A stretch of 64,000 nucleotides of DNA. Origin: Planctomycetota bacterium (GTDB taxonomy: Bacteria; Planctomycetota; Phycisphaerae; Phycisphaerales; UBA1924). The DNA lies in the NCBI GenBank assembly GCA_024276195.1, contig JAJRXR010000052.1:1-64000 (forward strand), given 5' to 3'. The notes under the pieces are model-generated. The model made no database searches, was not told where the DNA came from, and saw only the letters and a program-made list of their open reading frames with translations. Made by a program: the position numbers and the translations under genes. This document shows, one piece after another, positions 1 through 64,000 of the stretch (positions within the stretch are counted from its first letter, which is position 1; the number at the start of each line of letters is the position of its first letter).

Positions 1-107
1 ACATCATCGCCCAGCTCGGCGCCCCGCATCGCCTCCCACATCGCCCCGGTCGGGCGCGTCACCGTGTCGGACCGAAGATCAATCGCGTCTGGCTTGGAGT
101 CTGGCAT
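1..107 (-). CDS. ltaE: low-specificity L-threonine aldolase, N-terminal fragment
   Basis: Only the first 35 codons lie in the window; the gene runs off the left edge. The ATG is at 105-107 on the minus strand. The fragment contains the stretch [12 protein letters not shown] followed by an AMWEAM segment and AELGDDV, which is the hallmark N-terminus of beta-eliminating lyase/threonine aldolases (PLP enzymes cleaving threonine or allo-threonine to glycine and acetaldehyde). It is transcribed divergently from the cupin gene, with 74 bp between the starts. The family call is firm from the N-terminal signature; the active-site lysine is outside the window, so activity cannot be judged. Confidence 0.85.
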
Positions 108-181
108 TGGTCAAGGCCTCCGCGAGCACTGTACCGCATCCGGCTCGGGCGCCGGAAGTAGAATCGGCTGGAGGCCCAACC

Positions 182-556
182 ATGACAACCGCATCCGCCC
201 GTGTCCTGACGTGGTCCGAGCTTGAGACCGACCACCCGATGGACCTGATCGACCGCCAGCGCATCGTTGGTGATCGCATGATGATCTCACGCGTGCGCCT
301 GCACCCGGGGTTCGTCGTGCCCCAGCACCAGCACGAGAACGAGCAGTTCGTGGTGATGCTCTCGGGCAAGGCAAGGTTTCATGTGGGTGATGTCGGGGGC
401 GACGCGAGCGAGGAGGTGATGCTTGTTGGGGGGCAGGTGCTGGCGCTGGCGTCGAATGTGCCGCACTCGTGCGAGGCGATCGAGGAGTGCCTGATCCTGG
501 ACCTGTTCAGCCCGGTGAGCCAGGGGACGGGCGTGGACGCGCACGCGCGGGCGTAG
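182..556 (+). CDS. small cupin-domain protein
   Basis: A 124-residue single-domain cupin. Residues H49, H51 and E55 (in PQHQHENEQ) and H95 (in NVPHSCEA) form the usual 3-His/1-Glu metal site of the two cupin motifs, and a GKARFHVG turn lies between them. I chose the ATG at 182 because the cupin fold begins shortly after it; an upstream in-frame ATG at 107 would add a Pro/Ala-rich stretch that overlaps the divergent aldolase start. Substrate is unknown: such small cupins include dioxygenases, isomerases and metal-dependent sensors. It ends against a hairpin shared with the convergent rpiA gene. Confidence 0.8.
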   Translation: MTTASARVLTWSELETDHPMDLIDRQRIVGDRMMISRVRLHPGFVVPQHQHENEQFVVMLSGKARFHVGDVGGDASEEVMLVGGQVLALASNVPHSCEAIEECLILDLFSPVSQGTGVDAHARA

Positions 557-565
557 CGCATTGAA

Positions 566-589
566 AGAGCCCCGCGCGGGCGGGGCTCT
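566..589. terminator. bidirectional hairpin between cupin gene and rpiA
   Basis: A perfect 10-bp stem (AGAGCCCCGC paired with GCGGGGCTCT) around a 4-nt loop lies between two convergent genes. There is no T-tract, so it is a hairpin-type transcription end by position rather than a classical intrinsic terminator. Confidence 0.6.
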
Positions 590-615
590 GGAACGAACAG
601 GTGTGATCCGTGTTC

Positions 616-1311
616 TCAGGGTTCTTCGCGGAGAAGGCATTCGACGGCGCCTCGCTCGCTCTCGATGAGGATCTCGTCGGCCTCGGAGAGGAAGAGCCCG
701 TGATCGACGACGCCCGGGATGTCATTCAGGGCGGCGCCCAGCTCGGGGAGCTTCTCATCACCACGCAGCGAGAGGTCGAGGATCAGGTTGCCGTTGTCGG
801 TGACGAAGAGGTCGCCGTTCATCTCGCGTCGGCAGACGCCGTTGAGACCGTGGTCGCGCAGGGCGGAGCGGATGGAGGCGAGGCCGAAGGCCATGACCGC
901 AACGGCAAGCGAGTTCTTGGCCCCGATCTGCTCGGAGACCTTCTGCTCGCCGACCATGTAGACGGTGTGCCGGCATGTCCAGGCGAGCATGCGCTCGCGG
1001 GTCATGGCGCCGCGCGAGCCTTTCATGACATTGAGTGTGCGGTCAACCTCGTCGGCGCCGTCGATGAGCAGGTCCAGCTCCTCAACCAGCGCGAACTCGA
1101 GGATCTCGAGCCCGAGCTCGCGGGCGATCGCCTCGGTCGCCTCCGAGGCGGCGACGCACTTGATCGCGAGCTTCTCGTCGCGGACCTTGTCGGCCAGAGC
1201 GCGGACGCCCCGGGCGGCGGTTGCGCCAGCCCCGAGCCCGATGGTCATGCCAGACACAACACGCGAGACCGCGGCCTCGGCGAGTGCGTCAGCGACTTTC
1301 TGCTCACTCAA
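616..1311 (-). CDS. rpiA: ribose-5-phosphate isomerase A
   Basis: Interconverts ribose-5-phosphate and ribulose-5-phosphate in the pentose phosphate pathway. The 231-residue product carries the family's phosphate loop (GLGAGATA near residue 25) and the catalytic DGADEVD motif (residues 84-90), followed by a KGSRGA segment where most family members have KGGGGA. I chose the TTG at 1311: an AGGGGA ribosome site lies five bases upstream and the protein then begins in register with E. coli RpiA. An ATG at 1341 is possible but has GGAG abutting the codon. The start overlaps the end of the upstream aldehyde dehydrogenase, so the two are probably translationally coupled. Confidence 0.88.
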   Translation of the reverse strand: MSEQKVADALAEAAVSRVVSGMTIGLGAGATAARGVRALADKVRDEKLAIKCVAASEATEAIARELGLEILEFALVEELDLLIDGADEVDRTLNVMKGSRGAMTRERMLAWTCRHTVYMVGEQKVSEQIGAKNSLAVAVMAFGLASIRSALRDHGLNGVCRREMNGDLFVTDNGNLILDLSLRGDEKLPELGAALNDIPGVVDHGLFLSEADEILIESERGAVECLLREEP

Positions 1312-2839
1312 AGCGGATCCCCTGTGCCAGAGCAAACTCATCTCCAAAGTTCGTGGTACACGTCTGGCGTCGCATGTACGCCTTCCAAGCGTCCGAGCCG
1401 GACTCGCGCCCGCCCCCGGTATCCTTCTCGCCACCGAACGCGCCGCCGATCTCGGCGCCGCTCGTTCCAAGGTTCACGTACGCAAGCCCGCAATCCGAAC
1501 CGGCGCCCGACGGATCGAGGAACCGACCGGCACTCCGGACCGAGCCGGTAAAGATCGCCGAGCTGAGCCCCTGGTCCACCGAGTTCTGCATCGCGATTGC
1601 CTCCTCAAGCTCACGGTACGTGAACACGTAGAGAATCGGTGCGAACGTTTCCTCCTGCGCCACGGGCAGCTTGTTGCTCCCCGGCGCACGGATAATCGTA
1701 GGCTGAACGTACGAGCCCTTCCGCAGCGGCTCGGGCAGGCCCGCCGGGTCCACGCGCCCGCCGCCGGCGAGCACCTCGCCGCCCTGCTGCTTCGCGAGCG
1801 CGATAGCGCTCTCGAACTGCGCCGCCGCGTCGTCGGAGATGATCGGGCCAACGAGCGTGTTGTCGTCGAGCGGGTCGCCGATGCGGATGGTGCCGTACGC
1901 GCTGACGAGCTTGTCACAAAACCCGTCGGCGATCGACTCGTGCAGAAACAACCTCCGCGACGACGTGCAGCGCTGCCCGCACGTCCCCACCGAGCCGAAC
2001 ACCGTGCTCTTGACGGCCATGTCCAGGTCCGCGTCCGCCTCTACAATCACCGCGTTGTTCCCGCCCAGCTCCAGCAGGCACTTGCCCAGTCTCCCCGCGA
2101 CCACCGCGCCCACGCGCCGACCCATCCGGCACGAGCCCGTCGCGCTGATCAGCGGCAGCCTGCGATCCGCGACCATCCGCTCGCCGACCTCGTCGTCCAG
2201 ACCGATCACCAGCTCAAAGACCCCCTCGTGCCCGAGGTCTTTGGCGATGTCGCGGGCGATGTTGTTCGTGGCGATCGCTGTCAGCGGGGCGATGAGGCTC
2301 GGCTTCCAGATCATGGTGTCGCCGCAGACCGCGCCGAGCATCGCGTTCCAGCCCCACACGGCGTTGGGAAAGTTGAACGCCGTGATCACGCCCATCGGCC
2401 CGAGCGGGAGCCACTGCTCACGCATCGCGTGCAGCGGGCGCTCCGATGGCATCGTGATGCCCGTGAGCTGGCGCGACAACCCGACCGCGAAGTCGGCGAT
2501 GTCGATCGTCTCCTGCACCTCACCGATGCCCTCCGCCTTGATCTTGCCCATCTCCAGCGAGACGAGCGAGCCCAGGTCTTCGAGACAGTCGCGGTACGCG
2601 TTGCCGATCTGGCGGACCACCTCGCCGCGCTTGGGCGCGGGCACCGTTCGCCAGCGCTTGAACGCCTCTTGCGAACGGGTGATGGTCTGCTCGTAGGCGT
2701 CCGCGTTATCGAGGCGGACGCCCGCGATCGGGAGCCCCGTCGCCGGGTTGACACTCACGATCGAGCCGTCGCCGGCGTCGCTGGCGGGGATCACACGCGG
2801 GTCACGGTCGAGGCCAAGTCGGGTCAGAAGCTCATGCAT
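1304..2839 (-). CDS. aldehyde dehydrogenase, ALDH7 (aminoadipate-semialdehyde/P6C dehydrogenase-like)
   Basis: NAD-dependent oxidation of an aldehyde to the acid. The 511-residue length fits the family. The Rossmann asparagine lies in FNFPNAVWGWN (residues 155-165), the general base E257 in LELGGNN, and the catalytic cysteine C291 in TCGQRCTSSRR. The C-terminal segments GTSGAEIGGAFGGEK and SGSDAWKAYMRRQT are typical of ALDH7 (antiquitin, AmaB/Pcd), which acts on alpha-aminoadipic semialdehyde in lysine catabolism. No other lysine-degradation gene is visible, so the substrate is inferred from the family only. It is followed directly by rpiA. Confidence 0.88.
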   Translation of the reverse strand: MHELLTRLGLDRDPRVIPASDAGDGSIVSVNPATGLPIAGVRLDNADAYEQTITRSQEAFKRWRTVPAPKRGEVVRQIGNAYRDCLEDLGSLVSLEMGKIKAEGIGEVQETIDIADFAVGLSRQLTGITMPSERPLHAMREQWLPLGPMGVITAFNFPNAVWGWNAMLGAVCGDTMIWKPSLIAPLTAIATNNIARDIAKDLGHEGVFELVIGLDDEVGERMVADRRLPLISATGSCRMGRRVGAVVAGRLGKCLLELGGNNAVIVEADADLDMAVKSTVFGSVGTCGQRCTSSRRLFLHESIADGFCDKLVSAYGTIRIGDPLDDNTLVGPIISDDAAAQFESAIALAKQQGGEVLAGGGRVDPAGLPEPLRKGSYVQPTIIRAPGSNKLPVAQEETFAPILYVFTYRELEEAIAMQNSVDQGLSSAIFTGSVRSAGRFLDPSGAGSDCGLAYVNLGTSGAEIGGAFGGEKDTGGGRESGSDAWKAYMRRQTCTTNFGDEFALAQGIRFE

Positions 2840-2956
2840 GCGACAACTGTAGGGTAGATCGCTCCCCCCGGAACAGGGCGAGAATCCGGTGGCGTTCGCT
2901 TGACTTCAGACCTTTGTTCGGGCGTCTGGATTCGGAATCAGGAACGACCGGCGAGA

Positions 2957-4420
2957 TCAGTCGCCCGGCGCCTCATCGCCCATGACCTCGAGCAGCGGCG
3001 CCAGGTACTGCTCGTACCGCCGCCAGCGCTGCGTCGAGCCCGTGTACACACCCCGCCCGACCTGGTCCGTGTTCAGCGTGCTGACGATGCGTTTCTTCTC
3101 CCCGAACCGCAGGCACGCCTCGTCCCACTCCAGACCCAGGAACTCCACCAGACGGGCCGACTCGCCCGGCGCGTCGGCGACGAGCTCCTCATACCGAACA
3201 CTCGTCATCGCGAACGTGTCGCTGGACTCTCCGATCACGCGCTCCCAGTGGCGCATCAACCGGCGCATCGAGACGAGGTACCGCCCGATCCAGTCCAGGC
3301 GCGCCGTGTACTCGTGGGCGGCGACAAAGTTTCTGAAGTAGCACGAGATCGCGATGTCCCGCGGGTCGCGCTCGCAGTAGATCACGCGGGCCGACGGGAT
3401 GAACCGCGACGCGGCGCCGAGGCACTGCCAGTTGTGCGGGCTCTTGTCAATCCGGCGTTTCGCCTTGCCCGTCCGCGATCGCAGCTCCGTGAGGTACATC
3501 CCCGACGCCTTGATCACGTCCTGGCGGCGCACCGCCGACGCGCCGGTGTGGAGCGCCCCGGCGCCGGCGAACAGCGCGTCCAGCTCGCCGGCCGTCTCAA
3601 CGTCCGCGTGGGCCGCGAGGATCTGCTCGACGAGCGTGGTCCCGGATCGGGGCGAGCCGAGCACGAGCACAACGTCCTCGCCCGGGTCCATCGGACCCGG
3701 GATGGCCCGGAGACGCTCCGCCCCCACCGACGCGATCATCATCTCGATGTCCCGGTCGAAGCGGTCCGGGTCGTGATTGCGGGCGTTGACCGCGTTGGCC
3801 CGGGCGATCGCCTCCCACGCCTCGTCGTAGCGCTCGACGCGGTCGAGCAGGTACCCGATGTTGAACAGCAGGGCCGCGTGCTCTTCGCGGTCGAGCCCGC
3901 CCTCGTCGAGAACCGATCGCATCCGGGAGATCGACTCATCGTCGAGCCCGAACCGGGGCGCCAGCCCCGCGAACGCCAGCTCGATCGCCCAGTGGCGCAG
4001 CCCCCGCCGATCGGCGTCGCGCACCGCCTCCAACGCCTCGTCAAGCTCCCCAGCGTACTGGTGGAACGCGATCCGACGCCCGACCCCCTCGGCGTGGTCC
4101 GGGCTGATCGCCAGCAGACGCTCGATCGCGCCCGTCGCGCCCTCGAGGTTCGCCGAGAACGCCAGCGCCTGCGCAAACGCGTACAGCACCTCCGGGTCGC
4201 GCGGGCGCCTGCTCGACAGACGCTTGAAGTGCGACGCCGCCTTCTCGAACCGCGACCCGAGCATCAGCAACTGCCCGTAGCGCAGCGAAACCTTGCTGTG
4301 CGACAGGTGCCCCGGGTGCGCCCGGAGAAACTTCGAGTAGACCTCGATCGCGCCGGCGTAATCGCCCGCGTTTACGAGCTTCTCGCCCTGGCTTAGCAAC
4401 ATCGCAGCGCTCGGCGGCAC
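2957..4420 (-). CDS. TPR-containing sulfotransferase
   Basis: A 487-residue protein with N-terminal TPR-like helical repeats (about residues 10-215) and a C-terminal sulfotransferase domain. The PAPS 5'-phosphosulfate loop is GSPRSGTTLVEQIL (residues 255-268), and a second PAPS-binding segment reads CERDPRDIAISCYF. This TPR-plus-sulfotransferase architecture is common in planctomycetes and proteobacteria; it transfers sulfate to an unknown acceptor, perhaps protein tyrosine or glycan. It lies 19 bp downstream of the PfkB kinase in the same direction and is likely co-transcribed with it. No signal peptide is evident. Confidence 0.88.
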   Translation of the reverse strand: MPPSAAMLLSQGEKLVNAGDYAGAIEVYSKFLRAHPGHLSHSKVSLRYGQLLMLGSRFEKAASHFKRLSSRRPRDPEVLYAFAQALAFSANLEGATGAIERLLAISPDHAEGVGRRIAFHQYAGELDEALEAVRDADRRGLRHWAIELAFAGLAPRFGLDDESISRMRSVLDEGGLDREEHAALLFNIGYLLDRVERYDEAWEAIARANAVNARNHDPDRFDRDIEMMIASVGAERLRAIPGPMDPGEDVVLVLGSPRSGTTLVEQILAAHADVETAGELDALFAGAGALHTGASAVRRQDVIKASGMYLTELRSRTGKAKRRIDKSPHNWQCLGAASRFIPSARVIYCERDPRDIAISCYFRNFVAAHEYTARLDWIGRYLVSMRRLMRHWERVIGESSDTFAMTSVRYEELVADAPGESARLVEFLGLEWDEACLRFGEKKRIVSTLNTDQVGRGVYTGSTQRWRRYEQYLAPLLEVMGDEAPGD

Positions 4421-4439
4421 GTCGGTCCTCTCTCAATCG

Positions 4440-5612
4440 CTAATCAGGCGCGGGCAGGTCTCGCAAGAACCCGATCAGGCGGTCCAGATCCGGGCTCTCC
4501 GCGTCGCGCACGTACGCCCCGGAGACCGCGCACCCCGACGCCAGACAGTGCGCCAGCCCAAGCCCGCCCGCCTGGGCGAAGCCGAACCCGGCGTTGAAGT
4601 GATCCCCCGCGCCCGTCGAGAGCTTCGGGTTGTGCGTGAACGGGCCGGCGTACCACGCGGACGATTTCCCGTCCGCCCCGCCCGCGCCCTCGCGAGGGTG
4701 GACCACCACCGTATCAAGCCCCAGCGAATCGCGCAGCGCCTCAGCCGCCCGGCGCACCATCGCCCCCAGCGAATAGCTGCTCGAATCGTCGTACACACCC
4801 AGCCCCAGCACCCGCGCGATCCGCTGCGACTCGGACAGGTTCAGCCCCAGCGTCACGGGCGTCCTCGCGTTGATCGTCCGCAAGAGCCCCATCGCCCGGA
4901 CGATGTCCGCGTCGGTGCGCTTGGCCGGGTCGGACAGGTCCACCATGAAGCGGCGCGGGCGATCGCTCAGCGACGGGAACACCTCGTCGCGCAGGCCCGC
5001 CCAGATGCCCTCGACACCCCCGAGCATGACCCAGTTCGTCACGCCGATCAGGTCGGCGCCCTCGCAGATCTCGCGCAGGCGTTCGAGCCCGACGACCTCT
5101 TTGATCCGGTCCCAGGTGACGCTCTGCACGTTCTGGGCCTTGCCGAGCATGATCTTTCCGTCGGTGAACTCGAGCGCGTCGGTGTGGGCCGGGGGCGCGA
5201 TCGGGATGACGCTCTCGCAGCGACTGGCGAAGGGCTCGTAGATCGGGTTGAGCGCCAGCGGATCATCCTCGCGTCCCACGGCGCCGATGAACGTCACCGC
5301 CGACCCGAGACGCCCGAGAGCCCCGCCCATCAGCGGGCCGTTGCCGCCGTAGCGGGCTTCCTTGACGAACAGCTCAATGTTGGCGCTCTTGCCCGCGGCC
5401 CCCGCGACCCGGGCCGCAAACTCCGGGATCGTCTTGATCCGGTCGAAATCGCCGCGGTCCATCGACCGGCGCCGATCGACCACATGGATGATCTCGTCGA
5501 TGAAACCATCAAACCCGACGAGGGCGCGCGGCACGCGCCCGCCCGCCCGCAGCGCCTCCAGCGCGTCCCCCGCCTCGCGGGCGACCTCGGATCTCTCGAC
5601 ACCTGTGCTCAT
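4440..5612 (-). CDS. PfkB-family carbohydrate kinase
   Basis: A 390-residue ribokinase-fold sugar kinase. The PfkB signature with catalytic aspartate is STGAGDHFNAGFG, with GAGD at about residues 334-337; an N-terminal GGNGPLMGGALGRLG segment supplies sugar binding. The ATG at 5612 is used because an in-frame extension upstream would run antisense into the divergent rdgB gene. Only 39 bp separate this start from the rdgB start, so the two promoters must overlap. The substrate sugar cannot be told from sequence; fructokinase, ribokinase and adenosine-kinase-like members share these motifs. Confidence 0.85.
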   Translation of the reverse strand: MSTGVERSEVAREAGDALEALRAGGRVPRALVGFDGFIDEIIHVVDRRRSMDRGDFDRIKTIPEFAARVAGAAGKSANIELFVKEARYGGNGPLMGGALGRLGSAVTFIGAVGREDDPLALNPIYEPFASRCESVIPIAPPAHTDALEFTDGKIMLGKAQNVQSVTWDRIKEVVGLERLREICEGADLIGVTNWVMLGGVEGIWAGLRDEVFPSLSDRPRRFMVDLSDPAKRTDADIVRAMGLLRTINARTPVTLGLNLSESQRIARVLGLGVYDDSSSYSLGAMVRRAAEALRDSLGLDTVVVHPREGAGGADGKSSAWYAGPFTHNPKLSTGAGDHFNAGFGFAQAGGLGLAHCLASGCAVSGAYVRDAESPDLDRLIGFLRDLPAPD

Positions 5613-5651
5613 AGGCCCCAAGAATAGGACCAACCGCCTGCGGAGAGTTTC

Positions 5652-6860
5652 ATGCCCTTCGACCAGCCCATCGTCATCGCGACCGGCAACCCGCACAAGG
5701 TGGGCGAAATCGGCGCCGTACTCAGCCAGATCGGCGTCGAAGTGGTCGGTCTGAGCGACCTGCCCGGGGCATTCGAGGAGCCTGTCGAGGGTCGCGATTC
5801 GTTCGAGGAGAACGCGACGCTCAAGGCCATCTCGTACGCCGAGCAGACGGGGCGGGTCTGCCTCGCCGACGACTCGGGCCTGGTCGTTGACGCGCTCGGA
5901 GGCGCCCCGGGTGTCATCAGCTCCCACTACAGCACCGACGGCGTGGAAACTGGCATCACCCGCGAGCAGCGCGACGCCGCCAACAACGCGAAGCTGCTGG
6001 CGAATCTCGAGGGCGTCGCCCCCGAAGATCGAACCGCGCGATTCGTCTGCACCATGGTCCTCGCGGCGCCACCTCCCACCGGAGGGGGGGGCTTCCAGCC
6101 CCCCCACCCAACCACCCCAGCTCTCCCCTACGACGGACGCTTCACCAAACGCCTCGCCGGCAAGCTCCCCCACTGGGACCAGGGCGGCGCCACCTACTTC
6201 GTCACCGCCAGCCTGCGCAAGGGCGAAACGCTCAGCGACTCAGAGAAGGCGATCGTCCTCGAAGCCTGCACGCACTGGCACGGGAGCAAGTACATCCTCC
6301 ACGCGGCTTGCGTCATGCCCGACCACCTCCACATGCTGTTCCGCACGATCGAACAGGGCGACGCCTCCTTCAACGATGTCGCGCAGGTCATGCACAGCAT
6401 CAAGTCGTTCACCTCGACACGCATCAACGCTGCGCGGGGCGTGCGTGGACGCCTCTGGCAGCGTGAATACTTCGACCGATTGATGCGCACCCCGGAGGAG
6501 GGCGACGAAGCCCGCCGGTACATCGAGGCGAACGCGATGAAGGCTGGGCTGGTTGATCGGGCGCGTGAGTATCCGTTTCTTTGGGAGCCGGAGCACGGTG
6601 CGGGGGGGCTGGAAGCCCCCCCCTCCAAGAGTGGGGTCCTCGCTCTCGTCCGCGGCGCCTTCGATGGGCGCATCGGACTCCCCCCCGATGTCCCGCGCGG
6701 CGACAACGGCTTCGGGTACGACCCGCTCTTTCTCACATCCCCCGAGTATCAACGCACCGGCGCCGAGCTGAGCGCTGATGAAAAAAACGCACGATCACAC
6801 CGGGGCGAGGCGGCGAGGCTCATGGCGCGCGAGATCGAGCGGCTGCGCGCGCAGAGCTAA
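5652..6860 (+). CDS. rdgB: ITP/XTP pyrophosphatase with in-frame REP-associated tyrosine transposase inserted
   Basis: The N-terminal 140 residues are RdgB/HAM1: IVIATGNPHKVGEI substrate loop, SFEENATLKA, LADDSGLVVDALGGAPGV, ending at ARFVCTMVLAAP. The C-terminal 75 residues resume RdgB: GDNGFGYDPLF, ELSADEKNARSHRG. Between them (about residues 144-325) sits a complete RAYT/IS200-like domain: GGATYFVTASL, the HUH motif MPDHLHMLF (H225, H227), LWQREYFDRLMR with candidate nucleophile Y273, and the C-terminal RRYIEANAMKAGLVD signature. The ATG follows a GGAG site six bases upstream. Normal RdgB is about 200 residues; this frame is 402. The insertion falls in the surface hairpin region between the ARFVC strand and the EGRI-like strand (AFDGRIG here). 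Whether either activity survives is unknown. Confidence 0.93.
   Translation: MPFDQPIVIATGNPHKVGEIGAVLSQIGVEVVGLSDLPGAFEEPVEGRDSFEENATLKAISYAEQTGRVCLADDSGLVVDALGGAPGVISSHYSTDGVETGITREQRDAANNAKLLANLEGVAPEDRTARFVCTMVLAAPPPTGGGGFQPPHPTTPALPYDGRFTKRLAGKLPHWDQGGATYFVTASLRKGETLSDSEKAIVLEACTHWHGSKYILHAACVMPDHLHMLFRTIEQGDASFNDVAQVMHSIKSFTSTRINAARGVRGRLWQREYFDRLMRTPEEGDEARRYIEANAMKAGLVDRAREYPFLWEPEHGAGGLEAPPSKSGVLALVRGAFDGRIGLPPDVPRGDNGFGYDPLFLTSPEYQRTGAELSADEKNARSHRGEAARLMAREIERLRAQS
6081..6105 (+). repeat. left REP-like hairpin of the RAYT element
   Basis: Contains a 9-bp perfect stem (GGGGGGGCT paired with AGCCCCCCC) around a TCC loop, preceded by GGAG. It is the exact inverted copy of 6602-6626. 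Translated in the rdgB frame it reads GGGGFQPP, free of stops. The runs of eight G and seven C are prone to replication slippage. Confidence 0.85.
6602..6626 (-). repeat. right REP-like hairpin of the RAYT element
   Basis: Exact inverted copy of the left hairpin at 6081-6105. In the rdgB frame it reads GGLEAPPS without a stop codon. Confidence 0.85.
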
Positions 6861-6867
6861 AAACTAA

Positions 6868-6895
6868 GGCGGGCGCTGCTCGCGCAGCGCCCGCC
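6868..6895. terminator. hairpin between convergent rdgB and dnaK
   Basis: A 12-bp perfect GC-rich stem (GGCGGGCGCTGC with its complement) around a TCGC loop, followed by CAAAA on the plus strand. It lies between two convergent stop codons and probably ends transcription from both sides; the reverse orientation gives a short T-run (TTTTG) after the hairpin only upstream-side, so it is not a classical terminator. Confidence 0.65.
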
Positions 6896-6926
6896 CAAAA
6901 TCGCATCCTTGTCGATCGCCAGAGCC

Positions 6927-9035
<2,109 letters not shown>

Positions 9036-10664
9036 CTATCGCCCAGGCGGCCTCAGGTGCTTCCGGCTGCCCACCCGGTACGCCGTCAGCACCCCGATCG
9101 CCAGCGCCACATGATCGACCCCAACGCGCGTCAGCAGGCTCGTGCGGATCGCGATCCACGAGTCGCCCAGGGGATTATTCCACGCGTGCGAATACGCCAG
9201 CACCGTCGCCGGGTACACGACCGCGAGGTAGAGCGCAAGCGTCAGCCCCCCCGCCGCGAGCCCCAGCGCCGCAGACCCGACGCGAGCCGCCCGGATCGTC
9301 GCCATCCCGATCACAAGCCCGGCGGGCCAGATCAGCACGTCCAGCCGATCGCCCACAACCCACGCCACCGCCAACCATACCCCCAGCAGCGTAAGCGTCG
9401 TCACTGCAAGCACGATCCAGGCGCGCTTGCGCGACCGGGGCGCCCCGCCGCCCGGCTCTGGCAAGGCACGCGCCTCGATCGCCGGCTCGTCAAGCCCCAG
9501 CTCCTGCGCGATCGCGTCCAGACGCGCATCGCGCGGAGGGGCGCCATCGCGCTGGTGCGAGTGCTTGGGCGTATAGGCGCCGACGTCATGGAGGTACCGC
9601 GTGACCGCGCCCCGCACGCCTGAACTCCAGTCCAGGCCCAGCTCGCGGTACGCGCGCTCGAGCTCGCCCAGCGGGTCGGCGGTCAGGTCCTGAAAGCGCA
9701 CCCGCGCGACACGCACACCCGGGCGCTCGGCTTGAACCGCGAATCGCTCGACCGAGGCCGCGTACTCATCGATCAGATACTCGCGCGTCTCATCCTCTGG
9801 CGGTGGGTCTTGGAGCCCGTACATCGGCTCCAGACGCTTGTGCATCGCCATATTCGAGCGCAGCACCGCCTCCGGGTCGCGCCCGATATGGATGAACCGG
9901 ACGCGGTCGTTGCCGAGCAGCTCGACAAGGCGATCGACGCGCGCCAGGTGGCTCGGGCTCTTGAGCAGGATCGGGCGCGAGGGGGCGCCCCGCGAGAGCT
10001 TCCAGAGGAACGCGCACATCGTCCATCGCCACCGGCGCAGCTCACGCGGGCTCAGCCCCTCGAGCGTGTGAAAGCGCGCCCAGTGCGCACGCTCGCGCAT
10101 CACCACGAACCGTCCGGGCAGCGACGAGCTGAGCGTCCAGTTGCACGCCGCGAAGTCGTCCTCCGCGGGCCAGTCCGGGCCGAACGGCACGTCGTCGTGC
10201 GGGCGTGTGTTGGGCAAAAATGGGATCAGCAGCGCCCGCAGCACCGTCCACGACACCCAGAAGCCTTGCGGCGCGATGCAGTGCCTCCAGCGCGGCGTCA
10301 CAAACCGCTCGTCGCACGACAACAGGTTGTGCAGGTGCGTCGTCCCCGAACGGAAGTACCCCAGCACGATCACCACACCCGCGGGGTGGTCAAACCTCGG
10401 CGCTGCGCCACGGAACTTCCAGCGCACCACCGGCGCCAGCACCAGACGCTCGGGCAGCGTGATCACAAAGCTCACCGCGCACCCCACCAGCGCCCAGAGC
10501 ACACGCACCCAGTACCGCGCCGGGATCCGTCCCCGGGCGCTCATCACCAGGCGCACCCAGACCTCCGGCGGCGCAAAGGCGTTGAAATGCCCCACCGGCG
10601 GCGCGATCGGCGATCGGCGCGCCCCTCGGCGAGGCGGATCGGGCTGGACGGGCGATTCGGGCAT
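9036..10664 (-). CDS. sulfotransferase-family protein with C-terminal membrane segments
   Basis: A 542-residue protein. The PAPS-binding loop is GYFRSGTTHLHNLL (from residue 102) and the second PAPS segment is HIGRDPEAVLRSNMAMHK; a hydrophobic stretch lies near residues 55-78 and three more hydrophobic segments fill the last 110 residues. The sulfotransferase part resembles the Sulfotransfer_3 group. I chose the ATG at 10664 (MPESPV...) because the upstream in-frame extension would overlap the divergent mqnE start. The acceptor is unknown; the C-terminal membrane part suggests a membrane-associated substrate. It is followed by dnaK after about 190 bp. Confidence 0.82.
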   Translation of the reverse strand: MPESPVQPDPPRRGARRSPIAPPVGHFNAFAPPEVWVRLVMSARGRIPARYWVRVLWALVGCAVSFVITLPERLVLAPVVRWKFRGAAPRFDHPAGVVIVLGYFRSGTTHLHNLLSCDERFVTPRWRHCIAPQGFWVSWTVLRALLIPFLPNTRPHDDVPFGPDWPAEDDFAACNWTLSSSLPGRFVVMRERAHWARFHTLEGLSPRELRRWRWTMCAFLWKLSRGAPSRPILLKSPSHLARVDRLVELLGNDRVRFIHIGRDPEAVLRSNMAMHKRLEPMYGLQDPPPEDETREYLIDEYAASVERFAVQAERPGVRVARVRFQDLTADPLGELERAYRELGLDWSSGVRGAVTRYLHDVGAYTPKHSHQRDGAPPRDARLDAIAQELGLDEPAIEARALPEPGGGAPRSRKRAWIVLAVTTLTLLGVWLAVAWVVGDRLDVLIWPAGLVIGMATIRAARVGSAALGLAAGGLTLALYLAVVYPATVLAYSHAWNNPLGDSWIAIRTSLLTRVGVDHVALAIGVLTAYRVGSRKHLRPPGR

Positions 10665-10758
10665 GCTCGGGGCGTGAGGATACCCCCAAGGCCGCTTGCC
10701 CCGCGACGGGCGCCGCCCAATACTTTCAATAATCTCTGAAACTTCGCCCGGAGCCGAT

Positions 10759-12093
10759 ATGCCCGCCTCCCCAGTGACCACGCCCGAGTTCGATGCGCCC
10801 GCCAGATCGTCCGGGACCGATCCGCGTCTGGACGCGATCCGCGCCAAGGCGCTCGCGGGCGAGCGCCTCTCGCTGGGCGACGGGATGACGCTCTACGAGA
10901 CGCCGGACATCTGGGGCGTGTGCGAGCTCGCCGACGCGGTGCGCCGCCAGCTGCACGGCGACATCGCGTACTACAACATCAACCGCCACCTGAACTACAC
11001 CAACGTCTGTGCGCTCAGCTGCAAGTTCTGTGAGTTCTACCGCAAGCAGGGTGACGAGGGCGCGTACACGCACGACCTCGAGTCCATCGCAACGGAAACC
11101 CGCAAGGCGATCGAGTCCGGCGCCACCGAGATGCACATCGTCGGCGGGCTCTCGCCCTACCTCCCCTGGAGCTACTACCCCGAGATGATGCGCACGATCC
11201 GGCGCATCAGCGACGTCGCGGGCTCGGAACTCAACATCAAAGCCTTCACCGCGGTCGAGATCGTGCACCTGGCCAAGATCGCCAAGAAGTACAAGAAGCC
11301 CGACCGTCAGGCGGGCATCCGCTGGGTGCTGCAAGAGCTCAAGGAGGCCGGGCTCGGCTCGCTGCCCGGGGGCGGGGCCGAGGTGTTCGACGACCGCGTC
11401 CACGACGAGACGCACAAGTCCAAGATCCGGTCCGACGAATGGCTCGACGTCCACCTGATCGCCCACGAACTCGGGCTCAACACCAACGCGACGATCCTCT
11501 ACGGGCACATCGACCAGCGCCGCGAACGCCTCGTGCATATGGAGATCCTGCGCCGCGCCCAGGACCGCGCTCTTGCCAGACTCGGCTACGAGGGCGACCC
11601 CTCCGCCTTCCGCGAGCCCGGGATTCCCGCGACCGAAGACATCGACACCTCGCCCATCACGCTCACGCGCGAGGGGGTTGAGCAGCCCACGCCCGCCATG
11701 AGCGCACGCGGCGGCTACTTCCAGACCATCATCCCACTCCCCTTCTTCCCCGACGGCTCCGAACTCGAACACCTCTACGGCCCGAGCGGCCTCGAAAACC
11801 TGCGCACCCTCGCTATCGCCCGCCTCGTGCTCTACAACTTCCCGCATGTCAAGGCGTTCTGGATCATGCAGACGCTGGCGATGGCGCAGCACATGCTCCA
11901 GTGCGGCGCCGACGACATCGACGGCACCGTCGTCTGGTACGACATCACCAAGCTCGGTGGAACCACAACCCACCAGGAAACCACGGTGCTCGACCTCCAA
12001 CGCGCGATCCGCGAGGCGGGGTTCGAGCCGGTCGAGCGCGACACGCTGTACCGAAGGGTTGAGCGGGATGGGGAGAGTTGGAGGGTGAGGTAG
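10759..12093 (+). CDS. mqnE: aminofutalosine synthase MqnE (radical SAM)
   Basis: Builds aminodeoxyfutalosine from 3-[(1-carboxyvinyl)oxy]benzoate and SAM in the futalosine route to menaquinone. The 444-residue product has the radical SAM CxxxCxxC cluster in NVCALSCKFCEFY (C84, C88, C91), the GGLSPYLPWSYY segment and a C-terminal GGTTTHQET motif typical of the MqnE/MqnC/CofH group. I place the start at the ATG at 10759 rather than an in-frame ATG at 10696 because the latter lies in the divergent promoter region. MqnC is a close alternative, but length and the KPDRQAGIRWVLQELKEAG region favour MqnE. No other mqn gene is visible. Confidence 0.85.
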   Translation: MPASPVTTPEFDAPARSSGTDPRLDAIRAKALAGERLSLGDGMTLYETPDIWGVCELADAVRRQLHGDIAYYNINRHLNYTNVCALSCKFCEFYRKQGDEGAYTHDLESIATETRKAIESGATEMHIVGGLSPYLPWSYYPEMMRTIRRISDVAGSELNIKAFTAVEIVHLAKIAKKYKKPDRQAGIRWVLQELKEAGLGSLPGGGAEVFDDRVHDETHKSKIRSDEWLDVHLIAHELGLNTNATILYGHIDQRRERLVHMEILRRAQDRALARLGYEGDPSAFREPGIPATEDIDTSPITLTREGVEQPTPAMSARGGYFQTIIPLPFFPDGSELEHLYGPSGLENLRTLAIARLVLYNFPHVKAFWIMQTLAMAQHMLQCGADDIDGTVVWYDITKLGGTTTHQETTVLDLQRAIREAGFEPVERDTLYRRVERDGESWRVR

Positions 12094-12111
12094 CGGCGAA
12101 AGGAGTGTGGC

Positions 12112-12762
12112 GTGTACAGCGACGAAGTCAGCAACGGGCACGACGTTCAATCAATGGCTCAAAGAATCATTCGAGGTGTTGCTGTTGTACTTACGCCGGC
12201 GTTGATCGGACTTGCCATTTCTGCGGTCCACTTTATTCTCAATGACCAGTTCGCTCTCAGCCCTTATGCGATCTTCGCGATGTTCCCTGGCACACTCCTC
12301 GCCTGTGTCTGGCTCCAGCGCCCGGACAAGCGTCGAACGAGAGGGACTTTGGCTCTCGTCGGGTACGGCATCACTTTCCCGATCTGGGGGTACCTTGCCG
12401 GGCTCACCCTGCTCTGGATCTCGCCGCCGTTGAGACTGGTACTTGGCTTAGACGCCTCAAAGGCCATATCTGAGAACATGATCGTGATGAGCGTCGGCAT
12501 CGGCGGTTCGCTCGTGAGTACAGTCCTCATCGGGCTCTGGACCTGCTCATTACGGATCGTGGGCGCCATGATACTCGTTACTGCAATCACCGGCGTACTC
12601 ACTCTTCCAGCATTCTATATTGGGCAGTCGCCCCCTCGATTCGAGGCTGACTCTTGGATGATTTCGATCGGCGCGTGGCACCTGCTCACGGCGATCGCTC
12701 TTGCGTGCTGGGGCGTGTGGGGTACACCTCAATTTCCAATTACGCGGGACATGTTCCGGTGA
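12112..12762 (+). CDS. hypothetical membrane protein
   Basis: A 216-residue protein with about five hydrophobic segments (roughly residues 22-45, 52-68, 80-103, 122-145, 148-168 and a last one near 190-205). A GTG start is used; AGGAG lies six bases upstream. No family is recognised. Its codon use is visibly less G+C-biased than that of neighbouring genes (many third-position A and T), which could mean recent acquisition. It sits 18 bp downstream of mqnE in the same direction. Confidence 0.6.
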   Translation: MYSDEVSNGHDVQSMAQRIIRGVAVVLTPALIGLAISAVHFILNDQFALSPYAIFAMFPGTLLACVWLQRPDKRRTRGTLALVGYGITFPIWGYLAGLTLLWISPPLRLVLGLDASKAISENMIVMSVGIGGSLVSTVLIGLWTCSLRIVGAMILVTAITGVLTLPAFYIGQSPPRFEADSWMISIGAWHLLTAIALACWGVWGTPQFPITRDMFR

Positions 12763-12778
12763 CACCCGGGCGAACTCC

Positions 12779-12844
12779 GTGCCACTGACCGGTCCGCCGG
12801 TCAGTGTTGGGGGGAGCACTGACCCGAGGACGGATCAGTGGCAC
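12779..12844. repeat. GTGCCACTGACCGG palindrome, copy 1
   Basis: A nested palindrome: an inner 10-bp stem (CACTGACCGG, 12783-12806) with a TCCG loop, inside an outer GTGCCACTGA/TCAGTGGCAC stem. Related copies lie at 14763-14828 and 16627-16664. It follows the small membrane protein gene and opens the duplicated block. Confidence 0.85.
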
Positions 12845-12856
12845 GGCATCTCCCCG

Positions 12857-12923
12857 GCGCGAGCCCGAAGCGCGAGCGAGGGAGGGGGTCAAAGAAGACC
12901 CTCGCTTGCGCTTCGGGCTCGCC
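12857..12923. repeat. GAGCCCGAAGCG palindrome, copy 1
   Basis: Two arms of about 25 nt (GAGCCCGAAGCGCGAGCGAG and its near-perfect complement) separated by about 16 nt. A second copy lies at 14839-14905. It is intergenic and non-coding by context. Confidence 0.75.
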
Positions 12924-12939
12924 ATGCACGCCATACCGC

Positions 12940-13014
12940 TCACACCTCCACCACTTCCCCCCACTCCGGCGCCTTCGCCTTGAGCATCAGCATCTCGTCG
13001 ATCTTCTCGCTGAG
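12940..13014 (-). pseudogene. duplicated 3'-end fragment of the beta-CASP nuclease gene, short copy
   Basis: About 75 bp closely matching the last codons and stop of the MBL-fold gene that begins at 16688, including the stop codon. It has no start and no rest of gene. It sits just downstream of the first FG-GAP gene, exactly where the intact nuclease gene lies relative to upstream of the second, showing that the FG-GAP gene was duplicated together with the neighbouring nuclease 3' end. Confidence 0.8.
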
Positions 13015-13038
13015 TGCGGGCGGCGCTGAACGCCGGGC

Positions 13039-14388
13039 CTACGGGCACCCTGCGTCGAAGGCGGCGAGGAAGGCGAGAACGTCGTCGATGCCGAAGACGC
13101 CGAAGGGTTCGGCAAGGTCCGCGACTGGGTCCATCGAGCTGAAAGCAGCGAGGAAGACAAGGACATCGTCGAAGTCGAGCGCGCCCGGTGGAAAGGCGAG
13201 GTCGGCGGCGGAGCAAGGGTTGGTGTCAAAGACATACGCCGAGCCAGAGGCGAACCCGTTGTCGTCGTCAAAGTAAGCCCCAGCGGCAACGAGGCCATCG
13301 GCGATCGCGATGGACCAGCCGAGCTGGTCCATTCCGTCGCCATCGTCGGCGAGAAGCTCGGCGATCTGGGCGCCGGTGGACGCGTCGAAGAGGTAGGCCG
13401 CGCCCGAGAAGAACCCGTTGTCGCTATGCCCGCGAGCCCCAACAGCGACGACGCCATCGGCGATCGCGATGGACCAGCCGAACTGGTCACTACTGGCGCC
13501 ATCGGCGGCGAGAAGCTTGGCAAGCTGGACGCCGGTGGAGGCGCTAAAGAGGTAAGCCGAGCCGGAGGCGGACCCGTTGTCGTCGTCAAAGCGAGCCCCA
13601 ACAGCGACGACGCCACCGGCGATGGCGATGGACCAGCCGAGCTGGTCACTACTGGCGCCATCGGCGGCGAGAAGCTTTGCGAGCTGGACGCCAGTAGAGG
13701 CGTCAAAGAGGTAAGCCGAGCCGGAAAGAGGCCCGCTGTCGCTGTGTAAGGGAGCCCCAACAGCGACGATGCCATCGGCGATCGCGATGGAACTGCCGAA
13801 CTCGGCGCCTTCGGCTCCATCGTCGGGCAGGAGCTTGGCGAGCTGGGCGCCGGTGGAAGCGTCGAAGAGATAGGCCGAGCCGGAGTCGATTCCGCTGTCG
13901 TCATCAAAGCGGGCACCAACAGCGACGATGCCATCGGCGATCGCGATGGAATAGCCGAACTCGGCGCCTTCGGCTCCATCGTCGGGCAGGAGCTTGGCAA
14001 GCTGGGCGCCGGTGGCGGCGTCAAAGAGGTAGGCCGAGCCGGAGTTGGTCCCGTTGTCGTCGTCACTGTGAGCCCCAACGGCGACGATGCCATCGGCGAT
14101 CGCGATGGACCAGCCGAACTGGTCAGATCCATCGCCATCGTCGGGCAGGAGCCCGGCGAGCTGGGCGCCGGTGGACGCGTCGAAGAGATAGGCCGAGCCG
14201 GAGTTCCCGTCAGTGCGAGCCCCAACGGCGACGACGCCGTCGGCGATCGCGATGGAATGGCCAAACTCATCACCCTCGGCGCCATCATCGGGCAGGAGCT
14301 TGAGGTCATTACTCAGGATCTGGCCCGACGCGGGAACGGCGAGCACGGCGGACGCTAGCACAGCGGCGATGGTCATAAAACTGTACAT
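13039..14388 (-). CDS. secreted FG-GAP seven-repeat protein with dockerin-like C-terminus, paralogue A
   Basis: A 449-residue protein with an N-terminal signal peptide (cleavage near AVPASGQ, residue 22). Seven repeats of about 50 residues follow, each with DDGxxxDxFGxSIAIADGVVAVGA and GSAYLFDASTGAQ, an FG-GAP beta-propeller pattern that should make one seven-blade domain. The last 65 residues contain two DFDDVLVFLAAF / GIDDVLAFLAAF repeats and end in AGCP, the dockerin-like tail (GC-type) of planctomycete secreted proteins. Such proteins are thought to be surface-bound; the binding partner is unknown. Paralogue B at 15128-16489 shares the whole architecture. Confidence 0.88.
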   Translation of the reverse strand: MYSFMTIAAVLASAVLAVPASGQILSNDLKLLPDDGAEGDEFGHSIAIADGVVAVGARTDGNSGSAYLFDASTGAQLAGLLPDDGDGSDQFGWSIAIADGIVAVGAHSDDDNGTNSGSAYLFDAATGAQLAKLLPDDGAEGAEFGYSIAIADGIVAVGARFDDDSGIDSGSAYLFDASTGAQLAKLLPDDGAEGAEFGSSIAIADGIVAVGAPLHSDSGPLSGSAYLFDASTGVQLAKLLAADGASSDQLGWSIAIAGGVVAVGARFDDDNGSASGSAYLFSASTGVQLAKLLAADGASSDQFGWSIAIADGVVAVGARGHSDNGFFSGAAYLFDASTGAQIAELLADDGDGMDQLGWSIAIADGLVAAGAYFDDDNGFASGSAYVFDTNPCSAADLAFPPGALDFDDVLVFLAAFSSMDPVADLAEPFGVFGIDDVLAFLAAFDAGCP

Positions 14389-14451
14389 CCAACTTCTCCT
14401 TGCGTGGTAAATGACCCGGTTCTTTCGCGAGTTGGTTCCCAGTTCCTGCGC

Positions 14452-14684
14452 GAGCTGGTTCCCGGTTCTCGCGGGCTGGTTTCAGCTGGTGAGCTGGTTC
14501 CCGGTTCTCGCGGGCTGGTTTCAGCTGGTGAGCTGGTTCCCGGTTCTCGCGGGCTGGTTTCAGCTGGCGAGCTGGTTCCCGGTTCTCGCGGGCTGGTTTC
14601 AGCTGGCGAGCTGGTTTCCGGTTCTCGCGGGCTGGTTTCAGCTGGCGAGCTGGTTTCCGGTTCTCGCGGGCTGGTTCAGCTGGC
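14452..14684. repeat. 39-bp tandem repeat array (about six units)
   Basis: Units begin at 14452, 14491, 14530, 14569, 14608 and 14647; each starts GAGCTGGTT and ends TTTCAGCTGG(T/C). The last unit lacks one T, and a decayed partial unit precedes at 14430-14451. Variants are ordered along the array (GGTGAG gives way to GGCGAG, GGTTCCC to GGTTTCC), as expected from stepwise unit expansion. It lies 64 bp upstream of the start codon of FG-GAP paralogue A, and nothing similar lies before paralogue B. Reading frames stay open because 39 is a multiple of 3, but I see no sign of coding. Confidence 0.92.
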
Positions 14685-14762
14685 ACGAGACCCAAGGAGC
14701 CTAGCGTGAGCGGGCGGACGCGCCAAGAGGAGTATGAGAAAAAAGGCCGGGCAACCCCATCC

Positions 14763-14828
14763 GTGCCACTGACCGGTCCGCCGGTCAGTGCTGGGGAGAG
14801 CACTGACCCAAGGACGGGTCAGTGGCAC
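14763..14828. repeat. GTGCCACTGACCGG palindrome, copy 2
   Basis: Same nested palindrome as at 12779-12844, with a few substitutions. It lies between the tandem array and the second nuclease 3' fragment. Confidence 0.85.
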
Positions 14829-14838
14829 GGCATGTCCC

Positions 14839-14905
14839 GGCGCGAGCCCGAAACGCCAGCGAGGAAGGGGCCAAAGAAGACCCTCGCTTGCGCTTCGGGC
14901 TCGCC
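14839..14905. repeat. GAGCCCGAAGCG palindrome, copy 2
   Basis: Second copy of the inverted repeat at 12857-12923; the right arm CCCTCGCTTGCGCTTCGGGC is identical in both copies, the left arm has drifted. Confidence 0.75.
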
Positions 14906-14931
14906 ATGCTCGCCATACCGCTCACACCTCC

Positions 14932-15069
14932 ACAACCTCCCCCCACACCGGCGCCTTCGCCTTGAGCATCAGCACTTCGTCGATCTTCTCGCTCAGGGCC
15001 TTTCGCTGGCGGTCCTCGCCGTGGATGAGGTAGACGCGCGGGCTAAGTCGCGCATGGCGTCGAGCCACT
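14932..15069 (-). pseudogene. duplicated 3'-end fragment of the beta-CASP nuclease gene, long copy
   Basis: About 138 bp nearly identical to the 3' end of the nuclease gene (16688-16826), including its stop; after about 110 bp a 1-2 base indel and substitutions appear. No start codon or remainder of the gene. It marks the junction between the two duplicated FG-GAP units. The rest of 14389-15127 holds the tandem array, two palindromes and no recognisable gene. Confidence 0.85.
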
Positions 15070-15127
15070 TTCCGATCCTCCACCAGTGTTGGGGCGGAGA
15101 GGCGAGCTGCGGCGATGAGCGCCGGGG

Positions 15128-16489
15128 CTACGGGCAGCCGGCGTCGAAGGCGGCGAGGAAGGCGACCACATCCGAGATATCAAAGGCGCCGACGGGCGGG
15201 GAGAGATCAGCGGCGGGGTCCATGGCGTCGAACGCGATGAGGAAAGCCGCTACGTCGGAGAAGTTGAGCGACCCAAATGGCTCTGCCAAGTCGGCGGGTG
15301 AGCAGGGGTTGGTGATGAAGAGGTAGGCCGAGCCGGAGGCGGATCCGTTGTCGTCGTCAAAGGGCGCTCCAACAGCGACGACGCCAGCGCTCATGGTGAT
15401 GGACTGACCAAAGGCGTCAACTGCGGCGCCATCATCGGGGAGGATCTCGGCGAGCTGGGCGCCGGTGGAGGTGTCAAAGAGGTAGGCCGAGCCCGAGAGG
15501 GGCACGCTGTCGCTGTGCAAGAGCGCCCCGACAGCGACGATACCATCGGCAATGGCGATGGAAGTGCCGAAGAAGTCATTTGCGGCTCCATCGTCGGGAA
15601 GGAGCTTGGCGATCTGGGCGCCAGTGGACACGTTGAACAGGTAGGCCGAGCCCGAGCTTGGCCCGTTGGTGTCGTCACCGCTCGCCCCAACAGCAACGAG
15701 ACCACCGGCGATGGCGATGGAAGTGCCGAACAACTCACCTGCGGCGCCATCGTCGGGGAGGAGCTTGGCGATCTGGACGCCGGTGGAGGCGTCGAAGAGA
15801 TAGGCCGAGCCCGAGTTCGGCCCGTTATCGTCGTCACGGAAAGCCCCAACAGCGACGATGCCATCGGCGATGGCGATGGACGAGCCGAACAACTCACCTG
15901 CGGCTCCATCGTCGGGAAGCAGCTTGGCGGTCTGAGCGCCGGTGGACGCGTTGAAGAGGTAGGCCGAGCCCGAGATCAGCCCGTTGGCGTCGTCACCGCT
16001 CGCCCCAACAGCGACGAGACCACCGGCGATGGCGACGGACACACCAAACCCGTCATCTGCGGCTCCATCGTCTGGGAGCAGCTTGGCGATCTGAGCGCCG
16101 GTGGACGCGTTGAAGAGGTATACCGATCCGGAGTCGGACCCGTTGTCGTCGTCAAAGCGAGCCCCAACCGCAACAACGCCACCACCGATGGCGATGAAAA
16201 TTCCGAACTGGTCATCCGCGGCGCCATCATCGGGGAGGAGCTTGGCGAGCTGGGCGCCGGTGGAGGCGTCGAAGAGGTAGGCCGAGCCCGAGTCGGACCC
16301 GTTGTCGTCGTCACGGTGCGCCCCAACGGCAACGACGCCATCGGCGATGGCGATGGAGTTGCCGAACTGGTCATCTCCGGCGCCATCGTCGGGGAAAAGT
16401 TTGAGGTCTTGGCTCAGGAACTGGCCCGGCGCCGGGGCGGCGAGCGGAACGGACAGCACCACGGCGGCAATGGTCATGAATTTGTACAT
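15128..16489 (-). CDS. secreted FG-GAP seven-repeat protein with dockerin-like C-terminus, paralogue B
   Basis: A 453-residue paralogue of the 13039-14388 product: signal peptide to about residue 23 (LAAPAPGQ), seven repeats built on LLPDDGAAxDxFGxSIAIA and GSAYLFDASTGAQ, then a tail beginning NPCSPADLAEPFG with two FSDVAAFLIAF / ISDVVAFLAAF segments and ending AGCP. The two proteins share their first dozen residues, repeat pattern and C-terminal GCP. Its repeats are more alike to each other (GAA type) than to those of A, suggesting repeat homogenisation after duplication. Likely secreted and surface-attached; ligand unknown. Confidence 0.88.
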   Translation of the reverse strand: MYKFMTIAAVVLSVPLAAPAPGQFLSQDLKLFPDDGAGDDQFGNSIAIADGVVAVGAHRDDDNGSDSGSAYLFDASTGAQLAKLLPDDGAADDQFGIFIAIGGGVVAVGARFDDDNGSDSGSVYLFNASTGAQIAKLLPDDGAADDGFGVSVAIAGGLVAVGASGDDANGLISGSAYLFNASTGAQTAKLLPDDGAAGELFGSSIAIADGIVAVGAFRDDDNGPNSGSAYLFDASTGVQIAKLLPDDGAAGELFGTSIAIAGGLVAVGASGDDTNGPSSGSAYLFNVSTGAQIAKLLPDDGAANDFFGTSIAIADGIVAVGALLHSDSVPLSGSAYLFDTSTGAQLAEILPDDGAAVDAFGQSITMSAGVVAVGAPFDDDNGSASGSAYLFITNPCSPADLAEPFGSLNFSDVAAFLIAFDAMDPAADLSPPVGAFDISDVVAFLAAFDAGCP

Positions 16490-16626
16490 CGCAATCCTCT
16501 CTCATCGGGCTTGTGCCCCGCCTCTCTCGCAAGCCGGAACCCTGTGGACACAAGCCCCAGATAGACTAGCGTGAGCGGGCGAACGCGCCAAGAGGGTCTC
16601 GAGAGAAAGGCCGCAGTTGGCCCTGT

Positions 16627-16664
16627 CCCGTGCCACTGACCGGTCCGCCGGTCAGTGGCACGGG
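16627..16664. repeat. GTGCCACTGACCGG palindrome, copy 3 (perfect)
   Basis: A perfect 17-bp stem (CCCGTGCCACTGACCGG and its complement) around a TCCG loop. This simple form is probably the ancestral unit; copies 1 and 2 look like it with an internal partial duplication. Confidence 0.88.
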
Positions 16665-16687
16665 ATCTCATTAGCACGCAACTTCCC

Positions 16688-18079
16688 TCACACCTCCACA
16701 ACCTCCCCCCACACCGGCGCCTTCGCCTTGAGCATCAGCACTTCGTCGATCTTCTCGCTCAGGGCCTTTCGCTGGCGGTCCTCGCCGTGGATGAGGTAGA
16801 CGCGCGGGCCGGAGTCGCGCATAGCGCCGAGCCACTCGACAAGTTCGGTCTGCCCGGCGTGGGCGGAGAAGCCGCCGATGGTGTGGATGTTGGCGTTCAC
16901 GCGGATGTCGTCGCCCATGACGCGGACCTTGCGTGAGCCATCGACCAGGCGGCGCCCGAGCGTGCCGTCGCCCTGATAGCCGACGAAGATCACGTGCGTC
17001 TCGGGGCGTCCTAAACCATGTCGCAGGTGGTGGAGGATGCGCCCGCCGGTGCACATGCCCGCGGCGGAGATGATGACCACGCCATCGCCCATCGGGTTGA
17101 GCGACATCGAATCCTGCGCGGACTTGGTAAAGCGCAGCCCAGGGAAGCTCAGGCAGAGCTCCCCGGAGTCGATCAGCTCCCAGCACTCGTCGTCGAACAG
17201 CTCACGATGGCGTCGGTACAGGTCTGTTGCGCTTGTGGCCATGGGTGAGTCGATGTAGACCTTCGGATCCTCGACAATGCCCTCGCGGCGCATCCCCCCG
17301 ATGAAGTAGATCAGCTGCTGCGTGCGCCCCACGGCGAACGACGGGATCAGCACCTTGCCCTTGGGCGTGCGCGCTTTGTTGATGATCTCACCGAGTTCGG
17401 CGATGGAATCATCGATCGAGCGGTGGTCGCGGTCGCCGTAGGTGGATTCGAGGAAGACGACGTCGGCGCTGTCAAAGGTCACCGGGTCGCGCAGGAGGGG
17501 CGCGCCCCTGGGGCCGATATCGCCCGAGAAGACGACGGTTTTGCGCGCGCCGTTGTCCTCGAGTTCAAACAGCACGCTCGCGGCGCCGAGGATGTGCCCC
17601 GCGTCCACCCACTTGACCCGAACACCCGGCGCCACCTCGACGAGCGTGTCAAACGGAACGCGCTGGAACATGGGCATCACGCGATCAACGTCGCTCGCGG
17701 TGTACAGCGCCTGGGCGGGCGGGCGCCCGCGCTTGCCCCGGTACTTGTTGGCGCGGTTGGCCGAGGATTCCTGGATGTGGGCCGAGTCGCGCAGGAGGAT
17801 GTCGCACAGCTCGATCGTCGCGCCCGTCGCGAAGATCGGGGCGTCAAACCCGTGGCGCGGCAGCAGCGGCAATCGCCCGGAGTGGTCCAGGTGCGCGTGC
17901 GTCAGCACCACGGCATCGAGACGCCCGGGGTCGATCGGGGGCATGCGCCGGTTCTTGGCCTCGGTGTGGGCGCCCCCCTGGTGCAGGCCGAACTCGACCA
18001 GGACGCGGGCTTTGGAGGTTTCGACGAGGTAGCAGGAGCCTGTCACTTCGCCCGCGGCGCCGAGGACTTGGATTCTCAT
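16688..18079 (-). CDS. MBL-fold beta-CASP RNA nuclease
   Basis: A 463-residue metallo-beta-lactamase nuclease of the beta-CASP group (RNase J/CPSF73/YsnF relatives). The metal motif LTHAHLDHSG (H61, H63, D65, H66), a later DAGHILGAAS (H162) and FSGDIG (D187) supply two-metal ligands. The beta-CASP cap follows, with VGRTQQLIYF and DSPMA, and the C-terminal HTIGGFSAHAGQTEL and LIHGEDRQR motifs. It most likely processes RNA. The ATG at 18079 is preceded by a remnant of another gene. Two copies of its 3' end lie further left. Confidence 0.9.
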   Translation of the reverse strand: MRIQVLGAAGEVTGSCYLVETSKARVLVEFGLHQGGAHTEAKNRRMPPIDPGRLDAVVLTHAHLDHSGRLPLLPRHGFDAPIFATGATIELCDILLRDSAHIQESSANRANKYRGKRGRPPAQALYTASDVDRVMPMFQRVPFDTLVEVAPGVRVKWVDAGHILGAASVLFELEDNGARKTVVFSGDIGPRGAPLLRDPVTFDSADVVFLESTYGDRDHRSIDDSIAELGEIINKARTPKGKVLIPSFAVGRTQQLIYFIGGMRREGIVEDPKVYIDSPMATSATDLYRRHRELFDDECWELIDSGELCLSFPGLRFTKSAQDSMSLNPMGDGVVIISAAGMCTGGRILHHLRHGLGRPETHVIFVGYQGDGTLGRRLVDGSRKVRVMGDDIRVNANIHTIGGFSAHAGQTELVEWLGAMRDSGPRVYLIHGEDRQRKALSEKIDEVLMLKAKAPVWGEVVEV

Positions 18080-18261
18080 GTGATCATGGTATCAACACGG
18101 ACGAAGGCGTAGCGCCACCTGTTGCTCGTCCAGGCGTCGATGTGCTCCGTGAAAAACTTGATAAACAGGGGCGTCACCGACCAGCCGACGAGCGTGAGTG
18201 TGACGGTCAGCACGCCGATGAGCGTGTCGCCCTTGACGCTTGATTCGGAGCGGGTCGTCAC
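18076..18261 (-). pseudogene. truncated EamA/DMT-family transporter, N-terminal remnant
   Basis: About 61 codons from a GTG at 18261. It reads TLIGVLTVTLTLVGWSVTPL then FIKFFTEHIDAWTSNRWRYAF, the first membrane helix and following loop of EamA-type drug/metabolite exporters (normally about 290 residues, ten helices). Homology stops abruptly after YAF and the frame ends within a few codons, overlapping the nuclease start. The other nine helices are missing. It is a deletion remnant, apparently cut at the nuclease junction. Confidence 0.7.
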
Positions 18262-18280
18262 GGGCAGAGGCTCGGGCCAA

Positions 18281-18343
18281 CCGAGCCGCGAGCGTGAGCT
18301 CGTGAACAGGGTGAGCCGGCGCGAGCTCACGCTCGCGGCTCGG
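18281..18343. repeat. GAGCCGCGAGCGTGAGCTCG palindrome, copy 1
   Basis: A perfect 22-bp stem with a 19-nt loop between the transporter remnant and crcB. The same 20-nt arms recur at 28801-28858. Confidence 0.9.
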
Positions 18344-18371
18344 ACGGATCCCGGTCGAGTAGACTCATGCG

Positions 18372-18779
18372 ATGGTCAAGCTCCTCTTGCTCTTCACCGC
18401 CGGCGGCCTCGGCACGCTCCTGCGCTTCGGGGTCAACCACTGGACCCAGGAGCTCGTCCGGGGCACACTCGCCGAGACGGTCCACGTCTGGACCATCGGG
18501 ATCAACGTGCTCGGGTGCTTCCTCATCGGGGTGCTCACGCCCCTGCTCACCCATCAGCTCGACATCCGCGAGGAGTGGCGCCTGGCGATCCTCGTCGGGC
18601 TTCTCGGGGGCTTTACGACGTTCTCGACCTTCGGCTTTGAGCTGTTCGGCCTGCTCGAGAAGGGACACGCCGTCCGCGCGGGGGTCTACGCTCTGTCAAG
18701 CGTCGGGCTCGGGCTCGGGGCGGTGTGGCTCGGCTGGATGCTGGCGGTTCGCCTCGGGGCGACGCCAGTGGGCGCATAG
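18372..18779 (+). CDS. crcB: fluoride exporter CrcB/FluC
   Basis: A 135-residue four-helix membrane protein. Family motifs are GGLGTLLRF near the N-terminus, the pore asparagine in GINVLGCFLIG, and the GGFTTFSTFGFE motif holding the central sodium site and the phenylalanine box. Two copies form the dual-topology channel that expels fluoride. The start overlaps no other gene; the long palindrome lies just upstream. I looked for a fluoride riboswitch in the 90 bp before the start and did not find its conserved core. Confidence 0.93.
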   Translation: MVKLLLLFTAGGLGTLLRFGVNHWTQELVRGTLAETVHVWTIGINVLGCFLIGVLTPLLTHQLDIREEWRLAILVGLLGGFTTFSTFGFELFGLLEKGHAVRAGVYALSSVGLGLGAVWLGWMLAVRLGATPVGA

Positions 18780-18804
18780 ACGCCCTCGGGGGAGGAGCGG
18801 ATCG

Positions 18805-19278
18805 ATGGTGCTGTACATCATCAGGCACGGCAAGGCCGAGCCCTCGGCTCCGACCGGGCGCGACCGCGACCGCGTCCTGCGCCCCAAAGGACACCGCCAG
18901 AGCGACCACCTCGGGCGCACGCTCGACAGCGCCCCCCAGCGCCCGTCGCTCATCATCACCAGCACCTACCGGCGCGCGCACGAGACCGCCGAACGGATCA
19001 ACGGCGCCCTGGGTGTCGAGTTCATCAGTGACACGCGCCTGTGCGTTGATGAGCCGGTCTCGCTCGTGATTGATCTGATCTGTGAGCACGCCGGACGCGG
19101 GTCGATGTGCCTCGTCGGGCACAACCCGCAGCTCGAATACCTGTGCGCCGCCCTGGCCGGAGGCCCGACCGCGCCGCCCGTGCGCGTGCGCACGGGCGAG
19201 GCGTTCGCCTTCGAGCTCGATCCCGAGAGCCCGCTGGACGGCGCCCGCCCGCTCGAACGATTCAGGCTCGACTCCTGA
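18805..19278 (+). CDS. sixA: phosphohistidine phosphatase SixA
   Basis: A 157-residue histidine phosphatase. The catalytic RHG motif is at residues 7-9 (IIRHGKAE) and the second histidine at H106 (LVGHNPQLEYL). SixA removes phosphate from histidine phosphotransfer proteins such as ArcB or PTS components. GGAGGAG lies about ten bases before the ATG. It is 25 bp downstream of crcB and probably co-transcribed, though no functional link is known. Confidence 0.88.
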   Translation: MVLYIIRHGKAEPSAPTGRDRDRVLRPKGHRQSDHLGRTLDSAPQRPSLIITSTYRRAHETAERINGALGVEFISDTRLCVDEPVSLVIDLICEHAGRGSMCLVGHNPQLEYLCAALAGGPTAPPVRVRTGEAFAFELDPESPLDGARPLERFRLDS

Positions 19279-19310
19279 ACCGGGCTCAAGGGCGCAATTA
19301 CCAAGAAATA

Positions 19311-19383
19311 TGGAGCGACGGGGACTCGAACCCCGAACTTCCAGCTTGCAAAGCTGGCACTCTACCAGTTGAGTTACCGCCCC
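19311..19383 (-). tRNA. tRNA-Ala (anticodon TGC)
   Basis: On the minus strand the sequence folds as a 73-nt tRNA: acceptor GGGGCGG with TCGCTCC, D arm TAACTCAACTGGTAGAGT, anticodon stem CCAGC/GCTGG around loop TTTGCAA (anticodon TGC), and T arm CGGGG-TTCGAGT-CCCCG. Discriminator base is A; CCA is not encoded. Confidence 0.95.
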
Positions 19384-19486
19384 GGAACGCTCTGGCGCAG
19401 CGCCAGACGCCCCGAGTCTAGGCGATCCGGCGTGCGGCGCGCCCTTGGCGTGTATGCTCCTGGCCCCGAAGTGCATGGAGAGCACG

Positions 19487-20494
19487 ATGAGAACCGAGCC
19501 GACGACACCCCCCGCCCGACCGAGCCCCGCCCGCTGCCTCGCGGGCTTCCTGATCCCAGCGGTCTGCCTGTCGGGCGCGCTGGCCCAGAGCGACCCGCCC
19601 CCGCCCGGGCAGCCCCCCGAAGCGGACGCGGTCCTCGCGGCGGACCAGGGCGCCGAGCAGATTGAACACGCCCGCCCCCCCGCCTTCACGCTCACCCTCG
19701 GCGCCAGCGCCAGCTACCGCTTCGATTCTGAGTTCGACAGCGGCTCGAGCGACGTCTCCATCGCCCGCGTCGGCGCCTCCGCCGAGGGCGCCTTCCTCGT
19801 CGGCGACCGCTCCATGCTCACCCTCACCCTCGCCACAGAGCACTCCTTCTACGACTTCGCCCCCATGGGCGTGCTCGTCCCGGGCGGGGTCGACCCGTTC
19901 GGGAGCATCCACGACTACAGCGCCAGAGCACGCTTCTCCTCCCAGATCAACCGGACCTGGTCCGTCATCGTCGGCGGCGGCGTCAACTCCTCCGGCGAAT
20001 CCTCCGCCAACTTCAGCGACACCCTCACCTACAACGTCCTCGGTGGCGCAACGTACAGGGTCAACGATGCGCTCAGCATCGGCGGCGCCCTCGTCATCAC
20101 CACCCGCCTCGAAGACGAGATCACCGCCTTCCCCATCCCCATCATCACCTGGAACATCGACGATCGCTGGCGCCTCGAATCCAAGGGCTTCGGGATGCTC
20201 CTCTCGTACAAGGCGTCGGACACGGTCCGCGTTGGTCTCGAGGGCATGTACGAACGGCGCGAGTACCGCCTCGACGACACGGGTCCGCTGGCTGCGGGCG
20301 TGGTGCGCGAGGTCCGCCTGCCCGCCGGGCTGTGGGTCGAGTGGAAGCCGGCGGCGCACATCACGCTCGAGGGCACGCTCGGAGCCGACATCTACGTCGA
20401 GTTCGAGTCGTACACCAGCGCCGGCGTCCGCTTCGCCGACGACCTGACCGACCCCGCGATCTACGCCGGCCTGACGCTCAGCTACCGCTTCTAA
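19487..20494 (+). CDS. outer-membrane beta-barrel protein (DUF6268-like)
   Basis: A 335-residue protein with a signal peptide (cleavage near SGALAQ, residue 34) followed by a Pro-rich linker. From about residue 65 onward alternating amphipathic strands run to a C-terminal SYRF, the terminal aromatic signature of outer-membrane barrels. I chose the ATG at 19487 because GGAG lies seven bases upstream. Its stop and the cyclophilin stop are five bases apart, convergent. The DUF6268 assignment is from pattern memory and is tentative; the barrel call is stronger. Confidence 0.75.
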   Translation: MRTEPTTPPARPSPARCLAGFLIPAVCLSGALAQSDPPPPGQPPEADAVLAADQGAEQIEHARPPAFTLTLGASASYRFDSEFDSGSSDVSIARVGASAEGAFLVGDRSMLTLTLATEHSFYDFAPMGVLVPGGVDPFGSIHDYSARARFSSQINRTWSVIVGGGVNSSGESSANFSDTLTYNVLGGATYRVNDALSIGGALVITTRLEDEITAFPIPIITWNIDDRWRLESKGFGMLLSYKASDTVRVGLEGMYERREYRLDDTGPLAAGVVREVRLPAGLWVEWKPAAHITLEGTLGADIYVEFESYTSAGVRFADDLTDPAIYAGLTLSYRF

Positions 20495-20499
20495 TCGCC

Positions 20500-21582
20500 C
20501 TACCGATCCACCGGCGAGCGGACCGGCTTCGAGACCCGATCCGGCTCCTCGCCCAGCGGCGGGGCATCCACAAGGCGCGCCGAGAGAATCATCGGCGGGT
20601 CCACCGGGCGATTCTTCTCCCCCACCTCGACCGCGCCGATCCGCTCGATCACCCCGGCGCCCGAGATCGCCTCCGCGAACGCGGTGTACCGCCCGTCGAG
20701 ATGGGCCGTGCCCTCGCGGCTGAGGCAGATGAAAATCTGCGACCCGTTGGAGTTCGGGTCGTCGGACCGCGCCATCGAGACGACCCCGAAGTCATGCCTG
20801 AGCGTCGTCTGCTCAAGATCCAGGAAGTATCCGGGTCCGCCCGAGCCGCCGCCCGAAGGGTCGCCCGTCTGGATGACAAACGGCGCCCCGTTGGGCAGCG
20901 TCGCGACGACGCGGTGGAAGAGGATGTCGGTGTAGAACCCGCCCTCGACGAGGTGGCGGAAGTTGAACGCGGTGTTGGGCGCCGCGTCCGGGCGGAGACG
21001 CAGGCGGATCTCACCGGCGGTCGTTTCGAGGAGGACGTGCTGATCGACGTAGGCGCGGATGCCCGAGTAGATGATCTCGCGCTCGCTCGGGCCTCCGAGG
21101 CCGCTCTGGTGGCGCAGCTTGAGGCGCTCATCCTCGAACATGACCCGCCCGCGCCCGATGACCGGGAGCATCGGGTTCTGCTCGGACATGTTCATGGCGT
21201 AGTTGGGCGTGAGCATGGGCTGGAGGACGAGCGGCGCACCGACGGGCGCCCCGTCGAGCACGAGCTGGGCGTACAGAACAACGGGCGATTCCGTTCTCCA
21301 GAGCGAGGGGAACAGGGCCGCCAGATCGACGCGCCCGGAGGCGCCGGGGGCTGTCTCTTTCGCCCGGGCGACGCCGCGCTCGCGCAGCTCGATCTCGATC
21401 TCGCCCGCGAAGTTGTCGGGCGTCTGGACCACCACCGCCATCGGCCGGTCGCGCCCGTAATACAGCCGCTCGGGCGTGAGCTGGGCCAGCGCCCCGGTCG
21501 CGGTCAGGGCGAGAGCCACCGCGGCGCCAAACGCGGACAAACCCCGGGGAGCACATCGGATGGATCTGGGTGCGAAGCTCAT
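20500..21582 (-). CDS. secreted cyclophilin-type peptidyl-prolyl isomerase
   Basis: A 360-residue exported protein. A signal peptide ends near ATGALAQ (residue 34). Residues about 35-175 form an N-terminal domain of unknown family. From about residue 178 a cyclophilin domain reads LLETTAGEIRLRL, TAFNFRHLVEGGFY, ILFHRVV (catalytic-site arginine), FVIQTGDPSGGGSGGPGY and NSNGSQIFICL. It should isomerise prolyl bonds in the periplasm. The extra N-terminal domain is the unusual part; planctomycete cyclophilins often carry such extensions. Confidence 0.88.
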   Translation of the reverse strand: MSFAPRSIRCAPRGLSAFGAAVALALTATGALAQLTPERLYYGRDRPMAVVVQTPDNFAGEIEIELRERGVARAKETAPGASGRVDLAALFPSLWRTESPVVLYAQLVLDGAPVGAPLVLQPMLTPNYAMNMSEQNPMLPVIGRGRVMFEDERLKLRHQSGLGGPSEREIIYSGIRAYVDQHVLLETTAGEIRLRLRPDAAPNTAFNFRHLVEGGFYTDILFHRVVATLPNGAPFVIQTGDPSGGGSGGPGYFLDLEQTTLRHDFGVVSMARSDDPNSNGSQIFICLSREGTAHLDGRYTAFAEAISGAGVIERIGAVEVGEKNRPVDPPMILSARLVDAPPLGEEPDRVSKPVRSPVDR

Positions 21583-21662
21583 GGGCGCACTGTACCGCAG
21601 CGCGGCGCTCTGGTCGCGGGTCTAGCCATCACTCCGGTTTGGTTCGATCCGGGGCGCTTCGC

Positions 21663-22487
21663 TTACGGCCCGCCCACGCCCTGCCCGTCAAAACGCCCCC
21701 AAGCCTCGTTGACAGTGGTGTCGTCCTCAGCGGCTGCCGTATCAGCAAGCTGATCAGAGAGCGAGCCGCTCGAGTCTTCGAACCAGCTCACCGAGCCGTC
21801 CACGCGGAGGATGTTGAACCCGGAGGCGTGGTTGAAATACTCCTCGCCGGCGAGCGCGTCGGAGACGAGCGCAACCCCGCCGCTGAGTTGGTACAGGCGC
21901 TTCTGCCCGTTCGGGCCGATCCCTCGGTACTGATAGTTGGAGATGATCTGGGGAACCCCATCGAGCTGGAACAGATCCGCGTACCGCTCGAACGGGTGCT
22001 CGCCCCGGTGCGACGGGCAGTAGAAGACCGCCGAGGCGGGGAGAAGATGATGGGAGAAGAGCTTGCCAACGCCGTCCCACTGCCCGCTGGATTCTTCCCG
22101 CCCGCCGCTGACGTGCGGCAGACGCTGGAAGCGGAGATAGTACATGTTTCGCTGCTGGACACTCACCGATCGTCCGCCGGAGTAGGGACTGTCCGGATCA
22201 AGGAACTGGCTCATGGGCAGGGAGCCGCTATTCCCGTCGGCAAACATGTGAATCCCCAGCCCGATCTGGCGATCGTTCGAGGCGCACACCGCCTGCCGCG
22301 CGATCTCGCGCACCCGCCCGAGCGAGGGCAACAGGATGCTCATCAGCAGCGCGACGATCGCCAGCGAGACGAGCATGTCGATCAGGCTGAAGGCGCGCCG
22401 CGATCCCGCAACGCGCTGACAGGCGCACGCGGAACTCACCGAGCTAGATCTGAGACCCCCAGATCGTGGCACACAGCTCTCCTTCAT
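21663..22487 (-). CDS. prepilin-type (type II pseudopilin-like) protein
   Basis: A 274-residue protein with a long leader and then FSLIDMLVSLAIVALLMSIL (from about residue 33), the methylation/cleavage motif and hydrophobic helix of type IV pilin-like proteins. The fifth residue of the mature part is D, where almost all have E. The C-terminal body contains ILRVDGSVSWFE, similar to the H-x9-DG region of planctomycete pseudopilins. I chose the ATG at 22487 since the upstream in-frame extension is not pilin-like. No secretion genes adjoin it. Confidence 0.8.
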   Translation of the reverse strand: MKESCVPRSGGLRSSSVSSACACQRVAGSRRAFSLIDMLVSLAIVALLMSILLPSLGRVREIARQAVCASNDRQIGLGIHMFADGNSGSLPMSQFLDPDSPYSGGRSVSVQQRNMYYLRFQRLPHVSGGREESSGQWDGVGKLFSHHLLPASAVFYCPSHRGEHPFERYADLFQLDGVPQIISNYQYRGIGPNGQKRLYQLSGGVALVSDALAGEEYFNHASGFNILRVDGSVSWFEDSSGSLSDQLADTAAAEDDTTVNEAWGRFDGQGVGGP

Positions 22488-22533
22488 CGGCAGCCCCCAA
22501 ACCGTAACCCAGGGTCCACCCGACACAGGTACG

Positions 22534-22650
22534 GTATCCACAGATGGACTTACACACAAGCGCCACATCCCCCCGAACGGGGATTCTGAGGCGCAAGTGG
22601 GGATAACACCCCAGTATGCCACGAAACTATTTTCGTCATCCTGCCCACAG
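22534..22650. other. cluster of DnaA-box-like motifs in a divergent intergenic region
   Basis: Within about 120 bp lie GTATCCACA (22534-22542, one mismatch to TTATCCACA), TTACACACA (22550-22558, two mismatches), TGGGGATAA (22598-22606, one mismatch on the minus strand) and TGCCCACAG near 22642. The region separates the pseudopilin and sigma-factor starts. Replication genes are absent, so this may be chance. Confidence 0.25.
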
Positions 22651-22781
22651 GCGTGAGATTCCTCGTAAAATCAGGGCGACGGCGGCATCCCGCCCGGGCA
22701 TATTCGCGTATCTCCTTATGGAGGCCGGCTCTCGGCCTTCGCGGGTTCGGTTGATCCCGCTTTCAGACCGTGGGTAAACAC

Positions 22782-23477
22782 ATGGCCGAGTCACACCGGA
22801 ACCCAGGCGCCAAAACCGCCGGGAACCGGCGGGGTTCGATGGACACGAGCGGGTCTGCGGCGAGATCGTCGCGCCCCAAAGGCGACGACGCCCGGAGGCG
22901 TCAGGACAGGATTGATCTGGATCTCATGCAGCGAGTCTCCACCAACCAGGAAGCGGCAGTCGCCGAGCTCTACGACCGATTCGGGTCGCTGGTGTACCGC
23001 ATGGCCTTCCAGTCGCTGCCCTCGCGGGCCGAGGCCGAGGACGCGGTGCAGGAGATTTTCGTCCGACTCTGGCGGACCGCCGGTCGGTACGACCCGACCC
23101 GGGCCGCCCTGGTCACCTGGGTCATGCTCATCGCCCGCAGGCATCTGGTTGACAAGCTCCGGCGCAAGCGCGCCCGGATCAAGGCGTCAAGCCTCGACGA
23201 GTTTGAGCCCAGCACCGCCTCGGGCGTCTCCTCCGGCTCCGCCCCGCTCGCGCAGGGTGTCCGGATGGAACGCGACGAGAACTACATCACGCTTATGAAC
23301 AAGATCGACACGTTGCCCGAGCTGCAACGCACGGTTGTCACACGGGCCTATCTGGGGGGGCAGACGCTCCGCCAGATCGGCGAAGAGCTCGACACACCAC
23401 TTGGAACGATTAAGTCAGCGCTTAGCCGGGCACTCGTGCGCCTGCGTGAGCGAAGCAATGAGGAAGCCACGTCATGA
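22782..23477 (+). CDS. ECF-type RNA polymerase sigma factor
   Basis: A 231-residue sigma-70-family protein with region 2 (AVAELYDRFGSLVYRMAF, AEDAVQEIFVRLWRTAG, TWVMLIARRHLVDKLRRKR) and region 4 (LPELQRTVVTRAYLGGQT, RQIGEELDTPLGTIKSALSR). A charged N-terminal extension of about 55 residues precedes region 2. A GTG at 22770 is an alternative start. Its stop overlaps the start of the next gene by four bases (ATGA), a typical sigma/anti-sigma arrangement. Confidence 0.88.
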   Translation: MAESHRNPGAKTAGNRRGSMDTSGSAARSSRPKGDDARRRQDRIDLDLMQRVSTNQEAAVAELYDRFGSLVYRMAFQSLPSRAEAEDAVQEIFVRLWRTAGRYDPTRAALVTWVMLIARRHLVDKLRRKRARIKASSLDEFEPSTASGVSSGSAPLAQGVRMERDENYITLMNKIDTLPELQRTVVTRAYLGGQTLRQIGEELDTPLGTIKSALSRALVRLRERSNEEATS

Positions 23478-24289
23478 ATACGCGTGAGTTGCTCGAGATG
23501 ACAGTCCTTGATTCGATGGGACTGCTCGAAACACATGAGCAAGATCTGTTTGAGCGCGCTTTCGCGGACTCGCCCCCGGCGATCCGTGAGCAGGTCCGCT
23601 TTGAGCAGGCCCGCCTGGTCGATCTGACCGATCTGCTGCCCGGCGTCGAGCCCCGCGCCGAGCTGCGCGGCATCGTGATCGACACGGTGCGCCAGGCGAT
23701 GGACGAGGCCGAGGCCGCCCAGGCCGCCGAGACGCGACGCGCCCACCACACGCCCGGGCGATCCGTTCCCAGGCTGTCACGAGGCCCGCGTGTGAGCTGG
23801 GTCTGGCGCGCCGCCGCGATCGGGCTCGCGGTTTCTGTCGCGGTGCTGGGCGTCGCGCTGACGCAGTACCAGATGGACTTCAACAACCTGGAAAACGAGC
23901 TCCGCCTCGGGCAGCTCGAAGAGCTCGTCGGCGCAGAGCACCTCGACGACCTCGTCTTCAACCCTCAGACCAAGCGCGCCTTCCTCACCCCGGTTGACGC
24001 CGGCTCCCCCGCGATCGCGGCTGTCTTCTTCAACCCCGACCGCTCGGTCGCCCGCCTCTACCACAAGAACGTCGGCGCCGACGCCGGCCAGGGCACGTTC
24101 CGTCTGGTCGTGCTCGACGAGAACGACAACGTCGTCCGCGAGGTCGCCACGTTCAACTCCGAGGGACGCCGCCACGGGCTCGACGTCCGCGTTGACCTGC
24201 TCAACGAAAGCCGCCTGGGTCTGATGCAAGTCTCGCTCGATGAGGGCGACCGCCTGCTGCTCCGCAGCGACGGACTCGCCGCTGGCTGA
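23474..24289 (+). CDS. anti-sigma factor, membrane-anchored
   Basis: A 271-residue protein coupled (ATGA overlap) to the sigma gene. Residues 1-70 match the cytoplasmic anti-sigma helix pattern (DSMGLLETHEQDLFERAF ... DLTDLLPGVEPRAELR). A single membrane helix is near residues 112-130 (VWRAAAIGLAVSVAVLGVAL). The remainder is periplasmic and resembles the RskA C-terminal domain. No zinc-binding HxxxCxxC motif is present. It probably holds the sigma factor until a periplasmic signal arrives; the signal is unknown. Confidence 0.8.
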   Translation: MNTRELLEMTVLDSMGLLETHEQDLFERAFADSPPAIREQVRFEQARLVDLTDLLPGVEPRAELRGIVIDTVRQAMDEAEAAQAAETRRAHHTPGRSVPRLSRGPRVSWVWRAAAIGLAVSVAVLGVALTQYQMDFNNLENELRLGQLEELVGAEHLDDLVFNPQTKRAFLTPVDAGSPAIAAVFFNPDRSVARLYHKNVGADAGQGTFRLVVLDENDNVVREVATFNSEGRRHGLDVRVDLLNESRLGLMQVSLDEGDRLLLRSDGLAAG

Positions 24290-24343
24290 CGCGCCCGGGC
24301 GTGTGAGCGTCGCCCCGATGGACAGTTCGTTTTCTCTCTCCGG

Positions 24344-24373
24344 GGGGTCGGCCGTTCGCCGACCCCTTTTTTT
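24344..24373 (+). terminator. rho-independent terminator after the sigma/anti-sigma pair
   Basis: Perfect 9-bp stem GGGGTCGGC / GCCGACCCC with a 5-nt loop, followed by seven T residues. Confidence 0.92.
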
Positions 24374-24380
24374 GTGCGCC

Positions 24381-26597
24381 TCAGGTGGAGTCCGGGCCTG
24401 CGCCGTCCTGCTCGCCCGGCGCCCCCCACTGCACATCCCCGGCCAGCACATCCACCCGGTGGTCGTGCTCGAAGCGCGCCTTCGCGTTGGCCAGCTTCCG
24501 GTACGCGCCAAAGCCCATGACCAGCGAGAACAGCACCCCGCCGCCCATGATCCCGCCCGCATAGATCAGGCGAGTCTGGTCCAGCGGCTCCGGGTACGGC
24601 GTCGCCTCGACCTCAACACGTGTTGACGCCCCATCGGCCCGGCGCACACGGTTCGCGTTGGCCACGCTCGTCATCGCCACGACATAGGTATCGAGCACGC
24701 GCTGCGTGTGCGTCGCGCCCAGGCCCCTGAACTCCAGCTCCAGACGCCCGGCGTGCGGCGACTGCGTCTCCAGCCCCGTCTCGAGTACCTTGGTCAGCTC
24801 GCCCGGTGTTGACAGCGTCTTGAGCCCGCGCCGCTTGAGGCGCTCGGCCACCGTCTCGATCAGACGCGGGTCCCGCGTCAGATCCTCGTGATACAGCTGC
24901 CACGCGTCGAGGTTGTCGGGCGTGAGCGTCCGCGCGCCGCCGTCGGCGACCACCACCGCCCGAGCCGCGTACATCCCGGGAGCTGCGCGCCCCGCGATCA
25001 GCCAGCTCACACCCGCGAGAATCCCGAACAGCGTCGCCATGCCCAGCACAAGCCACATCGAGCCCGACTTGGCGTGCTTGTGGACGAGCTTGGCCTCCTT
25101 CTCGGCGATCGCCTGGTGCGCCTCGGCCAGCTGCGCCCGCTTCGACAGGATCACCTCGCACTGCGAGAACCGTTCGCGCAGCGCCTCGCTGGCGCGCCGG
25201 ACCTTGACCGACTGTTCGCGCGTGAGCCTGCGCTGCTTGCGAAGGCGCTCGCGCCGCAGGGCCGCCCCGGGGTCGAGCCCCTCGCCCGATGCCTTCTGCG
25301 CCGCCTTGAGCTGTTCGTTCAGGCTCGCGACGCTCGCCTCGAGCTCCTGCGTATGCGTGCGCGCCGCTTCGAGTGACTTGGCCAGCTCCGCCTGGTCGCC
25401 CGCCTCGTCAAGCTGGCGGCGCACGCTCTCAAGCTCGCCCTCAAGCGATGCGATGCGCTCCTTGGATTCCTTCAGAGCCCCGCCGAGCTGCTCGACCTTC
25501 TCCCGCCCGCCCGGGCTGCCCTTGGACAGCAGCTTGGCGCGAAGCCCGGCGTTCTCCTTGCGGAGCGTCGTGATCTCCTGGACGCGCTTGCCCTTGCCGG
25601 GCGTCGGGGCGTTCTTGAGCTTCTCCTCAGACTCCTCTCTGGCCCGGCGCTCCTCGTCACGCCCGCGCTTGGCCTCCGCCAGCTCCCGCTCGAACTCGCT
25701 GATCTTGAACCGCAGCTTGGCGCTCTCGTCGCTCGCGCCCGCGGCCTCGCCCTGCACCTTCTTCACCCGGCGCTCGAACTCGGCGCGCTGGTCCTCGAGC
25801 GCGCTCTTGCCCGCCTCGGCCCGCTGCTCGGCGACCTGCGCCCGCTTGACCATCTCGGACAGCTCATCGCGCAGCTGCCCGAGCTGCTGGGCCGCCCCGT
25901 CCCGGTCGGCCGACTCGCTCTGGCCGCTCGCCCGGAGGGTCTCGATCTCTTGGCGCAGCGACGCCGCCGCCTCCTCGTGCTGCGATGCGCTGGCTTTGAT
26001 TGACTCGATCTCGGCGCGGAGCGCATCGACCCGGGCCTGCGCCTCGCTCTGGCGCGCGTTCTCGCCGCTCATGCCCGAGGACAGGCGCTCTTCGAGTGTG
26101 TTGATCTGGTCCTGGCGCTCGCGCGAGATCCGCCTGACCTCTTCGAGCTCGTCCCGGAGCGTGCTCGCCCGCTTGGCCTCTTGCTCGAGCTCTTCGACGC
26201 GGCGCGGGGCGTTCTGTTCATACTCGCTGACGTGCTCGGCTGCGGCTGTGATCCGCGCCTCTCGCTTGCTCAGCTCCTGCTCACGCTGGCGCAGCTTCTC
26301 CTCCTGGGACCGGATCTTCTCCTTGCCCAGGTTCACGTCGCCGAGCGCCCGGTCGATCTCGGCCCTCTTCTCGTCGAGGTTCCCGCGCTCGCTCTCGAGC
26401 TCCTGGCGCTGCGACGCCAACGCCGCCAGCGCCTTCTGACGCTCGGCGTGGGCCTTGCGCAGCGACTCAAGCTGCGACTGCACCCCCGAGATGACGTCGA
26501 GGATCTCCTCCTCGTTGGGACGCTTCCCGCCCGCCTGTGGCTTCTTGGGCGCCTCTGCCCCGGGCCTTGGCTGCGTATCGCCCTTCGTCGGGTCCAT
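24381..26597 (-). CDS. giant coiled-coil protein with C-terminal Wzz-like membrane domain
   Basis: A 738-residue protein. Residues 30-510 are nearly continuous coiled coil rich in E, K, R, A and Q with heptad spacing. A first membrane helix is near 520-542 (MWLVLGMATLFGILAGVSWL), then a region of about 145 residues reading MYAARAVVVADGG, WQLYHEDLTRDPRLIETVAE, as in Wzz/GumC chain-length regulators, then a second helix near 687-710. The C-terminus ends in the cytoplasm. I used the ATG at 26597 because GGGAG lies eight bases upstream. It is a Wzz-type domain on an unusually long cytoplasmic coil; role unknown, perhaps scaffold of a polysaccharide export site. Confidence 0.7.
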   Translation of the reverse strand: MDPTKGDTQPRPGAEAPKKPQAGGKRPNEEEILDVISGVQSQLESLRKAHAERQKALAALASQRQELESERGNLDEKRAEIDRALGDVNLGKEKIRSQEEKLRQREQELSKREARITAAAEHVSEYEQNAPRRVEELEQEAKRASTLRDELEEVRRISRERQDQINTLEERLSSGMSGENARQSEAQARVDALRAEIESIKASASQHEEAAASLRQEIETLRASGQSESADRDGAAQQLGQLRDELSEMVKRAQVAEQRAEAGKSALEDQRAEFERRVKKVQGEAAGASDESAKLRFKISEFERELAEAKRGRDEERRAREESEEKLKNAPTPGKGKRVQEITTLRKENAGLRAKLLSKGSPGGREKVEQLGGALKESKERIASLEGELESVRRQLDEAGDQAELAKSLEAARTHTQELEASVASLNEQLKAAQKASGEGLDPGAALRRERLRKQRRLTREQSVKVRRASEALRERFSQCEVILSKRAQLAEAHQAIAEKEAKLVHKHAKSGSMWLVLGMATLFGILAGVSWLIAGRAAPGMYAARAVVVADGGARTLTPDNLDAWQLYHEDLTRDPRLIETVAERLKRRGLKTLSTPGELTKVLETGLETQSPHAGRLELEFRGLGATHTQRVLDTYVVAMTSVANANRVRRADGASTRVEVEATPYPEPLDQTRLIYAGGIMGGGVLFSLVMGFGAYRKLANAKARFEHDHRVDVLAGDVQWGAPGEQDGAGPDST

Positions 26598-26842
26598 CCA
26601 GACAACTCCCAATCAATCTCTTCGGTCGCGCACACCCCACTCGCGGGGTTCCATCGGCACTATCGGCCCGGGCGAGGGGGCACTGAACGTCCAACCCCGA
26701 CTGGCGCCCCGGAGACCCAGGCCCGGGCCTCATGTCCCCACCAAGACCCGGAAAATCTGGAATAATGGCCCGAGATCGCGGTTTTCTGCCGGTGTCCAGA
26801 CACATTTTTCCCCGTCCCCCACCCTCCCCGGAGATCCTGACA

Positions 26843-27301
26843 ATGAGCACGCAATCGAGCCTCGCAACTGGTCTGATTAGTCTTGTGGTCGCCGGCGCCG
26901 GGGCTGTGGGCATCTACAACATCTCAACCGGGGGCGCCCTCTTCGGCTCATGCTCCTCAGGCGCCAATGCCAGCACAGGCGAATCCGCCCCGGTCGGGCT
27001 GAATGTCGCTGCCATGACCACCAGCGACGCGGGCGAGACCCTCGGTTCGTGCTGCGCCGCTCCGGGCGCCTCCGCAATCGAAGGCGGCGCCCTGATCGAA
27101 GCGGGTCTGGCGCCGGACGCGATCGCCCAGACGTGCGCCGCCCATCCTCTGGACGGCGCCGCGCTGGTCGCGGGCGAGCCCTCCGCCGAAGGCGGGTGCT
27201 GCGCCGCAGACGCTCCGGGCGAGTGTGCAGATGAGCAAGTCGCCGAGACGCTCGTGATCGAAACGCCCGCCGCCGAGGCGCCCGAAGCAAGCGACGGCTG
27301 A
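26843..27301 (+). CDS. hypothetical Cys-containing membrane-anchored protein
   Basis: A 152-residue protein. One N-terminal membrane helix (about residues 8-28) is followed by an Ala/Glu/Gly-rich region with GSCSSG, GSCCAAPG, TCAAHP and GGCCAAD. The Cys pairs recall metal- or thioredoxin-binding proteins, but no family is recognised. The ATG at 26843 follows GGAG. It ends close to a hairpin at 27337-27356. Confidence 0.55.
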   Translation: MSTQSSLATGLISLVVAGAGAVGIYNISTGGALFGSCSSGANASTGESAPVGLNVAAMTTSDAGETLGSCCAAPGASAIEGGALIEAGLAPDAIAQTCAAHPLDGAALVAGEPSAEGGCCAADAPGECADEQVAETLVIETPAAEAPEASDG

Positions 27302-27336
27302 TCCAGCCCCCCCACTTCAATAGACCGACCCACCGC

Positions 27337-27356
27337 CGGGCCTCGCGTGAGGCCCG
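27337..27356 (+). terminator. weak terminator hairpin
   Basis: 8-bp stem CGGGCCTC / GAGGCCCG with GCGT loop followed by CTTT. The T-run is short, so the efficiency is uncertain. Confidence 0.5.
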
Positions 27357-27397
27357 CTTTCGTGCGCACACCCCTCGCCCCCGGTACGATCGCGCCG

Positions 27398-28330
27398 ATG
27401 CCCCCACTCACCATCGAAAGCCCCTCGCTCCGCGCAGCGATCGACCCGGACCTGGGCGCCTCGCTCATGGACCTCTCCCTGCTCACTGGCGACGGGCACT
27501 GGAGCCCGCTGATGCGCCGGGCGCCCTCGGCGACATGCCGATGCGACGAAACCGCGATGTTCCTCATGGCCCCTTGGACCAACCGGATCGCGGGCGCCTC
27601 GTTCACCTTCCAAGGCAAACCCTTCGACCTGCGCCCCAACTTCCCTGACAACAGCGCCATCCACGGCGACGCCCGCTCGCGCCCCTGGCGCATCACCGAC
27701 CGCACCCCCGTCTCCGCGACACTCCTGCTCGATTCGCGCGAGCACGAGGGCGTGAACTTCCCCTGGGCCTTCGGCGCCCTCGCCCGGTACGAAATCTCCC
27801 CCGACGCCATCGAGATCGACCTGAGCGTGACCAACCTCGACCGCGAACCCATGCCCGCGGGCCTCGGCTTCCACCCCTTCTTCCGCAGGCGCCTCTGGGC
27901 CGACCGCGACGAGGTCCGCCTGCGCGCCCCCGTCGGCGGGCGCTACCCATGCGAGAACCAGATCCCCACCGCCCCAGCGATTGGCGACACGATCAGCGCC
28001 GCGCTGCGCGAGCTCGCCCCCCTGGGCAACCCCGGGCTCGACGACGTGTTCAACGCCTTCAGCGGCGAGGCCACCATCGAGTGGCCCGCCAGCGGGGTGC
28101 GCCTGACGATGAGCTGCTCAGAATCACTCGACCATCTCGTTGTGTTCACTCCACGCGACGCCTCGGGCGGGGCGCTGTCGCACTTCTGCGTCGAGCCGGT
28201 GAGCATGGTCAACGACGGGTTCAACCTCGCCGAGCAAGGCCAAACCGGGACCGGCGTTCGCGTGCTCGAGCCGGGCCAGACGCTCGAGGGGCGCGTCCGG
28301 ATGAGCATCGAACGCCTGCCCGCACCCTGA
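27398..28330 (+). CDS. aldose 1-epimerase family protein
   Basis: A 310-residue galactose-mutarotase-fold protein. It has MAPWTNRIAGASFTFQGK (the substrate-binding N and R), SAIHGDARSRPW (catalytic-site histidine) and AGLGFHPFFRR (second histidine). The product interconverts anomers of sugars. I chose the ATG at 27398 as first start after the upstream terminator. Downstream at 20 bp lies an EVE-domain gene. Confidence 0.83.
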   Translation: MPPLTIESPSLRAAIDPDLGASLMDLSLLTGDGHWSPLMRRAPSATCRCDETAMFLMAPWTNRIAGASFTFQGKPFDLRPNFPDNSAIHGDARSRPWRITDRTPVSATLLLDSREHEGVNFPWAFGALARYEISPDAIEIDLSVTNLDREPMPAGLGFHPFFRRRLWADRDEVRLRAPVGGRYPCENQIPTAPAIGDTISAALRELAPLGNPGLDDVFNAFSGEATIEWPASGVRLTMSCSESLDHLVVFTPRDASGGALSHFCVEPVSMVNDGFNLAEQGQTGTGVRVLEPGQTLEGRVRMSIERLPAP

Positions 28331-28349
28331 CCCGCACTATCCTTCGCCC

Positions 28350-28775
28350 ATGACGACCTACCTGCTCAAAACCGAGCCGAGCGACTACTCGTACGACGAC
28401 CTCGACCGCGACAAGCGCGAGCCCTGGGACGGCGTCCGCAACCCGACCGCCCAGATGCACATGCGCACCGTCAAAAAGGGCGACGAGGCCTTCATCTACC
28501 ACACGGGCAAAGAGCGCGCCATCGTTGGTCTGGCCCGGATCGTGACCAACCCGTACGAAGACCCGTCCGAGCCCGGGCTCAACACCAAGGGTCAGATGAA
28601 GGCGCCCCTGTTCGACGTCATGCCGATCAAACGTGCGATCATGCCCGTCACGCTCGCGACGATCAAGGGCGACGCCCGGTTCGAGGGGTTCGACCTAGTG
28701 CGCCTTGGGCGCCTGAGCGTGATGCCGGTGCCGAGGAAGCTCGACACACTGCTGCGGAAGATGGCGGGGTTCTAA
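28350..28775 (+). CDS. EVE domain-containing protein
   Basis: A 141-residue EVE (PUA-like) protein. TYLLKTEPSDYSYDDL and WDGVRNPTAQMHMRTVKKGD are the family N-terminal motifs, followed by FIYHTGKERAIVGLARI. EVE domains bind modified bases in DNA or RNA; the specific ligand is unknown. Confidence 0.92.
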   Translation: MTTYLLKTEPSDYSYDDLDRDKREPWDGVRNPTAQMHMRTVKKGDEAFIYHTGKERAIVGLARIVTNPYEDPSEPGLNTKGQMKAPLFDVMPIKRAIMPVTLATIKGDARFEGFDLVRLGRLSVMPVPRKLDTLLRKMAGF

Positions 28776-28800
28776 CGCGGCGCATCGGATGACCACAACC

Positions 28801-28858
28801 GAGCCGCGAGCGTGAGCTCGTGAGTCCTGAGCCATGCGCGAGCTCACGCTCGCGGCTC
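28801..28858. repeat. GAGCCGCGAGCGTGAGCTCG palindrome, copy 2
   Basis: Perfect 20-bp stem with 18-nt loop, arms identical to 18281-18343. It separates the convergent EVE and hicB genes and may serve as a terminator. Confidence 0.9.
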
Positions 28859-28897
28859 TGACGGGTGGGCGCCGCCCGCCGCGAACGAAGACCGGCG

Positions 28898-29359
28898 CTA
28901 CCCCGCCCAGTCGAGCCCGGCGGTGCGGAGAAAGTCGGAGATGCTGCGGAATCCGGCCTGACGTGCGGCCTCTTCGAGGCGTTCTTTCTCGTCGGCGGTC
29001 ATGCGGATATTGACCTGGCGATCTCGCTTGGCTGCGGAAGCGGGGGTTGGAGGGCGTTGACCTTGCTCCAACATCGTCGCGATCGCGGCGATCGTCGCGT
29101 CCATTGTCTCGCGGATGCACGCTTCGATCGTTTCACCGTCACCCATGGCGTACGGCATCTCGGCGGTGCGCCCAAAGTAGCCCACATCGGGCTCGGGTTC
29201 GATGACGAGGCGATAGCTCGCAGCAACCCGCTTCGCCTTCCGCAGAATCGCGGCGTCGAAGGGACGGTCGATCGCCTTGGAGCGCGAGGACGACTTACGC
29301 GTCGTCGTCTTCCTGCTGGATTTCGCGGATCGCTTTTTCGACTTGCTTCCGGTAGACAT
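28898..29359 (-). CDS. hicB: HicB-like antitoxin
   Basis: A 153-residue protein. A basic Ser/Lys/Arg-rich N-terminus (about 35 residues) precedes the HicB partial RNase-H-like fold: YRLVIEPEPDVGYFGRTAEM, GDGETIEACIRETMDATI. The C-terminus has an RHH-type DNA-binding segment (RDRQVNIRMTADEKERLEEA). It should neutralise HicA and repress the operon. Its start overlaps the end of hicA by 65 bp, so the toxin gene comes first in the transcript. Confidence 0.88.
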   Translation of the reverse strand: MSTGSKSKKRSAKSSRKTTTRKSSSRSKAIDRPFDAAILRKAKRVAASYRLVIEPEPDVGYFGRTAEMPYAMGDGETIEACIRETMDATIAAIATMLEQGQRPPTPASAAKRDRQVNIRMTADEKERLEEAARQAGFRSISDFLRTAGLDWAG

Positions 29360-29510
29360 CCTTCACCTTCCCGTGGTGGACCGGAATACTGATCGTCCGT
29401 CGATCAGGGCCGGTGAAGATATGGTGTGAACTCTTGGCTATACGGGCCAAGTGCCAGCCGTGTTCTTCGAGGATCTTCCTGATCTCAGCGAATCGAACGT
29501 CGGACGCCAT
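29295..29510 (-). CDS. hicA: HicA-like mRNA interferase toxin
   Basis: A 71-residue HicA toxin with the dsRBD-like fold: FAEIRKILEEHGWHLARIAK, the catalytic-type histidine in SSHHIF, and the basic VHHGKVKDV. The ATG at 29510 follows GGAG by seven bases; an in-frame start at 29534 is less likely. Translation is coupled to hicB by overlap. Confidence 0.85.
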   Translation of the reverse strand: MASDVRFAEIRKILEEHGWHLARIAKSSHHIFTGPDRRTISIPVHHGKVKDVYRKQVEKAIREIQQEDDDA

Positions 29511-29643
29511 CGGCGTGCTCCTCGGGACTGCCACGCATCGTCAGCGCCCAGGCGCTCACGAAATGTGATGCCACGGCGACCATGCCGATTTCGTGCCAAT
29601 CCCGAGCAAGCCAGCCGCTCATCGTGCCCCTTGATCTACCCAT
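29485..29643 (-). CDS. possible 52-codon leader ORF upstream of hicA
   Basis: Starts with ATG at 29643 and ends with TGA at 29485, inside the hicA start region. It contains WLARDWHEIG and a hydrophobic stretch. No homology recognised and no clear ribosome site; it may be chance. Noted because the hicA leader is about 230 nt long. Confidence 0.2.
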   Translation of the reverse strand: MGRSRGTMSGWLARDWHEIGMVAVASHFVSAWALTMRGSPEEHADGVRRSIR

Positions 29644-29749
29644 GTCTGGGCGCTGCACGATTCAGACTGCTCGAGACCTGATTGTCTCGTCCTACATCAA
29701 CGAAACTGCCCAACCGAGCGGAGGTCAGGCCCCTTTCGTACCTGATGTG

Positions 29750-29778
29750 TGTATAGCACAAGATATACGTTATGTCAA
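29750..29778 (-). promoter_or_regulatory. sigma70-type promoter of hicAB
   Basis: On the minus strand a perfect -35 TTGACA (29773-29778) and -10 TATACA (29750-29755) are separated by exactly 17 bp. The area is AT-rich relative to its surroundings. Transcription would begin near 29743 and give a leader of about 230 nt before hicA. Confidence 0.75.
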
Positions 29779-29780
29779 GC

Positions 29781-30887
29781 TCACTGCCCGAGCATTTTTA
29801 GCGCATCCGCCTGCTCATCCGCCAGATAGCTCGACCTCACCAGCGGCCCACTCTTAACCACCTTGATCCCCGCTTCCAGCCCGGCCCGCTCGTACTCCGC
29901 GAACTCGTCGGGGTGGACCCAGCGGTCCAGCGGCAGGTGGTTGCGCGTCGGCTGGAGATACTGCCCGATGGTGATGATGTCCACGGGGTCGCCGCGTGAA
30001 GGGTTGCCCGCCTTGGGGCGCGGGTCGCGCGGGCCGTCGTGGGCGCTGGTCATGCGGACGAGGTCGTCGAAGAGTTCGAGGACCTCGTGCTGTTTCTCGC
30101 CGATGCCGACCATGATGCCGGTCTTGGCGATGGCGCCCTGGGCCTTGACGCGCCGGAGAAGTTCAATCGTCCGCTCGTAGCGGGCTGCGGGACGGACGGC
30201 CGGGTGGCAGCGTTTCACGGTCTCGACATTGTGGGCGATGATCGTCGGGTGCGCGTCGATGACCATCTGCAGGGCCGCCTCATCGCCCTTGAAATCGCCG
30301 ATGAGGACCTCGAGCGACATCTCCGGGCAGGCGTCGCGGACGCGGAGGATGGTCTCGGCCCAGATCGCGGCCCCGCCGTCGGGCAGGTCGTCGCGATCGA
30401 CCGACGTAATCACGATGTGCTTGAGCCCGGCGCCCCGGAGCGACTCAGCGACCCGGGCGGGCTCGTCATAATCCGTCACCGGGGGCTTGCCCGTCTTGAC
30501 ATTGCAGAACCCACAGTTGCGGGTGCAGGTGTCGCCCAGGATCATGATCGTGGCGACCCCACGAGCCCAGCACTCGCCCATGTTCGGGCACGCGGCCTCC
30601 TCGCAGACCGTGTGGAGCTTGTGCCCCTGGATGTTCCTGCGGGTCTTGTGGAAGCCCTCGCCCCCGGGGACGCGGGCTCGGAGCCACGGGGGCTTGCGTT
30701 TGACGAGCAGCTGCTCGGGCGCGTCGGACTGGTTATTGAGGATCATGCCCGTGAGCGAGACCGACGCGCGGGTATTGCGCCCGGGATCCCCCCCCAGTGG
30801 GCGGGGATGGCGGGCGAGTGTCCGCTCGAGGGCGCCCGGCGACGGGGGCGCGGCGCCCCGGGATGGGTTCTGCGGGTGGGTCGTCAT
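29781..30887 (-). CDS. lipA: lipoyl synthase
   Basis: Radical SAM enzyme inserting two sulfurs into protein-bound octanoyl to form lipoate. It has both clusters: CEEAACPNMGEC (C95, C100, C106, auxiliary) and CTRNCGFCNV (C121, C125, C128, radical SAM). The C-terminal region includes TIGQYLQPTRNHLP and the R-S-S-Y near the end that ligates the auxiliary cluster. The first in-frame ATG (30887) adds about 47 low-complexity residues; an ATG at 30746 would give 321 residues, nearer the family norm. Neither has a clear ribosome site. Confidence 0.95.
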   Translation of the reverse strand: MTTHPQNPSRGAAPPSPGALERTLARHPRPLGGDPGRNTRASVSLTGMILNNQSDAPEQLLVKRKPPWLRARVPGGEGFHKTRRNIQGHKLHTVCEEAACPNMGECWARGVATIMILGDTCTRNCGFCNVKTGKPPVTDYDEPARVAESLRGAGLKHIVITSVDRDDLPDGGAAIWAETILRVRDACPEMSLEVLIGDFKGDEAALQMVIDAHPTIIAHNVETVKRCHPAVRPAARYERTIELLRRVKAQGAIAKTGIMVGIGEKQHEVLELFDDLVRMTSAHDGPRDPRPKAGNPSRGDPVDIITIGQYLQPTRNHLPLDRWVHPDEFAEYERAGLEAGIKVVKSGPLVRSSYLADEQADALKMLGQ

Positions 30888-31194
30888 GGGCTTTCGGGCG
30901 ATGCTAGGCTCTGGGCCTGTCTGGCCGCAGGTCGTTGTCGGCCCGAAAGATCCGGCGGATTGAAAGGGACCGCGAACGCACCGAGAGCCGGTGCGTACCG
31001 AGCCTTCCGAGAAGATGTACGTTCTGTGACGCGAATCCGGGCGTGTTTTTCAATACGGGTCCGGGAACGACCGATGAGCGGCGACAAGCGGGTATCCCTG
31101 AGACCCCCGCGACAAGGAACCGACCCGCCCGCCAACCCCCCGATTGTGGGTGATTTTGACGGGCGACAGAGATGAGCTATAGAGGAGTCAGGCC
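30888..31194 (+). other. leader region of the exopolysaccharide operon
   Basis: About 307 bp without a gene before the Wza-like lipoprotein. A hairpin ACGCACCG / CGGTGCGT lies at 30976-30996. I looked for known riboswitch cores (cyclic di-GMP types) and saw none. AGGAG sits about nine bases before the GTG start at 31195. Confidence 0.4.
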
Positions 31195-32778
31195 GTGACG
31201 CATCTGAACTCGACCTCCAAGACGACGGATGAGCGGAGCCGCAGGCGATCCCTGCCCCTGCTGGCGACGGGCGCCCTGGCCGGCGTTCTGGGCCTGAGCG
31301 TGCTCTCCGGGTGCTCCGAGTGGGACTCATATATGGACCCGAGCGTGGTTGGTCGGTGGGAGCACACTCCCACGCGGGTGCCGATCCTTGACCGCATCGC
31401 GACGATCGAGGATCCGGACATCCAGTTCGTCGAGACGAGCGAGATCACCACGAACGACCTGCTGCCCGAGGCGGAGGTCTACCGCGTGGGGCCGGGCGAT
31501 GTGCTCGCTCTGACGGTGTTCGACCTGTTCACGCCGGGCGTGCCGGAGCTGCTCCCGCGGGTGGTGGACGCCAACGGGTACATCGAGATCCCGCAGCTTG
31601 GACGGATCTGGGTCAACGGCCTGACAGAACTGGAAGTCGGCGAAGCGGTCGGCGACGCGATGAAGAAGCTCATCGCCGAACCCGATATCTCGGTGGTGGT
31701 GCAGCAGCGTCGCCAGTCGTCGTTCAGCGTGATGGGCGCGGTGGCGCGCCCAGGCCCGTACTTCATCCCATCGGCGGATTACCGTCTGCTCGAAGCACTG
31801 CTGGCTGCGGGCGGGATCAACGAGAGCCTCAAGCACGTCTTTATCATCCGCCAGGTCCCGCTCACGAGCGAGGCGGCCGGCGCGAGCCCCGAGGTTGGCG
31901 GGCAGTCCGGCAGAACCCCCGACAGCTCGACCACACCCCAGAATCCGGGCGATGACCTGCTCGACATCATCGACAACCTCTCGGACCCGGCCCCGGCGGT
32001 CCTCAGCGCCGACGACACCTTGGTTGGCGCCTCGCTGCTCCCGGCCATGCCCGCCGCTGTCCAGCCCGAGCGTGAGCCCGTGATCGACCTGATCGATCCG
32101 AGCGGAGCCCAGGAGATCACCCCGACGGCGCCGAGCGTCGCCGGAAGCGACGGCGTCGCCACCCGATGGATCTTTGTCAACGGGCAGTGGGTTCTTGCGC
32201 AGACGCAGGATTCGATGGCGCCCGTCACCTCCAGAGACGACCCGAGCGCCGAGTCGGAGTTCCTCCGCCGGGCCTCGGCCATGATGACCCAGCGCGTCAT
32301 CCGCGTGCCCGTCAAGCCGCTCGTCGCCGGCGACGCCCGGTACAACATCATCGTCCGCCCGGGCGACATCGTGCGGGTGCCCGCACCGCCGCAGGGCAAC
32401 ATCTATATCGATGGCGAGGTCGTGCGTCCGGGTGTCTACGTGCTCCCGCCGCTGGGCGATCTGACGCTGGTGCGGGCCATCACCGCTGCGGGCGGGCTCA
32501 ACGGCCTAGCCATCCCCGAGCGTGTCGATCTGACGCGGATGGTCGGCAACGACCACCAGTCCACGATCATGCTGAACCTGCGTGCGATCACCGAGGGCAC
32601 GCAGCCAGATATCTACCTCAAGCCGAACGACCGGGTGAACGTAGGGACGAACTTCTGGGCGACGCCGCTGGCGGTCCTTCGGGGCGGGCTGCGTTCGAGC
32701 TACGGGTTCGGGTTCCTGCTCGACCGGAACTTCGGCAACGATGTGTTCGGGGCTCCCCCAACCAGCCTCCGCAGATAA
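31195..32778 (+). CDS. polysaccharide export lipoprotein (Wza/SLBB family)
   Basis: A 527-residue outer-membrane lipoprotein. GTG start with AGGAG ribosome site. A lipobox LSVLSGC (C40) follows a long n-region. The Poly_export domain runs about residues 95-180 (YRVGPGDVLALTVFDLF ... ISVVVQQRRQSSFSVMGAVA), the first SLBB about 182-220, then a low-complexity insertion of about 110 residues (SPEVGGQSGRTPD), then a second SLBB from about 385 (PPQGNIYIDGEVVRPGVYVL). It starts the exosortase operon and should form the export channel. Confidence 0.9.
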   Translation: MTHLNSTSKTTDERSRRRSLPLLATGALAGVLGLSVLSGCSEWDSYMDPSVVGRWEHTPTRVPILDRIATIEDPDIQFVETSEITTNDLLPEAEVYRVGPGDVLALTVFDLFTPGVPELLPRVVDANGYIEIPQLGRIWVNGLTELEVGEAVGDAMKKLIAEPDISVVVQQRRQSSFSVMGAVARPGPYFIPSADYRLLEALLAAGGINESLKHVFIIRQVPLTSEAAGASPEVGGQSGRTPDSSTTPQNPGDDLLDIIDNLSDPAPAVLSADDTLVGASLLPAMPAAVQPEREPVIDLIDPSGAQEITPTAPSVAGSDGVATRWIFVNGQWVLAQTQDSMAPVTSRDDPSAESEFLRRASAMMTQRVIRVPVKPLVAGDARYNIIVRPGDIVRVPAPPQGNIYIDGEVVRPGVYVLPPLGDLTLVRAITAAGGLNGLAIPERVDLTRMVGNDHQSTIMLNLRAITEGTQPDIYLKPNDRVNVGTNFWATPLAVLRGGLRSSYGFGFLLDRNFGNDVFGAPPTSLRR

Positions 32779-32815
32779 TCCCCGAGACCGGGCCGATCCA
32801 GCGATCAACAAGATC

Positions 32816-32848
32816 GGGGGCCTCCGCGAAGGCGGACGCCCCCTTTTT
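32816..32848 (+). terminator. rho-independent terminator after the export lipoprotein
   Basis: GGGGGC...GCCCCC stem with inner TCCGC/GGCGGA pairing, followed by TTTTT. It would attenuate transcription into the exosortase genes. Confidence 0.85.
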
Positions 32849-33073
32849 CATGGGCATACAGTCGGGGCGACAGCATCGGGGCGCCCCCGGGGCTGGGGCG
32901 CGAGGGACGGAGCCCGAGCACATACATTCGATCGCCCGGGGATGAACCGGAGCGGAGCAGCGGCGTAGGACCGCCCAGGAGGGGGCCTTGGCGGCGTGAT
33001 CGGTGTCGCCCGATCCCGCTGGCGCGGGGGCTTCCGATCCCCGATCAAGAGCGATACGACCCCGGAGTGCCCG

Positions 33074-34021
33074 ATGAGCAGTGCCCAAACAACCCGTGCC
33101 CAGGTCCAGCCCGACAAGGGCGCTGGCGGCACGCGCCTGCTCGGGCTCGTCTCGCCCGCGGGTCTGGGCATGATCGCGGTCCTGGGCGTCGTGTTCGTCG
33201 CGCTCTTTTACCGCTGGTTCCTCCGCCAGAACATGTGGAGCTCGGAGCGCGTCGAGGACTGGGGGCACGCCTACGTCATCCCCCTGATCAGCCTGTACAT
33301 CATCTGGCAGTCGCGCAAAGAACTCTCGCAGCTCCGGAGCGAGGTCTTCTGGCCCGGGCTGGCCCCGTTCCTGCTCGGCATCATGACCTATTTCGCGGGC
33401 GTCGTGACGATCCGCAACCACATGATCCAGGGCTTCGCGATCGTGCTGACGGTCTTCGGGCTGACGCTGCTGATGACCGGCCCGCGGATGATGAAATACC
33501 TGTTCGTCCCGATCGGGTACCTCGTGTTCGCGGTCACGGTCTCCGAGTCGATCATGCTCGCGATCACGTTCAAGCTCCAGCTCGTCGCGTCCGAGGGGGC
33601 GTACCTGATGCTGAACATGATCGGTCGCCCGCTGGGCTGGTTCAGCGTCGAGATCGACGGCAACCTCCTGGAAATCATCCACGGGACCAAGACCATCCCG
33701 ATGAACGTCGCCGAGGCGTGCTCCGGGATGCGCATGGTCGTCGCGTTCCTGGCGCTGGCCGTCGCGGTGGCGCTGCTCGCGTGCAAGCAGTGGTGGCAAC
33801 GAACAGCGCTGCTGCTGCTCGCGGCCCCGGTCGCGGTCCTGATGAACGTCATCCGGGTCACGGTGCTCGGGCTGGTCTCGCTGGGCAACCCGGAGCTGGC
33901 TACGGGCGACGCGCACACCGTCATCGGCACGCTGCTGCTCTTCCCCTCGCTGCTGCTCTTCCTGGGCATCGTCTGGGCGCTCAACCGGGTGTACCGCGAG
34001 CCGACCGGGAGGCTCTCATGA
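33074..34021 (+). CDS. exosortase/archaeosortase family transpeptidase
   Basis: A 315-residue polytopic membrane protein. The catalytic triad is visible: C216 in AEACSGMRM, R261 in NVIRVTVL, H281 in GDAHTVIG. The family cleaves PEP-CTERM-like C-terminal signals and transfers the protein to an acceptor, often linked to exopolysaccharide. I chose the ATG at 33074 (GGAG seven bases upstream) over an in-frame GTG at 32996. It overlaps the following gene by ATGA. No PEP-CTERM substrate is visible in this window. Confidence 0.9.
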   Translation: MSSAQTTRAQVQPDKGAGGTRLLGLVSPAGLGMIAVLGVVFVALFYRWFLRQNMWSSERVEDWGHAYVIPLISLYIIWQSRKELSQLRSEVFWPGLAPFLLGIMTYFAGVVTIRNHMIQGFAIVLTVFGLTLLMTGPRMMKYLFVPIGYLVFAVTVSESIMLAITFKLQLVASEGAYLMLNMIGRPLGWFSVEIDGNLLEIIHGTKTIPMNVAEACSGMRMVVAFLALAVAVALLACKQWWQRTALLLLAAPVAVLMNVIRVTVLGLVSLGNPELATGDAHTVIGTLLLFPSLLLFLGIVWALNRVYREPTGRLS

Positions 34022-34929
34022 CACGCAAAGGACGCTCGATCGTCGCGTTTGCAGTGGCGCTGGGCGTGATGGGCGCGGGGGCTGCGGGCTTTAGCGCCGC
34101 GATCAGCAAGTACCGCCTGCACCTGAACAAGCTCGAGATCTACCCGCCCAAGGACCGCCAGCTCTCGCAGCTCCCTGCGCAGGTCCCGGGGTGGGAACGC
34201 ATTGGCCCCGACCAGGTCGAGAGCGCCGAGGTGCTCGAGGTGCTCGGCACCGAGAACTACGTCTCCCGCTCGTACATCGAGACCGACCCCGAAGACCCGC
34301 GCAACCCGTTCCGGATCGAGCTGCACGCGGCGTACTACACCGGGATGATCGACACGGTGCCGCACGTCGCGGAGCGCTGCTTCGTGGGCGGCGGGTATCA
34401 GCAGTCCTCGGGCTCGCGTTCGGTCGCGCTCCCGCTGGACACCAGCTCGTGGTCCGTTGACGCGAGCGTCCCGGAGAACCTCCGGGGCCAGAGCGGCGCG
34501 CTCTACACCACGCGCCTGCACGAGTACCCGTACTCGGACACCCCGGGCACGCGCGTGCGCCTGCCGCGCGATGTCACGCCCGACCGCCCGATCAAGATGC
34601 GCGTCAGCGAGTTTGTCCTCGCAAAAAACCGACGCCTGTACGCGGGGTACTTCTTCATCGCCAACGGGGGCGCCGTGCCCAACGCCAACGATGTCCGCAC
34701 GCTCGCGTTCGATCTGACGAGTGACTACGCGTACTACCTCAAAGTCCAGGTGACCAGCGCCAGTGCAGGCTCGAGCGAAGAGTTCATCCAGCAGGCGGCG
34801 TCGCTGCTCGACGGGCTGCTCGGCGAGGTGATGCGCTGCGCCCCGGACTGGGTCGAGGTCGAAACAGGGCGATACCCCGAGGACAACCCCCGTCGCAAGG
34901 CGGACGACGAACCAATCGCGGGCGGCTGA
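34018..34929 (+). CDS. exosortase-associated EpsI-like protein (DUF3485)
   Basis: A 303-residue protein with an N-terminal membrane helix (SIVAFAVALGVMGAGAAGFS). The body has RIELHAAYYTGMIDTVPHVA, PHVAERCFVGGG and FFIANGGAVPNANDVR, typical of EpsI/DUF3485 partners of exosortases. Its gene overlaps the exosortase by four bases. Together they form the EPS-linked sorting module. Confidence 0.85.
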   Translation: MTRKGRSIVAFAVALGVMGAGAAGFSAAISKYRLHLNKLEIYPPKDRQLSQLPAQVPGWERIGPDQVESAEVLEVLGTENYVSRSYIETDPEDPRNPFRIELHAAYYTGMIDTVPHVAERCFVGGGYQQSSGSRSVALPLDTSSWSVDASVPENLRGQSGALYTTRLHEYPYSDTPGTRVRLPRDVTPDRPIKMRVSEFVLAKNRRLYAGYFFIANGGAVPNANDVRTLAFDLTSDYAYYLKVQVTSASAGSSEEFIQQAASLLDGLLGEVMRCAPDWVEVETGRYPEDNPRRKADDEPIAGG

Positions 34930-34995
34930 GCCCGAAACAGAGATGACGATCGGTGCACGCGGAGCGCGGAGCAGCGAGACAGGAAGGGACCGACG

Positions 34996-37020
34996 ATGGC
35001 TTCGCAGCAGGTGAACAAAAAGTTCGTGGTGGTTCTGGTCACGGGGATCGTGCTGCTGCTGGGCGTGATGCTCGTGGCGTATGTGACGTTCCTGCGCAAG
35101 TCGGGCGACGACTACGCCCGTCTGGGTGACCAGATGATGGCCGAGGGCAACGCGAAGCAAGCCGGGATCAACTACGGGATGGCGTACGGGCACGACCGCT
35201 CGCGCGTTGACTGGCTCGAGAAGTGGATCGGATCGCTCGAGTCATGGACCCCCGAGACCCGGACCGAATACTCCGGCGCGTACCGCCAAAAGTACATCCC
35301 GGTGCTGCAGACCTTGTCACAGGTCAAGGGCGGCGGAACCGACATCGAGGCGCACGACCAGTACCTGGGCCTCATGCGCGAGCAATCGCTGCACTCGCGC
35401 TACTCGCGGGAGGGCGCCGACGCCATGATCGCCCAGAGCGAAAACGCCTACCGCTTCTTCGAGTACACCCCCTCCGACCAGACCGAGTGGAAGCGCCTGC
35501 TCCGCTACCGGGGTCTGGCGATCAGCCGGATCATCTCCGAGGGCGCCACCCTGGACGAGGGCATGCACGAGCAGTCCGTCGAAGACCTGACCGCGGCGCT
35601 CAGCGAACGCCCGGACGATTCAGAGTCGCTGCGCGGTTTGCTCTCGATCCGCCTGCGCGATGCGTACGACGCTCGCGTTGACGACGACTTCGAGGCGGCG
35701 CAAACCCTTCTCGACGAGGCCCGGCGCGAGGTTCTCGCGTTCACCAAGACCAACCCCTCGTCCCCCGACGGGCTGCTCGCGAAGCTGACCGTCGAGGTCG
35801 AGCAGCTCCGCCACGACACGATGCGCGAGAACGCCTCCACCGGGCAGACCGGACGCATCACCAACACCGCCCAGTTCAAGCCCCAGCTCGACCGGATCGT
35901 GTCGCTGGTCGAGCAAGACCCGACGGCGCCCGGGACAGCCCGACTCGCCGCCCGTTTCCGGGTGCTCGAGGCGTCGCTCGATCCCGAGGCGAAGCTCTCG
36001 CGATCTGAGCGGATGGCTCGCCTGCTCGTCGAGCAGGACGAGAAGGACGCGTCGGCGTTGATGCTGCTCGCCCGGATTCTCGAGGCGCAGGGCGAGACCG
36101 ACGAGCAGATCACGGTCCTGCGCAAGATCCAGGATCTCGAGTCGCGCCCGCTGAGCCTCGAGGGCATGCTCCAGTTCTCGTTCCAGGAATCGGCCTTGGG
36201 CGACGAGGCCATGGCTTACCTGACAAACCTCTCGAAGATCGAGGACACACCCGAGAACGAGGCGGCACGCGCCGAGCAGCTCCGCCAGGCCGAGGACGCG
36301 CGCCGGCGCTTCGCCCAGATCGTCCCCGAGGGCAACGGGCGCCTGCTCATGGTTGACGGCATGATCGCTCTGGCGCACGAGGACTACCCCAAGGCCCTCT
36401 CGCTGTTCCGCCAGTTCAACGAGCTCGCCTCATACCAGGATTTCGACGGCCTCTGGCGTGAGGCACAGGTCGCCATGCTGCTCAGGCAGAACGGCGTCGC
36501 CCGCGACCGCCTCACCCAGATGCGCGACATGCAGCCCCGGAACCTGCCCGCGACACTGATGCTCGGACGCGTCGAGATCTATCTCAACGATCTCGACGGC
36601 GCCAAGGACCTGTTCGAGGAAGCTCTCGAGATCGACCCCACAAACGAGGTCGCGATCGACGGGCTCCGAGAGGTCCGCCAGCTGCTCGGCGAGCTGGAGG
36701 TCGAGGATCCGATCGTGGGCGCCCTGCTCGAATCCAGGCGCCTGCTGGGCGGTTCGGCCGAGCTCGTCGGCGACCCCCGGGCCTCGATCAACTACCTCTC
36801 CGGGCAGATCGAACGTCTGGAGTATGACCCGCGGATCGCGCGCGAGCTGGCCGGGCTGCACCTCGGGCAGAACGAGATGGACGAGGCCCGGAACGTCATC
36901 CACAAGGCCGTCGCCAAGCACCCGGACGATTCCGATCTCAAGATCGTGCAGCAGGCGCTGCTGGCCGACAACCTGATCGATGCGCGGATCCGCCTGTACG
37001 AGCTGTCCGACGCGCCGTAG
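34996..37020 (+). CDS. large TPR protein of the EPS locus, N-terminal part (ends at in-frame TAG)
   Basis: 674 residues: one membrane helix (about 10-30) then TPR-like helical repeats to the end. It stops at TAG (37018-37020). The next 879 codons (37033-39672) continue in the same frame with no gap, as if the gene were one of 1,559 codons split by a single nonsense codon. TPR proteins of this size occur in exosortase EPS loci (PrsT-like). Whether the two parts are separate or a pseudogene cannot be decided here. Confidence 0.75.
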   Translation: MASQQVNKKFVVVLVTGIVLLLGVMLVAYVTFLRKSGDDYARLGDQMMAEGNAKQAGINYGMAYGHDRSRVDWLEKWIGSLESWTPETRTEYSGAYRQKYIPVLQTLSQVKGGGTDIEAHDQYLGLMREQSLHSRYSREGADAMIAQSENAYRFFEYTPSDQTEWKRLLRYRGLAISRIISEGATLDEGMHEQSVEDLTAALSERPDDSESLRGLLSIRLRDAYDARVDDDFEAAQTLLDEARREVLAFTKTNPSSPDGLLAKLTVEVEQLRHDTMRENASTGQTGRITNTAQFKPQLDRIVSLVEQDPTAPGTARLAARFRVLEASLDPEAKLSRSERMARLLVEQDEKDASALMLLARILEAQGETDEQITVLRKIQDLESRPLSLEGMLQFSFQESALGDEAMAYLTNLSKIEDTPENEAARAEQLRQAEDARRRFAQIVPEGNGRLLMVDGMIALAHEDYPKALSLFRQFNELASYQDFDGLWREAQVAMLLRQNGVARDRLTQMRDMQPRNLPATLMLGRVEIYLNDLDGAKDLFEEALEIDPTNEVAIDGLREVRQLLGELEVEDPIVGALLESRRLLGGSAELVGDPRASINYLSGQIERLEYDPRIARELAGLHLGQNEMDEARNVIHKAVAKHPDDSDLKIVQQALLADNLIDARIRLYELSDAP

Positions 37021-37032
37021 GTCAACCGGCTG

Positions 37033-39672
37033 GTGGGCGTGTACAGCGTCTACCGCGCGGCCCAGCGCGACGACGAAGCGGAGGCGACACTCGCCCGCCT
37101 CATCGAGATCGCGCCCGAAAACTCCATGGTGCTGAACCTGCGCATGATCGCCGCGCTGACGTCGAAAGACGACGACGAGGCCGAGCGTGTGGTCGAGATT
37201 GCGCAGCGGACCGACGCCGACCGCGTCGGTGGGCTGACGTTCGTCGCCCGCCTGGAATCGTCGCGCGGGCGCGGCGCCGAGGCGGTCGAGGCGCTCCGGC
37301 GAGCGATCGCCCAGGGCTCGGCCGACGCCAGCGTCTACCGCATGCTCGCGCTCCAGCAGATCCAGCTCCGCAAGTACGACGACGCGCTGGCGACCTACCA
37401 GGACGCCCTCGCCATCCGCCCCGACGATCTCCCGTCCATCCTCGAGTATCTGCGCACGCTCGTGACCCTCAACAGAACACAAGAGGCCCTGATCCGCGCC
37501 CGCGAGATGGAACGCTACGGGCGGACCTCGGGCCAGTACATGGACCTGCGGCTCCGCCTCGAATCCGTCGCGGGCGGCCCCGTGGGCGTGCAGTTCGCCA
37601 TCGACCAGAGGCGCCAGCTCCTGGAGCTGGACCCGAGCGACCGGATCAACCGGACCGAGCTCGTTCGCCTCTACATCATCGGCAAGCAGTTTGATCTGGC
37701 CCGCCCGCTGCTCGACGAGCTCCGGGGCGAGCAGGATGCGCTCCTGCTCGTCGAGCTCGACGCCCGCTGGCACGCCGACCAGGTCACGGTCCGGGTCAAC
37801 GACACCCCCCGCGACGGCGTGGAGATGGCCCGGGGTGTCTACGTCTCGTACCTGCTGGCCCAGGATAGTGACAAGGTCAACGAGGACGTGTACGTCTCGA
37901 TGGCTCAGTTCATGCTCCAGCGCGGTCGCCGCCAGGTCGCGATCGACGCGCTCATCGAAGCCCGCGAGTTCCAGGACCCGGAGACACGCCGGGCCGACCG
38001 GATGCTCGCCAACGTGTACGCGGCGGTCGATCAGTGGGACGACGCGCTCTCGCTCTACCGCTCGTTCACGCAGGGCGGGACCGACGCTGAGAACCTCAGC
38101 TACCAGAAGCGCGTCGTCGAGTCGCTGCTGCGTCTGAACCGGTACGACGAGGGCGCGCAGGAGCTTGCGAAGATCGAGGACCGGGCCGCGACGGACACGA
38201 CGATCCGTCTGCAGCAGGCCGAGCTTGCCCTGGCCCGGGGCGATTATGACGGCGCGATCGCTCTGCTCGACAAGGCGGTGTCGGAGAACCCGACCGAGCC
38301 GCTGGTATACATCCAGCGCGCCCTGGCCAAGAGCCGCCAGCCAGAGCTCGCGGGCGACGTGCTCGCCGACCTCGAGCAGGCGCTCAAGCTCAACCCGAAC
38401 GACTGGCGGACGCTGCGCGTGCGCGCGGGGGTTTATTACGATCAAGGGCGTGACGATGATGCAATCGACGACCTGCGCGCGACGCTGCGTCTGAACCCGA
38501 GCCTCGACGAGGTGCTGCTCGGGCTGGTGCTCGAGCTGATCGAGCGTGGGCGCGGCGGCGAGGCCCAGAGCCTGGCCGAGGATGTCATCGAGCGCCGCCA
38601 GGGCGACGTCCAGCTCAGCGCCAAGGTCGCGGGGTTGTTCGCCGAGCAGGAAAGATGGGGACGTGCCGCGCGGTTCTACTCCGCCGCGTGGGAACGGAGC
38701 CGCTCCGAAGCGATCGCCGGGGCGCTGATTGACGCGAACCTGCGCACCGATCCGCCCAACATCCGAAACGCGCGCGACGTGCTGACCGGGCTCATCGAGA
38801 ACGGGGCCGATGCGCGCGAGGACCCGCAGATCCTGGGCATCCGGGCGATCATCGACTACGCCGCAGGCCAGAAGAGCAACGCCGAGGAGCGCATGATCAT
38901 CGCCTTCGAGAAGGCGCTGCTCAAGATCGATTCCGACCCGGGGCAGCTCAACTCCTGGAACATCAACACGGCCCGCATGTTCGACAACGAGCCGGACAGC
39001 ACCATGCTCGCGTTCATGAGCCGCCTGGCCCGGACGCAGGCGCCAGGCTCGCCCGGGCGAGAGTGGCTCGACTACTTCATGGCCCTGCGGATGCTTGCCT
39101 CCGACGAGACACGCTCGCAGGCGTTGGATGTGCTGGCCTCGCTCTACACGAGCGCGAGAACGGCGCACATCCCGCGTCTTGCGTACCGCGTCGCCGGTTC
39201 CGTCCCCTACGCCGACGGCGACTACGCCAAGGCCGAGCAGATCTGGACCGAGGGGCTCGAAAGGTTCCCGGACGACTGGGAGATGCTCAACAACCTGGCG
39301 TACCTCATCGGTGAAAAACTCGCCCAACCCGCCCGGGGCCTGCCCCTGGCCCTGCAAGCCAAGGACGCCACGCGCGGGCAGAACGCTCAGGTGCTCGACA
39401 CGCTCGCGGCCATCCAGGTCGGGCTCGGAAAGAACGAGGACGCCAAGGCGACCCTGTTGCTCGCCAGGCGGTTGGTGCGCAACATTGACACCCGCCTGGC
39501 CCTGCTTGTTCGCCTTGCCAATGTCCACCTGGCCCTGGGCGAGGTGGAGCAGGCAAGAGAGCTGCTGGGGCAGATCAAGGGTGACGCCGGCGTCGGACGG
39601 AGCCGTCTGGAGCGGTACCAGTCCGATATTGATTCGCTTCAGTCTCAGATCGACTCAGCCGAGGGTCCGTGA
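37033..39672 (+). CDS. large TPR protein of the EPS locus, C-terminal part
   Basis: 879 residues of TPR repeats (LAIRPDDLPSILEYLRTLVT, DEVLLGLVLELIERG, LERFPDDWEMLNNLAYLIGE, LGKNEDAKATLLLARRL). It lies in the same frame as the preceding ORF, after an amber codon. Its only nearby start is a GTG at 37033 with no ribosome site, so independent translation is doubtful; readthrough or loss of function is more likely. Confidence 0.65.
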   Translation: MGVYSVYRAAQRDDEAEATLARLIEIAPENSMVLNLRMIAALTSKDDDEAERVVEIAQRTDADRVGGLTFVARLESSRGRGAEAVEALRRAIAQGSADASVYRMLALQQIQLRKYDDALATYQDALAIRPDDLPSILEYLRTLVTLNRTQEALIRAREMERYGRTSGQYMDLRLRLESVAGGPVGVQFAIDQRRQLLELDPSDRINRTELVRLYIIGKQFDLARPLLDELRGEQDALLLVELDARWHADQVTVRVNDTPRDGVEMARGVYVSYLLAQDSDKVNEDVYVSMAQFMLQRGRRQVAIDALIEAREFQDPETRRADRMLANVYAAVDQWDDALSLYRSFTQGGTDAENLSYQKRVVESLLRLNRYDEGAQELAKIEDRAATDTTIRLQQAELALARGDYDGAIALLDKAVSENPTEPLVYIQRALAKSRQPELAGDVLADLEQALKLNPNDWRTLRVRAGVYYDQGRDDDAIDDLRATLRLNPSLDEVLLGLVLELIERGRGGEAQSLAEDVIERRQGDVQLSAKVAGLFAEQERWGRAARFYSAAWERSRSEAIAGALIDANLRTDPPNIRNARDVLTGLIENGADAREDPQILGIRAIIDYAAGQKSNAEERMIIAFEKALLKIDSDPGQLNSWNINTARMFDNEPDSTMLAFMSRLARTQAPGSPGREWLDYFMALRMLASDETRSQALDVLASLYTSARTAHIPRLAYRVAGSVPYADGDYAKAEQIWTEGLERFPDDWEMLNNLAYLIGEKLAQPARGLPLALQAKDATRGQNAQVLDTLAAIQVGLGKNEDAKATLLLARRLVRNIDTRLALLVRLANVHLALGEVEQARELLGQIKGDAGVGRSRLERYQSDIDSLQSQIDSAEGP

Positions 39673-39744
39673 GGACCGACATAGGACGATGCGTGACATG
39701 CCCGAGAAGAAGACCCGCCTCGAGATGACAGCCGGAGCCAAGCG

Positions 39745-41961
39745 ATGAGCAGCCTCCCCGCCCCGACCACCCCGATGCCCACCCCCGGCGCCCGACGCCC
39801 CGGGCCGCCCACTGCGCCGCCCTCGGCGCAGCTTCCCGCAGTGACCATCGACCCGATCAAGCTGGCGCGCAAGTACATGTGGCTTGGCATGGCGACGTTG
39901 GTCCTGGGCGTCATAATCGGGTTTGGCTCGTTCGTGGTGCTGCGAAAGTTCGCCCCGAAGTACACCTCCGAGGTCATCTTCGAGTGCCTGCCCCCCGAGG
40001 ACAACCCGGCCGTCCGTGAGGGCACGGGCAACGAGGACGAGATGGAGCGGTTCATGCTCTCGCAGGTCTCGCGCATGGTGTCCGAGCCCGTGCTCGAGCG
40101 CATCGTCCGCGACCCCCGCCTGCTCACGGAGGCCTCCAGCTGGACCAAGGACGTTATGAACAAGGGCGTCATCGACGCGGACGATGCCCTCGAAGAGCTG
40201 AGCGATACGGTCTCCGCACGGGTCGTCCCGGGCACCAACTACATCCGCATGACCGCAAACGACAGCGACCCCAACGAGGCGACCGCGCTCGTGAAGCTCA
40301 CCAAAGACGCCTACCTCTTTGAGCTGCGGAGATCGAGCAACACCGAGTTCTCGGCCAGGAAGGACTCCATCAAGCAGCAGATCGACCAGCTCGATCAGGA
40401 GATCAAAGACCTCAACGCCAAGCGCGCCCGTATCGTTACTGAAGAAGGTGTCGATTCGGTCCAGCAGAATCACACGGAAGCGTCGCAGAACCTGAGCCTG
40501 ATCGTCGCCCAGCTTGTGGTAATGGGCCAGTCGATCGAGGCGAACAAAGTCACCGTCGCTCGTCTGGAAACGATGCTCGAAAGCACGGCCGGGATCACCT
40601 ACACCGACACCCAACGCATCCTCATCGAGCAGAATCCCCATGTCGCGACTCTGCTCAGCCAGCTCCACGCGCTCACCAACTCTCGGCGCTCGCTCAGGCA
40701 GAGCGGCGTCATGCCCGGGCACCGCAGCTACAAGACCGTGGAAGCGCAGATCGCCGCCACGGAGCAGGAGCTCCAGTCCGCCCGCGAAGATGAGCTGCTC
40801 AAGCTCTTCAACGCGGAGCTGGACAACGCCCGCTCGGCCAACGCGCAGTTCTCGGCCCAGGTCTCCAGCCTGATGCGCCAGCGTGAAGACCTGCGCCTTC
40901 AGCTGACAGACCTGACCCGGATCCTGGCCGACATCGAGGACCTCGACGCCCGCATCTCGCAGATGATTGCGAGCCGCACGGAGCTGGAGGTCGATCTGCG
41001 GAGCGTCACCGCGACCGGGCGTGCCGAGCGAGGCCCGCGCGTGCAGGTCATCCAGTCCGAACGCATCCCCTCCCGCGTCTCGTTCCCGAAGCTGCTCGTC
41101 ATGGTCCCGGCGGGTGTGCTGCTGACCGGATCGCTGTTCGCCGGCATCATCGTCATCCGCGAAGTGCTCGACCAGCGTGTCAAGAGCCCGGCGGACGTCG
41201 CGATGATCCCCCATGCCCGCGTCCTCGGGATGATCCCCGTCGCGAGCGAAGACCCGCTGAGCCCGGACTCGGTCGAGACCGTGTTCAGAGACGAGCCCAA
41301 ATCGATCCTGGCCGAGAGTTTCCGCCAGATCCGCACGCCGCTGCTCAAGAAGATGCAGCGCGCCGGGCACCGGTCGCTGCTGGTGGCCTCGGGCATGCCC
41401 GGATCCGGGGCGACGACGGTCACGGTCAACCTGGCCTTCGCGTGCGCCGCTGCCGAGCAGCGCGTGCTCATCATCGACGCGAACTTCCGACGCTCGAGCA
41501 TCCACCGGATCTTCGGGCAGGGCGAGGCGCCGGGCCTGAGCGACGTGCTCGCGGGCGCCGCGGCTCTGAGCAAGGTGGCGCGCAAGACCGACACCGAGCG
41601 GGTGGACATCCTGCCCGCCGGGTCGCGCGAGCACCGCGTGTTCGAGCGTCTGGGCTCAGAGAAAATGTCCGAGCTGCTGGCCGAGGCGACTGCGGACTAT
41701 GACATGGTGCTGATCGACGTTTCGCCCGCGATCGTCTCGGGCGACGCCGTGTCGCTGGCCAACCGCGTGGACGCGAGCATCCTGGTCGTCCGGGCGCTCT
41801 ACGAGAAGCGGGGCATGGTCGCCCGCCTGCGCAACGAGCTGGGCGAAGCCCGGGGCGAGATGCTCGGCGTGGTCGTCAACGCCGTCCGTTCCGCCGCCGG
41901 CGGGTACATGCGTAAGAACATCCGCACCTCCCACGCCTACCAATCCGAGGACGCCGCCTAG
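39745..41961 (+). CDS. Wzz/BY-kinase-type polysaccharide co-polymerase with degenerate P-loop
   Basis: A 738-residue protein: Pro-rich N-terminus, TM1 near 46-68, a coiled periplasmic Wzz region, TM2 near 452-475, then a tyrosine-kinase-like ATPase domain from about residue 500. The deviant Walker A reads SGMPGSGATTVTVNLA, where GKST/GKSS is normal; A556 replaces the lysine. Walker A' (LIIDANFRRSS) and Walker B (MVLIDVSPAI) remain. The C-terminus has only two tyrosines (GYMRKNIRTSHAYQ), not a cluster. It sits between the TPR protein and the epimerase. Confidence 0.85.
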   Translation: MSSLPAPTTPMPTPGARRPGPPTAPPSAQLPAVTIDPIKLARKYMWLGMATLVLGVIIGFGSFVVLRKFAPKYTSEVIFECLPPEDNPAVREGTGNEDEMERFMLSQVSRMVSEPVLERIVRDPRLLTEASSWTKDVMNKGVIDADDALEELSDTVSARVVPGTNYIRMTANDSDPNEATALVKLTKDAYLFELRRSSNTEFSARKDSIKQQIDQLDQEIKDLNAKRARIVTEEGVDSVQQNHTEASQNLSLIVAQLVVMGQSIEANKVTVARLETMLESTAGITYTDTQRILIEQNPHVATLLSQLHALTNSRRSLRQSGVMPGHRSYKTVEAQIAATEQELQSAREDELLKLFNAELDNARSANAQFSAQVSSLMRQREDLRLQLTDLTRILADIEDLDARISQMIASRTELEVDLRSVTATGRAERGPRVQVIQSERIPSRVSFPKLLVMVPAGVLLTGSLFAGIIVIREVLDQRVKSPADVAMIPHARVLGMIPVASEDPLSPDSVETVFRDEPKSILAESFRQIRTPLLKKMQRAGHRSLLVASGMPGSGATTVTVNLAFACAAAEQRVLIIDANFRRSSIHRIFGQGEAPGLSDVLAGAAALSKVARKTDTERVDILPAGSREHRVFERLGSEKMSELLAEATADYDMVLIDVSPAIVSGDAVSLANRVDASILVVRALYEKRGMVARLRNELGEARGEMLGVVVNAVRSAAGGYMRKNIRTSHAYQSEDAA

Positions 41962-42029
41962 ACCCCGCCAACGCCCAACCGTACCCTCCGCGCCCCCGCG
42001 GATGACACGTTCACAAGAGAGAGACCGGC

Positions 42030-43061
42030 GTGCCCACACGCACACCCAAGCCCACCCCGACACGCCCCGCCAACGCGGGGCGTGTCCTCGTGTCGGGCGG
42101 CGCTGGCTTCATCGGCTCTCACCTCGTCGAACGCCTCGTCGATCGCGGCGACCGCGTCTGCGTGGTTGACGACCTCTCCACCGGAGCCGAGGCCAACCTC
42201 GCCCGGGTCCGCGACCGCATCGACTTCATCGGGCAAGACCTCGCGCTCGCGCTCTCGGGCGATCTCGCGGGCGAGCGGTTCGGACAGATCTACCACCTCG
42301 CCGCGGCCGTCGGCGTCGAACTCGTCATGAACGAGCCCGTCCGCGCCATCGAGACCAACGTCGATCTCACCGCCCAGGTTCTCCGCTTCAGCGCCAACAC
42401 CAACACCCCCACCCTCATCGCCTCCAGCTCCGAGGTCTACGGCAAACCCGGCAAAGAACTCTTCAGCGAAGAGGACGACGTCCTCTACGGCCCCACCAGC
42501 GTGACGCGCTGGAGCTACGCATGCTCCAAAGCCATCGACGAGTACCTCGCCCTGGCCTACGCCCGCGAGGGGCGCGTGCCCGCCGTTGTCTGCCGCTTCT
42601 TCAACACCATCGGCCCCAGACAGCTCGGCGACTACGGCATGGTCGTCCCCCGCTTCGTCCGCGCCGCCCTCGCCGGCGAGCCCCTGCGCGTCTACGGCGA
42701 TGGCTCGCAATCACGCTGCTTCTGCGATGTCCGCGACGTCACCGAGCTGCTCCCGAGGCTGCTGGGCGAGCCTACCGCCGCCGGGCGCGTGTTCAACGTC
42801 GGCTCCGACACCCCGATCACGATCATGCAACTGGCCGAGCTTGTCATCGACACGCTCAAGAGCGATTCGACGATCACGACGGTCGCGTACTCGGACGCGT
42901 ACCCGGGCGGGTTCGAGGATCTGCGTCACCGCCGCCCGGATCTGACGCGCGTGCGTGACGCCGTCGGCTTCGAGAGCGTGACCCCGCTCGTGCAGACCAT
43001 CATGGACATCGCGGCCTCGGTCCGCCAGGGCGCCTCGCTCGAGGCCGAGGGCGGCGCATGA
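42030..43061 (+). CDS. NAD-dependent sugar-nucleotide epimerase/dehydratase
   Basis: A 343-residue extended SDR: dinucleotide loop GGAGFIGSH (from residue 23), SSSEVYG (residues 132-138), and the catalytic YxxxK (Y163, K167 in YACSKAIDEY). It probably modifies a UDP-sugar for the exopolysaccharide, as a 4-epimerase or UDP-glucuronate decarboxylase; I cannot tell which. GTG start with GAGAGACC upstream. Its stop overlaps the following start (ATGA). Confidence 0.85.
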   Translation: MPTRTPKPTPTRPANAGRVLVSGGAGFIGSHLVERLVDRGDRVCVVDDLSTGAEANLARVRDRIDFIGQDLALALSGDLAGERFGQIYHLAAAVGVELVMNEPVRAIETNVDLTAQVLRFSANTNTPTLIASSSEVYGKPGKELFSEEDDVLYGPTSVTRWSYACSKAIDEYLALAYAREGRVPAVVCRFFNTIGPRQLGDYGMVVPRFVRAALAGEPLRVYGDGSQSRCFCDVRDVTELLPRLLGEPTAAGRVFNVGSDTPITIMQLAELVIDTLKSDSTITTVAYSDAYPGGFEDLRHRRPDLTRVRDAVGFESVTPLVQTIMDIAASVRQGASLEAEGGA

Positions 43062-44524
43062 CCCTCCCCCCGACCATGATCGAGACCCCGACCCAGATCG
43101 TCCCCGACGGCATCGCCAACCGGATCGAATCGCTCGGGACGCAGATCCAGTCGCTCGCCGCGCGTCAGCAGGATCTCGCGGACCTGGCGGGCATCGCCGG
43201 CAAGCCCGAGTGGTCGCGCCTTGAAATCTTCCAGGGCTACCTAGCCGTGGGCGTGGTCGCGTTTCTGATCACGCTGCTCGTCACGCCGCTCATCCGGCGC
43301 ATGGCCATCGCCAACGGCGTCGTCGATCACCCCGACGAGCGCAAGATGCACCGCATGCCGATCGCCTACCTCGGCGGCCTCGCCGTCTTCCTCGGGATCA
43401 TGGGCGCGATCCTGTTCAGCTACATCGCCACCGACCCGCGCTTCGGCGCCCTGATCACCTTCCACCAGACCGAGCACCTCGTAGAAGGCGGGATCCCCCT
43501 GCCAGTCCCCCCGTGGATTCTCCTCGGCATCACCGTCATCATGCTCGTCGGCCTGCTCGACGACGTCGTCGGCATCCCACCGCGCGTCAAGGTGGGCGGG
43601 CAGCTCTTCGCCGCCGCCGCCCTCGCATACGGCGACGTCGGCGTCAATGTCGCTCAGGGCGTCCTCGCGCCGACAATCGGCAAACTCGTGGGCAACCAGA
43701 GCCTCACATGGGTCTTCGACCTCGGCACTGATCTGCCCCTGATCGGCTCGCACCTAGAGATCAACCTGATCTACTGGGCGGGCACCGCGATCATCGCCAT
43801 GTTCGTCCTCGGCGCCTGCAACGCCGCCAACCTCATCGACGGCCTCGACGGCCTCCTCACCGGCACCACCGCCATCACCGCCGCCGGCCTGCTCGTCGTC
43901 GCCCTCGGGCTGGCGATGGTCGATTACGGCAAGCTCGACGCCACGCGCATCATCCTCAGCATGGCCCTGCTCGGCGCCTGCCTCGGCTTCCTCCCACACA
44001 ACTTCAACCCCGCGACCATCTTCCTGGGCGATTGCGGCTCGCTCCTGCTCGGGTTCTGCGCCATCGTCATCATCCTGACCCTGGGCGACCTGGGCCAGAC
44101 CTTCCTCGTGCTCGCCGGGCTCGTGATCTTCGCGCTGCCGATCATCGACACCATCCTCGCGATCGTCCGGCGCAAGATGGCGGGCAAACGGATGTCCGAC
44201 CCGGACTCGGACCACCTCCACCACATGCTCCTGCGAGCCCTCGGGGTCAAGGGGGCCGTGCTCACGCTGTACGCCTTCTCCGCCCTCTTCGCCCTGCTCG
44301 GGATCCTCATCAGCGAGACCAAGGCCCGGTTCGTCTACGCCCTGGCCCTGATCACGATCTCGTACATCACGGTCTACGCGATCAAAATCGCCCGCAAGGC
44401 CCACCTCGAGAAGCAGACCAGCGATCTGGCCTCCTCCGACGAGCCCGAGGGCAAGCCCGCGGCTTCCGCCTCCAGATCCTCCTCACCGAGCGAGGAACGC
44501 GAGCCCCAAGACGCGAGCGTCTGA
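43058..44524 (+). CDS. undecaprenyl-phosphate sugar-1-phosphate transferase (WecA/MraY family)
   Basis: A 488-residue polytopic membrane protein. Family motifs are VDHPDERKMHRMPIAYLGG, GLLDDVVGIPP (DD), NAANLIDGLDGL, FLGDCGSLLLGF and DSDHLHHMLLRALG. It would load the first sugar phosphate onto undecaprenyl phosphate to begin repeat-unit assembly. An N-terminal 65 residues of coiled-coil character precede the first membrane helix. The C-terminal 45 residues are Ser/Glu-rich. Confidence 0.9.
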   Translation: MTLPPTMIETPTQIVPDGIANRIESLGTQIQSLAARQQDLADLAGIAGKPEWSRLEIFQGYLAVGVVAFLITLLVTPLIRRMAIANGVVDHPDERKMHRMPIAYLGGLAVFLGIMGAILFSYIATDPRFGALITFHQTEHLVEGGIPLPVPPWILLGITVIMLVGLLDDVVGIPPRVKVGGQLFAAAALAYGDVGVNVAQGVLAPTIGKLVGNQSLTWVFDLGTDLPLIGSHLEINLIYWAGTAIIAMFVLGACNAANLIDGLDGLLTGTTAITAAGLLVVALGLAMVDYGKLDATRIILSMALLGACLGFLPHNFNPATIFLGDCGSLLLGFCAIVIILTLGDLGQTFLVLAGLVIFALPIIDTILAIVRRKMAGKRMSDPDSDHLHHMLLRALGVKGAVLTLYAFSALFALLGILISETKARFVYALALITISYITVYAIKIARKAHLEKQTSDLASSDEPEGKPAASASRSSSPSEEREPQDASV

Positions 44525-44533
44525 GCCCGGGAT

Positions 44534-44553
44534 TTGCCCGTATACTCGGGCAA
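44534..44553 (+). promoter_or_regulatory. palindrome abutting the parA start codon
   Basis: TTGCCCG-TATACT-CGGGCAA is a 7-bp dyad whose centre resembles a -10 box (TATACT). It ends where the ATG at 44553 begins. It could be an autoregulatory operator or a leaderless promoter; no convincing -35 is seen. Confidence 0.4.
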
Positions 44554-45497
44554 TGCCAGGGAAGGCGGACAGGGCGACGCGGGTCATCGCGCTGATGAAC
44601 CAGAAGGGCGGGGTGGGCAAGACGACCACCTGCGTCAACTTGGCCGCCGCGATCGCGGCGACAGGGCGGCGCACCCTCTTGGTCGATCTCGACCCGCAGG
44701 CCCACGCGACGCTGCACCTTGGTGTCGAGCCGGGCGAGCTTTCTGAGCGGAACCGGGGCAGCGCGTACGACCTGCTGCTCGACCCCGCGCATGACCCGGC
44801 CAACACGCTCATCGAGGTGCGCAACAATCTCTCGCTGATCCCGAGCGAGACGGACATGGCCGCGGCCGAGTCCGAGCTGGGCGCCCTGCCCGAACGCCAC
44901 GAACGCCTGCGCAGCGCCCTGCAACGCCTGGAATCTGCGCCCGCAGGCGGGCACGAGTTCGTGCTGCTGGATTGCCCGCCCTCCCTGGGGCTGCTGACGC
45001 TCAACGCGCTCGCCGCGGCCCGGGAAGTCATCATCCCGATGCAGGCGCACTTCCTGGCGCTCCAGGGCGTGGGCAAGCTGCTCGAGACGATCCAACTCGT
45101 GCGTCGCCAGCTCAACCCGAGCCTGAGCGTCGCGGGAGTTGTCCTGTGCATGCACGACGCGCAGACGACGCACACGCGCGAGGTGGTCGATGACCTGCGC
45201 GGCTTCTTCAACGCGGCCCGCGAGCAGGACGTGCCGTGGCGCTTTGCGCAGGTGTACAACCCGCCGATCCGCAGGAACATCAAGCTGGCCGAGTGCCCCA
45301 GCTTCGGGCAGACGATCTTCGACTACGCCCCGTGGGCGCCGGGCGCCCTGGACTACCGCAAGCTTGGCGAAGAGATCGTCCGCGAGTGGGACACCATGAT
45401 CGACATGATCGACGCGCGCGACGACGCCTCGCCCCTGTCCGAGGCGGAGATCACCGTCCTGCGCGGCTCGCTCGGCGCGACCGAGCGCAGCGCGTGA
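44553..45497 (+). CDS. ParA-family ATPase
   Basis: A 314-residue deviant-Walker ATPase: MNQKGGVGKTTTCVNLAAA (K23), LLVDLDPQAHATLHLGV, VLLDCPPSLGLLTLNAL. It is the ParA/Soj/BcsQ type. No parB follows; the next gene encodes a VanZ protein overlapping by four bases. It may position a complex (perhaps the EPS machinery) rather than segregate DNA. Confidence 0.9.
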   Translation: MPGKADRATRVIALMNQKGGVGKTTTCVNLAAAIAATGRRTLLVDLDPQAHATLHLGVEPGELSERNRGSAYDLLLDPAHDPANTLIEVRNNLSLIPSETDMAAAESELGALPERHERLRSALQRLESAPAGGHEFVLLDCPPSLGLLTLNALAAAREVIIPMQAHFLALQGVGKLLETIQLVRRQLNPSLSVAGVVLCMHDAQTTHTREVVDDLRGFFNAAREQDVPWRFAQVYNPPIRRNIKLAECPSFGQTIFDYAPWAPGALDYRKLGEEIVREWDTMIDMIDARDDASPLSEAEITVLRGSLGATERSA

Positions 45498-45913
45498 ACG
45501 CGCCCGATCCGACCGCCCCCACCCCAACCCCCCGCTCGCACACGCTCCGGCGCACCGTCTTCGGGCTCTACGCGCTCGCCCTGCTCATCGCGACCCACTG
45601 GCCCCAGCTCACGATCACCGGCCCGGTCGAGCGCACGGACCTGTTCATCCACACCGGCGCGTTCGGGGTGTGGACGATGCTGCTCATCGCGTGCTCGTTC
45701 TTCGGGCGCGCCTTGTGCGCGCGCAACGTGCTGATCTCTGGCGCCCTCGGGCTGGTGTACGCCCCGCTGGACGAACTCTCGCAGAGCCTCCCGATTCTGA
45801 ACCGGGTCGCTGCAATCGACGACGCGCTGGCGAACATCCTCGGCGTCCTCCTGGCGAGCGCTGGCGCCCTGGTGCTGGGTCGGGTGCTCAGAGCAAGGGT
45901 CCGGCGGCGCTGA
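45494..45913 (+). CDS. VanZ-family membrane protein
   Basis: 139 residues, four hydrophobic segments, with IATHWPQL near helix 1, DLFIHTGAFGVWTMLL, and YAPLDELSQSLPILNR, the VanZ-type motif. GTG start overlaps the parA stop (GTGA). Role unknown; VanZ proteins associate with cell-wall or polysaccharide loci. Confidence 0.8.
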   Translation: MNAPDPTAPTPTPRSHTLRRTVFGLYALALLIATHWPQLTITGPVERTDLFIHTGAFGVWTMLLIACSFFGRALCARNVLISGALGLVYAPLDELSQSLPILNRVAAIDDALANILGVLLASAGALVLGRVLRARVRRR

Positions 45914-45935
45914 GGCGATCGCCCCCGTCCGACCG

Positions 45936-47633
45936 ATGGATACCAACGACGTGCCCCAGACCGACACCAACGCGAACCAGCCCGGAAGCCAGACCGAGAG
46001 CGAGAATGCTGCGGATCTGGGGCGCGCGGTGCGCACCGTCTCGGGCATCACGCTGGGCAGCCGCGTGCTCGGGCTGGTGCGTGATCTGGCGACGGTGCGG
46101 ATCTTTGGCGATACCGCCGTGGGCTCGGCCTTCGCCGCGGCACTGGCGATCCCCAACATGTTCCGCCGCCTGTTCGGCGAGGGCGCCCTCTCGGCCGCCT
46201 TCCTGCCCGACTACACCCGCCTGCGCGAGTCCGACCCGACCCAGGCCGGCGCGTTTGCGCGCACGACCGTCGCCCTGCTCGCGCTGGCCACCGGCGCGCT
46301 GACCATCCTCATCGAGCTGGGCCTGCTGGCCCTGCTGGTGCTCGCGCCGGGCGACGAAGATAGAACCCTCTCGGTGCGCATGATCATGGTGACGCTCCCG
46401 TTCATGCCGCTGATCTGCATCGCGGCGATCCTCGGCGGGATGCTCCAGGCGCACGGGCGGTTCGCGCCGTGGGCCGCGGCGCCGATCATCCTGAACCTGT
46501 GCATCATCGCCGCCAGCGTCCCGTTCTGGTTTGTCGAGGGCGCGTCGGCGCGCACATGGGGATACATCATCGGAGCCTCGGCGGTGCTCGCGGGCGTGCT
46601 GCAGGTCGTCTGGTCCGCCCGGTGCTTGCGCGGGCGCGTGGACTGGGGACGCGGAACCGCCCAGACACGCGCCAGGGTCAGGTCCATGCTCGTGCGCATG
46701 GTCCCGGCCCTGATCGGACTCGGCACCCTCCAGCTCAACTCGTTCATCGACACCCTCATCGCGATGTGGCCCCTGTGGGTCGGGCCGCAAATCGCCGGCG
46801 TCGCCTACCCCCTCGACGAGGCCTCCAACAGCGTGCTGTACTACGCCCAGCGCCTGTACCAGTTCCCGCTCGGGGTTTTCGGGATCGCGGTGGCGACGGC
46901 GATTTTCCCGGAGCTGAGCCGGGGCGCGAGCGACCCGGGACGCTTTCTCGGCGCGCTGCGGCGCGGCGTGCGCCTCTCGCTGTTCATCGCCCTGCCCGCA
47001 TCGGTCGGGCTCGCGCTCGTGCGCACCGATCTTGTCACAACCCTTTTCTCGGGCGCTGGCAACGCCTTTAGCGATGATGGCCTCTCGCGCGCCGCCTGGG
47101 TTGTCCTGGGCTACAGCGTCGGCGTCTGGGCGTACTCGCTCAACCAGCTCTGGACGCGGGCGTTCTACGCCAAGGGCGACACGATCACGCCCATGCGCAT
47201 CGCCCTGGCGATGGTCGCGCTCAACCTCGCGCTCAACCTCGCGTTGATCTGGCCCCTGGGCGAGGCGGGTCTGGCGTGGGCGACCTCGATCTCGGCGATT
47301 GTTCAGTGCGCTGTGCTCGCCCGGGCCGCGCGGACACGCCTCGGGCTCGGACAGATCCTCGACCAACCCGCCCGGCGCAGCGTCGCCCGCTCGCTCGGGC
47401 TGAGCTTGGTCATGGGCGGGCTCGTCGGGGCGCTCGTCTGGCTCTGGCCCGAGCGGGCAAGCTGGGCGAGCGGCGCGCTGGCGCTGCTCGCGGCGACGGC
47501 GCTCGGCGGCGGGGTGTACGCCCTGCTCGCCCGGGCGAGCAGGAGCGAAGAGCTCGCGTGGATGCTCCATCCCGGGCGAGGCCCGACAGGCATCCCGGTA
47601 GACAAGCCAGCAGACGGGGGCGACCCGAGGTAG
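45936..47633 (+). CDS. murJ: lipid II flippase MurJ
   Basis: 565 residues with about 14 membrane helices. Motifs: GSRVLGLVRDLATVRIFG, FAAALAIPNMFRRLFGEGAL, FLPDYTRLRE, NSVLYYAQRLYQFPLGVFGI and YSLNQLWTRAFYAKGDTITP. It moves lipid-linked peptidoglycan precursors across the membrane. It begins 22 bp after the VanZ gene in the same direction. Confidence 0.94.
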   Translation: MDTNDVPQTDTNANQPGSQTESENAADLGRAVRTVSGITLGSRVLGLVRDLATVRIFGDTAVGSAFAAALAIPNMFRRLFGEGALSAAFLPDYTRLRESDPTQAGAFARTTVALLALATGALTILIELGLLALLVLAPGDEDRTLSVRMIMVTLPFMPLICIAAILGGMLQAHGRFAPWAAAPIILNLCIIAASVPFWFVEGASARTWGYIIGASAVLAGVLQVVWSARCLRGRVDWGRGTAQTRARVRSMLVRMVPALIGLGTLQLNSFIDTLIAMWPLWVGPQIAGVAYPLDEASNSVLYYAQRLYQFPLGVFGIAVATAIFPELSRGASDPGRFLGALRRGVRLSLFIALPASVGLALVRTDLVTTLFSGAGNAFSDDGLSRAAWVVLGYSVGVWAYSLNQLWTRAFYAKGDTITPMRIALAMVALNLALNLALIWPLGEAGLAWATSISAIVQCAVLARAARTRLGLGQILDQPARRSVARSLGLSLVMGGLVGALVWLWPERASWASGALALLAATALGGGVYALLARASRSEELAWMLHPGRGPTGIPVDKPADGGDPR

Positions 47634-47667
47634 AATCCGCAGGTCCGAAACTCAAGGAGAATCAGCG

Positions 47668-47847
47668 ATGAAGAATGAAACTGTCCGGCGCTACGGCGCG
47701 ATCGTGCTGGCCTTCGGCGCCGCGTGCATCGGCCTGACCGTGCTCAGCGCGTGCAACACCGTCGAGGGAGCCGCCGATGATGTCAAGGGAGTCGGCAAGG
47801 CGACCGTTGACACGACCGAGAAGGTCTTCTCCAGCAACGACGACTGA
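47668..47847 (+). CDS. entericidin-like small lipoprotein
   Basis: 59 residues; too short for many gene calls. AAGGAG lies seven bases before the ATG. A signal sequence ends in LTVLSACNTVEGAADDV, a lipobox followed by the typical entericidin (EcnA/EcnB) segment. A likely membrane lipopeptide. Confidence 0.8.
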   Translation: MKNETVRRYGAIVLAFGAACIGLTVLSACNTVEGAADDVKGVGKATVDTTEKVFSSNDD

Positions 47848-47874
47848 TGCTCTGGCCCCAGGAGTTCGCGGGGC

Positions 47875-48720
47875 ATGATTGATCTTCGCAACAGGCCGAT
47901 CGCCATCACCGGAGCCAGCAGCGGCATCGGGGCGGCATCGGCCTTTGCATGCGCCAAACGCGGCATGCCCGTCGCGCTCATGGCCCGGCGCGCCGACAAG
48001 CTCGAGACCATCGCCAAGACCATCGCCGACGCGGGCGGGCGGGCGATAGTGGTCCCGGGCTCGGTCGATGACCCGGAGGCGTGCGAAAGACTCATCGACG
48101 AAACCGTCAGCGCGTTCGGCTCGATCTACAGCGTCTTTGCCAACGCCGGCTATGGGGTCGAGATCCCCTCGTGCGACATCTCAGACGCTGACCTGCGCGA
48201 TATTTTCGAGGTCAACTTCTTCGGCTCGCTCAACGTCACCCGCCCCGCCCTTGAACACATGCGCCGCGCCGGCGAGGGGCATCTGATGTTCTGTTCGAGC
48301 TGCCTCTCGAAAATCTCCCTCTCGTACTACGGGGCGTACTCCGCGACCAAGGCGTGCCAGGACCACTTCGCCCGGTCGATGCGCCTGGAGCTGCGCACCA
48401 AGGGCATCGCGGTCTCGAGCGTCCACCCAATCGGGACCAGGACCGAGTTCTTTGACTCGGCTGCGGCGCGCGGGGGAGACCTGAAAATTGCGGACCAGAA
48501 GCCCAACATGTTCATGCAATCGCCCGAGCGTGTCGCCCGGGCGGTGGTCAAGCGACTGCGCAAGGGGCGCGGCGGCGAGATCTGGACCAGCCTCCCTGTG
48601 CGCACCGCCCTGGGGGTGTCGGTCATGTTCCCGGGGATCACCGACCGCACGCTCGCGTTCTTGCTCACCAAGCGTGAGCGCATGACCGATCGCCAGCGCG
48701 AGAGCAAGGGCGAGCGTTAG
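47875..48720 (+). CDS. short-chain dehydrogenase/reductase
   Basis: 281 residues: cofactor loop TGASSGIGAASAFA near the N-terminus, NAGYG, and the catalytic YSATK (YYGAYSATKACQDHF). The substrate is unknown. It ends four bases over the convergent ispF stop. Confidence 0.88.
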   Translation: MIDLRNRPIAITGASSGIGAASAFACAKRGMPVALMARRADKLETIAKTIADAGGRAIVVPGSVDDPEACERLIDETVSAFGSIYSVFANAGYGVEIPSCDISDADLRDIFEVNFFGSLNVTRPALEHMRRAGEGHLMFCSSCLSKISLSYYGAYSATKACQDHFARSMRLELRTKGIAVSSVHPIGTRTEFFDSAAARGGDLKIADQKPNMFMQSPERVARAVVKRLRKGRGGEIWTSLPVRTALGVSVMFPGITDRTLAFLLTKRERMTDRQRESKGER

Positions 48721-49271
48721 CGAGAGAGCAAGACCACGCAGTGAACCTCGATCGCCAGGCCCTGGCCCACGGCGTCCACCGCCTCGTGCGTCTTGCCCTT
48801 GACATTGACCCGCCCGACATCCATCCCGAGCAGGCGGGCGAGGTTGGCCCGGATCTGGTCTTTGTGCGGGCCGATCCGGGGGCGTTCGAGGACGACCGTC
48901 GCGTCCAGGCTGATCGGGCGGTACCCGGAGTCTGTGACGAGTTCGAGAGCCCGGGCGATGTACTCACTTGAGTCCCGCCCCTCCTCGGCGGCCTCGGAAT
49001 CGGGAAAAAGCTGCCCGATGTCGGGGTGGGCGATTGCGCCGAGCAGGGCGTCGGTGACGGCGTGGTAGAGGGCGTCGCCGTCGGAGTGGGCGAGGGGGCC
49101 TCGGTCGTGCTCGAGGGGGACCCCGCCGACGATAAGGGGCTTTCCTGGGCCGTCGGGGGCGAGGTGTTCGAGGCGGTGGAGGTCGTAGCCGTGCCCGATG
49201 CGCAAATCCGGCGCGTCGGGGGGGGTGGGGGGCTGGTTTTGTTTTTCCGGGGTGGGGTCCGCTTCAGGCAT
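48717..49271 (-). CDS. ispF: 2-C-methyl-D-erythritol 2,4-cyclodiphosphate synthase
   Basis: 184 residues. Metal ligands D30 and H32 (GHGYDLHRL) and H62 (LAHSDGDALYH). Later GHPDI-like AHPDIGQLFPDS and KGKTHEAVDAVGQGLAIEVH. It acts in the MEP isoprenoid pathway. A Pro-rich N-terminal extension of about 22 residues is unusual but common in this phylum. Confidence 0.93.
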   Translation of the reverse strand: MPEADPTPEKQNQPPTPPDAPDLRIGHGYDLHRLEHLAPDGPGKPLIVGGVPLEHDRGPLAHSDGDALYHAVTDALLGAIAHPDIGQLFPDSEAAEEGRDSSEYIARALELVTDSGYRPISLDATVVLERPRIGPHKDQIRANLARLLGMDVGRVNVKGKTHEAVDAVGQGLAIEVHCVVLLSR

Positions 49272-49397
49272 GGACGGAGTCTACCGATAACCCCTGCGCC
49301 ACCCCACGATCCCGGCGAACCGGGGGGCAGGGCGGCGCATACTGGACCGGCCGCGATGGACGCGGCAAGACCCGACCCGAGCCCGGAGAGACCCGAC

Positions 49398-50042
49398 ATG
49401 CTCAGCCGACCCCGCCTGATGTCCGCCGCCCTTGCCGCCAGCGCGGCCCTGGCCCTTACCGCCGGCGGGTGCTCGCTGCTGGAGATGCGACCCTCGGGCA
49501 AGCTGCGTTCGCTCGATGAGTTCACCTACATCTCGACGCCGTACGAGCCCATCACGATCACGCTGGTCGACACGCGCGACAACCAGGAGTTCTGGTCTGC
49601 GGACGTGCCGATCGGCAAGAAGCTGACGATCCGGTTCTACCCGGACAAGGGCGAGGGCAGCGCCTACGCCCCGGATGTGATGCGCTGGTCGATCTACGAC
49701 GTGAAGACCAAGCAGACGCGCCTGCGCAACCAGATCACGGTCCCGCCGGCGGATTCGCGCCGGATCGACATGGCCCTGCGCACCGGACCGGAATATCCGC
49801 AGTCGATCGAGCTGACCCGCACCATCCCCGAGGCGGCGCCAAGCGGGCCTGTCGCCCCGGCCATCGGTGACAACGCCTTCAGAGGCCCGAGCAACTTCGA
49901 AGTCAGCGGAGGCGACTCGTTCGATGGCTTCGACAGCCTCGACAACGACAACAATGAGCTGATCGACGTCGGCGTCGCGACGGGCACGCCCGAGTTTGAT
50001 ACGGGTGACGCGCTCGGCAGCGTCGAGACCGACGACGACTGA
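49398..50042 (+). CDS. hypothetical lipoprotein
   Basis: 214 residues. Lipobox LTAGGCSLLE near residue 25. The body (TYISTPYEPITITLVDTRDN) has a beta-rich pattern and the C-terminus is Asp/Asn-rich. No family recognised. The ATG at 49398 follows GGAGAG. It is convergent with the ChaN-like gene, 43 bp apart. Confidence 0.65.
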   Translation: MLSRPRLMSAALAASAALALTAGGCSLLEMRPSGKLRSLDEFTYISTPYEPITITLVDTRDNQEFWSADVPIGKKLTIRFYPDKGEGSAYAPDVMRWSIYDVKTKQTRLRNQITVPPADSRRIDMALRTGPEYPQSIELTRTIPEAAPSGPVAPAIGDNAFRGPSNFEVSGGDSFDGFDSLDNDNNELIDVGVATGTPEFDTGDALGSVETDDD

Positions 50043-50085
50043 GGCCGATTGACGCCGGGCGCCCGGGCTTTCCTGCGGGGAAGAC

Positions 50086-51063
50086 CTACTCGGGGACGGG
50101 GCCGATGAGTACGACCACGTCGCCCAGGTTCTGCCAGTCTTCGGGCGGGGAGCCGGGCTCGAGGGCGTACATCAGGATGACGAGGACGTCCGCGTCCGCC
50201 CCGAGGCGGTCGCGGATTTCTTGTGTGAGCCCGCCGCCCTCGCGGGGGCGTTCGACATGGAAGCGTCCGACGACGTGGACGACGGGCGAGCCGAGGCGCG
50301 TGCCCTCGGCGACGGACTGGCCCATGGTCTCGTCCCAGACAGACTGAGCGCGGAAGAAGGACTCGGCCATGGAGCGGGCCTCGTCCTCGGTCATTTCTGT
50401 GCCGTGCCCGCCCATGCCGGACATGAGATCCATGAAGCGCGTGCGATAGGCGGAGTCCTGGATGACGCCGGGCGTTTCGACGAGGCGGCGCTGCTCGGGC
50501 GTCATGGAATCGATGCGGCTGAACCCGCTCTTGCGCGCCAGAGTGGCGTACCGGCGCGGCGCGTTGGACGCGATCACGGGGCGGGCGCTGACCTTCGCTC
50601 GCTCGACCAGCGCCCGGTGCCCGGGCGGGTAGTTCGAGCCTTTGCGGCGCGCGGCCTTGCGGAAGGCGTCCTCGTCGGTGATGCCGTTGAGGTAGTCGTC
50701 GAGCGCGACCTGCTGGTCACGCTCGAAGAACTCCATGCTCAAGACCGCGTCGGGGTTGCGCTCGAGGATCGCGTCCCAGAGGTGCGAGGCGACAGCGAGC
50801 CCGACGGGGTGCCCGTGCAGCTCGCCGATGATGACGACGTCTGCGGTGGCGCCCCGGTCGGCGAGCTGCTCGATCGTGGTCGGGCCTCCGAGGGAGGCGT
50901 CCAGGGCCAGGTACCGCTGGGGCGGGAGCGATTCGAGCAGGGCCATCGCTTCGCTCGCCTTGGCGTCTTTCTTGGTGTCCCGCGCTTGCTTCGAGGCGCA
51001 GGCGCCCAGGGCGGAAACGGCGGCGAGGGCGAGAAGAACGGTGCCGGCAGTTCGTGCGTTCAT
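50086..51063 (-). CDS. ChaN-family (Tiki/heme-uptake-like) lipoprotein
   Basis: 325 residues. A signal with lipobox LGACASKQ (about residue 22). The fold motifs ADVVIIGELHGHPVG, VLSMEFFERDQQVALDDYL and VVHVVGRFHVERP match ChaN-like iron/heme-binding proteins. It lies eight bases downstream of the RND transporter and so belongs to that operon. Confidence 0.85.
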   Translation of the reverse strand: MNARTAGTVLLALAAVSALGACASKQARDTKKDAKASEAMALLESLPPQRYLALDASLGGPTTIEQLADRGATADVVIIGELHGHPVGLAVASHLWDAILERNPDAVLSMEFFERDQQVALDDYLNGITDEDAFRKAARRKGSNYPPGHRALVERAKVSARPVIASNAPRRYATLARKSGFSRIDSMTPEQRRLVETPGVIQDSAYRTRFMDLMSGMGGHGTEMTEDEARSMAESFFRAQSVWDETMGQSVAEGTRLGSPVVHVVGRFHVERPREGGGLTQEIRDRLGADADVLVILMYALEPGSPPEDWQNLGDVVVLIGPVPE

Positions 51064-51071
51064 GCCCGAGC

Positions 51072-54000
51072 TTAGGCGGCCCGGGGCTTGGCGTCGGGCG
51101 CCCGGATCGGCTCGGGCGCCTCGGGCGTGCGATCGCCCATGCCCAGCAGGCGGCGCAGGCCCGCGTCCATCTCCAGGACGAGGCTGAGCATCAGCGGGGC
51201 CAGCACGAGCGTAAAGCCGGTCGAGACGAGCAGCCCCCCCACCACAACCGAGCCGAGGCCTCGGTACATTTCCGAGCCCGCGCCGGGGAAGAGGACCAGC
51301 GGAAGCATCCCGCCCACGCTGGTGAGCACGCTCATGAAGATGGGGCGGATGCGTGTGCGCACGGCGGCGGCGACGGCCTCGAGCGGGTCCATCTGGGCTG
51401 CGCCGTCGCCCTCTGCGTAGAGGCCCCGCATGAAGTTGAGCGACTGGTGGACGAGGAGGATCGCGTTGTTGACGACGACGCCGATGAGGATGATGAACCC
51501 GAGCATGGTCAGTACGTCGAGCTGCTGGGGCGCCTTGGTGGGGTCGTTCATGGACCAGGCGTGGACGATGGCCAGGCCCGCGAAGCCGCCGACGATCGCC
51601 AGCGGGATCGTGAACATGATGACGAAGGGGTAGACAAAGCTCTCAAAGAGCGCGGCCATGAGCAGGTACGTCACAAGCAGCGCCCAGACGAGGCGGGCGG
51701 TCATGAGGTTCGGGTTCGAGCCGAACATGAAGACAAGGCCCCCGAGCACAAGCGCCAGCAGCAGCGCCCCCGCCCCGGCGTACAGGAACGTCACCTGCCC
51801 CCGGGACATCGAGCGAACCAGCGCAAAGGCGCACACCCCCAGGCCCGCGAGCAGAATCAGACCCGTGACGATGTTCACGGGGGAGAACCAGCTCACGTTC
51901 GTGCGCGGCGGGGCGGGCGGGCCGAACAGGGACGCGCGCACCTCGTCGAGCTTGGCGGCGGTTCCCTCCAGGCGCACGCGCATGGACCGGTCGATAAGCC
52001 CGGCGCTCTGGGCGGGGGCGATGGCCTCGTCGCGGAGCCAGGCCATGGTCTCTTCGAGCGGAGCGTCTACGGGCGGGTCGATCTGGATGGTGACGCTGGC
52101 GAGCTCTTCGATGCGCTGGATCTGCTGGGAGGCGAGAGTGGGGACAAAATCGACGACGGTGTCGATGGGGACGACGGGGCCGGCGGGGGTGGCGATGGGG
52201 ATGGTGGCGAGCTGTTCTTTGTAGTCGAGGCGCCCGCCGAGGGGGAGGGCCACGAGGTCGATGGTGCGTCCGTCGAGCTTGTAGTCGCCGATGAGCGAGC
52301 CGTCGAAGAGGCTTCGGATGGCGACGCCGACGCCCTCGGTGGTCAGGCCCAGCTCGCGCCCGCGCTCGTTGAGTCGAATCTGGAGCTCTTGTTCAAGAAG
52401 GCTGTAGTTGGAGGGGCTGGGGCGGACATCTCCGGGCTTGAAGTGTGGTCTGGCGACTTTGAAGATCGCCTTGGCGGCGGCGGTGACGCTGGCGAGGTTG
52501 GGGCCGGAGATTTCGATGTCGATGGTGTTGCCGCCGCCTACGCCGCCCCCGAAGAGCGAGGTCTGGCCTGCGCCGCCGTAGCTATCGGGGATGGAGCTCA
52601 TGGCGTTGGTGAGGAGCTGGCCGATGGGGCGGACAACGAGGTTGTCCTCGCTGGTGCCCCCGACGAACATGGCGGGGCCGAAGGCGCCGATGAAGAAGTT
52701 GTCGATGGGGACGGGGGCGAACGGCGGGAGGGCGGGCTCGGAGCCGAAGGACGGGCGGGCGATCTCGGGCAGGGCGGCGACGGTCTCGGGCTCGTCGAGG
52801 GTGGCCTCGAGGTAGGGCTGGATATGCGCTTCGATGCGCATGGCGATCTCTTCGCGTTTTTTGAGCGAGAGACCCGGGGGGATGAGCAGGCCGCCGAAGA
52901 CGAGGTTGCGGTTGCCGGCGGGGAGGTAGTCGAGCGGCGGCGCGAGCTTGATGGCGCCGAAGATGCTCGCGGCGGTCATGACGATGATGATCGCTGGTCG
53001 GAGGGACCAGCCGCGCCAGCCGGTCATGAGCCAGAGCATGACAGAGCCGATCCAGGCGTTGAGAACGCTAAGCGCGGGGACGAGGCCGAAGAGGTCTTTC
53101 CAGGCCCGGACAACCGGGTTGCGGGCCTTGGCTTTGGGGCGCAGCCAGCGGGCGGCGGCGGCGGGGATGACCGTGATCGAAACAAGCAGCGAGAGCATGA
53201 CCGAGGCGACGATCGCCAGGGAGATGTCGCGGAAGAGCTGGCCCGCTTCTTCCTGGATGGTGAGGACGGGGACGAAGACGGCGGCGGTGGTGAGGGTGGA
53301 GGCCAGGATGGCGCCCCAGACCTCGCGCCCGCCGAGATACGCGGCGCGCCGGGGCGATTCGCCGCCCTGGATGCGCCGGTAGATGTTCTCGAGCACGACA
53401 ATGGCATTATCAACGACCATGCCGACGGCGAACGCGAGGCCCGCGAGGGAGATGATGTTGAGCGTGCGCCCGAGCGTGAGCAGGACGAGGAAGGTGCCGA
53501 TGACGGAGATGGGGATGGCCAGGGCGATGATGGCGGTGGAGGTCAGCGAGCGGAGGAAGAGGAGCAGGACGAGGACGGCGATGACGCCGCCGATGTAGAG
53601 GTTCTGCGTGACGAGGCCGACGGCGGAGTTGATGTAGACGGTTTCGTCGTAGACCTGGCGGAGGCGGAGGTCCGGGCCGACGGGTCCGCCGCTGGTGCTG
53701 CCGCCGTAGCTGGGCAGGAAATCGGTTCGGATTTCGTCGAGGCGAGGGCGGAGTTTTTCCATGACCTCGACGACGTTGGCGCCGGACTGGCGGACGACGG
53801 GCATCGCGATGGACGGGTGCCCGACGGAGCGGACAAACCCGCGTTGCTTCTGGTAGCCGATATCAACCGTCGCAACGTCCTTGACGTAGACCGGGCGCCC
53901 GGAGCGGAAGGCGATGATGGTTTCGAGGACCTGCTCGGGCGTGTCGTACTGCCCGACGAGGCGAACGCGGTAATCGCGTTTGCCCTCGGCGATGGTTCCC

Positions 54001-54671
54001 GCAGAGACGTTGCGGTTCTCGGCGCGCAGGGCGTTGACGACATCGACGTGCGTGAGCCCGCGCTGGGCGATGGCGATGGGGTCGATCAGGACACGGGCCT
54101 CGCGCTCGCGCCCGCCGTAGACGTTGACCTGGGCGACGCCCTCGATGCGCTCGAGGTATGGCTTGATCTCTCGCTCGATGTCGTCGAAGAGAGAGGTGAT
54201 ATCGAAGCCCGGGTGTTTGGCGATTTTGTCTTCGGGCAGGTCGATGATGAGCCAGGCGATGGCGTTGTCCATCTCGCCGTCGGAGGCGCGGACGACCGGC
54301 TCGTCAACACCAGCGGGGTAGGCCGGGACCTGACGCAGCGCGTCGGACACCTCCTGGAGCGCGCGAGAAAGATCGGCGTCGATGGTGAAATCCAGCGTGA
54401 TGGTGCTCGAACCCTCGGACGAGTTCGAGCGCATTCTCTTCAGGTTGACGACGTTCTTGAGTCGCTGTTCCTGCTCTTTGGTGATCTCATCGACAACCTC
54501 CTGCGGCGAGCGCCCGGGCCAGCTCGTCTCGACCGTGATGACCGGGCGATCGACGGTGGGCGTGAGCTGGATGGGGATCGCGCCGAGGCCGATGAGCCCG
54601 AACATGACGATGAGAATTACGCCGACGGTGACCCCGACGGGCTTTGCGATGGCGAGTCGAACAATGTCCAC
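51072..54671 (-). CDS. RND efflux transporter permease (HAE1/AcrB type)
   Basis: 1,199 residues with 12 membrane helices and two large periplasmic loops. N-terminus KPVGVTVGVILIVMFGLIGL, then NSSEGSSTITLDF, the TM4 motif region GLAFAVGMVVDNAIVVLENI, and the second half FIILIGVVVNNAILLVHQSL. It pumps drugs or lipophiles in complex with the adaptor encoded upstream (three bases away). Confidence 0.93.
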   Translation of the reverse strand: MDIVRLAIAKPVGVTVGVILIVMFGLIGLGAIPIQLTPTVDRPVITVETSWPGRSPQEVVDEITKEQEQRLKNVVNLKRMRSNSSEGSSTITLDFTIDADLSRALQEVSDALRQVPAYPAGVDEPVVRASDGEMDNAIAWLIIDLPEDKIAKHPGFDITSLFDDIEREIKPYLERIEGVAQVNVYGGREREARVLIDPIAIAQRGLTHVDVVNALRAENRNVSAGTIAEGKRDYRVRLVGQYDTPEQVLETIIAFRSGRPVYVKDVATVDIGYQKQRGFVRSVGHPSIAMPVVRQSGANVVEVMEKLRPRLDEIRTDFLPSYGGSTSGGPVGPDLRLRQVYDETVYINSAVGLVTQNLYIGGVIAVLVLLLFLRSLTSTAIIALAIPISVIGTFLVLLTLGRTLNIISLAGLAFAVGMVVDNAIVVLENIYRRIQGGESPRRAAYLGGREVWGAILASTLTTAAVFVPVLTIQEEAGQLFRDISLAIVASVMLSLLVSITVIPAAAARWLRPKAKARNPVVRAWKDLFGLVPALSVLNAWIGSVMLWLMTGWRGWSLRPAIIIVMTAASIFGAIKLAPPLDYLPAGNRNLVFGGLLIPPGLSLKKREEIAMRIEAHIQPYLEATLDEPETVAALPEIARPSFGSEPALPPFAPVPIDNFFIGAFGPAMFVGGTSEDNLVVRPIGQLLTNAMSSIPDSYGGAGQTSLFGGGVGGGNTIDIEISGPNLASVTAAAKAIFKVARPHFKPGDVRPSPSNYSLLEQELQIRLNERGRELGLTTEGVGVAIRSLFDGSLIGDYKLDGRTIDLVALPLGGRLDYKEQLATIPIATPAGPVVPIDTVVDFVPTLASQQIQRIEELASVTIQIDPPVDAPLEETMAWLRDEAIAPAQSAGLIDRSMRVRLEGTAAKLDEVRASLFGPPAPPRTNVSWFSPVNIVTGLILLAGLGVCAFALVRSMSRGQVTFLYAGAGALLLALVLGGLVFMFGSNPNLMTARLVWALLVTYLLMAALFESFVYPFVIMFTIPLAIVGGFAGLAIVHAWSMNDPTKAPQQLDVLTMLGFIILIGVVVNNAILLVHQSLNFMRGLYAEGDGAAQMDPLEAVAAAVRTRIRPIFMSVLTSVGGMLPLVLFPGAGSEMYRGLGSVVVGGLLVSTGFTLVLAPLMLSLVLEMDAGLRRLLGMGDRTPEAPEPIRAPDAKPRAA

Positions 54672-54674
54672 GGG

Positions 54675-55877
54675 TCAGCCATCCCCCTGCGCGGGCTGCT
54701 CGCCCGAATCGACCCGGCTCTGGGGCGCCTCGCCCAGACGCCCGAGGACTTTCAGCGGCTGCGTCGGGTAGAGACGCTCGTTGCCCTCGACGACCAGATC
54801 CATGCCCGGGCTGACCCTGCCCCGGCGGATCGCGACGCGATCGCCCACGGCGAAGAGGCGCTCGATGGTCGCGATCATCGCCGACCCGTCCGCGTCGAAG
54901 TAGACGTACTCGCCCGCGTCGTTGCGCAGGATGGCGTCCTTGTGGACCGTCACCGTCTCGCCCCGCACCCGCGTGGGCATCGACGCGATCACGCTCATGC
55001 CCGGGCTCATCCGCCCGCCCTTGTTGTCGATCTCGATGCGGACCGGGAACAGGCGGCTCAGCTCGTCGCCCTCGGGGATGATCCCGATGACCCTGCCCGG
55101 GACGATCGCTCGCAGCGCGGGCACACGCACGTCGATGACCAGCTCGCCCAGGGCGAGCAGCTCGCTCAGGCGTCCGACGACGTTCTCGGGTACGTTCACG
55201 CGCGCTTCGAGCGAGCGGACAGAGATAATCTCGACAATCCCGTCGCCGCGTGACGCCCACTGGCCCACCTCGGTCGCCTTTCGGACCACGCGCCCGGCGA
55301 AGGGCGCCCGGATGGTCATGTCATCGAGGCGCGCCTCGCCCCGGGCGACGTCCGCCTCGGCGATGGCCAGGTCCGCCATCGCCTGGGCCAGCGTGGCCTT
55401 GTCCGCATCAACGCGGGTGCGCCCGTCGTCCATCTCGGATTCGGAGGCGGAGCCGCGCGCGTCGAGTTTTTCGAGGCGCGCCAGGCTGCGCTGCGACTGG
55501 TCCAGCTCGGCGCGTCGCTGGTCAACGCGGGCCCGGGCCAGGGTGGCCTGGGCGCGCGTGCGTGTCAGTTCGATCTGCATATAGGTTGGGTCGAGGCGGG
55601 CGACGATCTGCCCCCGCTCGACCGTGTCGCCAGCCTCCAGTGGGAGCTCGATGACCAACCCAGCCTCTTCGGCTGCAAGGTTGCTGCGCCGGCGCGTGAG
55701 GATCTGGCCCGTCGCGGCCCGGTGCTGCTCGACCACTTCGAGGCGGACAGCGTCGAGGACGACATTGGCCGGGGGCGGCCCGTGCGACTGCGCGTGGGCG
55801 CCCGGGGCGCTGAGCAGGGCAGCAAGCACCACACCCATGCGCGAGAGCCAACAACTCGATCTCGATCTCCGCCTCAT
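54675..55877 (-). CDS. RND efflux periplasmic adaptor (membrane fusion) protein
   Basis: 400 residues: signal segment, lipoyl/barrel half (RRSNLAAEEAGLVIELPLEA, GQIVARLDP), coiled hairpin (about 100-180), and the closing half IRAPFAGRVVRKATEVGQWA. I used the ATG at 55877 because GGAGG lies five bases upstream. First gene of the RND operon. Confidence 0.88.
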   Translation of the reverse strand: MRRRSRSSCWLSRMGVVLAALLSAPGAHAQSHGPPPANVVLDAVRLEVVEQHRAATGQILTRRRSNLAAEEAGLVIELPLEAGDTVERGQIVARLDPTYMQIELTRTRAQATLARARVDQRRAELDQSQRSLARLEKLDARGSASESEMDDGRTRVDADKATLAQAMADLAIAEADVARGEARLDDMTIRAPFAGRVVRKATEVGQWASRGDGIVEIISVRSLEARVNVPENVVGRLSELLALGELVIDVRVPALRAIVPGRVIGIIPEGDELSRLFPVRIEIDNKGGRMSPGMSVIASMPTRVRGETVTVHKDAILRNDAGEYVYFDADGSAMIATIERLFAVGDRVAIRRGRVSPGMDLVVEGNERLYPTQPLKVLGRLGEAPQSRVDSGEQPAQGDG

Positions 55878-55892
55878 CCAGCCTCCAGACAA

Positions 55893-56253
55893 CCTGAGTC
55901 CCCGCCGGGGCCTGTTCCCCTCAGATTCGTACCCCCGATCATTGATCCACGCCGCAGGCGGATCCGCGTGGGCGCGAGAATCAGGCGTGATTCTCTGTAC
56001 GCAATTTACTAGGGCCTCGATCTAAGAACCAGAGATGGAAGGGCTCTCCGGCATGTTTGTGGAGGCGGACATCATCAACGAAAGTTGATTCATTCTCAAG
56101 ATGTCCGATAAGAGTGTGAGAATGGGGGTCAAGGAAGGCAAGTTGGGGTAGAGTCTCGCCAGTATCAGGGCATACACCCCATTCAAGTCAGAGCGCCGCC
56201 CGACTGGGGAGAGTTGAGGGCGCGTGACGGGACTTTCCCCCAAAAGGATCCCG
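55893..56253. other. intergenic region between RND operon and LacI regulator
   Basis: About 360 bp without a gene. Relatively AT-rich for this genome around 55985-56160. I see no palindrome or terminator; it must hold the two divergent promoters. Confidence 0.4.
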
Positions 56254-57294
56254 ATGGGCAGTTCGAGTTATTCCAAGCGTGTGACCCTGGCTGCGGTTGC
56301 GCGCCAGGCGGGCGTGGCCGAATCGACCGCGAGCCGGGTGATGAACGGGTACACGCGAAACTTTCGTGTGCGCCCGGAGGTACGCCAGCGTGTGATCGAC
56401 GCGGCACGCGAGCTGAACTACAAGCCCAACCCGATGGTGCGGTCGATCGCTGCGAAGCAGACGAACCTTGTTGCGATCATGGGCTCGACGCGGGATGAGG
56501 AGATGTACACTGCGGTACACGCTGCGGCGCGCGTCCTTATTGAAGAGGGCAAGCACGTCTGCACCTCGTTTCTCGATCCCGACGACGGCGCGTTCGGCGC
56601 CCCCTCGTGGCGCGTGGACGGGGCCATCGCGGTCAGGCCTGACGATCTGCAAGAGCTCGAATCGCTCCGCGCCCAAGGTGTCCCCTGCGTCTCCATCGAC
56701 GGGATGAGCCCCAGCGGGAGCGACTCGGCATGCATCGACGAGGACGCCTCCGTCCGCCTCGCCTTCGAGCACCTCAAGCAGGGCGGGCACGACTCGATCG
56801 CGTACGTCCGTCTCAGGGCTGAATCGAAGCCCGCAACAACAAAGCGCACGATAGAGACCCGTGACAAGGCGTACCAGACACTCTGCAAGAAGCACGGCGT
56901 CAGCCCCGACACCCACGATGTTGATAACACACCCGGCGGCGCGGCGAAGGCGATCGGCAAGCTCGTGTCCTCCGAGGGCGTTGGCGTGATCGCGTCCGAC
57001 GCGACCACGGCGATGCGCCTGCTCCAGGGCGCCGCCGAGCTTGGGGTCCGCACTCCCGACGATCTCTCGCTCGTCTGCCTGGGCGACACCTCGCTCGCCC
57101 GCCTGGCGACGCCCATGCTCACATGCGTGCGCCAGTCGCTCGAAGAGATCGGGCGAGCCGCAGCCCACCTGCTGCTCAAACGCCTGGACATGAACCCGGA
57201 CAGCCCCGCCGCCGACGTCCCCGAGGCCAAACGCCAGCTCTTTGCAGGAAAGATCATCGAGCGCGGCTCCACGCCCGCAATGCAGATTGGCTAG
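56254..57294 (+). CDS. LacI-family transcriptional regulator
   Basis: 346 residues. N-terminal helix-turn-helix VTLAAVARQAGVAESTASRV with hinge RELNYKPNPMVRSIAAKQT. The periplasmic-binding-like domain follows (VGVIASDATTAMRLLQGAAE ... IGRAAAHLLLKRL). The ATG at 56254 follows AAGGAT; an in-frame GTG at 56224 is weaker. The ligand is unknown. Confidence 0.9.
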   Translation: MGSSSYSKRVTLAAVARQAGVAESTASRVMNGYTRNFRVRPEVRQRVIDAARELNYKPNPMVRSIAAKQTNLVAIMGSTRDEEMYTAVHAAARVLIEEGKHVCTSFLDPDDGAFGAPSWRVDGAIAVRPDDLQELESLRAQGVPCVSIDGMSPSGSDSACIDEDASVRLAFEHLKQGGHDSIAYVRLRAESKPATTKRTIETRDKAYQTLCKKHGVSPDTHDVDNTPGGAAKAIGKLVSSEGVGVIASDATTAMRLLQGAAELGVRTPDDLSLVCLGDTSLARLATPMLTCVRQSLEEIGRAAAHLLLKRLDMNPDSPAADVPEAKRQLFAGKIIERGSTPAMQIG

Positions 57295-57385
57295 GTTCTG
57301 CTCGACGAAAGGACGGACCGCGACCGTGCCGGAGCGAGATCCTCGTTCTGCGCATCGCATGGCATCACATGGGCCGAAACGAGAT

Positions 57386-57415
57386 CCGGCGGGCGCCCCC
57401 CTCGGCGCCCGCCGG
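57386..57415. terminator. hairpin between convergent lacI-type and luxR-type genes
   Basis: Perfect 12-bp stem CCGGCGGGCGCC with a 6-nt loop, no T-run. Confidence 0.65.
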
Positions 57416-57422
57416 CTGTCGT

Positions 57423-58262
57423 TCATCCCGCACGTTCTGCTGGAGGACTGCCCTGGGCATTGCCGTTTCCGTTGGGCGTGTGGATCGGCGTGTCGTACCC
57501 GTTCCCGACGCGGAACCGCTGGATCAGCGGCTTCTGCCCCTTGACCTCGAAGTGCCGGTACACCGACTTGGTGTACTCCGCGATCGTGTTCTCGCTCAGG
57601 CCCAGCTGGGCCGCCATCTGCTTGCGCGTCCACCCCTCGAGCAACAACCCGAACACCGTCCGCAACCGCGGGCTCAGCTCCGGCACGCTCTGACCCGGGT
57701 CTTGCGGCACACCCGACTGGTGCAGCCACTTCACCTCCGACACCACGATGTGCGCCAGGCGGCGCTGCCTCGCGTCGAACGCTTCGCGCCCGATCTTCCG
57801 GTGCAGCCCCACGGCGCTGAACATCCCCTCGTCCATCGGGAAGATCGAGTAGACATACTCATCCACGCCCAACGGCTCGCGGTACATCTTGAAATGGCTC
57901 GAGCTGTACCACCCGTCGTCGCTGACCATGTCGCGCCGCGTCCGCGTGATGTGCTTCCCGCCGGCGGCGATGATCTCACGCATCAGCGGCTCGTTGTCCG
58001 GGGGCAGGTTCTCCTGATCCTGCGATGATTCCATTATCATCCCCACGCACTTCTCGTCGAACCCCTCCTGCATAAAGCTCACGCACATCGGCGGATCCTT
58101 CGGGCCGGCGTACCGGCTCACGACCCAGATCCACGCGTCCGCGTCCACCAGCTCCGCAAGCCCGCCCATCAGGCGGCGCTTCTTCGCCGGCACGTCCTCG
58201 CCCATGACCGCGACGTCTCCCAACAAACGCACGATCGCACGCACATCGCCTTCTCGGATCAT
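57423..58262 (-). CDS. LuxR-type helix-turn-helix regulator
   Basis: 279 residues. N-terminal about 190 residues without a recognised sensor domain; then LSPRLRTVFGLLLEGWTRKQ and ENTIAEYTKSVYRHF, the LuxR/GerE HTH. I chose the ATG at 58262 because AGGGGGCGG precedes it; an upstream ATG at 58295 has none. It is divergent from thiL. Confidence 0.85.
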   Translation of the reverse strand: MIREGDVRAIVRLLGDVAVMGEDVPAKKRRLMGGLAELVDADAWIWVVSRYAGPKDPPMCVSFMQEGFDEKCVGMIMESSQDQENLPPDNEPLMREIIAAGGKHITRTRRDMVSDDGWYSSSHFKMYREPLGVDEYVYSIFPMDEGMFSAVGLHRKIGREAFDARQRRLAHIVVSEVKWLHQSGVPQDPGQSVPELSPRLRTVFGLLLEGWTRKQMAAQLGLSENTIAEYTKSVYRHFEVKGQKPLIQRFRVGNGYDTPIHTPNGNGNAQGSPPAERAG

Positions 58263-58403
58263 CCGCCCCCCTCGGGCATCAGCCCAACCATCCATATGTA
58301 TACCTGAACTTCACCCGGACAGGTCCACCCATTTCCGACGACCCTCCGCATGGGGGGTACTGCGTCAAGGTGGGTCGCGTTCGGCCCCTACCCTCTGTAC
58401 GCG

Positions 58404-59312
58404 ATGCGCGAGCAACGGTTGTTAGAACGGATCCAAAGGCGGAGCGAAGCCCTCTGCGCCGCGTTCGCCCGGACCGTCGTGGTCGGGCCGGGCGACGACT
58501 GCGCCGTGCTCCGGTCGGCAACGGGCGAGATCACGCTCGTCGGCGTGGACCAGCTCATCGTCGGGCGCCACTGCACGCCCGACACACCGGTCGATCTGAT
58601 CGCGCGCAAGGCGATGGCGCGGGCGGTCTCGGACATCGCCGCGATGGGGGGCTCGCCAACCTGGGCGCTGGGCGCTGCCAAGCTCCCCGCCGACTACCCG
58701 GACGCCGACGAGCTGTTCGACCGGTGTGCGCACTGGGCGAGTCATTGGGGCGCCCCGCTCGTCGGGGGCGACATCGCCACGAGCCAGAGCGAGCTGGCGC
58801 TCTCGATCACCGTCGCGGGAATCCCCCACCCCATCCGCGGCCCGGTCCTGCGCTCGGGCGCAAAGGTCGGCGATGTGGTCGCGGTGACCGGCCCGATCGG
58901 CGACTCGTTCACCTCGGGCTGGCATCTCAACTTTGAGCCGCGCCTGGACGAGGCGAGGCGCCTGTGCGACGGGCTCGGCGACGACCTGCACGCGATGATC
59001 GACGTCTCCGACGGGCTCGGGCTCGACGCCCACCGCGTCGGGCGCGCCTCGGGCGTGCTCATCGAGATCGACGCGTCCCGCGTCCCCGCCAGGGACGCCT
59101 CGACCACGACATGGCGCGAGCGCCTGTCCAGCGGCGAGGACTACGAGCTGCTTGTCACCTTCAGCCCGGACGCCCAGGTCCCGGAGCAGCTCCAGATCAT
59201 CGGATCGGTCAGAGAGGCGCCGGACGCGGGACGCGCCGGCGCCGAGGTTGTTTCGCCCACGGGCGAGCGCGTCAGCGGGGCGGAGCTGGGCTGGGACCAC
59301 GGCCAGGGCTGA
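58404..59312 (+). CDS. thiL: thiamine-monophosphate kinase
   Basis: 302 residues: VGPGDDCAVLRS (metal-binding), ARKAMARAVSDIAAMGG, LVGGDIATSQS, IDVSDGLGLDAHRV and SGEDYELLVTF. It phosphorylates thiamine monophosphate to TPP. ATG at 58404 chosen because upstream in-frame codons lie in the divergent promoter. Confidence 0.92.
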   Translation: MREQRLLERIQRRSEALCAAFARTVVVGPGDDCAVLRSATGEITLVGVDQLIVGRHCTPDTPVDLIARKAMARAVSDIAAMGGSPTWALGAAKLPADYPDADELFDRCAHWASHWGAPLVGGDIATSQSELALSITVAGIPHPIRGPVLRSGAKVGDVVAVTGPIGDSFTSGWHLNFEPRLDEARRLCDGLGDDLHAMIDVSDGLGLDAHRVGRASGVLIEIDASRVPARDASTTTWRERLSSGEDYELLVTFSPDAQVPEQLQIIGSVREAPDAGRAGAEVVSPTGERVSGAELGWDHGQG

Positions 59313-59351
59313 CACCTCGCTCGGGCGCTGGCGGCGACCTACCAATCAGCC

Positions 59352-59987
59352 ATGGACGCGATGACGCGAGAGGTCGGATCTCTGGACGAAACACGCCGGT
59401 TGGCGCGTGAGATCGCGGGTTTGCTGCGCGCGGGGGATGTGGTTCTGCTCGATGGCCCCCTGGGCGCGGGCAAGACCACGTTTGTGCGCGCGCTCGCCGG
59501 CGCCCTGGGCGTGGACGAACGCTTGGTCTCGAGCCCGACGTACGTCATTGTCAACGAATACCGGAGCACATCTGGCCCGGGGATTGTCCACGCCGACGCG
59601 TACCGCCTGGGCGGGAGCGAGGATCTCGACGCCCTGGGCTGGGACAGGCTGACCTCGGGCGATTCGATTGTGCTCGTTGAGTGGGGCGAGCGGATCGCCC
59701 AGAGCTGCCCCGGCGCCGCCCGGATCGAGATTGAGCCCACGGGCGAGACTTCGCGTCGGTTCACGCTGGAGGCGCCCGACGCCTGGGCGACGCGAACACG
59801 CTCGGAAGCCGCCCCAGCCCGCGGGGCGACGACCTGCCCGATCACGGGCGAGGCGGTCGCGGGGGACAGCCCGACGTGGCCGTTTTCGAGCGAGCGCGCC
59901 CAGATGGCGGACCTGCACCGCTGGTTCAGCGGGCAACACGCGATCTCGCGCCCCATCGAGCAGGCCGACCTCGAGCGGGGCGAGTAA
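59352..59987 (+). CDS. tsaE: TsaE ATPase fused to a degenerate YacG-like zinc-ribbon domain
   Basis: 211 residues. N-terminal TsaE: Walker A DGPLGAGKTTFVRALA (near 34-49), SSPTYVIVNEY, HADAYRLGG, LVEWGERI; it energises the t6A37 tRNA modification complex. The last 50 residues read CPITGEAVAGDSPTWPFSSE then RAQMADLHRWFSGQHAI, matching YacG (CPxC ... PFCSxRCxxxDLxxW). Three of the four zinc cysteines are replaced (T, S, A); C162 remains. Normal TsaE ends near residue 150. Confidence 0.85.
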   Translation: MDAMTREVGSLDETRRLAREIAGLLRAGDVVLLDGPLGAGKTTFVRALAGALGVDERLVSSPTYVIVNEYRSTSGPGIVHADAYRLGGSEDLDALGWDRLTSGDSIVLVEWGERIAQSCPGAARIEIEPTGETSRRFTLEAPDAWATRTRSEAAPARGATTCPITGEAVAGDSPTWPFSSERAQMADLHRWFSGQHAISRPIEQADLERGE

Positions 59988-60026
59988 GCTGACCGGACCG
60001 GAACACCGCCTGCGGAGGGCTCACGG

Positions 60027-60815
60027 ATGAGCGAGATTCGGCGCCCAGCGAGGGCGCGCTACATGGTTTGGCTGGGGATGGGCGCCCTGAGCGTCGTCGC
60101 GCTCTCGGCTCTGGCCCAGGACGGGCCAACGCCTGCGGTTGACGCCGCCGAGCAGATCCAGTCCGACCAGCTCGGGCTCTGGACGCTGTTCCGCCAGTCG
60201 TTCGACTTCTTTTCGGTCGTGCTGATCATCGGCTCGATCGCTGCGGTGGCGCTGATTGTGCGCACGTTCATCGAGGTCCGGGCGGGCGTGATCATGCCGC
60301 GCAAGCGCACCGGGCGTTTGATCGATCTCATCGAGCACGGGCGCATCGACGACGCGAAGGCGTTTGTGCGCCGTGACGACTCGTTCGTGGGCAGCGTGCT
60401 GCGGTCGGCGATGCGCGAGTCCGGGCGCGGGCGGGCGGCGATGCGCGAGGCGGGCGAGCTGGCGGCGAGCGATCAGGCCGCGCGTTGGTTCCGCAAGATC
60501 GAGCTGCTGAACATCATCGGGAATCTCGGTCCGCTCGTGGGGCTGGCGGGGACGGTCTGGGGGATGATTATCGCGTTCACGTCGCTGGGTGTGGCCGACG
60601 GTCAGGCGGGGCCTGCGGATCTCTCGCTGGGCATCTCCAAGGCGCTGTTCCACACGCTCATCGGGCTGGTGCTCGCGATCCCGTGCCTGCTGACGTTCGG
60701 GATCTACCGGGGCGTGGTGGACCGGATCTGCACCCGTGCGATGGTCGAGAGCGCCCGTTTGATCGAGCTGCTCCCGGCTGGCGATGCGCGGAAAGGCCCG
60801 GAGAAATCCGCGTGA
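60027..60815 (+). CDS. MotA/TolQ/ExbB proton channel family protein
   Basis: 262 residues: signal-like N-terminus, helix near 60-82 (FSVVLIIGSIAAVALIV), and the conserved MotA-ExbB segment NIIGNLGPLVGLAGTVWGMI and GISKALFHTLIGLVLAIPC. It forms the proton channel with the two ExbD proteins encoded next. Confidence 0.88.
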   Translation: MSEIRRPARARYMVWLGMGALSVVALSALAQDGPTPAVDAAEQIQSDQLGLWTLFRQSFDFFSVVLIIGSIAAVALIVRTFIEVRAGVIMPRKRTGRLIDLIEHGRIDDAKAFVRRDDSFVGSVLRSAMRESGRGRAAMREAGELAASDQAARWFRKIELLNIIGNLGPLVGLAGTVWGMIIAFTSLGVADGQAGPADLSLGISKALFHTLIGLVLAIPCLLTFGIYRGVVDRICTRAMVESARLIELLPAGDARKGPEKSA

Positions 60816-61249
60816 GGCGGACGGCGCTCCAGAGCGTACACGGCAGCGCACACCAGACCGGGCGTGTCAACGTCACACCCATGATCGATGTGATGATGGT
60901 CCTGATCGTGTTCTACCTCATCGTCGGGCGCCTGGTCATGGAACGCCACGGCGAGGGGCGCCTGCCCGAATCTCGCTACGGGCGTGAGCTCGAGCGGTCG
61001 GCGGCGCCGCTGACACTCTCGATTGTGGATGAGCGGACGGTGCTTGTCGATGGACTGGCGACGCCGATCGACAGGCTCGCGAGCGTACTCGAGGGGCGAT
61101 TGGCGCGCGACCCGGGGGTGCGGGTGGAGCTTCGGGCGGGGCGCGAGCGTCCGTACTCGATGGTCGAGCCGGTGGTGAGCGCGTGCCGTGAGGCGGGCGT
61201 GCGGAGTGTTGAGCTTGTGACGGAACGTTCGGCGGGAGCGTCCCCATGA
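60812..61249 (+). CDS. ExbD/TolR family protein, first copy
   Basis: 145 residues; GTG start overlaps the previous stop (GTGA). NVTPMIDVMMVLIVFYLIVG carries the functional membrane aspartate. Confidence 0.85.
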   Translation: MRRTALQSVHGSAHQTGRVNVTPMIDVMMVLIVFYLIVGRLVMERHGEGRLPESRYGRELERSAAPLTLSIVDERTVLVDGLATPIDRLASVLEGRLARDPGVRVELRAGRERPYSMVEPVVSACREAGVRSVELVTERSAGASP

Positions 61250-61773
61250 GCGAGATCGGCGAGGCCTCGCGCGAGCTTGGGATTGACGAGGAGGCGATCC
61301 GCGCCCGCGGGTTCCGGAGGCGCGGGGCGCTGCACCAGTGGGAGCTGCACTTCGGCCCCAACATGACGCCCATGGTCGATGTGGTGATGGTCATCCTGAT
61401 CTTCTTTATGGCCTCGACCGCGCTGCTAGGCCCGGAGTGGTTCCTCAGGGCCGACGTCGCACCCGACGCGTCCAAGGGCGCGGCCCTGCGCAACGACCCA
61501 CGCTTCCAGCTCCCCGAGGTGCGCCTGGAGGTTCGCCTGCGCGTGGACGCGGGCGGGACGGTGGCCGACGCGTTCGGACGCGAGGGGCTGAGCATGGACG
61601 AGCTCGAGGCGCTGGCGGCGGAGGTTGCCAAGGACATGGTGCCCGAGGAGCCGGGGGGCAGCGCCGAGCCGGTGGTGGTGATCGCACCCGAGGCGCGGGT
61701 GGCGTACAACGACGTGGTGCGCGCGCACGACGCGTGTACGAAGGCGGGGTTCAGGCGGGTGGGGCTGCGCTGA
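61246..61773 (+). CDS. ExbD/TolR family protein, second copy
   Basis: 175 residues; start overlaps the previous stop (ATGA). NMTPMVDVVMVILIFFMAST carries the aspartate. A charged N-terminal 35 residues precede the helix. With the previous two genes it forms a complete proton-driven energiser. Confidence 0.87.
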   Translation: MSEIGEASRELGIDEEAIRARGFRRRGALHQWELHFGPNMTPMVDVVMVILIFFMASTALLGPEWFLRADVAPDASKGAALRNDPRFQLPEVRLEVRLRVDAGGTVADAFGREGLSMDELEALAAEVAKDMVPEEPGGSAEPVVVIAPEARVAYNDVVRAHDACTKAGFRRVGLR

Positions 61774-61845
61774 TTTCTTGCGGCCGCTTTCGTTCACCCA
61801 GATATGAGGATTCTGGTTCGTGAGCGTTGTTTCTTTGCCGATGTG

Positions 61846-61877
61846 TTGACAAACGGCACAAGGCATGTTCTGATAAT
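61846..61877 (+). promoter_or_regulatory. candidate promoter of the Gly-rich gene
   Basis: TTGACA (61846-61851) and GATAAT (61872-61877) are separated by 20 bp, longer than the ideal 17. Directly followed by a CCAGCCCG repeat. Confidence 0.35.
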
Positions 61878-61917
61878 CCAGCCCGCCAGCCCGCCAGCCC
61901 GCCAGCCCGCCAGCCCG
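61878..61917 (+). repeat. 8-bp simple repeat (CCAGCCCG x5)
   Basis: Five exact copies directly after the putative -10 box, followed by CCAGACAGGCGGGCGG, which can pair with the repeat. It lies in the 5' leader of the glycine-rich protein gene and could vary in length by slippage. Confidence 0.9.
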
Positions 61918-61975
61918 CCAGACAGGCGGGCGGTTGGACGAGGCTCGGAGCGGCGCCCGGTTGGAAGCCCCCGCC

Positions 61976-63466
61976 ATGCTCAGACGATTTGCCCTTGTGT
62001 TCAGCGTGCTCTGCCTTGCCATGATCGTGGCCCCAGCCTCGGCGCAGGGGGGTCTGATCTACCCGCCGTACCCGGATGATTACACGTTTGGCGCTGACGG
62101 CGACCAGAACCATCCCGATGGGTACGACGGCTGGCCAGGGGATCATCCGAACAACCCAAACTCACCGCACGGGGGCAACGGGGGCAACGGGTGGAACAAC
62201 GGGAATGGCGGCAATGGTGGCAATGGCTCGGGCGGCGGCAATGGAGGCGGCGGCGGCATTGGTAGCGGTACTGGAAACGGTGGGAACGGAGGCAACGGCG
62301 GGGATGGGATCGAAGGGTCCGGTGATGGCGGGAACGGCGGAAGCGGTGGCGATGGAGCGAACGGAGGAACCGGTGGGAGCGGCGGTGACGGATTCGGATT
62401 CGGCGATGGTGGAAACGGTGGAAACGGTGGAAACGGCCTTGGCTCTGGAGATGGAGGCGCCGGAGGAGACGGAGGCAGCGGCTACGGCAACGGTGGCAAC
62501 GGTGGCGATGGTGGCTTTAGTGGCGATGAAGCAGGCGGCGACGGAGGGGACGGCGGTGACGGAGGTGATTCTGGCGGTGACGCGGGCAATGGCGGAAACG
62601 GCGGCGATGGATTCGACAACGGTGGCGATGGCGGAGATGGGGGAAACAGTCAATCGGCTGGATCGGGTGGAGATGGAGGCGATGGGGGCGATGCTGACAA
62701 TGGCGTCGGTGGGGATGGTGGCAATGGCGGCAATGGATGGGGCGCTGGTGGTGGCGGGAATGGTGGCGAAGGAGGAGATGGACCTGGCGGACTCGGGAAC
62801 AACGGACACCACGGCTACCGAATCTCCATCATCCCCGGCGCCCCATACATCATCGCGTGGCTGTCCCCGGACCTTCTCGCTCAGATCGCTCTGCGCGCCG
62901 AACTCGACCCGGTGATTGTCGCCCAAAACTGGGATGATCTTCCGGACGAGAACATCGATTGGCGATTGAGCGCGTATTCCTTCCCCGACGAGAACAACGG
63001 GGTCTCGATTGCCAGTGGCGTCCTGCACCCGGGTTCGCTCGGCGCAGATCGCGTCCGCGGCTCGATCGAGTTCCGTGTCAACGGACCCGACCCTGTGGTC
63101 GATCTCTCCTTCACCGATGGACCCGGCGTCACGATCGCCAACGCCCAGCTCATCCCCGGCGATGGCGATTGGCAGGTGCTCAAGATCACGCTCATCCGCC
63201 AGAACGGTGAGGCGTTCGGTACCGGCGTCGATATGTTCGAGTATCGAACGCGCGACGTGGAGGTGCGGGTCTTCCGCTTTGCCGAGATGGGACCGATCGG
63301 GGACCTCAACGGAAACGGGAACGTCGATGGCGCCGACCTCGGGATCGTCACGGGCAACATGGGCGCCCAGGGCGTGCTTGACCCCGAGGACGGCGACGCG
63401 AATCAGGACGGAATCGTTGATACGAACGACGCCATCATCGTGATCGAGGGGATCGGACAGCCCTGA
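61976..63466 (+). CDS. secreted glycine-rich protein with dockerin-type C-terminus
   Basis: 496 residues. Signal peptide ends near ASAQGG (residue 26). About residues 60-285 are GGNGGNG/GDGGDGG repeats (PGRS-like). A domain of about 150 residues follows (YRISIIPGAPYIIAWLSPDL ... VDLSFTDGPGVTIANAQL). The C-terminus has two EF-hand-like segments GDLNGNGNVDGADLGIV and GDANQDGIVDTNDAIIV, a type I dockerin. ATG at 61976 chosen as it begins the signal peptide. A likely extracellular matrix protein. Confidence 0.85.
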   Translation: MLRRFALVFSVLCLAMIVAPASAQGGLIYPPYPDDYTFGADGDQNHPDGYDGWPGDHPNNPNSPHGGNGGNGWNNGNGGNGGNGSGGGNGGGGGIGSGTGNGGNGGNGGDGIEGSGDGGNGGSGGDGANGGTGGSGGDGFGFGDGGNGGNGGNGLGSGDGGAGGDGGSGYGNGGNGGDGGFSGDEAGGDGGDGGDGGDSGGDAGNGGNGGDGFDNGGDGGDGGNSQSAGSGGDGGDGGDADNGVGGDGGNGGNGWGAGGGGNGGEGGDGPGGLGNNGHHGYRISIIPGAPYIIAWLSPDLLAQIALRAELDPVIVAQNWDDLPDENIDWRLSAYSFPDENNGVSIASGVLHPGSLGADRVRGSIEFRVNGPDPVVDLSFTDGPGVTIANAQLIPGDGDWQVLKITLIRQNGEAFGTGVDMFEYRTRDVEVRVFRFAEMGPIGDLNGNGNVDGADLGIVTGNMGAQGVLDPEDGDANQDGIVDTNDAIIVIEGIGQP

Positions 63467-63477
63467 TTCTGCTCTGA

Positions 63478-63975
63478 CTACTTGCCCGGACTCTTGCCCG
63501 CCGACGCGAAGATCTGGAAGCGTGTGCCGTGGGGTTCGAGGCCGCGCTCTTTGCAGATGCGATCGCGGATGGCGGCGAGCTCGGGGATGTCGATGGCCTC
63601 GACGGCGCCGGTGTCGGTGTGGACGAGCAGGGTGTTGGGTTTTTTGCCGAAGACGAGCTGGTAGTGGCTCTGCTCGCGGTCGAACAGGACTCGCTGGACG
63701 AGCCCGGCGACCTCGAGGAGCTTGATCGTGCGGTAGACGGTCGCTTTCGAGACGCGGAACCCCTCGAGCTTGAGGCGTTCGAGGAGCTGCTCGGCCTCGA
63801 ACAGGGCGTCGATGCGGATGATCGTGTCGAGGATCTGCGCCCGCTCTGGGGTGTACTTGAGGCCCTCGTCCTTGAGCGAACGCCGGAAGACGGCGCACAG
63901 GGGCTCGATGATCTCAAGCTCGCCCCCGACAGCGCTGTCCTGATCGCCTTCGGGGCTGGGCGGGTTCAGATTCAT
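63478..63975 (-). CDS. Fur-family regulator lacking canonical zinc ligands
   Basis: 165 residues. N-terminal winged helix YTPERAQILDTIIRIDALF, FRVSKATVYRTIKLLEVAGL. The C-terminal dimer domain lacks the HHDH and CxxC motifs: the equivalent segments read SHYQLVF and NTLLVHTDTGAVEAID. Only one Cys (RICKER) is present. It ends 11 bp from the convergent Gly-rich gene stop. The regulated genes are unknown. Confidence 0.85.
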   Translation of the reverse strand: MNLNPPSPEGDQDSAVGGELEIIEPLCAVFRRSLKDEGLKYTPERAQILDTIIRIDALFEAEQLLERLKLEGFRVSKATVYRTIKLLEVAGLVQRVLFDREQSHYQLVFGKKPNTLLVHTDTGAVEAIDIPELAAIRDRICKERGLEPHGTRFQIFASAGKSPGK

Positions 63976-64000
63976 GGGGCAAGTGTAGCGTCGGCGGCGG

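Follow-up and report, generated by a model that had tools for sequence, protein, structure and literature searches.

The rdgB gene in the planctomycete DNA studied here (the window, a stretch of 64,000 nucleotides) carries a whole RAYT, a TnpAREP-type HUH/Y1 transposase, in frame within its coding sequence. Taken together with its relatives in other genomes, the arrangement is in our judgement quite probably an intragenic REPtron, in which a RAYT that is probably active sits in frame, together with its two inverted REPs, in one loop of a housekeeping enzyme that remains intact. RAYTs in frame with REP ends, conserved active sites, matching REPs dispersed in the genome and patchy presence among relatives were all observed directly; we further infer that the element would be active as a fusion, protected by its host gene and able to home to the same loops.

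A complete RAYT in frame within rdgB

The locus has the following features.

5652..6860, + strand: fused ORF (RdgB N-terminal part, RAYT, RdgB C-terminal part), 402 codons plus a TAA stop
5652..6071, + strand: RdgB N-terminal part, codons 1-140, with the ATGNPHK and DDSG motifs
6081..6105, + strand: left REP, a GGAG foot and then a G/C hairpin, translated as GGGFQPP
6159..6599, + strand: RAYT domain, residues 170-316 of the structural model
6324..6332, + strand: HUH motif H225-L-H227, placed by alignment
6519..6521, + strand: catalytic tyrosine Y290 of YIEAN, placed by alignment with 4er8 and by invariance
6602..6626, - strand: right REP, matching the left REP perfectly in inverted orientation, translated as GGLEAPP
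6627..6857, + strand: RdgB C-terminal part with the GFGYDP and SHR motifs, placed by profile match and motifs

An earlier note on this DNA had described a complete RAYT in frame inside rdgB, and the single 402-codon ORF and its Pfam and NCBIfam domains bear this out. The Pfam Ham1p_like profile matched the ORF in two stretches (best at residues 7-140, E 1.4e-49), while the NCBIfam RdgB models matched the N-terminal stretch and residues 327-387; the insert splits the protein, which keeps each of these models below its cut-off. The outer span of the inverted repeats is 546 nt, exactly the 182 codons counted in the note. Each repeat is 25 nt long, 100% complementary to the other, and forms a hairpin behind a GGAG foot; the core palindrome had 2 matches in the window at up to two mismatches, against 0.02 expected. 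Base shuffles of the insert kept the host frame open in only 34 of 2000 cases. The predicted structure, a check that the note had proposed, agrees with its placement of the insert in an RdgB loop with the frame kept: in the model the RdgB fold closes around the RAYT and both folds are formed, so that the fold and motifs of an RdgB/HAM1 ITPase appear complete around the insert. One rdgB copy was found in the source genome (G000), and likewise one match each in G001 and G002, members of the same genus; both carry the same fusion, also in frame, which removes the worry about a frameshift.

The insert itself is a RAYT by profile, motif, fold and REP features. Y1_Tnp, a Pfam family that covers both the RAYT and the IS200/IS605 groups, matched residues 200-293 above its cut-off (E 4.7e-8), and the NCBIfam model REP_Tyr_transpos (NF047646) matched residues 174-309 with 89.9 bits against a cut-off of 80, whereas the IS200/IS605 model NF033573 reached 19.8 bits against a cut-off of 55. 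In the structural model the domain has the fold of the solved RAYT 4er8, and inverted REPs flank it, with a GGAG foot in place of the GTAG-like one. Standing as an independent gene, which is usual for RAYTs and not part of their definition, is a feature that the window copy lacks. The HUH motif proposed earlier at H225-x-H227 is confirmed, both histidines being invariant in 13 of 13 aligned rdgB fusions. The proposed catalytic tyrosine was misplaced: Y273 (EYFDR) is a serine in two of the 13, and the tyrosine of the Y motif is Y290, which is invariant in all 13 and aligns with YIYINP of 4er8, although the window motif (YIEANA) does not end in NP as YIxxNP-like motifs do.

A start scan found no in-frame ATG, GTG or TTG in codons 136-221 of the window copy, so the whole RAYT domain cannot start alone and depends on rdgB expression. 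The suggestion that the element borrows a housekeeping promoter is thus partly right, being supported for this copy. As a general rule the lack of an own start was rejected, since 43 of the 58 embedded copies described below have at least one such codon in the 40 codons before the LPH motif (ATG in 23).

Recurrent embedding in related genomes

In its own genome, which has seven NF047646 matches in all, the window RAYT has two relatives at E <= 0.001, and these lie in frame in valS (contig C7) and leuS (contig C64). Across 201 genomes (its own and 200 relatives) the same query gave 67 matches in 53 genomes. Reading the frame around every one of them placed 58 within a host gene and nine outside. 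The hosts were valS (25), rdgB (16), leuS at a site A (11) and a site B (3), and miaA, an Hsp70-like gene and a kbl-like gene (1 each). The valS, rdgB and leuS assignments were made from flank similarity and motif reading; those of miaA (IPPT), Hsp70 and the aminotransferase fold come from Pfam, 'kbl' being our own reading. The contig ends on the 3' side in five of the rdgB or valS cases.

The rdgB site is occupied in 16 of the 190 genomes with a detected rdgB, own genome included. The presence/absence comparison suggested in the note therefore shows a patchy insert, and separate rdgB and RAYT genes at the locus, which the note had named as grounds for refutation, were seen in none of the 16 cases. 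With the same site filled in 16 genomes and sister RAYTs in other housekeeping genes, a unique or simply recent insertion no longer describes the element. In all 16 rdgB fusions the insert comes after the same strand (ARFVCxM in the window), and in the valS fusions it occupies one common loop ahead of the F.P.RYAK motif. A search for KMSKS at first pointed to nine valS fusions that had lost it. Contig ends truncate three of the nine, RMSKS or KMSKT variants stand in five, and one, in G002, has a real break. In that fusion (L075) a stop lies in a further REP and KMSKS follows downstream in the same frame, as in a broken gene or an assembly error. Second leuS copies or fragments were found in two of 14 genomes, G077 and G011; in G077 the second leuS-like match lies at C13:433023-433871 and the other leuS is fused to a RAYT. 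G150 has a valS-like match on a second contig.

Most of these genomes are MAGs, and the window comes from a draft metagenome assembly with G/C homopolymers at the junctions, so an assembly artefact or pseudogene was considered. It is scarcely credible: 16 rdgB genes from different genomes share the position of the insert, the RdgB motifs are present in all 16 apart from the C-terminal ones in two copies cut by contig ends, and embedding is also seen in the single-contig assemblies G069, G109 and G166.

The active site is conserved throughout. In the alignment of the 58 embedded copies the first histidine is present in 58, the second in 57 and the tyrosine in 57; among the 65 embedded copies of the GTDB set described below (within the best 80 of 412 relatives) the corresponding counts are 65, 65 and 64, the two sets overlapping, so that their counts are not summed. 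The exceptions are G079, which lacks one HUH histidine, and G006 and GTDB locus L259, which lack the tyrosine; by sequence these copies look dead. They are what could be expected of a passive relic, a dead insert that is tolerated and slowly decays. We regard this explanation as highly improbable, given that catalytic residues are retained in nearly all copies, that REPs identical to the flanking ones occur elsewhere in the genome, and that RAYT dN/dS was below 0.5 in all eight close pairs compared (0.14-0.45, against 0.15-0.37 for host stretches that take in some codons upstream of the true start).

A different HUH protein (Pfam Y1_Tnp) occupies some of the valS loops in which the first family is absent. 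This second family is distantly related and is embedded in frame as well (L169, L172, L194 and other loci); by reading, its motifs NHVH, W[TA] and Y...EQ fit TnpAY1 class 3. A valS was detected in 116 of the 121 genomes searched, and with matches paired by contig, place and frame, 25 of these 116 had a transposase in the loop, 16 of the first family and nine of the second. Many weaker second-family matches lie in short frames. The remaining valS loops are short and clean, and at least two (G016 and G037) hold by reading a lone in-frame REP-like peptide.

REP ends and their dispersed copies

The flanking inverted repeat scored better than 10 shuffles in 54 of the 58 embedded cases. A G[GT][AG]G foot was present on the best hairpin at 41 left and 40 right ends, out of 58 each, compared with one of 58 control stretches upstream. 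The REPs are also dispersed in the source genome. Counting the RAYT-flanking copies, the rdgB-type core occurs 10 times (17 bases, up to one mismatch), the valS-type REP 58 times (26 perfect) and the leuS-type REP 33 times (25 perfect; 23 bases and three mismatches allowed for both), while reversed-pattern controls for the three types gave 0 matches each in the same genome. Eight rdgB-type REPs lie away from rdgB, six of them within protein frames, namely those of a 2-oxoacid dehydrogenase E2, GcpE (at the N-terminal edge, where the copy may fall outside the protein), PGI, methylmalonyl-CoA mutase, an MPG glycosylase and DNA polymerase III alpha. Ten chosen frames with valS- or leuS-type REPs were assigned by Pfam to ClpB, CarB, MetRS, SerRS, a class II tRNA synthetase, an AIRS-domain enzyme, an FAA hydrolase, an MgsA-type ATPase, Dus and a MiaB-like enzyme. 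The leuS-type REPs (L322-L351, on G000 contigs) often form close inverted pairs, and some lie inside the MetRS, CarB and ClpB frames.

A strict codon-bias test for a coding-like frame through the REP was passed by 3 of 8 rdgB-type, 11 of 30 valS-type and 15 of 30 leuS-type copies, so that half or more of the copies examined fail it; the sample covered 30 of the 58 valS-type and 30 of the 33 leuS-type copies, with some genes shared by several copies and three RAYT-flanking copies included. One point against the REPtron reading is that other RAYTs in the genome could mobilise these REPs.

Hosts beyond the order

With 25 embedded RAYTs as queries, a scan of GTDB found 412 relatives, and the best 80 were analysed. 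Judged by flank length, 65 of these 80 are embedded and 15 standalone. Both flanks come from the same host gene at 58 of the 65 embedded loci; of the seven one-flank loci, six are cut by contig ends and one lies beside a run of unknown residues. Within the best 80 of 412, the 58 two-flank hosts, counted with each host's own representative, are valS (20), rdgB (12), recG (7), ileS (4), alaS (3), purH (3), DUF1156 methylase-like (3), type ISP RM (2), and priA, metH, an Hsp70-like gene and an N6_N4 methylase (1 each), the new hosts resting on profile matches of one or two representatives apiece. NF047646 was over its cut-off in four of six other-host representatives and under it for recG L264 and alaS L267, and Pfam Y1_Tnp was absent for alaS L267 and type ISP L210. 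Several records, of Verrucomicrobia and kin, have a recG with an embedded RAYT (L257, L264, L266, L273), by reading at one place; alaS, priA and metH each carry one too. The DNA methylase or restriction-type hosts (L210, L214, L254, L255, L270, L271) are probably dispensable.

The records are titled Phycisphaerales and other Planctomycetota, Verrucomicrobia, Zipacnadia, Solibacteraceae, Chlorobiaceae and Syntrophobacteraceae; they are mostly MAGs, and titles may be wrong (one rdgB fusion is titled Cyanobacteria). A phylum-wide sample gave a match in 130 of 392 genomes, and among the matches listed most frames are short, which suggests that standing alone is commoner in wider relatives.

Probable descent, loss and host switching

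On an 87-row RAYT tree the host labels are clustered, with 12 changes against a shuffled mean of 52.7. Hosts are also switched: valS is filled from two sub-lineages, and the miaA and kbl-like copies fall among the leuS RAYTs. A 61-row clade comprises all 58 embedded rows and three standalone ones. Standalone RAYTs of the same genomes were rejected as a direct source, the 20 sampled forming a separate supported branch. The valS host tree has 55 rows (24 of the 25 valS fusions and 31 other valS loci), on which the insert state changes 15 times, at least eight of these changes being forced by supported branches; the shuffled mean was 18.3 and 36 of 500 shuffles were as low, a weak clustering that leaves descent there poorly resolved. 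RAYT and host distances correlated weakly for valS (r 0.29, 19 rows, p 0.02; r 0.26 for all 24 rows) and moderately for rdgB (r 0.46, 16 rows), which argues against strict vertical descent and points to neither pure descent nor pure transfer.

The rdgB insert is common to G000, G001 and G002, while G003, closest to G002 (90.8% DNA identity over 1905 bp), has a clean rdgB loop with no insert, which fits a clean loss. The pair G078/G107, with RAYTs 0.98 identical and host stretches 0.89, was considered as a case of homing and rejected: the high-identity tract is mosaic and reaches into downstream DNA, which indicates recombination. Our reading of the trees and loops is that the insert is in part inherited, is lost cleanly and has repeatedly entered the same loops again.

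These patterns also bear on a domesticated bifunctional enzyme, whose host would retain the HUH domain for some function connected with that enzyme, such as nucleic-acid sensing or DNA handling. Purifying selection and the conserved active site are in keeping with this idea, as are the persistence of inserts at the same sites of rdgB and of valS across a family and the handling of nucleotides, DNA or tRNA by several hosts. Nevertheless, we consider it unlikely, because the insert is absent at each site in most genomes searched, the hosts are unrelated, the valS tree has its 15 state changes and the REP copies indicate a mobile element. Domestication to a single host, as the note had entertained, misfits in particular, with RAYT relatives switching hosts and a close relative, G003, cleanly without the insert.

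Discussion

We favor an intragenic REPtron, for which the following route can be proposed. A REP-RAYT-REP unit would insert in a loop-coding stretch of a housekeeping gene, by a chemistry known from TnpAREP cleavage near REPs. Survivors would be the in-frame, stop-free copies in tolerant loops, with the REPs turned into flexible linkers, as the anatomy and the structural model suggest. The host start codon would then drive the transposase, as the missing start of the window copy implies, and a stop or frameshift in the RAYT would break the enzyme too, so that the element may be kept from decay. The fused transposase domain could mobilise its own REP family, giving short inserts, some in frame in other genes, as the identical REP copies would suggest. 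Clean loss and then regain at the same loops may account for the patchy presence.

Known RAYT genes, such as RAYT/TnpAREP and its REPtron in E. coli (PDB 4er8 is a solved structure), stand alone, whereas the present gene encodes one domain within a housekeeping protein, lacks a stop and, in the window copy, has no start of its own ahead of the HUH motif. There is also a likeness to inteins with homing endonucleases, in which a nuclease is nested in frame in conserved genes, with patchy presence and recurrent sites as found here. The nested in-frame position and the clean empty sites in relatives are typical of elements that are removed before the enzyme works, be it from the DNA of some members of the population, from RNA (like an IStron) or from protein (like an intein). 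Such removal is, in our estimate, decidedly unlikely for the present insert: its ends are REPs, no intein families were among the Pfam and NCBIfam hits of the fused ORF, the frame is open throughout, which RNA removal would not need, and the model keeps both folds with the insert in place. In contrast to inteins, the insert seems to remain as a loop domain.

Di Nocera 2013 (PMC3733652) describes Rickettsia palindromic elements (RPE) as well as ORF inserts that consist of REPs alone. They resemble the present case in being palindromes in frame in genes that include tRNA synthetases and DNA repair genes, and differ in being REP-only, with 20-30 residues for many and 43-82 for clusters; its RAYT section and related passages do not describe the transposase gene itself within host ORFs. 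REP cleavage by TnpAREP is reported in PMC8266576, and one paper terms TnpAREP domesticated. The signature NHVH, W[TA], Y...EQ is given for TnpAY1 class 3 in Quentin 2018 (PMC6006769) and is, by reading, that of the second valS-loop family. That survey left out a few unexpectedly long proteins, which it took for fused genes or faulty annotations, and may thereby have missed embedded members. The literature searched, mostly outside subscription journals, held no account of RAYT genes inside host ORFs.

More tentatively, and with some doubt, these elements could represent a widespread mobile-element class in several bacterial phyla that normally lives within indispensable proteins, translated as a loop domain: an analogue of inteins without splicing that would home to the same loops (valS, leuS, rdgB, purH, recG and others), be protected by its hosts and sow in-frame REP peptides across the proteome. 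Fused genes of this kind are easily misannotated or filtered out, which is a warning for surveys. They mark where large enzymes tolerate a domain of ~140 residues, and would account for unusual peptides seen in frame in planctomycete proteins, such as GTGVPPV, GRDARAT and GGLEAPP. They also offer a ready assay, as a single protein allows both the activity of the host enzyme and the mobility of REPs to be scored. RAYTs are an old puzzle, transposases retained for unknown reasons, and their residence inside needed enzymes would provide a concrete mechanism of persistence.
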